Source: an uncultured Gemmiger sp.
GTDB taxonomy: Bacteria; Bacillota; Clostridia; Oscillospirales; Ruminococcaceae
DNA: 42,257 nucleotides
Direction of reading: 5' to 3'
NCBI GenBank assembly: GCA_944388245.1
Contig: CALXIA010000016.1
Span: 1-42,257, forward strand
The notes under the pieces are model-generated. The model worked only from the letters and a program-made list of their open reading frames with translations, made no database searches and was not told where the DNA came from. This document shows positions 1-42,257 of the stretch, one piece after another; the first letter of the stretch is position 1; every line of letters begins with the position of its first letter. The translations under genes were made by a program, and so were the position numbers.

Positions 1-551
1 CCACCATCTGCTGCACCCGCTACGGCAACGTGATGTGCAGCCGCGGCAGCGTGATCCCGCTGTTCATCGACCAGATCCGGGCCGGCAAGCCCATCACCAT
101 CACCGACCCGGAGATGACCCGGTTCCTCATGAACCTGGACGAGGCGGTGGACCTGGTCATGTTCGCCTTTGAGCATGCCCGGCCGGGGGACCTGTTCGTC
201 CAGAAGAGCGACGCCTCCACCATCGGAGTGCTGGCCCAGGCGGTGCAGCAGCTGTTCGGGGATACCGGCACCCAGATCATCGGCACCCGCCACGGCGAGA
301 AGCTGTTCGAGACCCTGATGACCCGGGAGGAACGGCTGCGCAGCGAGGATATGGGCAACTACTTCCGCGTTTCCGCCGACGGACGGGATCTGAACTACGA
401 CAAATTCTTCATCCACGGCCAGGTGCACACCCAGGCCGACGAGAGCTATACCAGCCACAACACCCGCCGGCTCAACGTGCAGCAGACGGTGGACAAGATC
501 CTGACCACCGACTATGTGCAGCAGGCGCTGGCCGAGAAGGACCGGGCGTAA
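1..551 (+). CDS. capE: UDP-GlcNAc 4,6-dehydratase/epimerase CapE-like, 3' part
   Basis: Only the last 182 codons are in the window; the reading frame is open at the left edge. The visible part begins with RYGNVMCSRGSVIPLF, the block that follows the active site in CapE/FnlA-type extended short-chain dehydrogenases, and continues with a typical C-terminal part (TRHGEKLFETLMTREE, later SHNTRRLNV). Family knowledge: CapE acts on UDP-GlcNAc (4,6-dehydration with 3- and 5-epimerisation) and opens the UDP-L-FucNAc pathway. CapF- and CapG-like genes follow immediately in the same direction, completing that pathway, so the assignment is strongly supported by context. The NAD-binding N-terminus and the start cannot be judged from this window. 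CapD-type dehydratases are the nearest alternative. Confidence 0.88.
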   Translation, partial: TICCTRYGNVMCSRGSVIPLFIDQIRAGKPITITDPEMTRFLMNLDEAVDLVMFAFEHARPGDLFVQKSDASTIGVLAQAVQQLFGDTGTQIIGTRHGEKLFETLMTREERLRSEDMGNYFRVSADGRDLNYDKFFIHGQVHTQADESYTSHNTRRLNVQQTVDKILTTDYVQQALAEKDRA

Positions 552-569
552 GGAAAGGGGCCGTCACAC

Positions 570-1739
570 ATGGAAAAAACCAGTCCGATCCTGATCACCG
601 GGGCGGGCGGCTTTGTGGGCCGCAACCTGGTGGAGCGGCTGCGCTGCGAGGGGTACACCGAACTGCTCTGTTTTGAGAGGGAAAACACCGACGAGGAGCT
701 GCGCGCCTGGGCGGCCCGGGCGGCCTTTGTCTACCATCTGGCCGGCATCAACCGCCCCAAGGACCACAAGGAGTTCTACGACGGCAACGCCGACCTGACC
801 ACCCGGCTGCTGGGCTATCTGGAACAGGCCGGCAACACCGCGCCGATCCTGGTCACCAGCAGCACCCAGGCCGCGCTGGACAACGACTATGGCAAGAGCA
901 AGGCCCAGGCGGAACAGGCGGTGTTCGACCACGAGACCCGCACCGGCGCGCCGGCCTATGTGTACCGGATGCCGGGGCTGTTCGGCAAGTGGTGCCGCCC
1001 CAACTACAACAGCGTGGTGGCCACCTTCTGTTACAATGTGGCCCACGGCCTGCCCATCCAGGTGCGGGATCCGGCCTATGAACTGCCGCTGGTCTACATC
1101 GACGATGTGGTGGACGCTTTTGTGGCGGCGCTGGACGGGCAGGTGGCCCGGGAGTTCTCGGTTCCCGGCTTCTGCTTTTTGAGCCCGGTGCACACCGTGA
1201 CCCTGGGGCGTCTGGCCGAACTGGTGCAGGGCTTCGCTTTGGCCCGGGGCGGCGCGGCCGCCCAGGCGCTGGGCGGCGGTGCCCCCACCCTGGCGGTGCC
1301 CGACCTGGCGGCGGGATCCTTTGAGAAAAAACTCTACTCCACCTATCTGTCCTATCTGCCGCAGGATCAGTTTGCCTACCCGCTGAAGATGAATGTGGAT
1401 GACCGGGGCAGCTTCACCGAATTTTTGCGCAGCCCGGAGCGGGGCCAGGTCAGCGTGAACATCTCCAAACCCGGCATCGTCAAGGGCAACCACTGGCACA
1501 ACTCCAAGAACGAGAAGTTTTTGGTGGTGCGGGGCCAGGCGGTGATCCGGTTCCGGCAGGTGGGCACCGACCAGGTGATCGAGTACCCGGTCAGCGGCGA
1601 CAAGCTGGAGGTGGTGGACATCCCCACCGGCTACACCCACCACATCGAAAACGTGGGGCAGGAGGATCTGGTCACCGTCATGTGGGCCAACGAGCCCTTT
1701 GACCCGGCGCATCCGGACACCTATTTCCTGAAAGTATAA
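570..1739 (+). CDS. capF: CapF-like bifunctional reductase with cupin domain (UDP-FucNAc pathway)
   Basis: 389 aa. The N-terminal extended-SDR fold shows the nucleotide-binding GAGGFVG (residues 11-17) and the YxxxK pair (Y107, K111). The C-terminal third is a cupin with HWH at residues 308-310 and a following NEKF segment, as in Staphylococcus aureus CapF, where the cupin domain epimerises and the SDR domain reduces the CapE product with NADPH. Length matches the family (about 370-390 aa). It starts 18 bp after capE, with a GGAAAGGGG stretch upstream of the ATG, so the two are surely one transcript. Product and pathway are inferred from family and from the capE-capF-capG order. Confidence 0.92.
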   Translation: MEKTSPILITGAGGFVGRNLVERLRCEGYTELLCFERENTDEELRAWAARAAFVYHLAGINRPKDHKEFYDGNADLTTRLLGYLEQAGNTAPILVTSSTQAALDNDYGKSKAQAEQAVFDHETRTGAPAYVYRMPGLFGKWCRPNYNSVVATFCYNVAHGLPIQVRDPAYELPLVYIDDVVDAFVAALDGQVAREFSVPGFCFLSPVHTVTLGRLAELVQGFALARGGAAAQALGGGAPTLAVPDLAAGSFEKKLYSTYLSYLPQDQFAYPLKMNVDDRGSFTEFLRSPERGQVSVNISKPGIVKGNHWHNSKNEKFLVVRGQAVIRFRQVGTDQVIEYPVSGDKLEVVDIPTGYTHHIENVGQEDLVTVMWANEPFDPAHPDTYFLKV

Positions 1740-1782
1740 AAATACGATTTGTATAAAACTGAACGGTAAAGGCGGCGCAGTC

Positions 1783-2922
1783 ATGCAGAAACTGAAACTG
1801 ATGACCATCGTGGGCACCCGGCCGGAGATCATCCGGCTGGCGGCGGTGATCAAGAAGTGCGACAAATACTTTGACCAGACCCTGGTGCACACCGGCCAGA
1901 ACTACGACTACACCCTGAACGGCATCTTCTTTGAGGACCTGGAACTGCGGCAGCCGGACGTGTATCTGGACGCGGTGGGGGCCGACCTGGGGGAGACCAT
2001 CGGCAACATCATCGCCAAGAGCTACAAACTCATGGCAGAGCGCAAGCCCGACGCGCTGCTGATCCTGGGGGACACCAACAGCTGTTTGTCCGCCATCAGC
2101 GCCAAACGGCTGCACATCCCCATCTTTCATATGGAGGCGGGCAACCGGTGCTTTGACGAGTGCCTGCCGGAGGAGACCAACCGCCGCATCGTGGACCACA
2201 TCGCGGATGTGAACCTGTGCTATTCCGAGCATGCCCGCCGCTATCTGAACGCGGAGGGCACCGCCAAGGAGCGCACCTACGTGACCGGCAGCCCCATGGC
2301 GGAGGTGCTGCGGGCCAACCTGGCCAGGATCGAGGCCAGCGATATTCTGACCCGCCTGGGCCTGGAGCCGCACAAGTATATGCTGCTGTCTGCCCATCGG
2401 GAGGAGAACATCGACACCGAGAAGAACTTCGTGGACCTGTTCACCTCCATCAACGCGCTGGCGGAAAAGTACGATATGCCCATCCTGTACTCCTGCCATC
2501 CCCGCAGCCGCAAGCGGCTGGAGGCCATGGGCTTCCGGCTGGACGAGCGGGTGCGTCTGCACGAGCCGCTGGGCTTCCACGACTACAACCACCTGCAGAT
2601 GAACGCCTTCTGCGTGGTCAGCGATTCCGGCACCCTGCCGGAGGAGTCCAGCTTCTTCACCAGCGTGGGGCATCCCTTCCCGGCGGTCTGCATCCGCACC
2701 TCCACCGAGCGGCCGGAGGCGCTGGACAAGGGCTGCTTCATCCTGGCGGGCATCGCCGCCGGCGGGGTGGAGCAGGCGGTGGAGACCGCCGTGGCCATGA
2801 ACGAAAACGGGGACATCGGCATCCCGGTGCCCTATTATACCGAGGACGTATCCACCAAGGTGGTCAAGATCATCCAGAGCTACGTGGGCGTGGTCAATAA
2901 GATGGTCTGGCGCAAGAGCTGA
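1783..2922 (+). CDS. capG: UDP-N-acetylglucosamine 2-epimerase family, CapG/FnlC-like
   Basis: 379 aa, full length for the non-hydrolysing UDP-HexNAc 2-epimerase family. Seen: GTRPE near the N-terminus, GDTNSC around residue 90, the HMEAGNRCFDE block followed by PEETNRR, and SDSGTLPEESS near residue 285 for the UDP-binding half. In the CapE-CapF-CapG pathway the enzyme converts the talose intermediate to UDP-L-FucNAc, the nucleotide sugar for capsule or exopolysaccharide. The ATG follows AAAGGCGG. Its TGA shares one base with the ATG of the next gene, so translation is coupled. Taken alone it could be a WecB-type UDP-GlcNAc/ManNAc epimerase; the two upstream genes decide for CapG. Confidence 0.9.
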   Translation: MQKLKLMTIVGTRPEIIRLAAVIKKCDKYFDQTLVHTGQNYDYTLNGIFFEDLELRQPDVYLDAVGADLGETIGNIIAKSYKLMAERKPDALLILGDTNSCLSAISAKRLHIPIFHMEAGNRCFDECLPEETNRRIVDHIADVNLCYSEHARRYLNAEGTAKERTYVTGSPMAEVLRANLARIEASDILTRLGLEPHKYMLLSAHREENIDTEKNFVDLFTSINALAEKYDMPILYSCHPRSRKRLEAMGFRLDERVRLHEPLGFHDYNHLQMNAFCVVSDSGTLPEESSFFTSVGHPFPAVCIRTSTERPEALDKGCFILAGIAAGGVEQAVETAVAMNENGDIGIPVPYYTEDVSTKVVKIIQSYVGVVNKMVWRKS

Positions 2923-4136
2923 TGGCCCGGCTGCTGGTGGTCACCCAGCACTTCTGGCCGGAGAACTTCCGGATCAACGATATGGTGCGGGGGCTGATCG
3001 ACGACGGGGTGGAGGTGGATGTGCTCTGCGGCCTGCCCAACTACCCGAAGGGGGAATGGTTCGCCGGCTACCGCTACACCGGGCCCCGCCGGGAGACCTG
3101 GCAGGGCGCGCAGCTGTTCCGGGCCGGGGAGGTGCGCCGCAAGGGCAACACCTCCCTGCGGATCTTCCTCAACTATGTAAGCTGGCCGTTTTTCGCCCTG
3201 TTCAGCCTGTGGCGGCTGCCCGGCGGATACGACGGGATCCTGTGCTACAACACCAGCCCGGTGCTCATGAGTTTTCCGGCGCTGGTCTACGGCAAACTCC
3301 ACCGGGTGCCGGTGACCAACTATGTGCTGGACATCTGGCCGGAAAACCTGTACAGCGTGCTGCCGGTGAAGAGCCGGTTCTGGCGGAGGGTGGCCGACGC
3401 GGTGAGCGACTGGCACTACCGCCAGGCCGACAAACTCATCGCCATGAGCGACGGGCTGCGGGCCAGGCTGTTGGCCCGCACCGGCAAGGCCGAGCAGGAC
3501 GTGGCGGTCATCCCCCAGTACTGCGAGGATTTTTACGCCGTGCCCGGCCCCTGTGAGGAGTTGCGGGAACGGTTCGCCGGGCGGTTCAATCTGGTGTTTA
3601 CCGGCAACTTCAGCCCGGCCCAGGCGCTGCCCACCGTGATCCGGGCGGCGGGGCGCGCCCGCGCTGCGGGGGCGGAGCGGCTGCATCTTCTGCTGGTGGG
3701 GGACGGCATGAGCCGCCCCGATCTGGAGGCCCTTGTCAGGAGCGAGGGGCTGGAGGATCTGGTGACCTTCTGGGGCAGCGTGCCCCCGGAACAGGTGCCC
3801 CGGTTCACCGCCCTGGCGGACGGGCTGGTGGCCAGCCTGAACGACAGCCCCGACCTGGGGCTCACCGTGCCGGCCAAGATCGCCAGTTATATGGCCGCGG
3901 GCAAACCGGTGCTGGCCAGCATGAACGGCGAGGGCGCGGCGGCGGTGGAGATGAGCGGCGGCGGCTGGGCCAGCCCGGCCTGCGACGAGGCGGCGCTGGC
4001 GCAGAATATGCTGCGGCTGTACCGGCTGGAACCGGATGCCCGGGCCCGGATGGGCCGGGCGGCCTTTGCCTGGTACGAAGGCCACTATACCCGCGCCGCG
4101 CTGCTGGCGCAGCTGGAACGATTCATTCTGGAATGA
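2922..4136 (+). CDS. Glycosyltransferase family 4, WcaI/WbuB-like
   Basis: 404 aa cytosolic or membrane-associated GT-B glycosyltransferase. The opening MARLLVVTQHFWPENFRIND is characteristic of the WcaI/WbuB branch, which includes L-FucNAc transferases. Further features are the PNYPKG loop, DIWPENLYSVLP around residue 140, and the GT4 nucleotide-sugar segment (NLVFTGNFSPAQALPT, then KIASYMAAGKPVLAS) in the C-terminal half. WbuB-type enzymes use UDP-L-FucNAc, the product of the three preceding genes, so transfer of FucNAc to the lipid-linked repeat unit is the best guess. The start codon overlaps the capG stop by one base. The precise acceptor cannot be read from sequence. Confidence 0.85.
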   Translation: MARLLVVTQHFWPENFRINDMVRGLIDDGVEVDVLCGLPNYPKGEWFAGYRYTGPRRETWQGAQLFRAGEVRRKGNTSLRIFLNYVSWPFFALFSLWRLPGGYDGILCYNTSPVLMSFPALVYGKLHRVPVTNYVLDIWPENLYSVLPVKSRFWRRVADAVSDWHYRQADKLIAMSDGLRARLLARTGKAEQDVAVIPQYCEDFYAVPGPCEELRERFAGRFNLVFTGNFSPAQALPTVIRAAGRARAAGAERLHLLLVGDGMSRPDLEALVRSEGLEDLVTFWGSVPPEQVPRFTALADGLVASLNDSPDLGLTVPAKIASYMAAGKPVLASMNGEGAAAVEMSGGGWASPACDEAALAQNMLRLYRLEPDARARMGRAAFAWYEGHYTRAALLAQLERFILE

Positions 4137-4149
4137 GGGACATACGACC

Positions 4150-4860
4150 GTGAAGACCCTGGTGATCATCCCCTGCTACAACGAAGAGGAAAACATCCTG
4201 ACGGTGGTGCGCCGGCTGCAGGAGACCTGCCCCTGGGCGGACTATCTGGTGGTGAACGACTGCTCCACCGACCGCAGCCGGGAGATTTTGCAGAGCGGCG
4301 GCTGCCGGTATCTGGATCTGCCAATGAACCTGGGGATCGGCGGCGCGGTGCAGAGCGGTTACCGCTACGCCGAGGCCAACGGCTATGACGTGACCGTGCA
4401 GATGGACGGGGACGGCCAGCACGACCCGGCCTACCTGGAAAAGGTGGTGGCGCCGGTGGCGCAGGGCAACCTGGACATGGCCATCGGCAGCCGGTTCATC
4501 ACCCACGAGGGGTTCCAGACCAGCTTTATGCGGCGGCTGGGCATCAACTTCCTCAGCGGGCTGATCCGGCTGCTCACCGGCTGCCGGGTGCGGGACGTGA
4601 CCAGCGGCTACCGGGCCTGCAGCAAGGCCATGACCGCCTATTTCGCCCGCCACTACGCCGAGGACTACCCGGAACCGGAGGCCATCATCTGCGCCCTCAC
4701 CGAGGGCTTCAAGGTGGGGGAGGTGCCGGTGGTCATGCAGGAGCGGCAGGGCGGCGTTTCCAGTATACGGGCCCTGTCCAGTGTGTATTATATGGTCAAG
4801 GTGTCCCTGTCGCTGGTGATCTACCGGTTGAGCCGCAGCCGCAAAGGAGGCAAACGATGA
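4150..4860 (+). CDS. Glycosyltransferase family 2 (polyprenyl-phosphate glycosyltransferase type)
   Basis: 236 aa with a GTG start, chosen because GAGGGA lies 9 bp upstream and the family's N-terminus (VKTLVIIPCYNEEENI) begins exactly there; an in-frame ATG further upstream lies inside the previous gene. GT-A motifs seen: CYNEEENI, VVNDCSTD, and the metal-binding QMDGDGQHDP, followed by GSRF and the DVTSGYRA block of DPM1/GtrB-like enzymes. There is no C-terminal multi-membrane domain, but the last 30 residues are hydrophobic. It overlaps the next gene, a DUF2304 membrane protein, by four bases; GT2-DUF2304 pairs are common in polysaccharide clusters. It probably charges polyprenyl phosphate or adds a sugar to the repeat unit. 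Confidence 0.85.
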   Translation: MKTLVIIPCYNEEENILTVVRRLQETCPWADYLVVNDCSTDRSREILQSGGCRYLDLPMNLGIGGAVQSGYRYAEANGYDVTVQMDGDGQHDPAYLEKVVAPVAQGNLDMAIGSRFITHEGFQTSFMRRLGINFLSGLIRLLTGCRVRDVTSGYRACSKAMTAYFARHYAEDYPEPEAIICALTEGFKVGEVPVVMQERQGGVSSIRALSSVYYMVKVSLSLVIYRLSRSRKGGKR

Positions 4861-5237
4861 GCCTGATCTTGCAGATCGTCTTTCTGCTGGGAGACCTGGT
4901 GTTTCTGGGCCTGATCTTCCTGCTCATCAAGCGGGACCGGCTCAGCGTGCGGTTCGGCATGCTGTGGCTGATCTTCGGCGGGGTGTGGCTGGTGTTCGGC
5001 GCGGTGCCCTGGCTGCTCAAGGTGCTGCGGGGGGTGCTGCGGTTCCAGGTGGTCTCCAACATGGTGTTCACCATGCTGCTGGCCTTTGTGCTGCTGGTGC
5101 TGCTGACCTTGTCGGTGGCGGCCAGCCTGGCGGCGCGGCGGATGCGCCAGCTGGCCCAGGCCAACGCCCTGCTGGAAGAGCGGGTGCGCCGGCTGGAACA
5201 GCAGCGGGGACCCGACGCCCAAAATGAGGATGCCTGA
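4857..5237 (+). CDS. DUF2304 small membrane protein
   Basis: 126 aa with three predicted membrane segments (about residues 3-23, 34-54 and 62-87) and a basic, coiled-coil-like C-terminal tail (RRMRQLAQANALLEERVRRL). This is the DUF2304 pattern. Function is not established; members are typically encoded beside GT2 glycosyltransferases, exactly as here (ATGA overlap with the preceding GT2), so it probably anchors or assists that enzyme at the membrane. AAAGGAGG precedes the ATG. The family call rests on length, topology and context. Confidence 0.8.
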   Translation: MSLILQIVFLLGDLVFLGLIFLLIKRDRLSVRFGMLWLIFGGVWLVFGAVPWLLKVLRGVLRFQVVSNMVFTMLLAFVLLVLLTLSVAASLAARRMRQLAQANALLEERVRRLEQQRGPDAQNEDA

Positions 5238-5279
5238 ACGGGGAACGGCCCCGATCTTGTTTGTGAGGAGCGGCGATTC

Positions 5280-6713
5280 ATGGATTTCAATACCCTGATC
5301 TTTGTGGGCTTTTTCGCGGCGGCGGCGGTGCTCAACTACCTGTTTCCCCGCGTTCTGCGCCCCTGGTTCCTGCTGGTCGCCAGCTATGCGTTTTATCTGT
5401 ATAAGCCCGAGAACGCCCGCCTGGTGTTCGTGCTCATCACCCTGACTGCCGTGACCTATCTGTGCGGTCTGGTGATCGGCGCGTCCGGCAAGCCTGTGGT
5501 GCGCCGGGCGTTTCTTTTGCTGGGGCTTGTGGCCGGGTGCGGGTTTCTGTTCTTCTTCAAGTACTTTGAATTCTTCACCGGCAAAGCGCTGGACCTGATG
5601 GCGCCGCTGGGGCTGTCCTACTTCACCTTCCAGAGCATGGGCTATGTGATCGACGTGTACCAGAAGGTCTGCCCGGCCCAGAAAAACCCGGTCAAGTACG
5701 CGCTGTTCGTCAGCTTTTTCCCCTGCATCTTCACCGGCCCCATCGAGCGGGCCGGCCAGCTGATGCCCCAGTTCGACTCGCCCGCCCGGTTTGACTACGA
5801 CCGGGTGGCCGGCGGGATGTTCCGGATGCTTTGGGGCTACTGCAAAAAGATGGTGCTGGCCGATACCATCGGCGGCTTTGTCAAGGCGGTCTACTCGCTG
5901 CCGGAAGGGATGCCCGGGCCCTATCTGCTGCTGGCCAGCCTGCTGTTCAGCTACCAGATCTACCTGGACTTTTCCGGCTGCTGCGATATTGCCATCGGCG
6001 GGGCCCGGGTGCTGGGCTTCACCCTGACCGAGAACTTTGCCCGCCCCTTTGCCGCCCACAGCTACACCGAGTTGTGGAACCGCTGGCACATGAGCCTGAC
6101 CGGCTGGTTCCGGGATTATATCTTCACCCCGCTGTCCTTCTACAACCGGGGCCTGCCCGGCTTTCTGGGCAAGCTGCAGGGCTGGTTCAACGTGTTCATC
6201 ATCTTCCCCATCAGCGGGTTGTGGCACGGGGCCAGCTGGGGCTATGTGATCTGGGGCGTGTTCAACGGGCTGTTCATGGTGGTGGGCAAAGCCACCGCCC
6301 GCGCCCGCCGCAAACTGAACAAAAAGAATCCCCTGTACCGGATCGCCCCGCTGCGGGGCGCGGTGCAGCGGGTCTGGGTATACCTGCTGTTCAGCTTCTG
6401 CATCGTCTTCTTCGCGGCCGATCTGTACGGCGGCAGCGCCGGCGCGGTGCTGAGCGGCATCTTCGCCGGCTGGGATATGAGCGCGGCGGCGTTCTGGAAC
6501 GGCCTGGCCGGCAAAGGGCTGGACGTTTCGGCCATCGCGGTGCTGGCGGTCGGCGGGGTGCTGGTGGCCGCGGTGGAGAGCCGGGGCCTGGTGAGCGACT
6601 GGATCCGCCGGCAGTGGTTCTTTGTGCGCTGGCCGCTGTACTGGCTGCTGGCGCTGGCGCTGCTGCTGTTCGGGGTGTTCGGCCAGTCCGCCTTTATCTA
6701 CCAACAGTACTAA
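5280..6713 (+). CDS. MBOAT-family membrane O-acyltransferase (AlgI/DltB-like)
   Basis: 477 aa polytopic membrane protein. It carries the MBOAT hallmarks NRWHMSLTGWFRDYIFTPL (His270) and GLWHGASWGYVIWG (His316, the conserved catalytic histidine), plus LGLSYFTFQSMGYVIDVY in the middle. Family knowledge: such proteins pass acyl groups across the membrane to polysaccharide or teichoic acid, working with an extracellular SGNH partner. That partner is the next gene, 10 bp downstream. GAGGAG precedes the start. In this polysaccharide operon the likely role is O-acetylation of the exported glycan; D-alanylation of teichoic acid is less likely because no dltA or dltC homologue is adjacent. Confidence 0.9.
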   Translation: MDFNTLIFVGFFAAAAVLNYLFPRVLRPWFLLVASYAFYLYKPENARLVFVLITLTAVTYLCGLVIGASGKPVVRRAFLLLGLVAGCGFLFFFKYFEFFTGKALDLMAPLGLSYFTFQSMGYVIDVYQKVCPAQKNPVKYALFVSFFPCIFTGPIERAGQLMPQFDSPARFDYDRVAGGMFRMLWGYCKKMVLADTIGGFVKAVYSLPEGMPGPYLLLASLLFSYQIYLDFSGCCDIAIGGARVLGFTLTENFARPFAAHSYTELWNRWHMSLTGWFRDYIFTPLSFYNRGLPGFLGKLQGWFNVFIIFPISGLWHGASWGYVIWGVFNGLFMVVGKATARARRKLNKKNPLYRIAPLRGAVQRVWVYLLFSFCIVFFAADLYGGSAGAVLSGIFAGWDMSAAAFWNGLAGKGLDVSAIAVLAVGGVLVAAVESRGLVSDWIRRQWFFVRWPLYWLLALALLLFGVFGQSAFIYQQY

Positions 6714-6723
6714 GGAGGCCCGG

Positions 6724-7884
6724 ATGAAACAGTTTCTGATCGCGCTGGTGCGGCGCGTGGTGCTGGCGCTCAAGATCCTCAGCCGGGTGGTGCTGTTTGT
6801 GCTGCCGGTGCCGCTGCTCATGGTGTGGGTCAACTACAACGTGGACTGCAGCGGCCTGTTCCAGGGGGACGTGCTGCTGCGCAGCGCCGCCCAGGACCTG
6901 ATCAGCGGGGAAAACCTGCTCAACTTCTCCCAGATGGACGAGCGCGCGCTGCTGGAACTGGTGGCCCAGAACTTTACCAGCGAGACCGAGCCGGACGTGC
7001 TGGCCATCGGGTCCTCCCGGGTGCTGTCCCTCCACGCGGCCACCGCCGGCAGCGCGAGCTTTTACAACGCGGGCATGACCGGCGCCGACGCCCGGGACGT
7101 GATGACCAGCTACTATCTGTTTGTGCGGGAGGGTCACGTGCCGGACACAGTGATCTTCTGCGTGGATCCCTGGCTGCTGTATTCCGGGGCGAATTCCTAC
7201 GACCACCGCAGCGACCCGGAACTCTACGCGGAGTTTCTGCACCAGGCGCTGGGGATGGACACCGACTATGAGGCCCCGGACCCGGTGCAGATCTGGAAAG
7301 CCCTGATCGACCCGGCCTATTTCCAGGGCAATGTGGCCTACTGGCTGCGCAACCGGGGCAGCCAGGTGGCCTATACCGAGGACGGGCAGGCCACCCCCTT
7401 CACCCCGGTGGCGGAAAGCGCGGTGTATGACCAGAACGTGGTGGTAAAACTCAGCGACGGCAGCGTGATCTACGACAAGCCGTTCCGGGACACCAGCGTG
7501 GACGACGCCACCATCCTGGCGCTGACCCAGGCCAGCAGCTTTGACAGCGTGAACATGGAGGGCTTCACCGCCTTGAGCGACGACGCCATTGCCCTGTTCG
7601 GCCGGTTCGTGGCCTATATGCAGCAGCAGGGCAGCCGGGTGGTGCTGCTCATGACCCCGTTCCATCCCACCACCTACGACACCGTCTTTTACCAGTACGA
7701 GACCGAGGGCCAGCACGCCGGTTTCTTCCAGGTGGAGGACTGGCTGCGGCAGTTTGCCGAGGCCAACGGCCTGGAACTCTACGGCAGCTATAACCCCCAT
7801 ACCCTGAACCTGGAACCCGCCGACTTCTTCGACGGCTTCCATGTGCGGGACACCTCCATCGGCAAGTTCTTCCCGGGGGTGTGA
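6724..7884 (+). CDS. Membrane-anchored SGNH-like acyl-transfer partner of the MBOAT protein
   Basis: 386 aa. The ATG at 6724 is chosen for TAAGGAGG just upstream; the same frame extends further left but only into the MBOAT gene. An N-terminal signal anchor (residues about 10-37) is followed by a large extracellular domain. Block I of the SGNH fold is visible as LAIGSSRVLSLH (Ser97 or Ser98), and the C-terminal DGFH gives the D-x-x-H pair (Asp370, His373). This DltD/AlgX-like arrangement, directly behind an MBOAT gene, points to an esterase/transferase that puts the acyl group on the polysaccharide outside the cell. Sequence outside these motifs is not recognisable. It is the last gene of the operon, ending at a strong terminator. 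Confidence 0.75.
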   Translation: MKQFLIALVRRVVLALKILSRVVLFVLPVPLLMVWVNYNVDCSGLFQGDVLLRSAAQDLISGENLLNFSQMDERALLELVAQNFTSETEPDVLAIGSSRVLSLHAATAGSASFYNAGMTGADARDVMTSYYLFVREGHVPDTVIFCVDPWLLYSGANSYDHRSDPELYAEFLHQALGMDTDYEAPDPVQIWKALIDPAYFQGNVAYWLRNRGSQVAYTEDGQATPFTPVAESAVYDQNVVVKLSDGSVIYDKPFRDTSVDDATILALTQASSFDSVNMEGFTALSDDAIALFGRFVAYMQQQGSRVVLLMTPFHPTTYDTVFYQYETEGQHAGFFQVEDWLRQFAEANGLELYGSYNPHTLNLEPADFFDGFHVRDTSIGKFFPGV

Positions 7885-7903
7885 ACAGCCGGACCCGACA
7901 CAG

Positions 7904-7936
7904 AAAAACGGACGCGCCCTAGGCGCGTCCGTTTTT
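7904..7936. terminator. Bidirectional intrinsic terminator, 15-bp perfect stem
   Basis: Arms 7904-7918 and 7922-7936 are perfect reverse complements around a 3-base loop (CTA), with A5 at one end and T5 at the other, so it can terminate both convergent transcripts. The loop is exactly the TAG stop codon of the minus-strand acyltransferase gene, and one arm encodes its last five residues (KNGRA). Confidence 0.93.
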
Positions 7937-8965
7937 GCGTATGTACTGTGCCAGCCGCAGCAGCTGGCCGGTCACCACCCGCAGGGCCAGGGCGGCGCAG
8001 CCGGCCACGACCAGATAGACCAGATAGACGCCGGCCACGGCCGGCAGGTCCAGGCTGCGCCCGGCCAGCCGGGGCACGAACAGGATGGTCAGGGTCACAT
8101 GATGCACCAGGTAGAGGGGGTAGCTGATCGCCGCCAGCCGCTGCAGCCCGGCGCGCACCGGCGCGGCGGTGATTCTGTCCCCCAGCGGCCAGAGCGCCAG
8201 ACAAAGCCCCGCCCCCAGCACCGGCAGATTCATCATCCGGGGCCCGGGCAGCGGCACAAACAGCACCAGCGCCGCCAGGGCCGCCCCCACCCAGGGCGCC
8301 CACCGGGGCATCCGGGGCCGCCACAGGGCCAGCCCCATTCCCAGAGCGAACTCCAGCACCCGGCTGAGAACATGGTGTTCGATCTCCAGCCGGCCCGGGT
8401 AAAAGGCGGTCCACAACACATGAAACACCGCCAGACCCGCCAGGGCCAGCCCGGGCCGGGCCAGCATCGCCCGCCGCAGCAGCGGGAACAGCAGATACAG
8501 CAGCAGGATGCAGCCCAGAAACCACTCCCCGATCTTGTAAAAGTTCGGCGCCAGGGCGTTCAGGTAGCCGTCCAGCCCCAGCGCCGACCAGACCAGCCGC
8601 CACAGCGGAATGGACCGGTCCAGGTTGCGGTGCAGCAGATCCCCGTAGACGAACAGGGTTCCCCAGCCCACCCAGAACATCGGGTAGAGGGCCAGCACCC
8701 GCCGGGCGAAATAGGCCCGCAGCGGGCAGCCCGCCTGGTAGCGCACCATCAGCGCCGCGCCGCTGAGCACAAAAAACAGGCTCACGCCAATATGGCCCAG
8801 GCTGCCGTTGGCGTAGTTCACAAACCCGATCGCCGGCGCGCCGGGGCAGGCGGTCTGGACGTTCAGATTGAAATGAAAGGTCAGGATGCACCACAGCGCC
8901 GCGGCGCGGGTCAGGTCCAGCCCGGCAAGCCGGACGCGGGACGGACGGGTGAGGGTCTGGGTCAT
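7919..8965 (-). CDS. Acyltransferase family 3 membrane protein
   Basis: 348 aa polytopic membrane protein of the acyltransferase-3 (OafA/NodX/WecH) family. Seen: LDLTRAAALWCILTFHFNLN near the N-terminus, with the conserved histidine after the first membrane segment, then GVSLFFVLSGAALM and about ten hydrophobic segments. The ATG at 8965 is preferred over an upstream in-frame ATG because GAGAGGAG lies just ahead of it. These proteins use acyl-CoA to acylate carbohydrates. It converges on the polysaccharide operon and may modify the same glycan, but it is transcribed separately from the bidirectional promoter at 9009-9060. It has no attached SGNH domain. Confidence 0.88.
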   Translation of the reverse strand: MTQTLTRPSRVRLAGLDLTRAAALWCILTFHFNLNVQTACPGAPAIGFVNYANGSLGHIGVSLFFVLSGAALMVRYQAGCPLRAYFARRVLALYPMFWVGWGTLFVYGDLLHRNLDRSIPLWRLVWSALGLDGYLNALAPNFYKIGEWFLGCILLLYLLFPLLRRAMLARPGLALAGLAVFHVLWTAFYPGRLEIEHHVLSRVLEFALGMGLALWRPRMPRWAPWVGAALAALVLFVPLPGPRMMNLPVLGAGLCLALWPLGDRITAAPVRAGLQRLAAISYPLYLVHHVTLTILFVPRLAGRSLDLPAVAGVYLVYLVVAGCAALALRVVTGQLLRLAQYIRKNGRA

Positions 8966-9008
8966 GGCGGCTCCTCTCCGGGGCGGCGGCCGCCCCTCTG
9001 TTCTTTCC

Positions 9009-9060
9009 ATTATACCGGAACCTTCCCCGAATTGCAAAATCAGGCCGCCTGCCCTATAAT
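9009..9060. promoter_or_regulatory. Symmetric divergent promoter sharing one -35 hexamer
   Basis: TTGCAA (9032-9037) is self-complementary. TATAAT lies at 9055-9060 on the plus strand and at 9014-9009 on the minus strand, each separated from TTGCAA by exactly 17 bp. The plus promoter serves the chimeric sigma-54/aminoacylase gene, the minus promoter the acyltransferase. Because the -35 is shared, the two RNA polymerase complexes should exclude each other. Confidence 0.85.
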
Positions 9061-9093
9061 AGGAGGAAAGTTGGACAAACAGGGGGCAATGCG

Positions 9094-10983
9094 ATGAAAT
9101 CCATCCTGCGGGAGATCCGGGACACCGTGCAGAAATACGCCGGGATCATGGCCGAGGTGTCCGGTGTGGATGTGGAGGTCACCGACGCCACCCTGTTCCG
9201 GGTGGCCGGCACCGGACTGTTTGCCGCCGGGGTGGGGCAGGACATGTCCCAGGAGGGCTATACCTACCGCCTGCTGCTGGACGGCCAGCCCATCTTCGTC
9301 ATGGGGCAGCTGCACCGCCTGCGGCAGGAAAACACCGGCTACGCGGTGGTGGCCGCCTTCACCCGCACCCGGGAGATGCACCGCAGCCTGTCCCGGATGA
9401 TCGCCACCGTGGGCAGCGGTACGCTGGTGGGCTCCAGCGCCCACACCGAACAGCTGCGCAAAGAGATCGCCAAGATCGCCCGCAGCCCCTCCACCGTGCT
9501 GATCCTGGGGGAGAGCGCCACCGGCCTGGTGGTGGCCCCCGGCTTTATCGACACCCACAGCCACAGCGACCTGCGGATCCTGGAGGAGCCGGAGGTGCAG
9601 CCCAAGGTCATGCAGGGCATCACCACCGAGATCCTGGGCCAGGACGGCATCTCCATGGCGCCGCTGCCGGTGGAGTACATCAGCCCCTGGCGCAAGAACC
9701 TGGCCGGCCTGGACGGCGACAGCGACAACATCAACTGGGAGTTCAAGAACACCGCGGGCTATCTGGCCATGATCGACGCGGTCAAGCCCGGTTTGAACGA
9801 GTGCTACCTGGTGCCCCACGTCAACATCCGCATGGAGGCCATGGGCCTGGAGAACCGCCAGCCCAACGAGGAAGAGCTGGAGAAGATGCGCCAGATCACC
9901 CGCCGCGAGATGGAGGCCGGCGCGATCGGCCTGTCCACCAGCCTGATCTACATGCCCTGCGCCTACTCCGAGAGCAAGGAGATCATCGAGATGTGCAAGG
10001 TGGTGGCCGAGTACGACGGCATCTTCGTGATCCACCAGCGTAGCGAGGCCGACACCATCCTGGACAGCATGGAGGAGGTCATCCGCATCGGCCGGGAGTC
10101 CGGCGTCAAGATCCACTACTCCCACTTCAAGGTCTGCGGCAAAAAGAACTGGGACAAGATCGACAAGGTCGTCGAACTGCTGGAAAAGGCCGAGGCCGAG
10201 GGCATCCGGGTCAGCTTTGACCAGTATCCCTACGTGGCCGGCAGCACCATGCTGGGTGTCATCCTGCCGCCCTGGGTGCACGACGGCGGCACCAACAAGG
10301 TGATCGAGCGGCTGCACGACCCCGAGCTGCGCAAAAAGATGGTCTACGACATCGAGCACGGCATCCCCGGCTGGGACAACTTTGTGGAGTTCGCCGGGCT
10401 GGACGGCATCTTTGTCACCAGCGTCAAGACCCAGAAGAACCAGGACGCGGTGGGCCTGAGCCTGACCCAGCTGGGCCAGCTGCGAGGCAAGGACCCCTAC
10501 GAGGCCACCTTCGATCTGCTGATGGAGGAAGAGAACGCGGTGGGCATGGTGGACTTCTACGGCACCGAGGAGCATGTGCAGCTCTTCATGAAGCGGCCGG
10601 AGATGAACGCCTGCACCGACGGCCTGCTGGGCGGCAAACCCCATCCCCGCGTCTACGGCGCCTTCCCGCGCATCCTGGGCAAGTACGTCCGGGAGGACAA
10701 GGCCCTCACCCTGGAAGAGGCCGTTTACAAGATGACCAAGAAACCCGCCACCACCTTCAACATGGAAGGCCGCGGCGAGATCAAGGTGGGCAACTACGCC
10801 GACATCACCATCTTTAACCCGGACACCGTCATCGACAAGGGCACCTTCACCGACCCGGTGCAGTTCCCCGAGGGCATCGAGTACGTGCTCGTCAACGGCG
10901 GCGTCACCGTGGCCGGCGGCAAGCACACCGGCCATCGCAGCGGCGTGGTCCTTCGCCAGAAGGACAAAAAGGTGGTCAAATAA
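9094..10983 (+). CDS. Chimera: sigma-54 activator N-terminus fused to N-acyl-D-amino-acid deacylase lacking its N-terminus
   Basis: 629 aa in one open frame. Residues 1 to about 70 (KYAGIMAEVSGVDVEVTD, RVAGTG) resemble the sensor domain of clostridial sigma-54-dependent regulators. Residues about 111-141 (LVGSSAHTEQLRKEIAKIAR, then STVLILGES) are the beginning of the AAA+ domain, and Walker A should continue GESGTGKE. Instead, at residues 142-145 (ATGL, bases 9517-9528) the protein becomes a D-aminoacylase, LVVAPGFIDTHSHSDL, and runs to its normal end with HQRSEAD, HYSHFKVCG and ACTDG. The aminoacylase lacks its usual N-terminal strand domain of roughly 55 residues; the activator lacks almost all of its AAA+ domain and its helix-turn-helix. 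ATG follows AGGGGG. The family's cysteine-rich sensor motif is also absent. A real deletion or an assembly join are both possible. Confidence 0.8.
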   Translation: MKSILREIRDTVQKYAGIMAEVSGVDVEVTDATLFRVAGTGLFAAGVGQDMSQEGYTYRLLLDGQPIFVMGQLHRLRQENTGYAVVAAFTRTREMHRSLSRMIATVGSGTLVGSSAHTEQLRKEIAKIARSPSTVLILGESATGLVVAPGFIDTHSHSDLRILEEPEVQPKVMQGITTEILGQDGISMAPLPVEYISPWRKNLAGLDGDSDNINWEFKNTAGYLAMIDAVKPGLNECYLVPHVNIRMEAMGLENRQPNEEELEKMRQITRREMEAGAIGLSTSLIYMPCAYSESKEIIEMCKVVAEYDGIFVIHQRSEADTILDSMEEVIRIGRESGVKIHYSHFKVCGKKNWDKIDKVVELLEKAEAEGIRVSFDQYPYVAGSTMLGVILPPWVHDGGTNKVIERLHDPELRKKMVYDIEHGIPGWDNFVEFAGLDGIFVTSVKTQKNQDAVGLSLTQLGQLRGKDPYEATFDLLMEEENAVGMVDFYGTEEHVQLFMKRPEMNACTDGLLGGKPHPRVYGAFPRILGKYVREDKALTLEEAVYKMTKKPATTFNMEGRGEIKVGNYADITIFNPDTVIDKGTFTDPVQFPEGIEYVLVNGGVTVAGGKHTGHRSGVVLRQKDKKVVK

Positions 10984-11009
10984 GCCATTCTCCGTCCTCT
11001 CAACATAAG

Positions 11010-11050
11010 CGGCAGAGCCGGGAGCAGTCATGCTCCCGGCTTTGCCGTGC
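11010..11050. repeat. Hairpin repeat, copy 1
   Basis: The 37-bp core 11014-11050 recurs at 11157-11193 with a single base difference. It folds into a hairpin: arms 11010-11026 and 11031-11047 pair over 17 positions (one G-U) around a 4-base loop. It lies 27 bp behind the chimeric gene and may act as its terminator, but only three T residues follow the GC-rich core. Confidence 0.7.
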
Positions 11051-11089
11051 GGGATGGCGCTGTGTTCGACCAACCGGAAGGGGAGAGGG

Positions 11090-11120
11090 GTGGGAGAGGA
11101 CCATCAGGGTCCTTTCCCAC
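11090..11120. repeat. Hairpin between the two repeat copies
   Basis: Arms 11090-11102 and 11108-11120 pair over 13 positions with one G-U wobble and a 5-base loop. There is no T-run after it on either strand, so a simple terminator is unlikely. Confidence 0.6.
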
Positions 11121-11133
11121 TTACAATCAAATC

Positions 11134-11152
11134 GGGATGACGCAGTCATCCC
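11134..11152. repeat. Short hairpin GGGATGAC-GCA-GTCATCCC
   Basis: Perfect 8-bp stem with 3-base loop. It shares the GCAGTCAT core with the loop side of the copy-1 hairpin, suggesting the four hairpins of this 330-bp gap (10984-11313) are parts of one repeat family. Apart from these hairpins, the rpoN promoter and its leader, I see no gene in the gap. Confidence 0.6.
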
Positions 11153-11156
11153 CGGT

Positions 11157-11193
11157 AGAGCCGGGAGCAGCCATGCTCCCGGCTTTGCCGTGC
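11157..11193. repeat. Hairpin repeat, copy 2
   Basis: Second copy of the 37-bp repeat. The 10-bp stem (11160-11169 with 11174-11183) is intact; the single change from copy 1 is T to C in the loop. It lies shortly upstream of the rpoN promoter. Confidence 0.7.
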
Positions 11194-11229
11194 TTTGTGC
11201 GTCTTTCACAGAATCCTCCCCCGCGTTTG

Positions 11230-11258
11230 TTGCGCCGTGGGGCAGAATGTTGTATAAT
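11230..11258 (+). promoter_or_regulatory. Sigma-A promoter of rpoN
   Basis: TTGCGC (11230-11235), 17-bp spacer, TATAAT (11253-11258). An alternative -35, TTGTTG at 11227, would give a 20-bp spacer. Transcription should start near 11265, leaving a leader of about 50 bases before the rpoN ATG. Confidence 0.7.
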
Positions 11259-11271
11259 AAAGGAGAATTCT

Positions 11272-11292
11272 GCCCGGCAGCGCCGGGCTTTT
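11272..11292 (+). promoter_or_regulatory. Terminator-like hairpin in the rpoN leader
   Basis: A 7-bp all-GC stem (11272-11278 with 11282-11288), 3-base loop, followed by TTTT. It lies downstream of the predicted rpoN transcription start and upstream of its ribosome site (GAGAGGAGG), so it could attenuate rpoN. The stem is short for an efficient terminator. Confidence 0.45.
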
Positions 11293-11313
11293 GTGTGAGA
11301 GGAGGGTCCGCCC

Positions 11314-12717
11314 ATGGAACTGGCGCAACAGCAGGCGCAAAAACAGGTCCTGAGCCAGAGCCTGCGCCGGTCGCTGGAGGTGCTGCAGCTGCCCCAGACC
11401 GAACTGGAGGGCTATCTGCAGGAGGCGGTGCTCTCCAACCCGCTGCTGGAGATGGAACTGCCCCAGGACGCCCGCCTGCCCGACCCGGAACAGGAACCCG
11501 CCCGCGCCATGGCCGAGCGGGAGAGCGACACCTGGGAGTCCAGCGACAGCGAGAGCGCCGCAGTCTGGGACCTGCCCGCCGCCTGGGAGGGCAGCGCGGG
11601 GGAGGACTTCGCCGCCCGGCTGGCCGATCCCCGCGCCCAGGGCGAAAATCTCACCGACGCGCTGGCGGAACAGCTGCTGCACATGCCCCGCCTCACTGAC
11701 GGGATGCGCCGGCTCTGCGTCTATCTGATCGAATGTCTCAATGAGAACGGCTTTCTGGAATTTGACCTGGCCGACCTGGCCCGGGAACAGGGGGTGCCGC
11801 TCTTTGACATGGAGCAGGCCCTGTATATCGTGCAGGACCTGCAGCCCGCCGGGGTGGGGGCCCGCTCCCTGACCGAGTGCCTGGTGCTGCAGCTGGCCCG
11901 CACCGATCACTTTAATCCCCACACCCTGCGTCTGGTCCAGCCGGACGGGCTGGAACGGCTGGCCAAAGGGGATGTGGGGACCATTGCCCGGCTGCTGGAT
12001 TGCAGCCAGGCCGACGCCCGGCAGGCCGCGGCGGCGGTGCGGGCGCTGAATCCCCGCCCGGCCCAGGGCTACGGCACCGGCGGCGCGCTGGCCTGCCAGA
12101 TCCCGGAGGCGGTGTTTCGGCTGGAGGACGGCCGGGTGCGGATCGAGCTCAACGCCCGTCTGGCCCGGCGCCTGGCGCTGGACGAGCGGAACTGCGCCCT
12201 GCTGCAGACCGCCGGTTCCGAGCAGGACCGACGGTATCTGCGCGAGAAAAAGGCCGAGGCCCAGCAGCTGATCCGGGCGGTACAGGAGCGGGAGAACACC
12301 ATGGTGCGGCTGCTGCGCACCCTGGCCGACAGCCAGCCGGGCTATTTTCTGCGCCGGGAACCGCTGCAGCCCATGACCCTGACCCAGCTGGCCGAGCGGC
12401 TGGGCCTGAGCCTGTCCACCGTGAGCCGGGCGGTGCAGGGCAAATGCATCCAGTTTGAGGGGCGCAGCATCCCGCTGCGCCGGTTCTTCACCGCCGCCAT
12501 CACCGCGGCGGACGGGGCGGCGGTCTCCAGCGAGAACGTGCGCCGGCACATCGCCCGGTTCATCCAGGCCGAGGACCCGGAAAAGCCCTTGAGCGACGAG
12601 GCGCTGCGGGCCGCGCTGGCGGCGGTGCAGCTGCCGGTCTCCCGCCGGACGGTGGCCAAATACCGGGAGGAAATGGGCATCCCCGCCTCCTCCGCCCGCC
12701 GCCGGGCCGCCCGGTAA
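11314..12717 (+). CDS. rpoN: RNA polymerase sigma-54 factor RpoN
   Basis: 467 aa, complete. Region I: glutamine- and leucine-rich activator-binding start (QQQAQKQVLSQSLRRSLEVL, with LSNPLLEME). An acidic region II follows, and then the core-binding domain. The helix-turn-helix LAERLGLSLSTVSRAV lies around residues 360-375, followed by YIQ-type KCIQFEG. The RpoN box SRRTVAKYREEMGIP is near the C-terminus and recognises the -24 element. The ATG follows GAGAGGAGG. RpoN needs an AAA+ activator to melt promoters; the gene directly upstream carries only a fragment of one. Nothing in the sequence looks decayed in rpoN itself. Confidence 0.97.
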   Translation: MELAQQQAQKQVLSQSLRRSLEVLQLPQTELEGYLQEAVLSNPLLEMELPQDARLPDPEQEPARAMAERESDTWESSDSESAAVWDLPAAWEGSAGEDFAARLADPRAQGENLTDALAEQLLHMPRLTDGMRRLCVYLIECLNENGFLEFDLADLAREQGVPLFDMEQALYIVQDLQPAGVGARSLTECLVLQLARTDHFNPHTLRLVQPDGLERLAKGDVGTIARLLDCSQADARQAAAAVRALNPRPAQGYGTGGALACQIPEAVFRLEDGRVRIELNARLARRLALDERNCALLQTAGSEQDRRYLREKKAEAQQLIRAVQERENTMVRLLRTLADSQPGYFLRREPLQPMTLTQLAERLGLSLSTVSRAVQGKCIQFEGRSIPLRRFFTAAITAADGAAVSSENVRRHIARFIQAEDPEKPLSDEALRAALAAVQLPVSRRTVAKYREEMGIPASSARRRAAR

Positions 12718-12767
12718 GCAAAAACACCCGTTCGGTTTCTTAAGCTTTGTTAAAGATTGAATCCCAG

Positions 12768-12815
12768 CGCCCCTTTCGTTTCGTTATAGCAATAAGCGAC
12801 GAAACGAGAGGGGCG
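12768..12815 (+). promoter_or_regulatory. Inverted repeat covering the ribosome site of the P-type ATPase gene
   Basis: Arms 12768-12783 and 12800-12815 pair over 16 positions with one mismatch that is a G-U pair in RNA; loop about 16 bases. The right arm contains GAGAGGGG, the ribosome binding site 10 bp before the ATPase ATG. If transcribed, the stem would hide that site; as DNA it could be a repressor operator. There is no T-run, so it is not an ordinary terminator. Confidence 0.6.
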
Positions 12816-12823
12816 ATCTTTGT

Positions 12824-15208
12824 ATGGAAACCAACACGATCCCGGTGCTGCGCGCCGATCCGGCCCGGGGCCTGACCGAAGCCCAGGCCCGGCAGCGGGC
12901 CGAGGCCGGTCTGCGCAATACCCCGCCGCCCGACCTGACCAAATCCACCCCGCGGATTTTGTGGGACAACCTGTTTACCTTCTACAACCTGCTGTTCCTG
13001 GCCCTGGCCGGCTGTCTGGTGGCGGTGGGCGCCGTGCAGGAGACCCTGTTTCTGGGCATCGTGGTCTGCAACGCGGCGGTGGGGGTGGTGCAGGAGTTGC
13101 GGGTGCGGGCCGCGCTGCGCCGCATCGCCCTGCTGGCCGCCCGCCCGGTGCGGGCGGTGCGGGAGGGCGCCGACCAGCTGCTGGACGCCGCCGATCTGGT
13201 GCGGGACGATCTGGTGCGGCTGGGCCCGGGGGACCAGGTGCCCGCCGACGCCGAACTGGTGCAGGGGATGGCAGAGTGCAACGAATCCCTCGTCACCGGC
13301 GAGGAGGACCCGGTGCGGCATACCCCGGGCGACCCGCTGCTCTCGGGCAGCTTTGTGGTGGCCGGCAGCTGTGTGGCCCGTCTGGTGCGGGTGGGGCCGG
13401 ACTCCTGCGCCGCCCGCATCACCGGGGAAGCCCGGCGGGTGCGCACCCGCCGCAGCCGGATGATGCGCAGCCTGGACCGCTGGCTGCGGCTGGCAGGGGT
13501 GTTGATCCTGCCGCTGGGGCTGGCGATGGCCGGGCAGCAATGGGGCAGCGCCGGGCCCCGGCAGGCGGTCACCGGCACGGTGGCGGCGCTGGTGGGCATG
13601 ATCCCGGAGGGGTTGTACCTGCTGGTGAGCGTGGCCCTGGCGGTGAGCGTGCTGAACCTGGCCCGCCGCCATACCCTGGTGCGGGAACTGGCCTGTATTG
13701 AAAACCTGGCCCATGTGGACACCCTCTGCCTGGACAAGACCGGCACCCTCACCGCTGGCCGGATGCGGCTGGAAGAACTGCTGCCCGCCCCCGGCGTGAC
13801 CAGGGCGCAGCTGGCCGAACAGCTGGGCGGCTGTGTGCACGCCGGGCCCGAGAGCAACGCCACCGACCGGGCGCTGCGGGCTGCCTGCCCCGATCCGGGC
13901 TGGCCGGCCGGGCGGCAGGTGCCCTTCTCCTCCGCCCGCAAATGGGGCGCGGTATCCTTCCCGGACGGGCGCTGCCTGGTGCTGGGCGCGCCGGAGCGGG
14001 TGCTGGGCGAAACGCTGGCCGCCTGGCAGGCTGTGGTGGCCCCCCGGCTGGAGCAGGGCCGCCGGGTGCTGGCCCTGGCCGCATGCGATGCTTTGCCCGA
14101 CGGGGACGCGCCCCTGCCGGCGGGGCTGCGGCTGCTGGGCTTTGCGGTATTGCGGGACGAGCTTCGCCCCGGCACCGCCGAGACACTGGCCTATTTCCGC
14201 GCCCAGGGGGTATCGCTGCGGGTGCTCTCCGGCGACAACGCCGCCGCGGTCTCCCGGGTGGCGCTGCAGGCCGGGGTGGAAGATGCCGACCGCTACCTGG
14301 ACCTGTCCGGAGTGGGGGAGGAGGCCGACTGGGCCGATCTGGCCCGCCGGTACACCGTGTTCGGCCGGGTGTCCCCCAAACAGAAGCAGTGGCTGATCGC
14401 CGGGATGCAGGCGGCGGGCCATACAGTGGCCATGATCGGGGATGGGGTCAACGACGTGCCCGCCCTGGGGCAGGCGGATTGCAGCCTGGCCATGGGCGCG
14501 GGCAGCGAGGCCGCCCGCCAGGCCGCCCAGATGGTGCTGCTGGACTCGGACTTCGCCGCGGTGCCCGCCATCCTGCAGGAGGGGCGGCGGGTCATCGGCA
14601 ACGTGAGCCGGTCGGCGGCGCTGTTTTTGTACAAGAACATCTTTTCCTTCCTGGTGTCGGCGGTGCTCTTCTTCGCGGCGCAGCCCTATCCCATGGTGCC
14701 CCGCCAGATCAGCCTGATCAGCGGCCTGCTCATCGGGCTGCCCTCCTTTCTGCTCACCTTTGAGCCGGTGCGGGAGCGGGCCCGGGGCGATTTTCTGACG
14801 GGCGCTCTGCGCAGCGCGCTGCCCGGCGGCCTCACCGCCGCCCTGGGGGTGCTGGCCGCCCACGCGCTGGGGGTCGGCCTGCCCGAGGGGGAACAGTCCA
14901 CCGTCTGTGCCCTGCTGGCCGCTTTGGCCGGGATGCTGGTGATCCTGCGGCTCTGTGTCCCCCTCACCCGGCTGCGGGCGGTGGTGCTGGCCCTCTGCCT
15001 GGGCGGGTTCGCCGGGGCCTGCCTGCTGGCGCCGGGATGGTTTGCCCTGTCGCCGCTGGGCGGGCCGGCGCTGGGGCTGCTGGCGGTGTGCGCCGCCGGT
15101 ACGGCGCTGGTCTTTGCCGGGCTGCAATCCCTGGGCGACCGGCTGCGGCAGCGGCCGGCCCGGCCTGCCGCCCTGCCGGTGCGGGGCCGCCGGTCCGATT
15201 TGACCTGA
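12824..15208 (+). CDS. Cation-transporting P-type ATPase, CtpE-like
   Basis: 794 aa. Seen: actuator loop TGEEDPV (TGES variant); MIPEGLYLLVSVALAVSV in membrane segment 4; phosphorylation site DKTGTLT with Asp304; ATP-binding region around residues 330-420; hinge GDGVNDVPAL; then hydrophobic C-terminal segments. The N-terminus (LTEAQARQR, then WDNLFTFYNLL) and the PEG motif match the CtpE branch, whose mycobacterial member imports Ca2+. Substrate is therefore inferred to be Ca2+ or another divalent cation; it is not a CPx heavy-metal pump, as no CPC motif or N-terminal metal domain is present. It stands alone between rpoN and a bidirectional terminator. The ribosome site lies inside an inverted repeat. 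Confidence 0.88.
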   Translation: METNTIPVLRADPARGLTEAQARQRAEAGLRNTPPPDLTKSTPRILWDNLFTFYNLLFLALAGCLVAVGAVQETLFLGIVVCNAAVGVVQELRVRAALRRIALLAARPVRAVREGADQLLDAADLVRDDLVRLGPGDQVPADAELVQGMAECNESLVTGEEDPVRHTPGDPLLSGSFVVAGSCVARLVRVGPDSCAARITGEARRVRTRRSRMMRSLDRWLRLAGVLILPLGLAMAGQQWGSAGPRQAVTGTVAALVGMIPEGLYLLVSVALAVSVLNLARRHTLVRELACIENLAHVDTLCLDKTGTLTAGRMRLEELLPAPGVTRAQLAEQLGGCVHAGPESNATDRALRAACPDPGWPAGRQVPFSSARKWGAVSFPDGRCLVLGAPERVLGETLAAWQAVVAPRLEQGRRVLALAACDALPDGDAPLPAGLRLLGFAVLRDELRPGTAETLAYFRAQGVSLRVLSGDNAAAVSRVALQAGVEDADRYLDLSGVGEEADWADLARRYTVFGRVSPKQKQWLIAGMQAAGHTVAMIGDGVNDVPALGQADCSLAMGAGSEAARQAAQMVLLDSDFAAVPAILQEGRRVIGNVSRSAALFLYKNIFSFLVSAVLFFAAQPYPMVPRQISLISGLLIGLPSFLLTFEPVRERARGDFLTGALRSALPGGLTAALGVLAAHALGVGLPEGEQSTVCALLAALAGMLVILRLCVPLTRLRAVVLALCLGGFAGACLLAPGWFALSPLGGPALGLLAVCAAGTALVFAGLQSLGDRLRQRPARPAALPVRGRRSDLT

Positions 15209-15214
15209 AATCGA

Positions 15215-15248
15215 AAACGGCGTGCCGCAGAAATACGACACGCCGTTT
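15215..15248. terminator. Bidirectional terminator between convergent genes
   Basis: A 10-bp perfect stem (15215-15224 with 15239-15248) with AAA on one side and TTT on the other, 14-base loop. It lies between the ATPase stop and the stop of the permease pseudogene, so it can serve both strands. Confidence 0.75.
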
Positions 15249-15263
15249 AATCATGTGATAAAA

Positions 15264-15851
15264 TTACAGATTGTTGAACAGCAAGGCCCCGCCGGAGAGC
15301 ATCAGCATGACCACCACCGCCTGTTTGACTCGCCGCTCGTTGAGCAGCCGGCCGCTGACGATGCCCAGCCCCAGGCCCAGCAGCATGGCGGGCACCAGCA
15401 GCACGGCCTGCCGCAGGGCCGCCGGGGTCAGGATGCCCCAGGCGGTGTAGAGCGCGACGCGGAAGGTGTTCTCCACCAGAAAGACCACACAGATGTTGGC
15501 CTTGAAGGCGTGGCTGTCGCCGGTCACCCGGCTTACGTAAGCGCCCAGCAGCGCCCCGATGCCGTACAGCCCGCAGAGCACGCCGGACAGCAGCAGCGCG
15601 CCGGGCACGCTGCCCGCCATCACCAGCCCGGCCAGCGGCAGGCAGACCCGCCAACCGGATGGCCCGCCGCTCCCGCCAGGCCAGGATCAGATTGGTGGGA
15701 TAGCCCAGCAGCAGCTCCACCGGCGAGATGTTCCGGTTGATGGCGGGGGAAAACTCAGGATCGTGGTGAACACCAGGGTGTTGGCAAAGCCGCAGAGCCC
15801 TTTGATGAAGAAGGCGGCCAGCGCCGCCAGGTTCCAGAGCGCGAAGTCCAT
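15264..15851 (-). pseudogene. TauE/SafE-family membrane permease, interrupted by two compensating frameshifts
   Basis: Read on the minus strand, the gene starts ATG-GAC (15851) with FFIKGLCGFANTLVFTTILSF. It loses one base in a T4C5 run (plus 15745-15753), continues in another frame as NRNISPVELLLGYPTNLILA, then gains one base near 15653 and returns to the first frame as RVCLPLAGLVMAGSVPGALL through to LLFNNL. Pieced together it is a full-length polytopic protein of the sulfite exporter TauE/SafE (DUF81) family. In the starting frame there is an in-frame TGA between the two sites. Because one shift cancels the other and the rest is intact, recent mutation or base-calling errors are both plausible. 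It begins 4 bp after the threonine aldolase stop and is probably co-transcribed. Confidence 0.8.
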
Positions 15852-15855
15852 CCCG

Positions 15856-16875
15856 TTATGCCCGGGCCAGCGCCGCCAGGAAGGCCTCCACCGCCTCGGG
15901 CCGGGTGGCCCAGCTGGTCACCAGCCGGATGGTGGTGTGGTCCGCGTCCGGCTTGCCCATCTCCTCCCAGTGGAATTCGCCCCGCAGCGCTTCCAGCACC
16001 TTGTCCGGCAGGATGGGGAACTGCTGGTTGGAGGGGCTGGCAAAGGCGAAGCCGTAGCCCAGCGCCGCGATGCCGTCCCGCAGCCGCAGCGCCAGGGTGT
16101 TGGCGTGGGCGGCCAGCTCTTCATACAGGCCGTCCTGCATCAGCTGTTCAAACTGGATGCCCAGCAGCCAGCCCTTGGCCAGCATGCCGCCCCGCTGCTT
16201 CATGATGTAGCGGAAATCCTGCGCGATGGCGGGGTTCTGGATGCAGACCGCCTCCCCGATCAGCGCGCCGTTTTTGGTGCCGCCGATGGAGAAGACGTCG
16301 CACAGCGCGCCCAGTTCCGCCAGGCTCGCGCCGCCGGCGGTCAGGGCGCTGCCCAGCCGGGCCCCGTCCAGATAGAGCAGCAGGCCCAGCTCGTCGCACA
16401 CCTGCCGGATGGCGGCCAGTTCCGCCCCGGTGTACACCCCGCCCACCTCGGTGGTATTGCTGATGTACACCAGCTTGGGCTGCACCATGTGCTCGTCCGG
16501 ATGGGCGTCGCAGACCGCCCGGATGGCGTCCGGGGTCAGCTTGCCGTCCGGTGTGCCGGGGGTGGCCACGCACTTGTGGCCGCTGGCCTCGATCGCGCCG
16601 GTCTCATGCACGCACACATGGCCGGTGGTGGCGGCGATCACCGCCTGATGGGGCCGCAGCGCCGCGCAGATGCAGACGGTGTTGGTCTGGGTGCCGCCCA
16701 CAAGAAAATGCACCGCCGCGTCCGGCCGGCCGATGGCCTGGCGGATCAGCTGGCGGGCATGGTCGCAGTGCGGATCGGTGGAATAGCCGAAGTTGCCCTC
16801 GGTGTTGGTGGCCGCCAGGGCCTCCAGAATACGGGGATGGGCCCCCTCGCTGTAATCGTTGGTGAATCGGATCAT
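15856..16875 (-). CDS. ltaE: Low-specificity L-threonine aldolase (PLP-dependent)
   Basis: 339 aa, fold-type I PLP enzyme of the beta-eliminating lyase/threonine aldolase family. Seen: MIRFTNDYSEGAHPRIL start, HFLVGGTQTN, ATTGHVCVHETGAIE, LYLDGARLGSAL, and the PLP lysine in SIGGTKNGALIG. It splits L-threonine or allo-threonine into glycine and acetaldehyde in the cytosol. The ATG at 16875 is chosen because AAGAGAGGGG precedes it and homologues start with this block; an upstream in-frame ATG would overrun the promoter region. A permease pseudogene follows 4 bp downstream. Upstream, an extended -10-like TGGTAAAAT (minus strand, about 16933-16926) may be the promoter. Confidence 0.93.
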   Translation of the reverse strand: MIRFTNDYSEGAHPRILEALAATNTEGNFGYSTDPHCDHARQLIRQAIGRPDAAVHFLVGGTQTNTVCICAALRPHQAVIAATTGHVCVHETGAIEASGHKCVATPGTPDGKLTPDAIRAVCDAHPDEHMVQPKLVYISNTTEVGGVYTGAELAAIRQVCDELGLLLYLDGARLGSALTAGGASLAELGALCDVFSIGGTKNGALIGEAVCIQNPAIAQDFRYIMKQRGGMLAKGWLLGIQFEQLMQDGLYEELAAHANTLALRLRDGIAALGYGFAFASPSNQQFPILPDKVLEALRGEFHWEEMGKPDADHTTIRLVTSWATRPEAVEAFLAALARA

Positions 16876-16963
16876 GTGTAGCACCCCTCTCTTGCTGTGG
16901 CGCCCCGCGGGGCGCGTATGGTTCCATTTTACCACGTTTTCACAGAAAATCCATGCCTTGGTT

Positions 16964-16992
16964 TTGCACTGACGGATAAAGTATGGTATACT
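16964..16992 (+). promoter_or_regulatory. Sigma-A promoter for the membrane protein/HD operon
   Basis: TTGCAC (16964-16969), 17-bp spacer, TATACT (16987-16992) preceded by TGG (extended -10). The leader to the ATG at 17083 is about 85 bases and very GC-rich. Confidence 0.8.
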
Positions 16993-17082
16993 GGCAATGT
17001 ATCATCGAAAACTGCGCGGTTTTCCGCGCCGCGGGGCCGCGGGCCCCAATACACCGTGCGCGCCGCGCAGAGGAGGAACCTT

Positions 17083-17985
17083 ATGGATAACGCAATGCTC
17101 CGGGAAGAAAGCGCCCGCCGTCACCGCCGCCGCCGCCGTCAGGCGCTGGGGCTGGTGCTGGCGGTGTTGATCCTGGTGGGGCTGGGCAGCATCGCCACCA
17201 GCGTGGCGGGCCTGGTGGCCAGCCTGTTTGACGATACCGATCTGATGAAGGACTTTGAAAACCGGCTGCAGATCATGGTCATGTTCGACCCGCTGCCCTT
17301 TGACAGCCTGGAACAGGCCGACCAGATCATGCTGCGCGAGGTGGGCATCTGGGGCGCTTTGTATGGCGAACTGGAGACCAGCGGCAGCCTGGACGCCTAT
17401 GAGCGCGATCCCGAGACCGACTGTATCATCCTGCCCACCCTGGAGGTGGACGCCACCCTGACCAAGCTGGTGGGGCCGAACTTCAACGTGACCCACGAGA
17501 GTTTTGAGGATGACGGCATGACCTTCACCTACCTGCCGGACAAGCAGGGCTATCTGATCCCCATCACCGGCCAGCAGGGCCGGTACACCCCCACCGTGGT
17601 CAAGCTGACCCGGGGCGGCGGCCAGATGCGGGTGACAGTGGGGTATATCCCGGTCAGCAGCCCGGGGGACGAGTTGATGGGCGCCAACACCTCCACCGAG
17701 CCGGTCAAGTATATGGACTATATCTTTGAAAAGACCGATTCGGTCTGGTATCTCACCGCCCTGGAGGAGAGCGAGATGCAGCCCGCCAACCCGGCCGCCA
17801 GCGACACCGCCGACCAGCCGGATGTGGGCAACTCGGTCATGGCCCCGGAGCAGCAGCTGCAGGGCGCGGCCAACGACGGGGTGGTGTCCAGCGTGCCCAC
17901 CTCCGACGCGTCCGCCCAGACCGACGAGAGCGCTCCCGCGCAGGAGGGCGACGCCTCGGCCGAGAGCGGCGAGGATGCCGCGTAA
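17083..17985 (+). CDS. Membrane-anchored protein of unknown function
   Basis: 300 aa, not recognised. The ATG follows AGAGGAGGAA; an upstream in-frame start lies before the promoter and is rejected. An arginine block (residues about 13-19, RHRRRRR) precedes a single membrane segment (about 21-46), so the remaining roughly 250 residues should be outside the cell. They form a soluble domain with many acidic and beta-type segments (LREVGIWGALYGELE, DCIILPTLEVDATL), then a low-complexity tail rich in A, S, D, E and P after about residue 240. No catalytic motif or cysteine pair is visible. It shares a transcript with an HD phosphohydrolase, with a 12-bp gap. Confidence 0.8.
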   Translation: MDNAMLREESARRHRRRRRQALGLVLAVLILVGLGSIATSVAGLVASLFDDTDLMKDFENRLQIMVMFDPLPFDSLEQADQIMLREVGIWGALYGELETSGSLDAYERDPETDCIILPTLEVDATLTKLVGPNFNVTHESFEDDGMTFTYLPDKQGYLIPITGQQGRYTPTVVKLTRGGGQMRVTVGYIPVSSPGDELMGANTSTEPVKYMDYIFEKTDSVWYLTALEESEMQPANPAASDTADQPDVGNSVMAPEQQLQGAANDGVVSSVPTSDASAQTDESAPAQEGDASAESGEDAA

Positions 17986-17997
17986 AGGGGGCCGGGT

Positions 17998-18663
17998 ATG
18001 CTGCCTGTAACCTATGAGATGGTGCGCCACAGCGAGGAGATCAACACCTACATCCGCCAGGCGGACGCCTCGCTGGTGGCGCTGGGCTTCACCGAACACT
18101 CCTTTGCCCACGTGACTCGCTGCGCCGAGACGGCCAGCCGACTGCTGCAGCAGCTGGGCGCGGACGAGCGGGAGGTGGAACTGGCCCGGATCGCCGGCTA
18201 TATGCACGACATCGGCAACCTGGTCAACCGGGTGGACCACGCCCAGAGCGGCGCGGTGATGGCCTTCCGCATCCTGGACAAGATGGGCATGCCCCCGGAG
18301 GACACAGCCCTGGTGGTCACCGCCATCGGCAACCACGACGAGAGCACCGCCTACCCGGTAAACGGGGTGGCCGCGGCGCTGATCCTGGCCGACAAGACCG
18401 ACGTGCGCCGCAGCCGGGTGCGCAACCGGGACACCATCCGGTTCGATATCCACGACCGGGTCAACTGGGCGGCGGAGCACTCGGAACTGGATCTGGACAA
18501 GGAGGCCGGCACCGTGACCCTGGCCATCCGCCTGGATACCCAGGTGTGTTCGGTGATGGACTATTTTGAGATCTTTCTGACCCGGATGCTGCTCTGCCGC
18601 AAGGCCGCCGAGCATTTCGGGCTGACCTTCCGGCTGGAGGTCAACGGCCAGCAGCTGGTCTGA
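17998..18663 (+). CDS. HD-domain phosphohydrolase
   Basis: 221 aa. The HD fold is evident: HSFAHVTRCAETASRLL carries the first histidine, ARIAGYMHDIGN the HD pair (His-Asp) of the metal site, NRVDHAQSGAVMAFRIL a further histidine, and AIGNHDES another. The C-terminal 80 residues (FDIHDRVNWAAEHSEL, LDTQVCSVMDYFEIF) form an unassigned domain. HD proteins hydrolyse phosphate esters of nucleotides or nucleotide second messengers; the substrate here is unknown, and there is no GYP motif, so a cyclic-di-GMP HD-GYP enzyme is excluded. AAAGGGGG precedes the start. A strong terminator follows. Confidence 0.85.
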   Translation: MLPVTYEMVRHSEEINTYIRQADASLVALGFTEHSFAHVTRCAETASRLLQQLGADEREVELARIAGYMHDIGNLVNRVDHAQSGAVMAFRILDKMGMPPEDTALVVTAIGNHDESTAYPVNGVAAALILADKTDVRRSRVRNRDTIRFDIHDRVNWAAEHSELDLDKEAGTVTLAIRLDTQVCSVMDYFEIFLTRMLLCRKAAEHFGLTFRLEVNGQQLV

Positions 18664-18675
18664 CACAGAAAACGC

Positions 18676-18712
18676 ATCCCCCGCCGGGCAAACCGCCCGG
18701 CGGGGGATTTTT
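18676..18712 (+). terminator. Intrinsic terminator of the HD operon
   Basis: A 14-bp GC-rich perfect stem (18676-18689 with 18695-18708), 5-base loop, followed by T5. Confidence 0.92.
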
Positions 18713-18725
18713 GCGCGCCAAAACC

Positions 18726-18760
18726 AAAAGCAGCGCCCCGCCGTTCTGGCGGGGCGCTGC
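18726..18760 (-). terminator. Intrinsic terminator of msmX
   Basis: A 13-bp perfect stem (18730-18742 with 18748-18760), 5-base loop; on the minus strand TTTT follows the stem. It sits 22 bp beyond the msmX stop. Confidence 0.88.
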
Positions 18761-18782
18761 GGATACTCGGAATGGGAAAACC

Positions 18783-19895
18783 TTAGTTCAGGATGGTCAG
18801 CTCGGTCTCCACGTCGAACAGGTGCACCTTGTGGGCGTCGAACGCCACGGTCACGGTGCTGCCGTTGCGGGCCTTGCTGGTGGGGGCCACGCGGGCGGTC
18901 ATCTTGTTGCCCTTGTAGTCCAGGTACAGGTAGATCTCGCTGCCCATCAGCTCGCTGACCTCCACGTCGGCGGTCAGCTGGCACTCCTTGTGCTTCTCGA
19001 TGAACTCGGGATCGTCCTTGATGTCCTCGGGACGGATGCCCATCTTGACGGCCTTGCCCACATAGGCGTCCAGCTTGCCGTCGGCGGTCTTCTCGGCGGG
19101 CAGAACGATCTTGTCGCCGGACAGATCCAGGTAGTAGGTGCTGCCGTCCTTGTTCAGGGTGGCGTCCAGGAAGTTCATCTGGGGGCTGCCGATGAAGCCC
19201 GCCACGAACATGTTGCAGGGGAAGTCGTACAGGTTCTGCGGGGTATCGACCTGCTGGATAACGCCGTCCTTCATGACCACGATGCGGTCGCCCATGGTCA
19301 TGGCCTCGGTCTGGTCATGGGTCACGTAGATGAAGGTGGTGGCCAGCTTCTGATGCAGCTTGATGATCTCGGTGCGCATGCTGGTACGCAGCTTGGCGTC
19401 CAGGTTGGACAGAGGCTCGTCCAGCAGGAAGACGGCCGGGTTACGGACCATGGCGCGGCCCAGAGCAACACGCTGCCGCTGGCCGCCGGACAGAGCCTTC
19501 GGCTTGCGGTCCAGCAGGTGCTCGATGTCCAGGATCTTGGCGGCTTCACGCACCCGCTTGTCGATCTCGTCCTTCGGGGTCTTGCGCAGCTCCAGACCAA
19601 AGGCCATGTTCTTGTACACGGTCATGTGGGGGTACAGCGCGTAGTTCTGGAACACCATCGCGATATCCCGGTCCTTCGGGGGCACGTCGTTGATCAGACG
19701 GTCGCCAATGTACATCTCGCCCTTGCTGATCTCCTCCAGGCCGGCGATCATACGCAGGGTGGTGGATTTGCCGCAGCCGGACGGGCCGACGAAGATGATG
19801 AATTCCTTGTCCGCGATCTCCAGGTTGAAATCCTTAACAGCGGTCACATTGCCCGGGTAGATCTTGTAGATACCGCGGCAGCTGATACTTGCCAT
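18783..19895 (-). CDS. msmX: Sugar ABC transporter ATPase, MsmX/UgpC type
   Basis: 370 aa. ATP-binding domain: Walker [10 protein letters not shown] (about residues 37-45), signature [16 protein letters not shown], Walker [14 protein letters not shown], and switch histidine in [10 protein letters not shown]. The C-terminal regulatory TOBE/OB domain (about residues 240-370) is typical of the MalK/UgpC/MsmX branch. Such ATPases energise several CUT1 oligosaccharide importers whose permease genes lie elsewhere; none is adjacent here, which fits a shared multitask ATPase. AAGGAGGG precedes the ATG. It is divergent from an AraC gene, with the intergenic region holding an operator-like palindrome, so that regulator may control it. 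The codon use is strongly biased, as in highly expressed genes. Confidence 0.96.
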
Positions 19896-19944
19896 GGGGA
19901 AGCCCTCCTTGTAATTGTGAAGTTTGTGTGATACCAGTTTATTG

Positions 19945-19981
19945 ACACGCGCTTGACCGCGTGTGCTGTCTTTACTATAAT
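19945..19981 (+). promoter_or_regulatory. AraC-gene promoter with operator-like palindrome over the -35
   Basis: TTGACC (19953-19958), 17-bp spacer, TATAAT (19976-19981). A 7-6-7 inverted repeat, ACACGCG-CTTGAC-CGCGTGT (19945-19964), straddles the -35. Binding there would block this promoter and could also affect msmX in the other direction. Confidence 0.75.
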
Positions 19982-20041
19982 AATACCAGGGTTTTTGGGA
20001 AAAGAAATAGCATTTTATTGATGTACAGGGGGCGAATGTTG

Positions 20042-20830
20042 ATGTTTTCCTGCGGGGAGTGGTGCGCGCCGGCGCAGCGGCTGGACCTGTCGCTGTCGGC
20101 CCCCGTCGTGCTGGACGGGCCGGGGGTCTGGGCCGGGGTGCTGTCCAGCGGGCGGTGCGCCCTGGACGGGCCGGAGGGTCCGGTGAGCGCCGAGGCGGGC
20201 AGTCTGCTGGTCGGCGTTTCTCCGCTGGAACTGACGCCGGAGGGCGGCTGCCACCTGCTGGCGGTGCGGATCACCGGCCGGGTGGCGGAGGCCTTTGCCG
20301 CCGAATTGGAGGGATCGTTCTGGGCGGGCGGGGCCAGCGCGCCTTTGGCGGCCCAGCTGCTGGCCCGCCTGGGGGAGGAACTGCCGCCTGGCGAAGGGGG
20401 CGGGCTGGCCTTCCGGCTGCTGGGGGAACTGGCTGGGGCGGACCCGGCCGCCCCGGCGCTGCCGCCGCTGGTGAGCCGGGCGCTGGCCGCCGTGCAGCAG
20501 AACTACGCGGGGCTGTACGGGGTGGAGGAACTCAGCGCCCAGCTGGGGGTCACCAAGAGCCATCTGATCCGGGTGTTCCGGGCCGCGATGGGGATGCCGC
20601 CGGGGCAGTATCTCACCGCGGTGCGGATCGAGGCGGCCAAGCAGCTGCTGGCCCACCGGGAGTATCCGCTGGAGGTGGTGGCCAGCCTGTGCGGCTTTTC
20701 CGGGGCCAACTACCTGTGCCGGGTGTTCCGCAAGGCCACCGGCCTGACCCCCGCCGCCTGGCGGGCGGTGGCCGCCGCGCCCGCCGCGCCGGAAGCCCCG
20801 CTGCCGCTGGAGAAGGAACTGTATGTCTAG
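20042..20830 (+). CDS. AraC-family transcriptional regulator
   Basis: 262 aa from the ATG at 20042, which has AGGGGG 9 bp upstream; ATGs at 20021 and 20036 are less well spaced. Residues about 1-150 form a degenerate cupin-like sensing domain ([16 protein letters not shown]) rich in glycine and alanine. The last 100 residues are a clear AraC double helix-turn-helix: [20 protein letters not shown], then [20 protein letters not shown] and [13 protein letters not shown]. It is transcribed away from msmX and lies upstream of nagB, so amino-sugar or oligosaccharide uptake is the probable regulon; the ligand is unknown. Confidence 0.9.
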
Positions 20831-20867
20831 ACAGGCCTTTTGTGCAAATTAAATCCCCGTCCGGCCC

Positions 20868-20896
20868 TATACAAACCAGGGCGGGAACGGTATCAT
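20868..20896 (+). promoter_or_regulatory. Possible nagB promoter
   Basis: TATACA (20868-20873), 17-bp spacer, TATCAT (20891-20896). Both boxes are imperfect. It lies between the AraC stop and the nagB ribosome site and gives a leader of about 55 bases. Confidence 0.4.
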
Positions 20897-20957
20897 GAAA
20901 GGTAAGAGAAACGGCCTGCCGCAGGCCGGCAAAAATTGCCAAAGGAGCGTGTCAATT

Positions 20958-21698
20958 TTGATTCAGGTAGTTGTGACCGAGAGCTACGACGCCAGCTGCG
21001 CGTATGTGGCCGACATGATCTGCAAGCTTGTGAACGAAAAGCCCGCCTGCAAGCTGGGCCTGGCTACCGGGGGTACGCCTGTACCCATGTACAAAAAGCT
21101 CATCGAGGCCAACCAGGCCGGCAAGGTGGATTTCTCCGCGGTGCGCACCGTCAATCTGGACGAGTACTGCGGCATCCCCGGCACCCACGACCAGAGTTAC
21201 CGCTACTTCATGAACACCAACCTGTTCGATCACATCAACATCGACAAGGCCAACACCTACGTGGCCCAGGGCATGGGCGACCCGGCCGCCAACGCCGCGG
21301 AGCTGGAGGCCAAGGTCTACGAGGGCGGCGTGGCCGACCTGCAGCTGCTGGGCATCGGCAACAACGGGCATATCGCCTTCAATGAGGCCAGCGATACCCT
21401 GCACGCCACCGCCCACATCGAACATCTGACCGAAAGCACCATCAACGCCAACGCCCGGTTCTTTGCCCGCAAGGAGGACGTGCCCACCACCGCCATCACC
21501 ATGGGCATGGGGGACATTCTGGCCGCCAAATGCGTGGTGCTGATCGCCACCGGCCTGGCCAAGACCGAGGCCATCCGGGGCCTGGTGATGAGCGACGAGA
21601 TCACCACCCACAATCCCAGCACCATGCTGAAGATGCACCCCAACGCGGTGGTGGTCATCGACAAGGAACTGGCCGAAGCGGTGGGCTACAAGGGCTGA
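20958..21698 (+). CDS. nagB: Glucosamine-6-phosphate deaminase
   Basis: 246 aa from a TTG start, chosen because AAAGGAG lies 10 bp upstream and the protein then begins LIQVVVTESYDA as family members do. Seen: LGLATGGTPVPMYKKL (phosphate-binding loop), NLDEYCGI with the catalytic aspartate, and LGIGNNGHIAFNEAS with the conserved histidine. It converts glucosamine-6-phosphate to fructose-6-phosphate and ammonia. No nagA is adjacent. The usual FNEP reads FNEA here, a mild variation. Together with the upstream AraC regulator and MsmX it supports a role in amino-sugar use. Confidence 0.95.
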   Translation: MIQVVVTESYDASCAYVADMICKLVNEKPACKLGLATGGTPVPMYKKLIEANQAGKVDFSAVRTVNLDEYCGIPGTHDQSYRYFMNTNLFDHINIDKANTYVAQGMGDPAANAAELEAKVYEGGVADLQLLGIGNNGHIAFNEASDTLHATAHIEHLTESTINANARFFARKEDVPTTAITMGMGDILAAKCVVLIATGLAKTEAIRGLVMSDEITTHNPSTMLKMHPNAVVVIDKELAEAVGYKG

Positions 21699-21710
21699 AA
21701 AAAACGGTCC

Positions 21711-21738
21711 TTGACACAAACGGGCCACGTGCTATGAT
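21711..21738 (+). promoter_or_regulatory. Promoter of the PII-like/antiporter operon
   Basis: TTGACA (21711-21716), 16-bp spacer, TATGAT (21733-21738). Transcription should start near 21745, about 75 bases before the first gene. Confidence 0.75.
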
Positions 21739-21741
21739 TAA

Positions 21742-21794
21742 ACCGGTGGGGCCGGGGCGGATCGCCTGCCTTGGCCCTGCCGGTATTGTTTTTT
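21742..21794 (+). promoter_or_regulatory. Leader terminator or attenuator before the PII-like gene
   Basis: Arms 21742-21753 and 21773-21784 can pair over 12 positions with two G-U pairs; T6 follows at 21789-21794. The hairpin lies behind the strong promoter at 21711-21738 and before the ribosome site, so it should stop transcripts from that promoter unless something prevents it. It may also end nagB transcription. Confidence 0.6.
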
Positions 21795-21819
21795 CACGCC
21801 TTGCAAAGGAGGATATTTC

Positions 21820-22155
21820 GTGAAACTGTTGATCATGATCCTCAGCGACCCGGATGTGATGGACCGGGCGCTGGAAAAGCTGGAGCGACGGGGCATCCGG
21901 GGCGCCACCATTCTGCGCAGCCGGGGCATGGCCATGGAGCTGCAGAACTACATGGGCGGGTCGTTTTTGGGCAGCCTGCGGGCAAGCCTGGAGCCGGACC
22001 GGGAGGAAAACTACACCGTATTGATGGTGCTGCCCGACGATCAGGTGGCCGAGGCCATGGAACTGATCGACCAGGTGGCCGATCTGGACCGGCCGGGCAA
22101 CGGCATCGCTTTTACGGTGCCGGTGGAGTTGACCAAGGGCATCGGGAGGCTGTAA
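21820..22155 (+). CDS. PII-like signalling protein
   Basis: 111 aa, GTG start with AAAGGAGG upstream. Length and pattern fit the trimeric PII-like ferredoxin fold: strand MKLLIMILSD, helix DRALEKLERRGIRGATIL, a loop with SRGMAMELQNYMGGSFLGS in place of the T-loop, strand NYTVLMVLPDD, helix and a C-terminal tail. The classical PII T-loop uridylylation tyrosine context and the PROSITE GlnB signatures are not visible, so it is not GlnB/GlnK proper. Its stop is immediately followed by the ATG of a CPA2 antiporter, which implies it senses a small ligand, perhaps an adenine nucleotide or cyclic di-AMP, and adjusts that transporter. The ligand is a guess. Confidence 0.72.
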   Translation: MKLLIMILSDPDVMDRALEKLERRGIRGATILRSRGMAMELQNYMGGSFLGSLRASLEPDREENYTVLMVLPDDQVAEAMELIDQVADLDRPGNGIAFTVPVELTKGIGRL

Positions 22156-23337
22156 ATGGAACTGGATCTTTTGTTTCAACTGGCTATCCTGTTGATAGCC
22201 GGTCTGGTAGGTGCACGTCTGATCCGTCTGATCCGTTTGCCGGACGTGACCGGCTACCTGATCCTGGGCCTGCTGATCGGACCCTCGGTGCTGGGGCTTT
22301 TTACCAGCGAGGGGGTCGCGGCCCTGTCGGTGATATCCGACGTGGCGCTGGGTTTCATCGCCTTTACGGTGGGCGGCGAGTTCAAGTTTGAGTATTTCCG
22401 CCGGGTGGGCGCCACCCCCATCGTGATCGCCTTTTTTGAGAGCATCGTGGCGGTGATCCTGGTGGTGCTGGGGCTGTGGGCCACCGGCAACGGCCTGCCC
22501 TTTGCGTTGGTGCTGGGAGCCATCGCGGCCGCCACCGCCCCCGCGGCTACCATCATGGTCATCAAACAGTACCGGGCCAAAGGGCCGGTCACCGAGACTT
22601 TGTTGAGCGTGGTTGCGCTGGATGACGCGGTGGCGCTGATCGCCTTTGGCCTGGCGGTGGCCGTGGCCCGCACCCTGGAAAGCGGCGGCCCGGTGAATCT
22701 GGTGGAGGCCATCCTGTCGCCCATCTGGGAGGTGGTGCTCAGCGTAGGCGTGGGCATCGCGCTGGGGTTGGTCTTCACCTTCCTGCTGCGGTTCTTCAAG
22801 GATGGCGGCAGCCGCTTGAGCATGTCCATCGCCTTTGTGCTGGGGGCCGTGGCCCTGGCCAATGAGGTGCTGGGGGTGTCCAGCCTGCTCATGTGCATGG
22901 CGATGGGCGCGGCCTTCTGCAACCTGTCCAAGAATTCCGCCGACGTGTACCGGCAGGTGGATTCCTTCACGCCGCCGTTGTTCTTGATGTTCTTTGTGCT
23001 CAGCGGCGCGGACCTGCAGCTGAGCGTGCTGCCCACCATCGGTCTGGTGGGTGTGGTGTATGTGGTGCTGCGGGTGGCCGGCAAGTGGCTGGGCGCCTGG
23101 CTGGGCGCCAAGATCATGCGCGCTTCCCCGGCTATCACCAAATACCTGGGGCCGGCTCTGATCCCCCAGGCAGGCGTGGCCATCGGCCTGTCCTTTTTGG
23201 CCCAGCAGGTGGTGCCGGAATACGCGGCCACCATCCGGGCTGTGGTGCTCTGCGCCACCCTGATCTATGAACTCATCGGGCCCGCTATCAGCAAAAAGAC
23301 CCTGCAGGCCGCCGGCGAGATCGCCAGGGACGCGTAA
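22156..23337 (+). CDS. Cation:proton antiporter, CPA2 family
   Basis: 393 aa, about 12-13 membrane segments, no cytosolic TrkA-N domain. Seen: RLPDVTGYLILGLLIGPSVL in the first part, characteristic of KefB/NapA-type exchangers; AAATAPAATIMVIKQY and VVALDDAVALIAFGLAVAVA in the core, with the aspartate pair DD that carries ions in this family; ALIPQAGVAIGLSFLAQQ near the end. It probably exchanges Na+ or K+ for H+. The start codon directly abuts the stop of the PII-like gene, with GGGAGG inside that gene as ribosome site. Lack of the nucleotide-binding domain found in Kef proteins fits regulation by the separate PII-like partner. Confidence 0.9.
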   Translation: MELDLLFQLAILLIAGLVGARLIRLIRLPDVTGYLILGLLIGPSVLGLFTSEGVAALSVISDVALGFIAFTVGGEFKFEYFRRVGATPIVIAFFESIVAVILVVLGLWATGNGLPFALVLGAIAAATAPAATIMVIKQYRAKGPVTETLLSVVALDDAVALIAFGLAVAVARTLESGGPVNLVEAILSPIWEVVLSVGVGIALGLVFTFLLRFFKDGGSRLSMSIAFVLGAVALANEVLGVSSLLMCMAMGAAFCNLSKNSADVYRQVDSFTPPLFLMFFVLSGADLQLSVLPTIGLVGVVYVVLRVAGKWLGAWLGAKIMRASPAITKYLGPALIPQAGVAIGLSFLAQQVVPEYAATIRAVVLCATLIYELIGPAISKKTLQAAGEIARDA

Positions 23338-23354
23338 TGTATGAATGAGCCAAT

Positions 23355-23375
23355 ATGGGGGTCGCAGACCCCCAT
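23355..23375. repeat. Hairpin after the antiporter gene
   Basis: A 9-bp perfect stem (23355-23363 with 23367-23375) and 3-base loop GCA. No T-run follows directly; it precedes the clearer terminator at 23387. Confidence 0.55.
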
Positions 23376-23386
23376 GCCCCCTTCTT

Positions 23387-23413
23387 GCGGGCCGAATCTC
23401 CGGCCCGCATTTT
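23387..23413 (+). terminator. Terminator of the PII-like/antiporter operon
   Basis: An 8-bp GC stem (23387-23394 with 23401-23408), 6-base loop, followed by ATTTTC. Confidence 0.75.
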
Positions 23414-23459
23414 CTTTGACAGGAGGCTGGGGACCGGATCCCCTGGAGTGGCAAAAAGA

Positions 23460-23489
23460 AAAAGGACGCGGCGCAAGCCGCGTCCTTTT
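23460..23489. terminator. Terminator of galE, usable on both strands
   Basis: A 13-bp perfect stem (23460-23472 with 23477-23489), GCAA loop; A-run on one side, T4 on the other. It lies 9 bp beyond the galE stop. Confidence 0.9.
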
Positions 23490-23498
23490 CTGTTGTTC

Positions 23499-24524
23499 TC
23501 AGCCCTTGTAGCCGTCCGGGTTCATGCTCTGCCATTTCCAGCTGGAAGCGCACATCTCCTCGATGCCGTACTGCGCCTCCCAGCCCAGTTCCTTCTTGGC
23601 CTTGGTGGGATCGGCGTAGCAGGCGGCGATGTCGCCGGGGCGGCGGGGATCGATCACATAGGGCAGTTCCTTGCCGCAGGCTTTGGAATAGGCCTTGATC
23701 ACGTCCAGCACGCTGTAGCCGTGGCCGGTGCCCAGGTTGCAGATGAACAGGCCGGGCTTGGTGGCCAGCTTCTTGATGGCGGCCACATGGCCCCGGGCCA
23801 GGTCCACCACATGGATATAGTCCCGCACGCCGGTGCCGTCGGGGGTGGGGTAGTCGTTGCCGAACACGTGCACCTTCTCCAGCTTGCCCACCGCCACCTT
23901 GGCGATGTAGGGCACCAGGTTGTTGGGGATGCCGTTGGGGTCCTCCCCGATCAGGCCGCTCTCATGGGCGCCGATCGGGTTGAAGTACCGCAGCAGGGCC
24001 ACGTTCAGTTCCTTGTCCGCCTTGCAGCAGTCGGTCAGGATCTGCTCGTTCATGGCCTTGGAGGTGCCGTAGGGGTTGGTGGTGCGGTCGCCGCCCACCG
24101 GGAAATCCTCGGTGATGGGCACGGTGGCCGGGTCGCCGTAGACGGTGGCGCTGGAGGAGAACACGATGTTGTGCACGCCGTGACGGCGCATGGCGTCCAG
24201 GATCACCAGGGTGGTGTTCAGGTTGTTGGTATAGTATTCGATGGGCTTGGAAACGCTCTCGCCCACGGCCTTGTAGGCGGCAAACTGGATCACCGAGTCG
24301 ATGTCCGGGTTGGCGGCGAAGATCGCCTCCACCTGGGCGGGATCGGTCAGTTCGGCCTCCACAAACCGGAAGTCCTTACCGGCGATCTGCTTGACGCGGC
24401 GCAGAGCCTCCGGGCAGGAGTTGTAGTAGTTGTCCGCCACCACGATGTCATAGCCGGCGGCCAGCAGTTCCACACAGGTGTGGCTGCCGATGTAACCGGC
24501 GCCGCCGCATACCAAAATAGCCAT
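23499..24524 (-). CDS. galE: UDP-glucose 4-epimerase
   Basis: 341 aa, complete. NAD-binding GGAGYIGSH at residues 7-15, the catalytic serine region FSSSATVYG, and YGTSK for the YxxxK pair. It interconverts UDP-glucose and UDP-galactose (Leloir pathway, and supply of UDP-Gal for glycans). AAAGGAGAG precedes the ATG. Divergent or neighbouring gal genes are absent; an AraC regulator lies directly upstream on the same strand. A terminator closes the gene, so it is a single-gene unit with its own promoter at 24608-24636. Confidence 0.96.
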   Translation of the reverse strand: MAILVCGGAGYIGSHTCVELLAAGYDIVVADNYYNSCPEALRRVKQIAGKDFRFVEAELTDPAQVEAIFAANPDIDSVIQFAAYKAVGESVSKPIEYYTNNLNTTLVILDAMRRHGVHNIVFSSSATVYGDPATVPITEDFPVGGDRTTNPYGTSKAMNEQILTDCCKADKELNVALLRYFNPIGAHESGLIGEDPNGIPNNLVPYIAKVAVGKLEKVHVFGNDYPTPDGTGVRDYIHVVDLARGHVAAIKKLATKPGLFICNLGTGHGYSVLDVIKAYSKACGKELPYVIDPRRPGDIAACYADPTKAKKELGWEAQYGIEEMCASSWKWQSMNPDGYKG

Positions 24525-24548
24525 AGCGCGCTCTCTCCTTTTTGTTTC

Positions 24549-24566
24549 ACAATTTTAGAAAATTGT
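24549..24566. promoter_or_regulatory. 18-bp palindrome in the galE leader
   Basis: Arms 24549-24556 and 24559-24566 (ACAATTTT-AG-AAAATTGT) are perfect, between the galE promoter and its ribosome site. It is AT-rich in a GC-rich genome, hence a candidate operator. Confidence 0.5.
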
Positions 24567-24607
24567 TGCAGTTAAAGCCGTGTGCTTTCCGCTGCTTTCT
24601 ACCTGAA

Positions 24608-24636
24608 AGTATAGTCCTGTGTAAGAAAAATATAAA
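24608..24636 (-). promoter_or_regulatory. Promoter of galE
   Basis: On the minus strand TTTATA (24636-24631), 17-bp spacer, TATACT (24613-24608). It leaves a leader of about 75 bases that holds the 18-bp palindrome. Confidence 0.65.
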
Positions 24637-24669
24637 TAGACGTTTACGCTTGCGGCATGGATAATTCTC

Positions 24670-25572
24670 TCATGATTCGCCCCGGCCCTGGCGGCTCAAC
24701 ACCTTGATGCTGCTGGCGTATTCGCTGGGGGTCATGCCGGTGACCTTCTTGAAATGGCGGGAGAAATAATGGATGGAATTGTACCCCAGCAGGGCCGCGA
24801 TCTCGGTGAAATTGTGCTTGCCCTCCCGAATCAGTTCCTTGGCCCGGCGGATCTTAAGCCGGCCGAAATACTCCATCGCGCCGCCGCCGGTTTTCTCCCG
24901 GAAGATCTTTTGCAGATAGCTGCGCCCCACCAGATTGTCCCGGCAGATATCGCTCAGGGTCAGCCGTTTTTCCAGATTGTCGTCCAGATAGCGGCAGACC
25001 CGCTCCATCAGATCGTTGCGGCTGTTTTCCCGCAGAAGGGAAGAGGGCCGGGCCGCTGTGGGCACGCCGCCCTTGCGGATCAGTTCCAGCAGCAGCAATT
25101 CCAGCGACAGGCCGATCAACTCTTCCGCGCCGAAGGGCTGCACCGGCCGCCGCTCCATCTTCTGGGACAGGGGATCGTCCAGCGGGGTGGAAAAGGCCTC
25201 GGCGGCCTGCTCCACAATGCGGGCCATCAGGTTGCGCTCGCTGTCGCCGGCGCTGAGCAGCCGTTTGCGGAAAAAGTCCATGGCCGGCCCGTCGCACTCA
25301 AAGGTGATCACCACCACGTTGGGCGCCCGGCCGCCGGCGGCTTTCAGGGTGTGGAACTCGCCCGGCTCGTGGAACAGCATCTGCCCTTTTTGCAGCAGGT
25401 GCTCCGTATCGCCGGCCTGGGCGATGATCTCACCCTTATCCACATACACGATCTCCCAGAAATCGTGGCTTTCCCCGAAAAACGCGTAGTCCGGCCCGTA
25501 TTCAAAATAGTGCACGGTGATGATCCGGTCGATCCGGATCGGCCGCTGCAGTTCCACCGCGGTATACGCCAT
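24670..25572 (-). CDS. AraC-family regulator with cupin sensing domain
   Basis: 300 aa. The N-terminal cupin (SHDFWEIVYVDKGE, then MLFHEPGEFHTLKA) would bind a sugar or related effector. The C-terminal 100 residues hold two helix-turn-helices: RLTLSDICRDNLVGRSYLQK and NFTEIAALLGYNSIHYFSR, with FKKVTGMTPSEYASS. The second of these is the canonical AraC signature. ATG at 25572 is preceded by GGGAGGCGG and by a good promoter at 25607-25635. It lies upstream of galE on the same strand but is separated by galE's own promoter. Regulatory target unknown; galE is a candidate. Confidence 0.93.
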   Translation of the reverse strand: MAYTAVELQRPIRIDRIITVHYFEYGPDYAFFGESHDFWEIVYVDKGEIIAQAGDTEHLLQKGQMLFHEPGEFHTLKAAGGRAPNVVVITFECDGPAMDFFRKRLLSAGDSERNLMARIVEQAAEAFSTPLDDPLSQKMERRPVQPFGAEELIGLSLELLLLELIRKGGVPTAARPSSLLRENSRNDLMERVCRYLDDNLEKRLTLSDICRDNLVGRSYLQKIFREKTGGGAMEYFGRLKIRRAKELIREGKHNFTEIAALLGYNSIHYFSRHFKKVTGMTPSEYASSIKVLSRQGRGES

Positions 25573-25606
25573 TTGCCCGCCTCCCTGTCCGTTCAGTCCT
25601 TACACA

Positions 25607-25635
25607 AGTATACCGGATCGTGGCAGATCGTGCAA
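25607..25635 (-). promoter_or_regulatory. Promoter of the cupin-AraC gene
   Basis: On the minus strand TTGCAC (25635-25630), 17-bp spacer, TATACT (25612-25607), about 35 bp before the ATG. Confidence 0.8.
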
Positions 25636-25707
25636 ATGGTTTGGGACGAATTCCGCAGAACAGGCAAAAGAAAGGCGGAAAAACCAGCGGATTGTACAAA
25701 GAATGGA

Positions 25708-26397
25708 TCAGTCGGCGTAGACCGAGTCGATGCCCAGGTATTCCTCCAGGCACAGGCCGCTCTCGTATACGGCGGCCGCGGTCTCCTTGCCCAGATACCG
25801 CACATGCCAGGGTTCGTATTTGTATCCGGTGATCGCCACCTTGTCGGCGGGATAGCGGATGATGAAACCGTATTCCTGGGCGTGGGCGGCCAGCCATTCC
25901 GCCTCAGGCGTGCCGATAAACGCGTCGCTGACCTCGTTCAGATCGAAGGCCAGGCCGGTCTGATGCTCGGAATAGCCCGGCCGGGCGGAGTAGGTGTCCG
26001 CCTGTTCCTTGCCGTCCCGGTCCACATACCGCTGGTACAGCTGGGCCTGGTAGTCGTAGGAGCGGAACCCGGAGGCAATGAACAGGGTAATGCCGTCCTG
26101 GGCCGCGCCGGCGGCCATCTCGTCAAAAGCGGCCTGGGCCTCCTCCGAAACGCCGGGGGCGTAGTCAGCGGGCAGACCGTAGCTTTTGTTGGCGATCAGG
26201 ATCCCGTTTACATAGGTAATGCCGTCCACCACCTGGATATCCGGCGTGGGTTCCGGCGTGGGGGCCGCAGTCGGCGCGGGGGTCGGCGCGGCGGTGGGGG
26301 CCGCCGTGGGCGCGGGCGCCGGGTCAGAGACCGAAAATGAGCAGGCGGCCGCGCAGAGGGCCAGCGCTACGGGCGGAATCAAACGAAACAAACGCAT
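25708..26397 (-). CDS. VanY-type D-alanyl-D-alanine carboxypeptidase lipoprotein (peptidase M15B)
   Basis: 229 aa from the ATG with AAAGGAG upstream. The signal peptide MRLFRLIPPVALALCAAAC ends in a lipobox-like cysteine, so the protein is probably a lipoprotein. A Pro-Thr-Ala repeat linker (APTAAPTAAPTPAPT) follows, then the M15B domain with SGFRSYDYQAQLY, SEHQTGLAFDL (Zn ligands His and Asp) and EPWHVRY (general base Glu and Zn ligand His). It removes terminal D-Ala from peptidoglycan peptides outside the membrane. It could confer some tolerance to glycopeptides in principle, but no vanHAX or VanRS genes are near, so a housekeeping cell-wall role is more likely. It also lacks an obvious terminator. 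Confidence 0.92.
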   Translation of the reverse strand: MRLFRLIPPVALALCAAACSFSVSDPAPAPTAAPTAAPTPAPTAAPTPEPTPDIQVVDGITYVNGILIANKSYGLPADYAPGVSEEAQAAFDEMAAGAAQDGITLFIASGFRSYDYQAQLYQRYVDRDGKEQADTYSARPGYSEHQTGLAFDLNEVSDAFIGTPEAEWLAAHAQEYGFIIRYPADKVAITGYKYEPWHVRYLGKETAAAVYESGLCLEEYLGIDSVYAD

Positions 26398-26796
26398 GGT
26401 ACAATCTCCTTTCCCAAACGGGGGATGCCCGGACCGCGAAAGGAGCGGGCTCGCATCCAATATACGATGCAGCCGGAGAATATATTGCCGGAACAGGGCA
26501 GGGGCCGGGCGGTTGCCCGCCCGGCCCCTGCCGCCAAAGGAAGAAAATATGGGAAAATGGTGAATAGCGATAGAAATGTGGAACGCTTATTTGCTCTCCG
26601 GCAGGCTGGCGGCGGCGCTGGACTGTCCCACACGGCGGGGAGCGATGCTCCGCAAAGCGGCCCGGAGGGCCGGTGCGCGGCAAGCAGCGCCCCCTTGCGC
26701 AAGGGGCAGCCGGCCGGCGTGCCCGGTACGGCGCGCGCCGCTGCGAAGCAGGGATCTGCCGGGCCAAGGCCCGCGGCCCCGCCAGGGTGCGAAAAC
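26398..26796. other. 399-bp intergenic region with partial duplication and palindromes
   Basis: No gene is seen. It holds the vanY leader, a 15-bp perfect stem (26497-26511 with 26518-26532, no T-run), one copy of a 49-bp duplication, and a GC-rich spacer containing the perfect 16-bp palindrome CCCCTTGCGCAAGGGG (26691-26706). Long open frames crossing it on the plus strand are artefacts of GC content. Confidence 0.6.
26591..26639. repeat. 49-bp duplication, copy outside the gene
   Basis: Identical over 49 bp to 26801-26849, which encodes the last residues of the ROK-like protein (RRVGQSSAAASLPESK); a minus-strand TAA context (TTA at 26587-26589) is also preserved. Copies are exactly 210 bp apart. 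Confidence 0.9.
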
Positions 26797-28200
26797 TTAC
26801 TTGCTCTCCGGCAGGCTGGCGGCGGCGCTGGACTGTCCCACACGGCGGGTCATCTCGTCGGGCGCTTCGGGGCGGAAGGAAACGTTGGGGTATTCCTCGT
26901 CCATCACCCGGGCCGCGGTGGCCAGAATGATATCGCCGCCCTTGCCGCTCATCACGCGGCCCATCATCTGCACGCGATGGATGTCATAGAACTGGGCGTA
27001 CAGGCCCATGGTATGGCCCAGATACACGCCGATGCTCTGGTACACCTTGACGGCGCGGGGATCGCCCTCGGCCATCAGGCCCTGCACCACCTTCAGCTTG
27101 GCGGCGGGGGCGTCGTCCTCATTCAGCTCGATGCCGGCGCGGGGGGCCAGCTTGATCACGCCGTCCTGGCTGAAGTACTTCACGCCGCAGCCGATATCGC
27201 CGCTCCACTCGTCGGCCATGGCCTCGGGCTGGCCGTCCACCGGGGCAAAGGCCAGTTCGTTCAGCCAGCCGCAGATGTTGCCGTCCGCGTCCACATAGCC
27301 CACGGCCTCGCTGGTGCCCATGGCGATACCCATGATGCCGTTTTCGGCCAGGCCCATGGCCCCGGCCAGCGCGCTCACATCACCGTCGTTGGCCACCACC
27401 ACCGGGATCTCATAGCCCAGCATCCGGCCCAGATCCTCGGCCGCGCGGGTGTAGATGTTCTTAACCTTGGTCTCAAAGTCCGCCTTGGCCACCTTCAAAA
27501 ACAGGCTGGCCACCATGCACTTGTTGTCGATGTACACGCCGGCGCTGGAAACGCCGATGCCGTCCACCTTGCGGCCCTTTTCCATGATCTTGGCCGCGGC
27601 GGTCTGCAGCGCCGCCAGGATGCCCACATAGTGGTAGCTGGGATCGCTGATGGTCTTGGGATACCACACGACCTCCTCGCTGTAGATGGTCTCCCCGTCG
27701 ATCACGGCGCTGACCTTCCGGTCGGAGCCGCCGGCGTCAAAGCCGATCCGGGCGCCTTTGGTGTGGCGGCCCACGCTCTCCGCCTTCTGGAAGGGGGCGG
27801 GGCGCTGGTCGTAGGGCAGGCTGACCACCTCAAAGGCCCGCTCATACACGTTTTCCATGAAGTCCTTGTCGAAGGCGCGGCTGCCCGTGGCGGTGTAGGC
27901 CTGGCGAACGGTCTGGGCCAGGGCGTCGTCACCACAGATGTACACCTTGAAACCGCCCCAGCTCCACAGCAGGAACTTGACCAGACGGTCCACAAAATAC
28001 TCGTCGGCGGCCTTCATCTCCGGGGTGCCGTGCACCTTGCACTCCCAGGTGCCGATCTGGCCGCCGCTGCGCTCCACGGCGATGCACAGGGGCTTTTCCG
28101 CGCCGGTGGCGTAGTGCTGGAAGAACAAGCCCAGGGGCACAAAACCGGGGTCCAGTTCCGGCAGATTCTTGACGGGGATCTCCACATTCAGAAATTTCAT
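26797..28200 (-). CDS. ROK-like/actin-fold sugar kinase-type protein
   Basis: 467 aa from the ATG with GAAAGGAAG upstream. The second half has the ASKHA ATPase pattern: phosphate-1 RIGFDAGGSDRKVSAVID, VVVANDGDVSALAGAMG, and the adenosine-side GIAMGTSEAVGYVDADG. An N-terminal extension of about 150 residues (VEIPVKNLPELDPGF, FLLWSWGGFKVYICGDD) precedes it. It resembles clostridial proteins annotated as ROK family; the canonical ROK zinc cluster CxCGxxGC is not visible, so it may be an unusual kinase or a non-catalytic sugar sensor. It is divergent from YhcH, which often accompanies N-acetylmannosamine/sialic acid genes. Its 3' end is duplicated downstream. Confidence 0.7.
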   Translation of the reverse strand: MKFLNVEIPVKNLPELDPGFVPLGLFFQHYATGAEKPLCIAVERSGGQIGTWECKVHGTPEMKAADEYFVDRLVKFLLWSWGGFKVYICGDDALAQTVRQAYTATGSRAFDKDFMENVYERAFEVVSLPYDQRPAPFQKAESVGRHTKGARIGFDAGGSDRKVSAVIDGETIYSEEVVWYPKTISDPSYHYVGILAALQTAAAKIMEKGRKVDGIGVSSAGVYIDNKCMVASLFLKVAKADFETKVKNIYTRAAEDLGRMLGYEIPVVVANDGDVSALAGAMGLAENGIMGIAMGTSEAVGYVDADGNICGWLNELAFAPVDGQPEAMADEWSGDIGCGVKYFSQDGVIKLAPRAGIELNEDDAPAAKLKVVQGLMAEGDPRAVKVYQSIGVYLGHTMGLYAQFYDIHRVQMMGRVMSGKGGDIILATAARVMDEEYPNVSFRPEAPDEMTRRVGQSSAAASLPESK

Positions 28201-28338
28201 GACGCAGCTTCCTTTCTTGCTCACAGGGCGGCTTTTTCTAGTTTCTATTGTAAACGCCCTGAACACCGCCGTCTTGACCCGGCAGGCCCACTTTTTTGCA
28301 TTTTCGTCCATTGCCCACTGTGCGGAACGGCGCAAAGG

Positions 28339-28347
28339 TGGTATAAT
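28339..28347 (+). promoter_or_regulatory. Extended -10 promoter of yhcH
   Basis: TGG-TATAAT with no convincing -35 at 17 bp. It lies about 50 bp before the yhcH ATG. Confidence 0.65.
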
Positions 28348-28400
28348 CAGAACAAATCGAAAACCGGGCCGTTCGGGCCCTTTTACAAGGAGGAATCGCT

Positions 28401-28853
28401 ATGCTGTACGACCGTTTGGAAAACATCGAGCAATACACCGGTCTGTTTGAAAATCTGGACACCGCCATCGCCTATATCGCGGAACACGATCTGGACGAAC
28501 TGCCGCTGGGCCGCACCGACATCGACGGGGACAAGGTGTTCGTCAAGGTGACCGAGGCGGATACCTGCGCCTCGGAGGAGCGGGAATTTGAGATGCACGA
28601 CAAGTATATGGACGTTCAGCTGGACCTGTCTGGGGTGGAGTTGTTCGAGGTGGCGCTGGGCGAGTTGGAGGAGACCGCCCCCTACGACGAGACCACCGAT
28701 ACCGGCCTGTACAAGGCGCCGCTGAGCTGCGCCGGTGTGCTGGGCGAGGACCGGTTCGCCGTCTTCATGACCGGCGAGGCGCACAAGGCGCAGGTGCGGG
28801 CCGCCGGGTGCGACAAGGTGCGCAAGGCCATCTTCAAGGTAGCCCGGGACTGA
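28401..28853 (+). CDS. YhcH/YjgK/YiaL family protein (DUF386)
   Basis: 150 aa, complete, matching the small cupin-like YhcH family. Seen: FEMHDKYMDVQLDLSGVE, the conserved H-x-x-x-x-D-x-Q metal-site block, then FAVFMTGEAHKAQV with the second histidine. Members act on anomers or open-chain forms of acidic sugars; E. coli YhcH (NanQ) is a sialic acid anomerase. AAGGAGG precedes the ATG. The divergent ROK-like gene suggests a shared role in sialic acid or related sugar use, but no nanA, nanE or transporter is in the window. Confidence 0.9.
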   Translation: MLYDRLENIEQYTGLFENLDTAIAYIAEHDLDELPLGRTDIDGDKVFVKVTEADTCASEEREFEMHDKYMDVQLDLSGVELFEVALGELEETAPYDETTDTGLYKAPLSCAGVLGEDRFAVFMTGEAHKAQVRAAGCDKVRKAIFKVARD

Positions 28854-28878
28854 TCCAAATACCAATACCGATACCAAA

Positions 28879-28924
28879 GCGGCGCGGGCCGCGGCAGGAT
28901 CCTGCCGCGGCCCGCGCCGCGTTT
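28879..28924. terminator. 42-bp perfect palindrome, probable bidirectional terminator
   Basis: Bases 28879-28920 are self-complementary across all 42 positions, with no unpaired loop in DNA. GTTT follows on the plus strand and CTTT on the minus strand. It lies between convergent yhcH and the SpoIID-like gene, 5 bp from the latter's stop. Confidence 0.75.
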
Positions 28925-28925
28925 G

Positions 28926-29960
28926 TTATGGCTGGACCAGGGTAGTGCCGGGGTAGTACCAGGCCAGGATATCCGCGCAGCGTTTGCCCTCCAGCGCCAT
29001 GCCCCGCGCGCCCCACTGGCTCAGACCCACCCCGTGGCCGTAGCCGTGGGTGGTCACCGAAAAGGTCCGGTCGGCGTACACCACCGTGAAGGCCGCACTG
29101 CGCAGCCCCAGCGCCCCCCGCAGTTCGGTGCCGGTCAGCTCCGCGCCAGCCACCGGCTGGCTGGCCACATAGCCCGCCGCCGTCAGGGTGGGGGCGCCGA
29201 ACCAGTCCGCCGGCTCGCCCGAGAGATCCAGCCCCCGGTCGGCAAAGTTCAGCTGCAACGCGTCGGTCATCTGCTGCACCGTGTAGGTGACCGTCACCTC
29301 CCAGCCGTCGGCGGCGGTGTCCCAGGGGCTGTCCACCCCTTGCAGATAGGCAAGCGACTCGGTCCAGACATTCTGGCTCGCTTCGGTGTGCCCGCAGCTG
29401 GAGGCGTGGTAGCAGCAGGCGGCGGGCGCGCCCTGCCACTGCACCACCCAGCCGTCCACCTGGTCGGCCAGGGCGGCCAGCCGGGCGTAGTTGGCCTCAA
29501 AGTCCACACCCCAGTAGCTCTCCAGCACCTCCCGGGTCATGAACCCCTGCCGGCGGGCCGGGTCGGCGGACAGGTCGTGGGCTTGTCCGGCGGCGCGGGC
29601 CTGCTGCTGCTGGAACAGCGCGTAACTCCAGGCCGCCACCATCTGGGCCTTGATCGCTTCATCCGGCCAGTCGGCGGGCAGTTCCGCGGCGGCCGCCCCG
29701 ATCCGGTAGTCCCGGGCGGAAACGGTCAGGATCTCACCGGTGGCCTCGTCCAGCACCCGCAGGCTGTCGGCGTCGGGGCTGGCGTCCGGCACGGGGGTCG
29801 CTGCCGCGCCGCTGTCCGCCGCCGTGCCGGGCGCCGGGGTGGCGGCCGGGCTTGTGAGGGGGGCGTCCGGCAGGGGCGCTTCGGCCAGCAGCAAGCCCCC
29901 TACCGGGACCAGCCAGGTGAGCAGGGCAAAGGTCATCATGCACAACAGGGTCTTCTTCAT
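28926..29960 (-). CDS. SpoIID/LytB-domain protein
   Basis: 344 aa from the ATG with CGGAGGATG upstream. A signal anchor (about residues 3-25) is followed by a Pro/Ala/Asp-rich linker, then the SpoIID domain from about residue 90 with EAIKAQMVAAWSYAL, YHASSCGHTEAS, and the signature HGYGHGVGLSQWGARGMA near the end. SpoIID is a lytic transglycosylase that removes denuded glycan strands during forespore engulfment. Related domains also occur in vegetative cell-wall enzymes. No spoIIQ, spoIIIA or spoIIM homologue is nearby, so sporulation in this organism cannot be claimed from this gene alone. Confidence 0.88.
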   Translation of the reverse strand: MKKTLLCMMTFALLTWLVPVGGLLLAEAPLPDAPLTSPAATPAPGTAADSGAAATPVPDASPDADSLRVLDEATGEILTVSARDYRIGAAAAELPADWPDEAIKAQMVAAWSYALFQQQQARAAGQAHDLSADPARRQGFMTREVLESYWGVDFEANYARLAALADQVDGWVVQWQGAPAACCYHASSCGHTEASQNVWTESLAYLQGVDSPWDTAADGWEVTVTYTVQQMTDALQLNFADRGLDLSGEPADWFGAPTLTAAGYVASQPVAGAELTGTELRGALGLRSAAFTVVYADRTFSVTTHGYGHGVGLSQWGARGMALEGKRCADILAWYYPGTTLVQP

Positions 29961-29980
29961 CCCATCCTCCGGCGGGCTGC

Positions 29981-30009
29981 TTGCAATTTGGCCCAAAACC
30001 TTGTACACT
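29981..30009 (+). promoter_or_regulatory. Promoter of citrate synthase
   Basis: TTGCAA (29981-29986), 17-bp spacer, TACACT (30004-30009); leader about 37 bases. Confidence 0.75.
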
Positions 30010-30052
30010 ACATACCATAGAGGGAATTCACTTTAGAAAGGGGAAGTAAGGT

Positions 30053-31420
30053 ATGTCCACAGAAGTACCGATCCTGGACCCACAGTCCATGACCATCCTA
30101 TGCAACGAGTATCTGAAAAATAACTACATTGATCCGGAAACCAGCGAACGGCTCGGCGTCAAGCGGGGCCTGCGCAATCCGGACGGCACCGGCGTGCTGG
30201 CGGGCCTGACCAACGTCTGCGACGTAATCGGGTACGACAAAAAGCCGGACGGTACCATCCTGCCCATCCCGGGCAAGCTGATCTACCGGGGCATCGACAT
30301 CCGGGAGATCGTGCGGGAGGCGCTGGAGAAGGACCGCTTTATTTTTGAGGAGATCATCTGGCTGCTGCTGTTCGGCAGCCTGCCCCGCCTGGCGGAACTG
30401 GCCCAGTTCTGCCACCTGCTGGAGGAACACCGGGCGTTGCCCGACGGCTTTGCCGAGGACATGATCATGAAGGCCCCCAGCCCCAACATCATGAACAAGA
30501 TGGCCCGCAGCGTGCTGGCCCTGTACAGCTACGACCCGGAGGCGGAGGATCTGAGCCTGGGCAATATCCTGCAGCAGTCGGTGAACCTGATCGCCGGGCT
30601 GCCCACCATCATGGTGAACGCCTACCAGGTCAAGCGCCGGGTCTACGACAAGCAGAGCATGTTCTTCCACCTGCCCCAGGTCGGGCAGAGCACCGCGGAG
30701 CATATCCTCTCCACCTACCGGGCGGACCAGAAGTTCACCCACGCGGAGGCCAAGCTGCTGGATCTGTGCCTGGCGGTACATGCCGACCACGGCGGCGGCA
30801 ACAACTCCACCTTTGCCTGCCGGGTGCTGTCCAGTTCCGGCACCGATACCTACTCGGCCATCGCGGCGGCCATCGGCAGCCTGAAAGGCCCCAAGCACGG
30901 CGGCGCCAACCTGAAGGTGATGCAGCAGCTGCGCACCATCCAGCAGGGGGTGGAGAACCACCGGGACGAGGACGAGGTGCGGGAGTTCTTGCGCCGCATC
31001 ATCCGCAAAAAAGAGGGGGACGGCAGCGGCCTGATCTATGGGATGGGCCACGCGGTCTACACCATCAGCGATCCCCGGGCCGAGATCCTGCGGGATAATG
31101 CCCGGGAACTGGCCTATGAAAAGGGCTTTGAGGACGAGTTCGACCTGCTGTGCCTGGTGGAAAAGCTGGGCTCGCAGGTGTTTGGCGAGGAGAAGGGCAA
31201 CAAGACGGTCTGCGCCAATGTGGACCTGTACAGCGGCCTGATCTACAAGATGCTGGGCATCTCGGAGGATCTGTTCACCCCGCTGTTCGCCATCAGCCGG
31301 ATCCCGGGCTGGTGTGCCCATCGGATCGAAGAAGTGGTGTTCGCCAACCGGATCATCCGGCCGGCCTACAAATATCTGGGTGTTCGCCAGAAATACAAAA
31401 CCATCGAGGAGCGCAGATGA
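30053..31420 (+). CDS. gltA: Citrate synthase
   Basis: 455 aa, complete citrate/2-methylcitrate synthase. Catalytic blocks: LAVHADHGGGNNSTFA (His), GPKHGGANLKVM, GLIYGMGHAVYTISDPRA (His), and CANVDLYSGLIY (Asp). It has the longer N-terminal part (about 60 residues before LIYRGIDI) seen in clostridial enzymes. It condenses oxaloacetate with acetyl-CoA and leads to 2-oxoglutarate for glutamate synthesis in organisms with an incomplete citric acid cycle; no aconitase or isocitrate dehydrogenase is adjacent. AAAGGGGAAG precedes the start. Its TGA overlaps the next start (ATGA). Confidence 0.95.
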   Translation: MSTEVPILDPQSMTILCNEYLKNNYIDPETSERLGVKRGLRNPDGTGVLAGLTNVCDVIGYDKKPDGTILPIPGKLIYRGIDIREIVREALEKDRFIFEEIIWLLLFGSLPRLAELAQFCHLLEEHRALPDGFAEDMIMKAPSPNIMNKMARSVLALYSYDPEAEDLSLGNILQQSVNLIAGLPTIMVNAYQVKRRVYDKQSMFFHLPQVGQSTAEHILSTYRADQKFTHAEAKLLDLCLAVHADHGGGNNSTFACRVLSSSGTDTYSAIAAAIGSLKGPKHGGANLKVMQQLRTIQQGVENHRDEDEVREFLRRIIRKKEGDGSGLIYGMGHAVYTISDPRAEILRDNARELAYEKGFEDEFDLLCLVEKLGSQVFGEEKGNKTVCANVDLYSGLIYKMLGISEDLFTPLFAISRIPGWCAHRIEEVVFANRIIRPAYKYLGVRQKYKTIEERR

Positions 31421-32226
31421 AACGAGCCGTAACCGCCCTGGCGGCGCTGGTGTGCATAGCAGCCGGCGTTGTGCGCGGGCTGGACCTTTTCGCATACAAC
31501 GACTGGACCACCGGGTTTGTCACCTGGGGGTCGGTCTGGGCCCGATACGGGGTGCTGGCCGGGGTGCTGGCGCTGATCGGGGTGGCCGCCCTGGCCCAGC
31601 AGCCGGGGAGTTTCCGGCTCACCGCCCCCCGCCGGGGCCTGGGCGTTTACGGGTTGCTGGCCTCGGTGGTGTTCGCGGCCTGGGCCGGCAGCCAGGCGAT
31701 GCTGCTGTGGCCGCAGCGGGACTGGTTCGGTCTGGTCCAGGCGGGGCTGTTCTTTTTGACGGCGGTGTGGCTGCTGCTGACCGGCCTGGCCCATCTGGGC
31801 GAGGAACTGCAGCCGCCCACCCGCAGCGTGCTGCCGGGGGTCGGCGCCACGCTGGGCTTCTACCTGCTCACGGTGAGCCGGTTCGGCTTTGCCCCGTCCA
31901 GCGTGCAGCGGATCGGCCCCACGGTGGAGGTGTTCAGCGCTCTGCTGGCGCTGCTCTTCTCCACCGCGCTGGTGCGCCTGTTGTATGTGGGGCAGGCCCG
32001 GTCGGCCCGGTGGCTGTATATTCTGGGCCTTACCGCCTTTCTGCTGGGCACCTGCCTGGAACTGCCCCAGACGGTCTTGTCCTGGCGCAACGGCGCGGCT
32101 GACCTGGCCGATGTGGCCTTGAGCGTTCTGCCGGCGCTGGTCGGCCTGGCGGGGCTGGGGGCGGCCTGGGCGGTGTCCGGCCGTCGGGCGCAGACGCCGG
32201 CGCAAACCGAGCCGGCCGCGGAATAA
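31417..32226 (+). CDS. Polytopic membrane protein of unknown function
   Basis: 269 aa. The ATG overlaps the citrate synthase stop by four bases, with GAGGAG upstream inside gltA; longer in-frame starts lie within gltA and are rejected. About seven to eight hydrophobic segments are visible, with short loops, a bias for Leu, Ala and Val, and a short hydrophilic Ala/Gln/Pro-rich tail. No family is recognised and no polar or catalytic residues are repeated within the membrane segments. The tight coupling to citrate synthase may hint at a metabolite-linked role or be only convenient expression. It ends at a very strong terminator. Confidence 0.8.
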   Translation: MKRAVTALAALVCIAAGVVRGLDLFAYNDWTTGFVTWGSVWARYGVLAGVLALIGVAALAQQPGSFRLTAPRRGLGVYGLLASVVFAAWAGSQAMLLWPQRDWFGLVQAGLFFLTAVWLLLTGLAHLGEELQPPTRSVLPGVGATLGFYLLTVSRFGFAPSSVQRIGPTVEVFSALLALLFSTALVRLLYVGQARSARWLYILGLTAFLLGTCLELPQTVLSWRNGAADLADVALSVLPALVGLAGLGAAWAVSGRRAQTPAQTEPAAE

Positions 32227-32231
32227 AACGA

Positions 32232-32280
32232 AAAAACCGGGAGGCCCTGCCGCGCTGCGCGGCAGGGCCTCCCGGTTTTT
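32232..32280. terminator. Bidirectional terminator, 23-bp perfect stem
   Basis: Arms 32232-32254 and 32258-32280 are perfect reverse complements around the 3-base loop CTG, with A5 and T5 at the ends. It separates convergent transcripts of the gltA operon and the LUD gene. Confidence 0.95.
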
Positions 32281-32292
32281 GGACAGAACGGA

Positions 32293-32931
32293 TCAGAATC
32301 CCAGCGGTTCGCCCACAAACAGCACCTTGACCCGGTCCGGGTCCCGCTGGAACCGGGTGATCAGAGTGTTGCAGCAGATGCGGGCAGGGCTGTGGCAGTT
32401 TTCACAGCGGCCGGTCTGGGCGCAGGGGGTGCGGCTGTTCAGCCGGGCGGTGTTGGCGGGGGCGGCCAGGGTCTCCAGCCGGCTTTGGGCCTCCGCCAGA
32501 TCCCGCACGATCTTGTTGCAGCCCACGATCACCAGCACATGAGCCGGGCCGAAGGCGATGGCGGCCACCCGGTTGGAGTTGCCGTCCACGTTAAACAACT
32601 CCCCCTCCTCGGTCACGGCGTTGCTGCTGGTCAGATACCAGTCGGCGCTGAACACGTCCCGGTACAGTTTGTCCAGTTCTTCGGGGCCGGCGGCCTTGCT
32701 CCGGTCCAGGTAGCGGTATCCGCCCTGGGCCAGCAGATCGGTCACGCCGCACTCGCTCAGGGTGGCGGACCCCCCGTGGGACACGCTGCAACCGGCGGGC
32801 AGCAGCTGCCGGACAAAGGCGGGCACCTGATCGGCCCGCTCGCAATAAAAGGCTTTCATGTTGTTGCGCTCCACCGCCGCCATGGCGCGGCGGATGCGCT
32901 TTTCCACGACAGAACGCACAAATTCATTCAT
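32293..32931 (-). CDS. LUD-domain (lactate utilization-like) protein
   Basis: 212 aa from the ATG with AGGAGG upstream. It matches the short stand-alone LUD type of clostridia: SVSHGGSATLSECGV, YLTSSNAVTEEGELFNVDGN, RVAAIAFGPAHVLVIVGCNK. A C-terminal cysteine cluster CAQTGRCENCHSPARICC may bind an iron-sulfur centre or zinc. LUD proteins relate to LutB/LutC of lactate oxidation and to CoA-binding folds; this type, without lutA or lutB neighbours, has no proven role. It is a single-gene unit, divergent from a redoxin-fold protein. Confidence 0.92.
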   Translation of the reverse strand: MNEFVRSVVEKRIRRAMAAVERNNMKAFYCERADQVPAFVRQLLPAGCSVSHGGSATLSECGVTDLLAQGGYRYLDRSKAAGPEELDKLYRDVFSADWYLTSSNAVTEEGELFNVDGNSNRVAAIAFGPAHVLVIVGCNKIVRDLAEAQSRLETLAAPANTARLNSRTPCAQTGRCENCHSPARICCNTLITRFQRDPDRVKVLFVGEPLGF

Positions 32932-33034
32932 GGTTGTTACCTCCTGTTCTGGGCGGGTATGCCGGGCGCGGCGCGGGGAACACTGATCGTATACCCCGAC
33001 CTGGGCGCCAGTACCCGAAAACTTTTTTGATTCC

Positions 33035-33043
33035 ATTATACCA
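33035..33043 (-). promoter_or_regulatory. Extended -10 promoter of the LUD gene
   Basis: On the minus strand TGG-TATAAT (33043-33035); no good -35 at the usual distance. Confidence 0.6.
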
Positions 33044-33058
33044 GATGGGTCAAGAAGG

Positions 33059-33086
33059 TTGACAGAAAGACAGGAGTGTGTAGAAT
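33059..33086 (+). promoter_or_regulatory. Promoter of the redoxin-fold gene
   Basis: TTGACA (33059-33064), 16-bp spacer, TAGAAT (33081-33086). The -10 overlaps an in-frame ATG at 33085, so that ATG cannot serve transcripts from this promoter; the GTG at 33121 can. Confidence 0.65.
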
Positions 33087-33120
33087 GAATAAGAGAGTAT
33101 TATTTTCGGAGGTGCCCTTC

Positions 33121-34002
33121 GTGCCCAAAAAGTTACAGGCGGGGGATCAGATCCCGCGCTTTACCTACGATAGCCCCTACCAGCCGCAGCTGCCTTTCTA
33201 TGAACTGCTGGACGATGAAAAGCCGCTGTTTGTGGTGTTCATGCGCAACTTCGGCCACCCCATCACCCGGCATTATGTCATGGAATACATCCAGGACAAG
33301 GACAAGCTGACCAGCGCTCGTCTGGCCTGCGTGGTGCGCACCGATCCCCATGTGATCGCCGGTGCGATTCCGGCCGATCAGATGCCCTTTGCGCTGATCT
33401 GCGACGCGGAAGGGGTGCTCTATGAGCATTTCTGTGTGCCCGAGACCACCAGCTGGTTCCGCAGCCACTCCCTGACCGCGCTGCGCATCCTGAAGGCGGC
33501 CCGCAAGATGGGATATAAGGCGACCGAGGGGGAGACCTACCAGTTACCGCTGACCCTGCTCATCGACCGGGACGGTACGGTGCTGATGGCCCACTACGGG
33601 CAGAGCCTGACCGACCTGCCGGAGAACTGCGCCGCGATGGAAAAGGTGGCCCGGGCCGTGCTGGAAGAGCAGCGCCGCGAAGCGGAGAAACAGCAGCGCC
33701 GGGCGGCGCGCCACCCGGACGACCCTGCGGAGACGGAGAAGGACGAAGCCGGGGAGGACTGGGCGGATCAACGGGCACACGAGGAAGAGCCGGAGAACGA
33801 TTTCCCGCGGCAGGCGGCGCAGCCTGACATGGAGCTGCCCGATCTGCCCGACGCTGGCACCGAACTGCCCGAGATCCCGGCCGCGGCCCCCGCGCTGGAG
33901 GACGGCGAGGAGACCGGGGCCGCCCAGGAGGAACCGACGCCCCGGCCGGATATGGTCCAGGCCGCCGAACTGTTGTTCGGGGAGGACGAGAAGAACCAGT
34001 AA
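33121..34002 (+). CDS. Thioredoxin-fold (AhpC/TSA-like) protein lacking the active-site cysteine, with acidic tail
   Basis: 293 aa from GTG 33121. This start is chosen because GGAGG lies 8 bp upstream, the promoter's -10 covers the earlier ATG at 33085, and KLQAGDQIPRFTYD is the normal redoxin N-terminus. Residues about 1-170 form a peroxiredoxin-like fold with PLFVVFMRNFGHPITRHYVM where redox-active members have a Cys-containing motif; here Gly-His-Pro replaces it. TLLIDRDGTVLMAHYG follows. From about residue 180 to the end the chain is highly charged and repetitive (EEQRREAEKQQRRAAR, then MELPDLPDAGTELPEIP), likely disordered. No signal peptide. Catalytic redox activity is doubtful; a binding or regulatory role is possible. 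It is monocistronic. Confidence 0.78.
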   Translation: MPKKLQAGDQIPRFTYDSPYQPQLPFYELLDDEKPLFVVFMRNFGHPITRHYVMEYIQDKDKLTSARLACVVRTDPHVIAGAIPADQMPFALICDAEGVLYEHFCVPETTSWFRSHSLTALRILKAARKMGYKATEGETYQLPLTLLIDRDGTVLMAHYGQSLTDLPENCAAMEKVARAVLEEQRREAEKQQRRAARHPDDPAETEKDEAGEDWADQRAHEEEPENDFPRQAAQPDMELPDLPDAGTELPEIPAAAPALEDGEETGAAQEEPTPRPDMVQAAELLFGEDEKNQ

Positions 34003-34019
34003 GCCGGCAGGAAAACAGC

Positions 34020-34050
34020 AAACGGGAGAGGGAAAGCCCTCTCCCGTTTT
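34020..34050 (+). terminator. Terminator of the redoxin-fold gene
   Basis: A 13-bp perfect stem (34020-34032 with 34037-34049), AAAG loop, T4. Confidence 0.92.
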
Positions 34051-34070
34051 GGTTTGCCGCTTCTCGATCG

Positions 34071-34104
34071 AAAAACAGGCCCCCGCGATCCACGCGGGGG
34101 CCTG
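34071..34104 (-). terminator. Terminator of the DUF4179 gene
   Basis: A 12-bp perfect stem (34076-34087 with 34093-34104), 5-base loop; T5 follows on the minus strand. Confidence 0.9.
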
Positions 34105-34120
34105 TGCTGTACAAAAACGA

Positions 34121-35479
34121 TCAGTTCCAGACTACCGGCTGGCCGGACAGGGTGATCTGCGCCACCTGGCTGGTGTCCACCGGGGTGCGGAACAGCATCC
34201 GATAGACGATGTGCTCGCCGTCGGTGCTCACCGAGGAGGAGATGAATTCCGGCTGGGTGCCGTCCTTCAGGGTGACCACCGGGGTCAGGTCAGGGGTGTC
34301 GGCGTAGAGTTCGCCGTGCCCCTCAATGACGATGCCCAGGCTGGACAGCGCCACCTGATCCAGCTGCCAGCTGCCGGTGTCCAGATCGCAGGTCCCGGTA
34401 CGGTCCGCGTGGGCGGGCTCCAGCGTAAAGGTTGCCTGCCAGCCCGCGTCGCAGGCCACGGTGCAGCTCACGCCGCTGGCGCACAGGGTCCATTCCGCGG
34501 GATCGGCGCCTTCGGGCAGCGGCAGCACATACTCCTGAACGCCGCTGCTGAAGCCGGCGTCGCCCTCTTCCAGGATCGCCTCCAGCACCGCCATCCCGCT
34601 CTCCTCGTCGCCGGTGCGCTGCAAACCCAGGTTCACATGGGAGAACCGGCCCAGATCCTCGTCCTGCCGCAGCTGCAGATGCAGCGCATTGTCCACCAGG
34701 CCCACCGCCTGGACCGTCAGCCAGTCAAATCCTTCCACCGTGTAGGAGAACTGGGGCTTGAGCACCGGCAGGCTGTTTGCGTCCATCAGCTTTTCCAGTG
34801 CCTCGTCCCCCTGGCCGTTCAACATGCTCCAGCCATAGTCCAGCGAGGGATAGGAGAGGGCGGGCGCGGGCTGCAGCGCGGCCAGTTCGGCCACCGTCCA
34901 GCCGGTAGAGCGGGGCGGATAATACTCGATACCGGAGGAAAACGCCTCCACCTGCACGGTGATCTTGTCGCTCTGCACCTCTTCGCCGGTCAGCCGGAAC
35001 ATGGCGGTCCCGGTCTCGGGATCGTAGTCCACCTGTTCCGCGTGGGCGAAAGCGGCGCCCTCCAGCTGGTAGTTCCACAGCTGGGTGGTCTCCTGAACGC
35101 GGCCCTGGCCGGTGGTGTCCCGCAGGGTCAGGTAGACAACGGCGGTGTCCTCGCTGCGCATGGAGGCCAGCACCTCCATGCGGATGCCGTCCGCCTCGCT
35201 GACCTGGTTCACCGGCTGCAAAAAGGTCAATGTCTGCCGGCCCAGCACCGCCAGCTGGCGGGCCAGTTCCGGCGAGGTGGCCAGCACCCCGGCGCTGAGC
35301 ACCAGCGCCGCGGCGAATACCGCCGCCACGCTGAGCAGCCGCCGCGCCGCGCTGCGGCGATGCACTTGCAGTGGTTCCGGCCGGCACCGGGCCAGGATCG
35401 CGGCCTTTTGCCCGGGCGAAAGGGCCACGCCCGAAAGGCCGTCTTCGACTGCCTTTCGGATGGATGGTTCAGAGATCAT
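34121..35479 (-). CDS. DUF4179-type membrane protein, probable anti-sigma factor
   Basis: 452 aa. A short cytosolic N-terminus (about 45 residues, ISEPSIRKAVEDGLSG) precedes one membrane segment (about residues 47-68, LLSVAAVFAAALVLSAGVLA) and a large extracellular domain of some 380 residues rich in beta-type segments. This is the DUF4179 arrangement. The gene overlaps the upstream ECF sigma gene by 11 bp, so the two are translationally coupled; such partners usually hold the sigma factor inactive until an envelope signal arrives. The anti-sigma ZAS zinc motif HxxxCxxC is not visible in the N-terminus. Function as anti-sigma is inferred from topology and coupling. Confidence 0.82.
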   Translation of the reverse strand: MISEPSIRKAVEDGLSGVALSPGQKAAILARCRPEPLQVHRRSAARRLLSVAAVFAAALVLSAGVLATSPELARQLAVLGRQTLTFLQPVNQVSEADGIRMEVLASMRSEDTAVVYLTLRDTTGQGRVQETTQLWNYQLEGAAFAHAEQVDYDPETGTAMFRLTGEEVQSDKITVQVEAFSSGIEYYPPRSTGWTVAELAALQPAPALSYPSLDYGWSMLNGQGDEALEKLMDANSLPVLKPQFSYTVEGFDWLTVQAVGLVDNALHLQLRQDEDLGRFSHVNLGLQRTGDEESGMAVLEAILEEGDAGFSSGVQEYVLPLPEGADPAEWTLCASGVSCTVACDAGWQATFTLEPAHADRTGTCDLDTGSWQLDQVALSSLGIVIEGHGELYADTPDLTPVVTLKDGTQPEFISSSVSTDGEHIVYRMLFRTPVDTSQVAQITLSGQPVVWN

Positions 35480-35984
35480 CGCGGGGCACCTCCTCCAATC
35501 GTTTTGCCAGCTGTTCCCGGGCGCGCCGCAGCCGGACGCTCACCGTGCTCTGGGGCGCGTGCAGCAGCTGGGCGATCTCGCCCACTGAATACTGGTGGTA
35601 GTAATGCAGCAGGACGACTTCGCGGTATTTCGGCTTTAGAGCCAGCACCTCGGCCAGCAGCCGGCCGCTCTCGCTGCGCAGGGCTTCCGGGGAGGCCAAC
35701 TCGGGGTATTGTTCCACCAGATTGACCTTCTTGTGCCAGGCACTGCGCAGATAGTCCTTGCAGACGTTGGCCGTCACCCGCATGACAAAAGCCTTTTCCG
35801 AGGCGGGAGAATCCTCCAGCGGGCGATAGCTCTTGTAGATCTTGACAAACGCGTCCTGCACGGCGTCCTGGGCCAGGTGCGCGTCGCCCAGATAGGCACA
35901 GCAAACACGCAGCATGGCGTCGCCATACTGATCCACAAGGCGCTCCATCTCCTCGGCACTCAGGCCGGCCTTCGCAGCGAACAA
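35469..35984 (-). CDS. ECF-type RNA polymerase sigma factor
   Basis: 171 aa from a TTG start that has AAGGA 9 bp upstream; the first in-frame ATG lies 12 codons later and lacks a spaced ribosome site. Region 2: MLRVCCAYLGDAHLAQDAVQ and DAFVKIYKSY, with core-binding and -10 recognition. Region 4: VVLLHYYHQYSVGEIAQLL, then STVSVRLRRAREQLAKRLE, the -35-binding helix-turn-helix. No region 1 or 3, as for the ECF group. It is followed by a DUF4179 anti-sigma candidate with an 11-bp overlap. The AT-rich 190 bp upstream probably holds its promoter; a TGTAAC element (minus strand) is a possible ECF -35, not certain. Confidence 0.93.
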   Translation of the reverse strand: MFAAKAGLSAEEMERLVDQYGDAMLRVCCAYLGDAHLAQDAVQDAFVKIYKSYRPLEDSPASEKAFVMRVTANVCKDYLRSAWHKKVNLVEQYPELASPEALRSESGRLLAEVLALKPKYREVVLLHYYHQYSVGEIAQLLHAPQSTVSVRLRRAREQLAKRLEEVPRDDL

Positions 35985-36172
35985 CTCTTCACGTCCTTAA
36001 CGCCTTCACCCAAACAACGATTGAGGGGGCAAAAATATTTCAATTTTGTCACCGGACCGTTACAGTTTGTTTACAAAAACCGCTCCGGGCAAAAACGGGC
36101 CGCGGAAAGGCATATTCCGCAACCCGCCTACCTAGATTATAGCGGATTGCGGCCGGGAGCGCAACCGCGCGG
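35985..36172 (-). other. Upstream region of the ECF sigma gene
   Basis: An AT-richer stretch (about 36000-36080) in a GC-rich genome. No gene seen. It must contain the sigma gene's promoter; no single -35/-10 pair stands out. Confidence 0.45.
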
Positions 36173-36177
36173 CAAGC

Positions 36178-36209
36178 AAAAACGCCGCCGGGCCCAATGC
36201 CCGGCGGCG
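36178..36209 (-). terminator. Terminator of proS
   Basis: An 11-bp perfect stem (36183-36193 with 36199-36209), 5-base loop, T5 on the minus strand, 12 bp after the proS stop. Confidence 0.92.
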
Positions 36210-36221
36210 CAGCGTGGTAAT

Positions 36222-37661
36222 TTAATAGGCTTTGCCCCAGTAGACCATGACCTTGGCGGGCTTGCCGCAGCAGGGGCAGACGTCGCTGAGATGCTCCTGC
36301 TCAAACGGCATGCACCGGCTGGACAGGCCCACCTCTTCCTTCATCTTCTCCTCGCAGGCCTCGTCGCCGCACCACATGGTCTTGATGTAGCCGTTGTTCT
36401 CGGCGGCCAGCTGTTTGACCTGGTCCATGGTGGTGGCGGCCCAGGTGCGGGCCTCCCGGTTTTCCAGCGCGCGCTGGTACAGGTTGGCGGCCAGTTCCTC
36501 CAGCAGGCGGGGGATGGCGGTCTCCAGTTCATCCAGGGAGACAAAGGTCTTTTCCCGGGTATCCCGGCGGACCAGCACACACTGGTTCTTCTCGATGTCC
36601 TTGGGCCCGATCTCCAGGCGCAGCGGCACGCCCTTCATCTCCCACTGGCTGAACTTCCAGCCGGGGCTGTTGTCGCTGGTGTCCAGCTTGACCCGGGCAA
36701 ACTTGCCCACCCGGGCGGCCAGTTCCTCGGCCTTTTCGGCCACGCCGGGCTTGTGGGCGGCCACCGGCACGATCACCACCTGATAGGGGGCGATGGCCGG
36801 GGGCAGGATCAGCCCCTCGTCGTCGCCGTGGGTCATGATGATGGCGCCCACCAGACGGGTGGACACCCCCCAGCTGGTCTGATGGGGGTATTGCAGCTGG
36901 TTGTCCCGGCCGGTGAACTGCACGTCGAAGGCGCGGGAGAAGCCGTCGCCAAAATAGTGGCTGGTGCCGCTCTGCAGGGCCTTGCCGTCGTGCATCATGG
37001 CCTCGATGGTGTAGGTGGCCTCCGCGCCGGCAAATTTCTCCTTGTCGGTCTTTTTGCCCTTGACCACCGGGATCATCAGGTACTTCTCACAGAAATCCGC
37101 GTAGGTGTTCAACTGCTGCAGGGTCTCGTCGATGGCCTCCTGGGCGGTCTCGTGGATGGTGTGGCCCTCCTGCCACCAGAACTCCCGGCTGCGCAGGAAG
37201 GGGCGGGTGGTCTTTTCCCAGCGCACCACGCTGCACCACTGGTTGTACTTCATGGGCAGGTCCCGCCAGGAGTGCAGCACGTGGGCGAAGTGGTCGCAGA
37301 ACAAAGTCTCGCTGGTGGGGCGCACGCACATGCGCTCCTCCAGCTTCTCGTTGCCGCCGTAGGTGACCCAGGCCACCTCGGGGGCAAAGCCCTCCACATG
37401 GTCCTTCTCCCGCTGCAGCAGGCTCTCCGGGATAAAGATGGGCATGGCCACGTTCTCATGGCCGGTGGCCTTGAACATCCCGTCCAGAATGTGGGTGATG
37501 TTTTCCCAGATGGCGTAGCCGTAGGGCCGCAGGATCATGCAGCCCTTGACGGTGGAGTAGTCCACCAGTTCCGCCTTGAGGCACACGTCGGTGTACCACT
37601 GGGCAAAGTCCTCGTTGATGGGGGTGATGGCCTCCACCAGTTTTTTCTTCTGTTCGCTCAT
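36222..37661 (-). CDS. proS: Prolyl-tRNA synthetase, archaeal/eukaryal type
   Basis: 479 aa class II synthetase. Motif 2 region ([20 protein letters not shown]), the proline-binding part [10 protein letters not shown], and [18 protein letters not shown] with motif 3 further on ([20 protein letters not shown]) are visible. The anticodon domain follows, and a C-terminal zinc-type module with [10 protein letters not shown] and CPCCGKPAK ends in tyrosine (WGKAY), as in archaeal-type ProRS. It lacks the insertion (editing) domain of bacterial-type ProRS. It charges tRNA-Pro. GGAGGG precedes the ATG. It lies downstream of acpP but a terminator-like hairpin separates them. Confidence 0.97.
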
Positions 37662-37691
37662 CCGATAACTTCCCTCCGCAAGTTTCTGGTG

Positions 37692-37727
37692 AAAAAAGCG
37701 GGCCCCGCGCCAAAGCGTGGGGCTCGC
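37692..37727 (-). terminator. Terminator after acpP
   Basis: A 13-position imperfect stem (37698-37710 with 37715-37727, two mismatches on the minus-strand RNA), 4-base loop, then T6 on the minus strand. It lies between acpP and proS, so some readthrough would be needed if proS lacks its own promoter. Confidence 0.6.
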
Positions 37728-37748
37728 CGGGTGCCGATGGCATGAAGC

Positions 37749-37979
37749 TCAGGTGTGGTCCTCGACGAAACGCACCACGTCGCCCACCGTGTGGAAATTC
37801 TCGATGGCGTCGTCCGGTACCTCTACGTCAAACTCGTCCTCCAGCGCCATCACCAGATCCACCAGGTCCAGGCTGTCGGCGCCGAAGTCGTCCAGAATGT
37901 TGCTGTCCATGGTGATCTCGTCGGGATCGATGTCCAGCTGTTCGGCCAGGCAGGCGCGAATCTTCTCAAACGTATCCAT
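37749..37979 (-). CDS. acpP: Acyl carrier protein
   Basis: 76 aa, acidic, complete. The phosphopantetheine site is [20 protein letters not shown], with the serine of DSL at residue 37. It carries growing acyl chains in fatty acid synthesis. AAGGAGAG precedes the ATG at 37979; longer in-frame starts have no ribosome site. It is a single gene with a strong promoter rather than part of a fab operon in this window. Confidence 0.95.
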
Positions 37980-38058
37980 GCTATGAACTCTCCTTAACAA
38001 GCTATTCCGGCCGGGCATGCGCGGCGCGAGACCGTGCCCCGGCCAAATCACTATACCT

Positions 38059-38087
38059 TTTATAGCCTATCTGCAAGGGGATGTCAA
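38059..38087 (-). promoter_or_regulatory. Promoter of acpP
   Basis: On the minus strand TTGACA (38087-38082), 17-bp spacer, TATAAA (38064-38059). Confidence 0.85.
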
Positions 38088-38214
38088 GGTTTATTTTGGG
38101 CATCTGGCCACAATTCGCGGAAATTTCCCAGGCAGGTCCGCGCCCGGGGCTTTTCCTGACGAAAACCCTTCCCAAAATCGCCGGTTCGGCCAGCTGCGAC
38201 GGGCCTTGCGGCAA

Positions 38215-39204
38215 TTACAGCAGGGTGCGCCGCAGGGTCTCGCCGTCCTCGGGCCGCAGCAGCGCCGGGGCCACGTCAAACACGGTGGCGGCGCCGGCGT
38301 GGCCGGCGGCATTCATCCGGGCGGCGGCCCGGGCGTAGGCCACCAGCACGCTGGAGGTGAACTCCGGGTTGGAATCCAGCTTCAGGCTGTACTCGATCAC
38401 ATGGGTGTTGGGATGAGCCCCGTCGCCGGTGGTGCCGGTGCGGATCACGCAGCCGCCGTGGGGGATGCCCTTGTGGTCCCGGTCCAGCTCTTCCTGGCTG
38501 ATGAAGTGCACGGTGGTGTCGTAGTCGGCAAAGTAGTTGGGCATGGCCTTGATCTCCCGCTCGATGCGGGCGGTGTCGGCGCCGGGCGCCGCCACCACAA
38601 AACACTCCCGGGTGTGCTTCTGGCGGGTGGTCAGCTCCGGCTGGGCGCCGCTGCGCACCGCCTCCAGGGCGGCGGGCACCGGAATGGTGTACTGCCGGGC
38701 GTCCTGCACCCCCTCGATGCGGCGGATGGCGTCGGAGTGGCCCTGGCTGACCCCCTTGCCCCAGAAGGTGTAGTCCTTGCCCTGGGGCAGGATGGCCCCG
38801 GCGTAGAGCCGGTTCAGCGAGAACATGCCCGGGTCCCAGCCCACCGAGATCAGGGCGGTGGTCTTGGCCGCTTTGGCCGCCGCGTCCACCGCGGCGAAGT
38901 GCTCGGGGATGCGGGCGTGGGTGTCAAAGCTGTCCACCACATTGAACCAGCGGGCCATGGCCGGGGTCTGGGTGGGCAGGTCGGTGGCGCTGCCGCCGCA
39001 CAGGATCATCACGTCGATCCTGTCCTTCCAGTCTTCCGCCTTTTCGGCGGCCACCACCGGCACGCCGGGGGTGTGCAGGGTCAGGGAAGCCGGATCCCGG
39101 CGGGTGAACACCGCCGCCAGTTCCATGTCGGGATTTTGGGCCACGGCGTACTCCACGCCCCGGCCCAGGTTGCCGTATCCCAGAATACCGATTCGAATCG
39201 TCAT
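38215..39204 (-). CDS. ddh: meso-Diaminopimelate dehydrogenase
   Basis: 329 aa. NADP-binding GILGYGNLGRGVEYA at the N-terminus, ILCGGSATDLPTQTP, the substrate-region VDSFDTHARIPEHF, ISVGWDPGMFSLNRLYA, and FWGKGVSQGHSDAIRRIEGV are all diagnostic. It makes meso-DAP in one step by reductive amination of tetrahydrodipicolinate, feeding peptidoglycan and lysine. This fits a DAP-type cell wall, in line with the VanY and SpoIID genes. A GGAGG site precedes the ATG and the gene has its own promoter. No clear terminator is visible after it. Confidence 0.96.
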   Translation of the reverse strand: MTIRIGILGYGNLGRGVEYAVAQNPDMELAAVFTRRDPASLTLHTPGVPVVAAEKAEDWKDRIDVMILCGGSATDLPTQTPAMARWFNVVDSFDTHARIPEHFAAVDAAAKAAKTTALISVGWDPGMFSLNRLYAGAILPQGKDYTFWGKGVSQGHSDAIRRIEGVQDARQYTIPVPAALEAVRSGAQPELTTRQKHTRECFVVAAPGADTARIEREIKAMPNYFADYDTTVHFISQEELDRDHKGIPHGGCVIRTGTTGDGAHPNTHVIEYSLKLDSNPEFTSSVLVAYARAAARMNAAGHAGAATVFDVAPALLRPEDGETLRRTLL

Positions 39205-39274
39205 AGTTGTGCTTTCCTCCTGATCGAGTTATGCGCAAGATTCGGCGGCAAACCGCCGCCCGTCATACAAAATC

Positions 39275-39304
39275 AGTATACCACGTTTCGGGGTTTTTGC
39301 ACAA
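39275..39304 (-). promoter_or_regulatory. Promoter of ddh
   Basis: On the minus strand TTGTGC (39304-39299), 18-bp spacer, TATACT (39280-39275) with TGG extended -10. Confidence 0.7.
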
Positions 39305-39310
39305 CCGCGC

Positions 39311-39340
39311 AAAAAAAGAACCCGGGGCAAACGCCCCGGG
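39311..39340 (-). terminator. Terminator of the DUF1874 gene
   Basis: An 8-bp GC stem (39321-39328 with 39333-39340), AAAC loop; on the minus strand TTCTTTTTTT follows. Confidence 0.85.
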
Positions 39341-39369
39341 CACGGAGAGGAAAAGCCGGCGTGCAAGGT

Positions 39370-39753
39370 TCAGGGTTCCTCCAGCCGGGTAACAAACTGG
39401 CAGTATACATAGAGGTTTTGCAACTTGGTGGCCTCGTTGCCATAGACGGTCTGGATGCTGGGCTGGGTCTCCGAGGGGGTCACATAAAACCGGAAGACGA
39501 TCGCGTCCTGACCGGGGGCCATCTCCTCCACCGGCAGATAGTGGAAATTGCTGATCACGATGCCGGCGTGCTTGTAGAGCAGCTGCTCGATCTCCGGGTG
39601 GGAGAAGCAGCGCAGCACGTCCTTCTGGCCGTGCATCTCCACGATGGCCCGCACCTCCTCAAAGGAGATCTCCTGGAACCGATAGGTCCCGCTGTGCAGC
39701 AGATCCAGCGCCGAGGCGTTGTCCACCAGCAGCAATGCTTTGGCTGAATTCAT
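39370..39753 (-). CDS. DUF1874 / STIV B116-like protein (AcrIII-1 ring-nuclease relative)
   Basis: 127 aa from the ATG with AGGGAGAAG upstream. The pattern SGTYRFQEISFEEVRAIVE, then CFSHPEIEQLLYKHAGIVIS, GQDAIVFRFYVTP and a final YVYCQFVTRLE follows the DUF1874 fold of STIV B116 and AcrIII-1 proteins. His52 (SHPE) sits where AcrIII-1 has the catalytic His of its IGHEST block. AcrIII-1/Crn2 proteins degrade cyclic tetra-adenylate made by type III CRISPR. Whether this member does so is inference: the sequence is divergent and no CRISPR genes are in the window. It is a single-gene unit with its own promoter and terminator, in a housekeeping neighbourhood. Confidence 0.68.
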   Translation of the reverse strand: MNSAKALLLVDNASALDLLHSGTYRFQEISFEEVRAIVEMHGQKDVLRCFSHPEIEQLLYKHAGIVISNFHYLPVEEMAPGQDAIVFRFYVTPSETQPSIQTVYGNEATKLQNLYVYCQFVTRLEEP

Positions 39754-39791
39754 TCTTCTCCCTGCCTTTCTGAAAATCATTTTCTATATTC

Positions 39792-39820
39792 AGCATACGG
39801 TCTCGATAAAGAATTGTCAA
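39792..39820 (-). promoter_or_regulatory. Promoter of the DUF1874 gene
   Basis: On the minus strand TTGACA (39820-39815), 17-bp spacer, TATGCT (39797-39792), in a markedly AT-rich stretch (about 39770-39860). Confidence 0.8.
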
Positions 39821-39916
39821 TTATTGTTAAAATAATAACAGTAAGGTGGAGAGGAAATAGCAAACTGCACAAAAAAGCCAAAGAATTTTCGTGGGGAGAA
39901 CCCGGCAAAACCGCGC

Positions 39917-39946
39917 AAAAAACCCGCGCCCCTCTTGGGGCGCGGG
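39917..39946 (-). terminator. Terminator of gpmI
   Basis: A 10-bp perfect GC stem (39923-39932 with 39937-39946), TCTT loop, T6 on the minus strand. Confidence 0.92.
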
Positions 39947-39963
39947 CAGAAATGCCGCGGAGA

Positions 39964-41487
39964 TCAGTCCACGATGATGCTCTTGCCGGTCATCTCCTCC
40001 GGCTGGGGCAGGCCCATGAGCTTGAGCATGGTGGGGGCGATGTCGGCCAGAACGCCGCCCTGGCGCAGCTTCACATCGCCGGCGCCGGCCACCAGGAAGG
40101 GAACCGGGTTGGTGGTGTGGGCGGTGAAGGGGGCGCCGTCCGGCTCGTACATCTGGTCGGCGTTGCCGTGGTCGGCGGTCAGCAGCACCTTGCCGCCGGC
40201 GGCCAGCACCGCGTCGATCACCTTGCCGGCGCAGGCGTCCACCGCCTCCACCGCCTTGACAGCGGCCTCAAACACGCCGGTGTGACCCACCATATCGCAG
40301 TTGGCGAAGTTCAGGATGATCACGTCGTACTTGCCGCTCTCGATCCGCTTGACGCACTCGTCGGCCACCAGGTAGGCGCTCATCTCGGGCTGCAGGTCGT
40401 AGGTGGCCACCTTGGGGCTGGGGATCAGCGCCCGGTCCTCCCCCTCGAACGGGGCCTCCACGCCGCCGTTGAAGAAGAAGGTCACGTGGGCGTACTTCTC
40501 GGTCTCGGCAATGCGCAGCTGGGTCTTGCCGCACTTGGCCAGGTATTCGCCCATCACGTTGTGCAGGCTCTGGGGATGGAAGGCCACCTCCACGTTGGGC
40601 ATGGTGGCGTCGTACTGGGTGAAGCAGACATAGTTCACCGGGAAGCGGCCGTTGCGGCGCTCAAAACCGGTGAAGTCGTCGTCCACGAAGGTGCGGGTGA
40701 TCTCCCGGGCCCGGTCGGGGCGGAAGTTGAAGAAGATCACGCTGTCTCCCGCGGACACCCGGCCGCCCTCACAGGTCACGGCCGGCACCACGAACTCGTC
40801 GGTCACGCCGGCGGCGTAGCTCTTGGCGATCACTTCGGCCGGGGTGCCCTTCTCGCCCTCACCGTACACAAAGGCGGCGTAGGCCTTTTCCACACGGTCC
40901 CAGCGGTTGTCCCGGTCCATGGCGTAGTAGCGGCCGGTCACCGAGGCGATCTTGCCCACGCCCAGCGCGTCCAGCTTGGCCTGCAGCTCTTCCAGATAGC
41001 CCTTGCCGCTGTCGGGCGGCACGTCGCGGCCGTCCATGATGGCGTGGACGTAGATCTCCTTCGCGCCCATGTCCTTGGCCATGTCCAGCAGCCCGAACAG
41101 GTGCTCGATGTGGCTGTGCACGCCGCCGGCGCTGAGCAGGCCCATCAGGTGGATGGCCTTGCCGTTGTCGATGGCGGAGCGCATCGCCTTCACGATGGCC
41201 TCATTCTGCCGGATGGAGCCGTCCTCGATGGCCTTGGTGATACGGGTCAGTTCCTGGTACACGATGCGGCCGGCGCCGATGTTGGTGTGGCCCACCTCGC
41301 TGTTGCCCATCTGGCCGTCGGGCAGGCCCACGTCCAGGCCGGAGGCGCCGATGGTGGTGTAGGGGCAGCTGGCGAACAGCTTGTCCAGATTGGGGGTCTT
41401 GGCGGCCTCGATGGCGTTGCCGTAGGTCTTGTCCGGCACCCAGCCGAAGCCGTCCAGGATGCAGAGCATCAGGGGTTGTTTTGCCAT
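39964..41487 (-). CDS. gpmI: 2,3-Bisphosphoglycerate-independent phosphoglycerate mutase
   Basis: 507 aa, usual family length. Metal/phosphoserine site LPDGQMGNSEVGHTNIGAGR (active serine around residue 62), first metal block LCILDGFGW, HAIMDGRDVPP, TGRYYAMDRDNRWDR, and the C-terminal metal ligands in LNFANCDMVGHTGVFEAA and LTADHGNADQM. It interconverts 3- and 2-phosphoglycerate with Mn2+. AAGGAGGAT precedes the ATG. It follows tpiA on the same strand, as in glycolytic operons, but a terminator-like hairpin lies between. Confidence 0.97.
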   Translation of the reverse strand: MAKQPLMLCILDGFGWVPDKTYGNAIEAAKTPNLDKLFASCPYTTIGASGLDVGLPDGQMGNSEVGHTNIGAGRIVYQELTRITKAIEDGSIRQNEAIVKAMRSAIDNGKAIHLMGLLSAGGVHSHIEHLFGLLDMAKDMGAKEIYVHAIMDGRDVPPDSGKGYLEELQAKLDALGVGKIASVTGRYYAMDRDNRWDRVEKAYAAFVYGEGEKGTPAEVIAKSYAAGVTDEFVVPAVTCEGGRVSAGDSVIFFNFRPDRAREITRTFVDDDFTGFERRNGRFPVNYVCFTQYDATMPNVEVAFHPQSLHNVMGEYLAKCGKTQLRIAETEKYAHVTFFFNGGVEAPFEGEDRALIPSPKVATYDLQPEMSAYLVADECVKRIESGKYDVIILNFANCDMVGHTGVFEAAVKAVEAVDACAGKVIDAVLAAGGKVLLTADHGNADQMYEPDGAPFTAHTTNPVPFLVAGAGDVKLRQGGVLADIAPTMLKLMGLPQPEEMTGKSIIVD

Positions 41488-41538
41488 AAGAGAAGATCCT
41501 CCTTAAAAACGGATGATGGCGCGGGCCGCAAAGCCCGC

Positions 41539-41580
41539 AAAAACCGAACAAGCGCCGCCCGCCCGCAGGGCAGACGGCGC
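41539..41580 (-). terminator. Terminator-like hairpin between tpiA and gpmI
   Basis: Arms 41552-41564 and 41568-41580 can pair over 13 positions; two positions mismatch in the perfect-pair sense but are G-U in minus-strand RNA. A split T-run (TTGTTCGGTTTTT) follows. It may reduce gpmI expression relative to tpiA. Confidence 0.55.
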
Positions 41581-41606
41581 CTGGTCAAAAGGCGAAAGAA
41601 AGCGGT

Positions 41607-42257
41607 TTACTTGCTGGCAGCCTTCACGATGGCGGCAAAGGCGTCCGCCTTCAGGGAGGCGCCGCCGATCAGGCCGCCGTCCACGTCGGGCTTGGCGACC
41701 AGTTCGTCGGCGTTGCCGGCGTTCATGCTGCCGCCGTACTGGATGGTGGTGGCCTTGGCCACGGCCTCGCCGTACAGCTCGCCCAGCACCTTGCGGATGG
41801 CCGCGCAGACCTCCTGGGCCTGGTCGCTGGTGGCGGTCTTGCCGGTGCCGATGGCCCACACCGGCTCATAGGCGATCACGATGTTCTTCATCTCGTCGGC
41901 GGTCACGTCCCGCAGGGCGATCTTGGTCTGCATGCGCACCAGTTCCTCGGTGACGCCCTGCTCCCGCTGGGTCAGGTTCTCGCCCACGCAGACGATCACC
42001 TTCAGCCCGGCGGCCAGCGCGGCGCGGGTGCGCTTGTTCACCGTCTCATCGGTCTCGGCAAAGTACTGCCGGCGCTCGGAGTGGCCGGTGATCACGTACT
42101 CCACCCCCAGGTCCACCAGCATGTCGGCGCTGATCTCGCCGGTGAACGCGCCGCTCTTCTCAAAGTGCACGTTCTCCGCGCCCACATGGATGTTGGTGCC
42201 GCGGGTCTTTTCCACGGCGGTCACCAGGCTGGTGAAGGGGGTGCAGATGACCACTTC
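41607..42257 (-). CDS. tpiA: Triosephosphate isomerase, C-terminal part
   Basis: The frame is open at the right edge; 216 codons are visible and the N-terminal 30-35 residues lie outside. Seen: catalytic histidine in [11 protein letters not shown], catalytic glutamate in [17 protein letters not shown] (loop 6), and phosphate-binding YGGSMNAGN and GGLIGGASL. It interconverts glyceraldehyde-3-phosphate and dihydroxyacetone phosphate. gpmI lies downstream, so gap-pgk-tpi genes are expected to the right of this window. Confidence 0.97.

Follow-up and report, generated by a model that had tools for sequence, protein, structure and literature searches.

How did a single open reading frame (ORF) come to begin as a sigma-54 activator and end as an N-acyl-D-amino-acid deacylase, and does it encode a working protein? 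The ORF lies in a stretch of 42,257 nucleotides (the window) that makes up all of contig C16 of an uncultured Gemmiger genome (G000; 1.97 Mb, 64 contigs, 75.3% complete). We compared it with three genomes of the same genus: G001 (Gemmiger sp. An120, locus L029), G002 (uncultured Gemmiger MAG BRZ_NC bin37, locus L030) and G003.

The chimeric ORF is composed of three pieces

The preliminary description reported a switch from activator to deacylase within one ORF, and we confirmed this switch at residues 141–142 (window 9516–9525), with sigma-54-activator sequence up to residue 141 and N-acyl-D-amino-acid deacylase sequence from residue 142. Comparison with the relatives divided the ORF into three pieces: activator residues 1–57, activator residues from about 215 to 297, and aminoacylase from about residue 51, as numbered on the 537-aa GTG-start ORF of G002. 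The features are as follows.

9094–10983, plus strand: uninterrupted chimeric ORF of 629 aa; its start codon is that of the activator
9094–9264, plus strand: activator remnant 1, residues 1–57, the start of a weakly GAF-like N-terminal part; collinear with G001 and G002
9265–9270, plus strand: junction 1, with 471 bp (157 codons) absent relative to G001 and G002; TACCG common to both parent sites
9271–9515, plus strand: activator remnant 2, about residues 217–297, ending in the first AAA+ residues (Walker A GES)
9516–9525, plus strand: junction 2, with 5,255 bp absent relative to G001 and 5,243 bp relative to G002
9517–10983, plus strand: UacY-like N-acyl-D-amino-acid deacylase without about 47–50 N-terminal residues; 97% protein identity to G001 and G002
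11314–12717, plus strand: rpoN (sigma-54), intact, TIGR02395 above cut-off; also the next downstream gene in G001 and G002

NCBIfam profiles placed residues from about 94 to 148 on sigma-54 activators, at the start of the AAA+ domain, and the amidohydrolase model PRK09061 covered residues 142–389, below its curated cut-off. In Pfam, the enzyme part matched Amidohydro_3 (106 bits) and Amidohydro_1, and residues 1–141 matched zero domains. Pfam searches of the fused protein found neither PF00158, the AAA+ sigma-54 interaction domain (at E 0.001), nor a C-terminal Fis-type helix-turn-helix, in agreement with the earlier statement that the product lacks ATPase and DNA-binding domains. A dispersed repeat of ~50 bp lies at window 11073–11129; it has more than 10 copies in G000 and is also present in G001 and G002.

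The parent genes belong to one operon in relatives

In both G001 and G002, a single contig carries on one strand a sigma-54 activator, a YgeX-like ammonia-lyase, a YgeY-like hydrolase, a Na+/solute symporter, a UacY-like aminoacylase and rpoN. The diaminopropionate ammonia-lyase YgeX and the YgeY-family hydrolase of these genomes score above cut-off (TIGR03528 and PRK13004, respectively), and the C-terminal 488 residues of the chimeric ORF are 97% identical to their aminoacylases. Their activators are full length (582 aa). The intact G001 activator matches PF00158 (Sigma54_activat) at 240 bits, beginning at residue 268; its matches to GAF_2 at residues 44–119 and to HTH_8 (a weak 20.6 bits, just under the cut-off of 22) fall below the Pfam cut-offs. 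Relatives with both parent genes complete, which the preliminary description had suggested seeking, thus exist, with one contig each and three genes between the two. Its idea that the genes were joined by deletion at short homology is supported by their shared order and strand, with the correction that three further genes separate them. Its alternative of two distant reads joined in assembly sits poorly with relatives in which these pieces are neighbours and correctly ordered.

The set of activator, YgeX, YgeY, transporter and aminoacylase is complete in G001 and G002 and represented by remnants alone in the window; in G003, the sequences corresponding to window flanks 9055 and 11223 are directly joined and the operon is wholly absent. 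Across the four Gemmiger genomes, the operon is therefore full in two, partial in one and empty in one. The order from activator to aminoacylase is repeated in many further Clostridia loci, mostly with RidA behind. We also observed that several genomes have rpoN adjoining the operon or what is left of it (window 11314–12717, L072, L150 and L074, on the opposite strand in L074). Activators of the same operon in L050, L053 and L151 lack the part matching G001 residues from about 162 to 238 with no stop, a natural shortening of the sensor.

Two junctions separate the ORF from the intact operon

Alignment of the window to G001 by blastn gave three collinear blocks at the gene, covering the window up to 9280, 9265–9533, and from 9516 onwards. 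At junction 1, inside the activator, residues from about 59 to 215 (157 residues) of the 582-aa G001 protein are gone with the frame kept. At junction 2, the activator breaks off in Walker A and the aminoacylase takes over at about its codon 51; the rest of the activator, YgeX, YgeY, the symporter and the aminoacylase N-terminus are lost. Two deletions are thus present where the preliminary description had proposed one, having overlooked the junction at 9265–9270.

The parent sites of junction 1 in G001 have TACCG in common. Those of junction 2 align over 13–21 bp with mismatches and a longest exact match of 5 bp, or 2 bp at the breakpoint in best agreement with the window sequence, as read from G001 parents, from which the homology of the strain's own parents may differ. 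The earlier suggestion of a clean join through GCCACCGGC (9517–9525) was therefore too strong, since the G001 homology is imperfect and no exact match exceeds 5 bp. When 200,000 site pairs were drawn at random from the region, exact matches of at least 5 bp occurred in 0.8% and overlaps of at least 18 in 0.3%. Homology at the junctions thus exceeds that of random site pairs, favouring a homology-guided event, whether natural or in the library.

Elsewhere, the window aligns collinearly with G001 contig C9 (11281–59380), and junctions 1 and 2 are the only breaks at which aligned blocks overlap in the window. The remaining breaks have unaligned bases between the blocks, and a near-abrupt one (26571/26577) lies in an intergenic repeat tract. 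We observed no overlapping break in eight further pairs of G000 and G001 stretches (78,474 aligned bases), one of which (L183/L184) is probably not orthologous; in these pairs, G000 had two gaps (28 and 49 bp), and several larger breaks also occurred, all without overlapping ends. Hence, junctions of this type are not habitual for the assembly in the sampled part.

Relocation of the missing DNA within G000 was rejected, as a 6-kb query returned only the remnants and paralogue-level matches. A YgeX protein search of G000 gave a single weak match (28% identity); YgeY and the symporter were sought at the DNA level. Absence of these genes elsewhere in G000 is not firm, because the assembly is only 75% complete.

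The enzyme part is conserved but lacks its N-terminus

Residues H155, H157, H314, H344 and D509, which we take to be the metal ligands of the aminoacylase, are invariant in 28 aligned sequences including that of the window. The window enzyme is changed at two near-invariant glycines, G243V (Gly in 44 of 45 sequences) and G283S (Gly in all 45). Two changes at invariant columns are not exceptional, as five of 31 comparison sequences have more. Window-side substitutions in the enzyme are mostly synonymous (61 versus 16–17), indicating that decay of the enzyme, if any, is recent; together with the two invariant-column changes, they give no support to strong relaxation of selection. Nearly all of this divergence probably reflects time before the deletions, and says little about the fused form.

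The N-terminus is incomplete: the ORFs of nearly all undisrupted relatives start about 45–50 or more residues upstream of window residue 142. The product had been described as a sensor covalently attached to an almost complete amidohydrolase; in fact, the sensor is short of 157 residues and the enzyme of about 47–50. A structure prediction had also been proposed, and AlphaFold2 modelled the barrel part of the 629-aa ORF with high confidence (overall pLDDT 76.2, pTM 0.77), although models of this type say nothing on stability and so are no test of it. Residues 31–108 had pLDDT below 50, a weak observation, since the alignment contained, besides the query, aminoacylases only and no activator rows.

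As a separate observation, the G001 aminoacylase (L020, 13168 region) has an in-frame TGA at the site of a Cys found in 40 of 45 relatives. Selenocysteine was rejected, since across the four Gemmiger genomes no tRNA-Sec attained the gathering score (44.8 bits at best, versus 47), and the TGA is probably a nonsense mutation or a sequence error.

The fusion is seen in one of the genomes searched, and other deletions enter the same gene

Sensor similarity was present in the aminoacylase ORF in none of 79 loci, four of which (L060, L070, L072 and L077) end at a contig edge and hence are not judgeable; we therefore rejected an established fusion family. A survey of 396 genomes of the family, G000 included, scored up to three first-look candidates per genome; 61 genomes had a match, and the activator–enzyme join appeared in G000 alone. 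Several survey rows starting at residues 67–140 were interpreted as the N-terminus of the enzyme itself aligning loosely, as checked for G171 only. Our literature search returned no paper combining a sigma-54 activator, an aminoacylase and gene fusion.

Other deletions run into the aminoacylase gene. L073 (Candidatus Paralachnospira sangeri) and L074 (uncultured Merdimonas), which are 99.7% identical over 2,590 bp, have YgeY(1–194) joined out of frame to aminoacylase(243–537) at the same bases. This junction sits at about 8001–8016 in L073 and about 1130–1145 in L074; L074 also has a TGA at the Cys preceding the conserved Asp of CTDG. In L149 (G375, same family), SsnA residues 2–82, YgfK(1–186) and aminoacylase(227–535) lie in a row, with the aminoacylase join out of frame. 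These three remnants of urate-cluster genes (L149 3028–4720, minus strand; G375:C9) look as if one cluster had suffered two deletions, like the window operon. Only the window's junction, one of three, enters the aminoacylase gene in frame, as expected by chance, in a count that comprises three events only.

When broken genes were counted automatically across the 79 loci, the aminoacylase was flagged in 6/45 cases away from contig edges (5/45, as L059 is intact by alignment), YgeX in 1/37, YgeY in 2/42 and the symporter in 0/27; single stops or frameshifts in draft genomes may be errors. The activator was flagged in 3/28 (two shorter proteins with no stop and one distant AAA+ match only) and RidA in 4/27, which were short N-terminal alignments rather than disruptions. 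The aminoacylase is split over two frames in L087 (after about residue 58) and in L076 (at about residue 355).

The window locus would be one of several in gut bacteria where a ygeX-ygeY-uacY type operon, whose pathway is linked to urate breakdown, has been independently hit by deletion. This suggests that the capacity is readily lost in gut bacteria, a lead rather than a result, because a search seeded on the enzyme sees only those deletions that leave part of the aminoacylase.

Origin of the chimeric ORF

Judging from sequence comparison, the ORF probably records two genuine deletions in a dispensable operon for nitrogen catabolism and is most likely a recent remnant that no longer performs its former function. 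The ancestor would have carried a sigma-54 activator, YgeX, YgeY, a sodium symporter and a UacY-like aminoacylase upstream of rpoN. Comparison with relatives shows that one deletion took 471 bp out of the sensor part of the activator, and that the other, of ~5.25 kb, began at the activator Walker A and ended near aminoacylase codon 51; both probably arose through slippage or a template switch at short stretches of similarity. The reading frame survived, an outcome that chance would give in ~1 of 9 cases, and the lineage appears to be losing the operon. The predicted product would have a gutted sensor and an enzyme missing its N-terminal strands, with neither an ATPase nor a DNA-binding domain; the partner enzymes and transporter are gone. 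Since YgeX, YgeY, the symporter and the enzyme N-terminus are missing, the old pathway step has very probably been lost in the G000 strain. An in-frame ORF made from two genes in a draft genome thus need not represent a new protein architecture, and may reflect ordinary operon decay.

The operon might instead be intact in the genome, with chimeric molecules that skip between short homologies built into the contig. We consider this artefact unlikely, though it deserves real weight: the assembly is fragmented and a quarter incomplete, template-switch chimeras also use short homologies, and two skips 250 bp apart within one gene are unusual for a genome. However, the missing 5.25 kb is not on another contig, the control bases contain no further overlapping break, and two MAGs of different records (L073 and L074) share a comparable deletion in this operon, albeit from raw data that are possibly not independent. 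Usual assembler k-mers are far above 5 bp, so exact matches of at most 5 bp between the G001 parent sites make a shortcut in the assembly graph unlikely. What argues against a remnant is that the ORF is fully open, with both junctions in frame and the metal-site residues kept. The same features, together with the mostly synonymous divergence and the confidently modelled barrel, would be expected if the truncated aminoacylase or the whole fusion were expressed from the activator start with a selected function. We regard such a working protein as highly improbable: the loss of 157 sensor and about 50 enzyme residues makes a functional sensor-enzyme unlikely; residues 1–141 match no Pfam domain and, on weak evidence, residues 31–108 are modelled poorly; none of the other loci and genomes searched carried the fusion; and the divergence probably predates the deletions almost entirely. 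Still more doubtful is the specific proposal that the activator fragment replaces the N-terminal strands of the enzyme, forming a regulatory stub on a deacylase of the urate-pathway type whose frame selection kept through two successive deletions. On present sequence evidence, a function of the fusion is neither required nor excluded, and the scar of two deletions remains our preferred explanation.

Comparison with known systems

Residues 1–57 and 58–141 align with the intact G001/G002 activator and so resemble sigma-54 activators (bacterial enhancer-binding proteins), for which the closest NCBIfam model is PrdR, below its cut-off. Unlike those proteins, the window product lacks a complete sensor, the ATPase beyond the start of Walker A, and the helix-turn-helix. 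For the enzyme, the structures available for comparison are the D-aminoacylases 1m7j and 1rjp and the N-acyl-D-glutamate deacylase 3gip/3giq (PDB). Residues 8–296 and 364–530 of the intact G002 enzyme match 1m7j (E 5.1e-86). By contrast, the window copy starts inside the region matched from residue 8, having lost the N-terminal strands that precede the first metal histidines.

UacY belongs to the reductive uric-acid pathway of Clostridioides difficile, in which this D-aminoacylase-type enzyme is reported to take the place of YgeW and to act on the 2-ureido group, and in which YgeY together with YgeX yields pyruvate (PMC12507026). The aminoacylase locus L067 is very probably the C. difficile uacY locus. 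Models for SsnA and YgfK gave nothing above cut-off in the four Gemmiger genomes (G000–G003), so we do not claim urate breakdown by Gemmiger, in which the enzyme may have a substrate other than urate. Like UacY, the Gemmiger enzyme belongs to an aminoacylase family adjoining ygeX and ygeY, and the window enzyme is 67% identical to that of C. difficile (L067); unlike UacY, the window copy is without about 47–50 N-terminal residues, is preceded in frame by activator fragments, and has lost ygeX, ygeY and the symporter.
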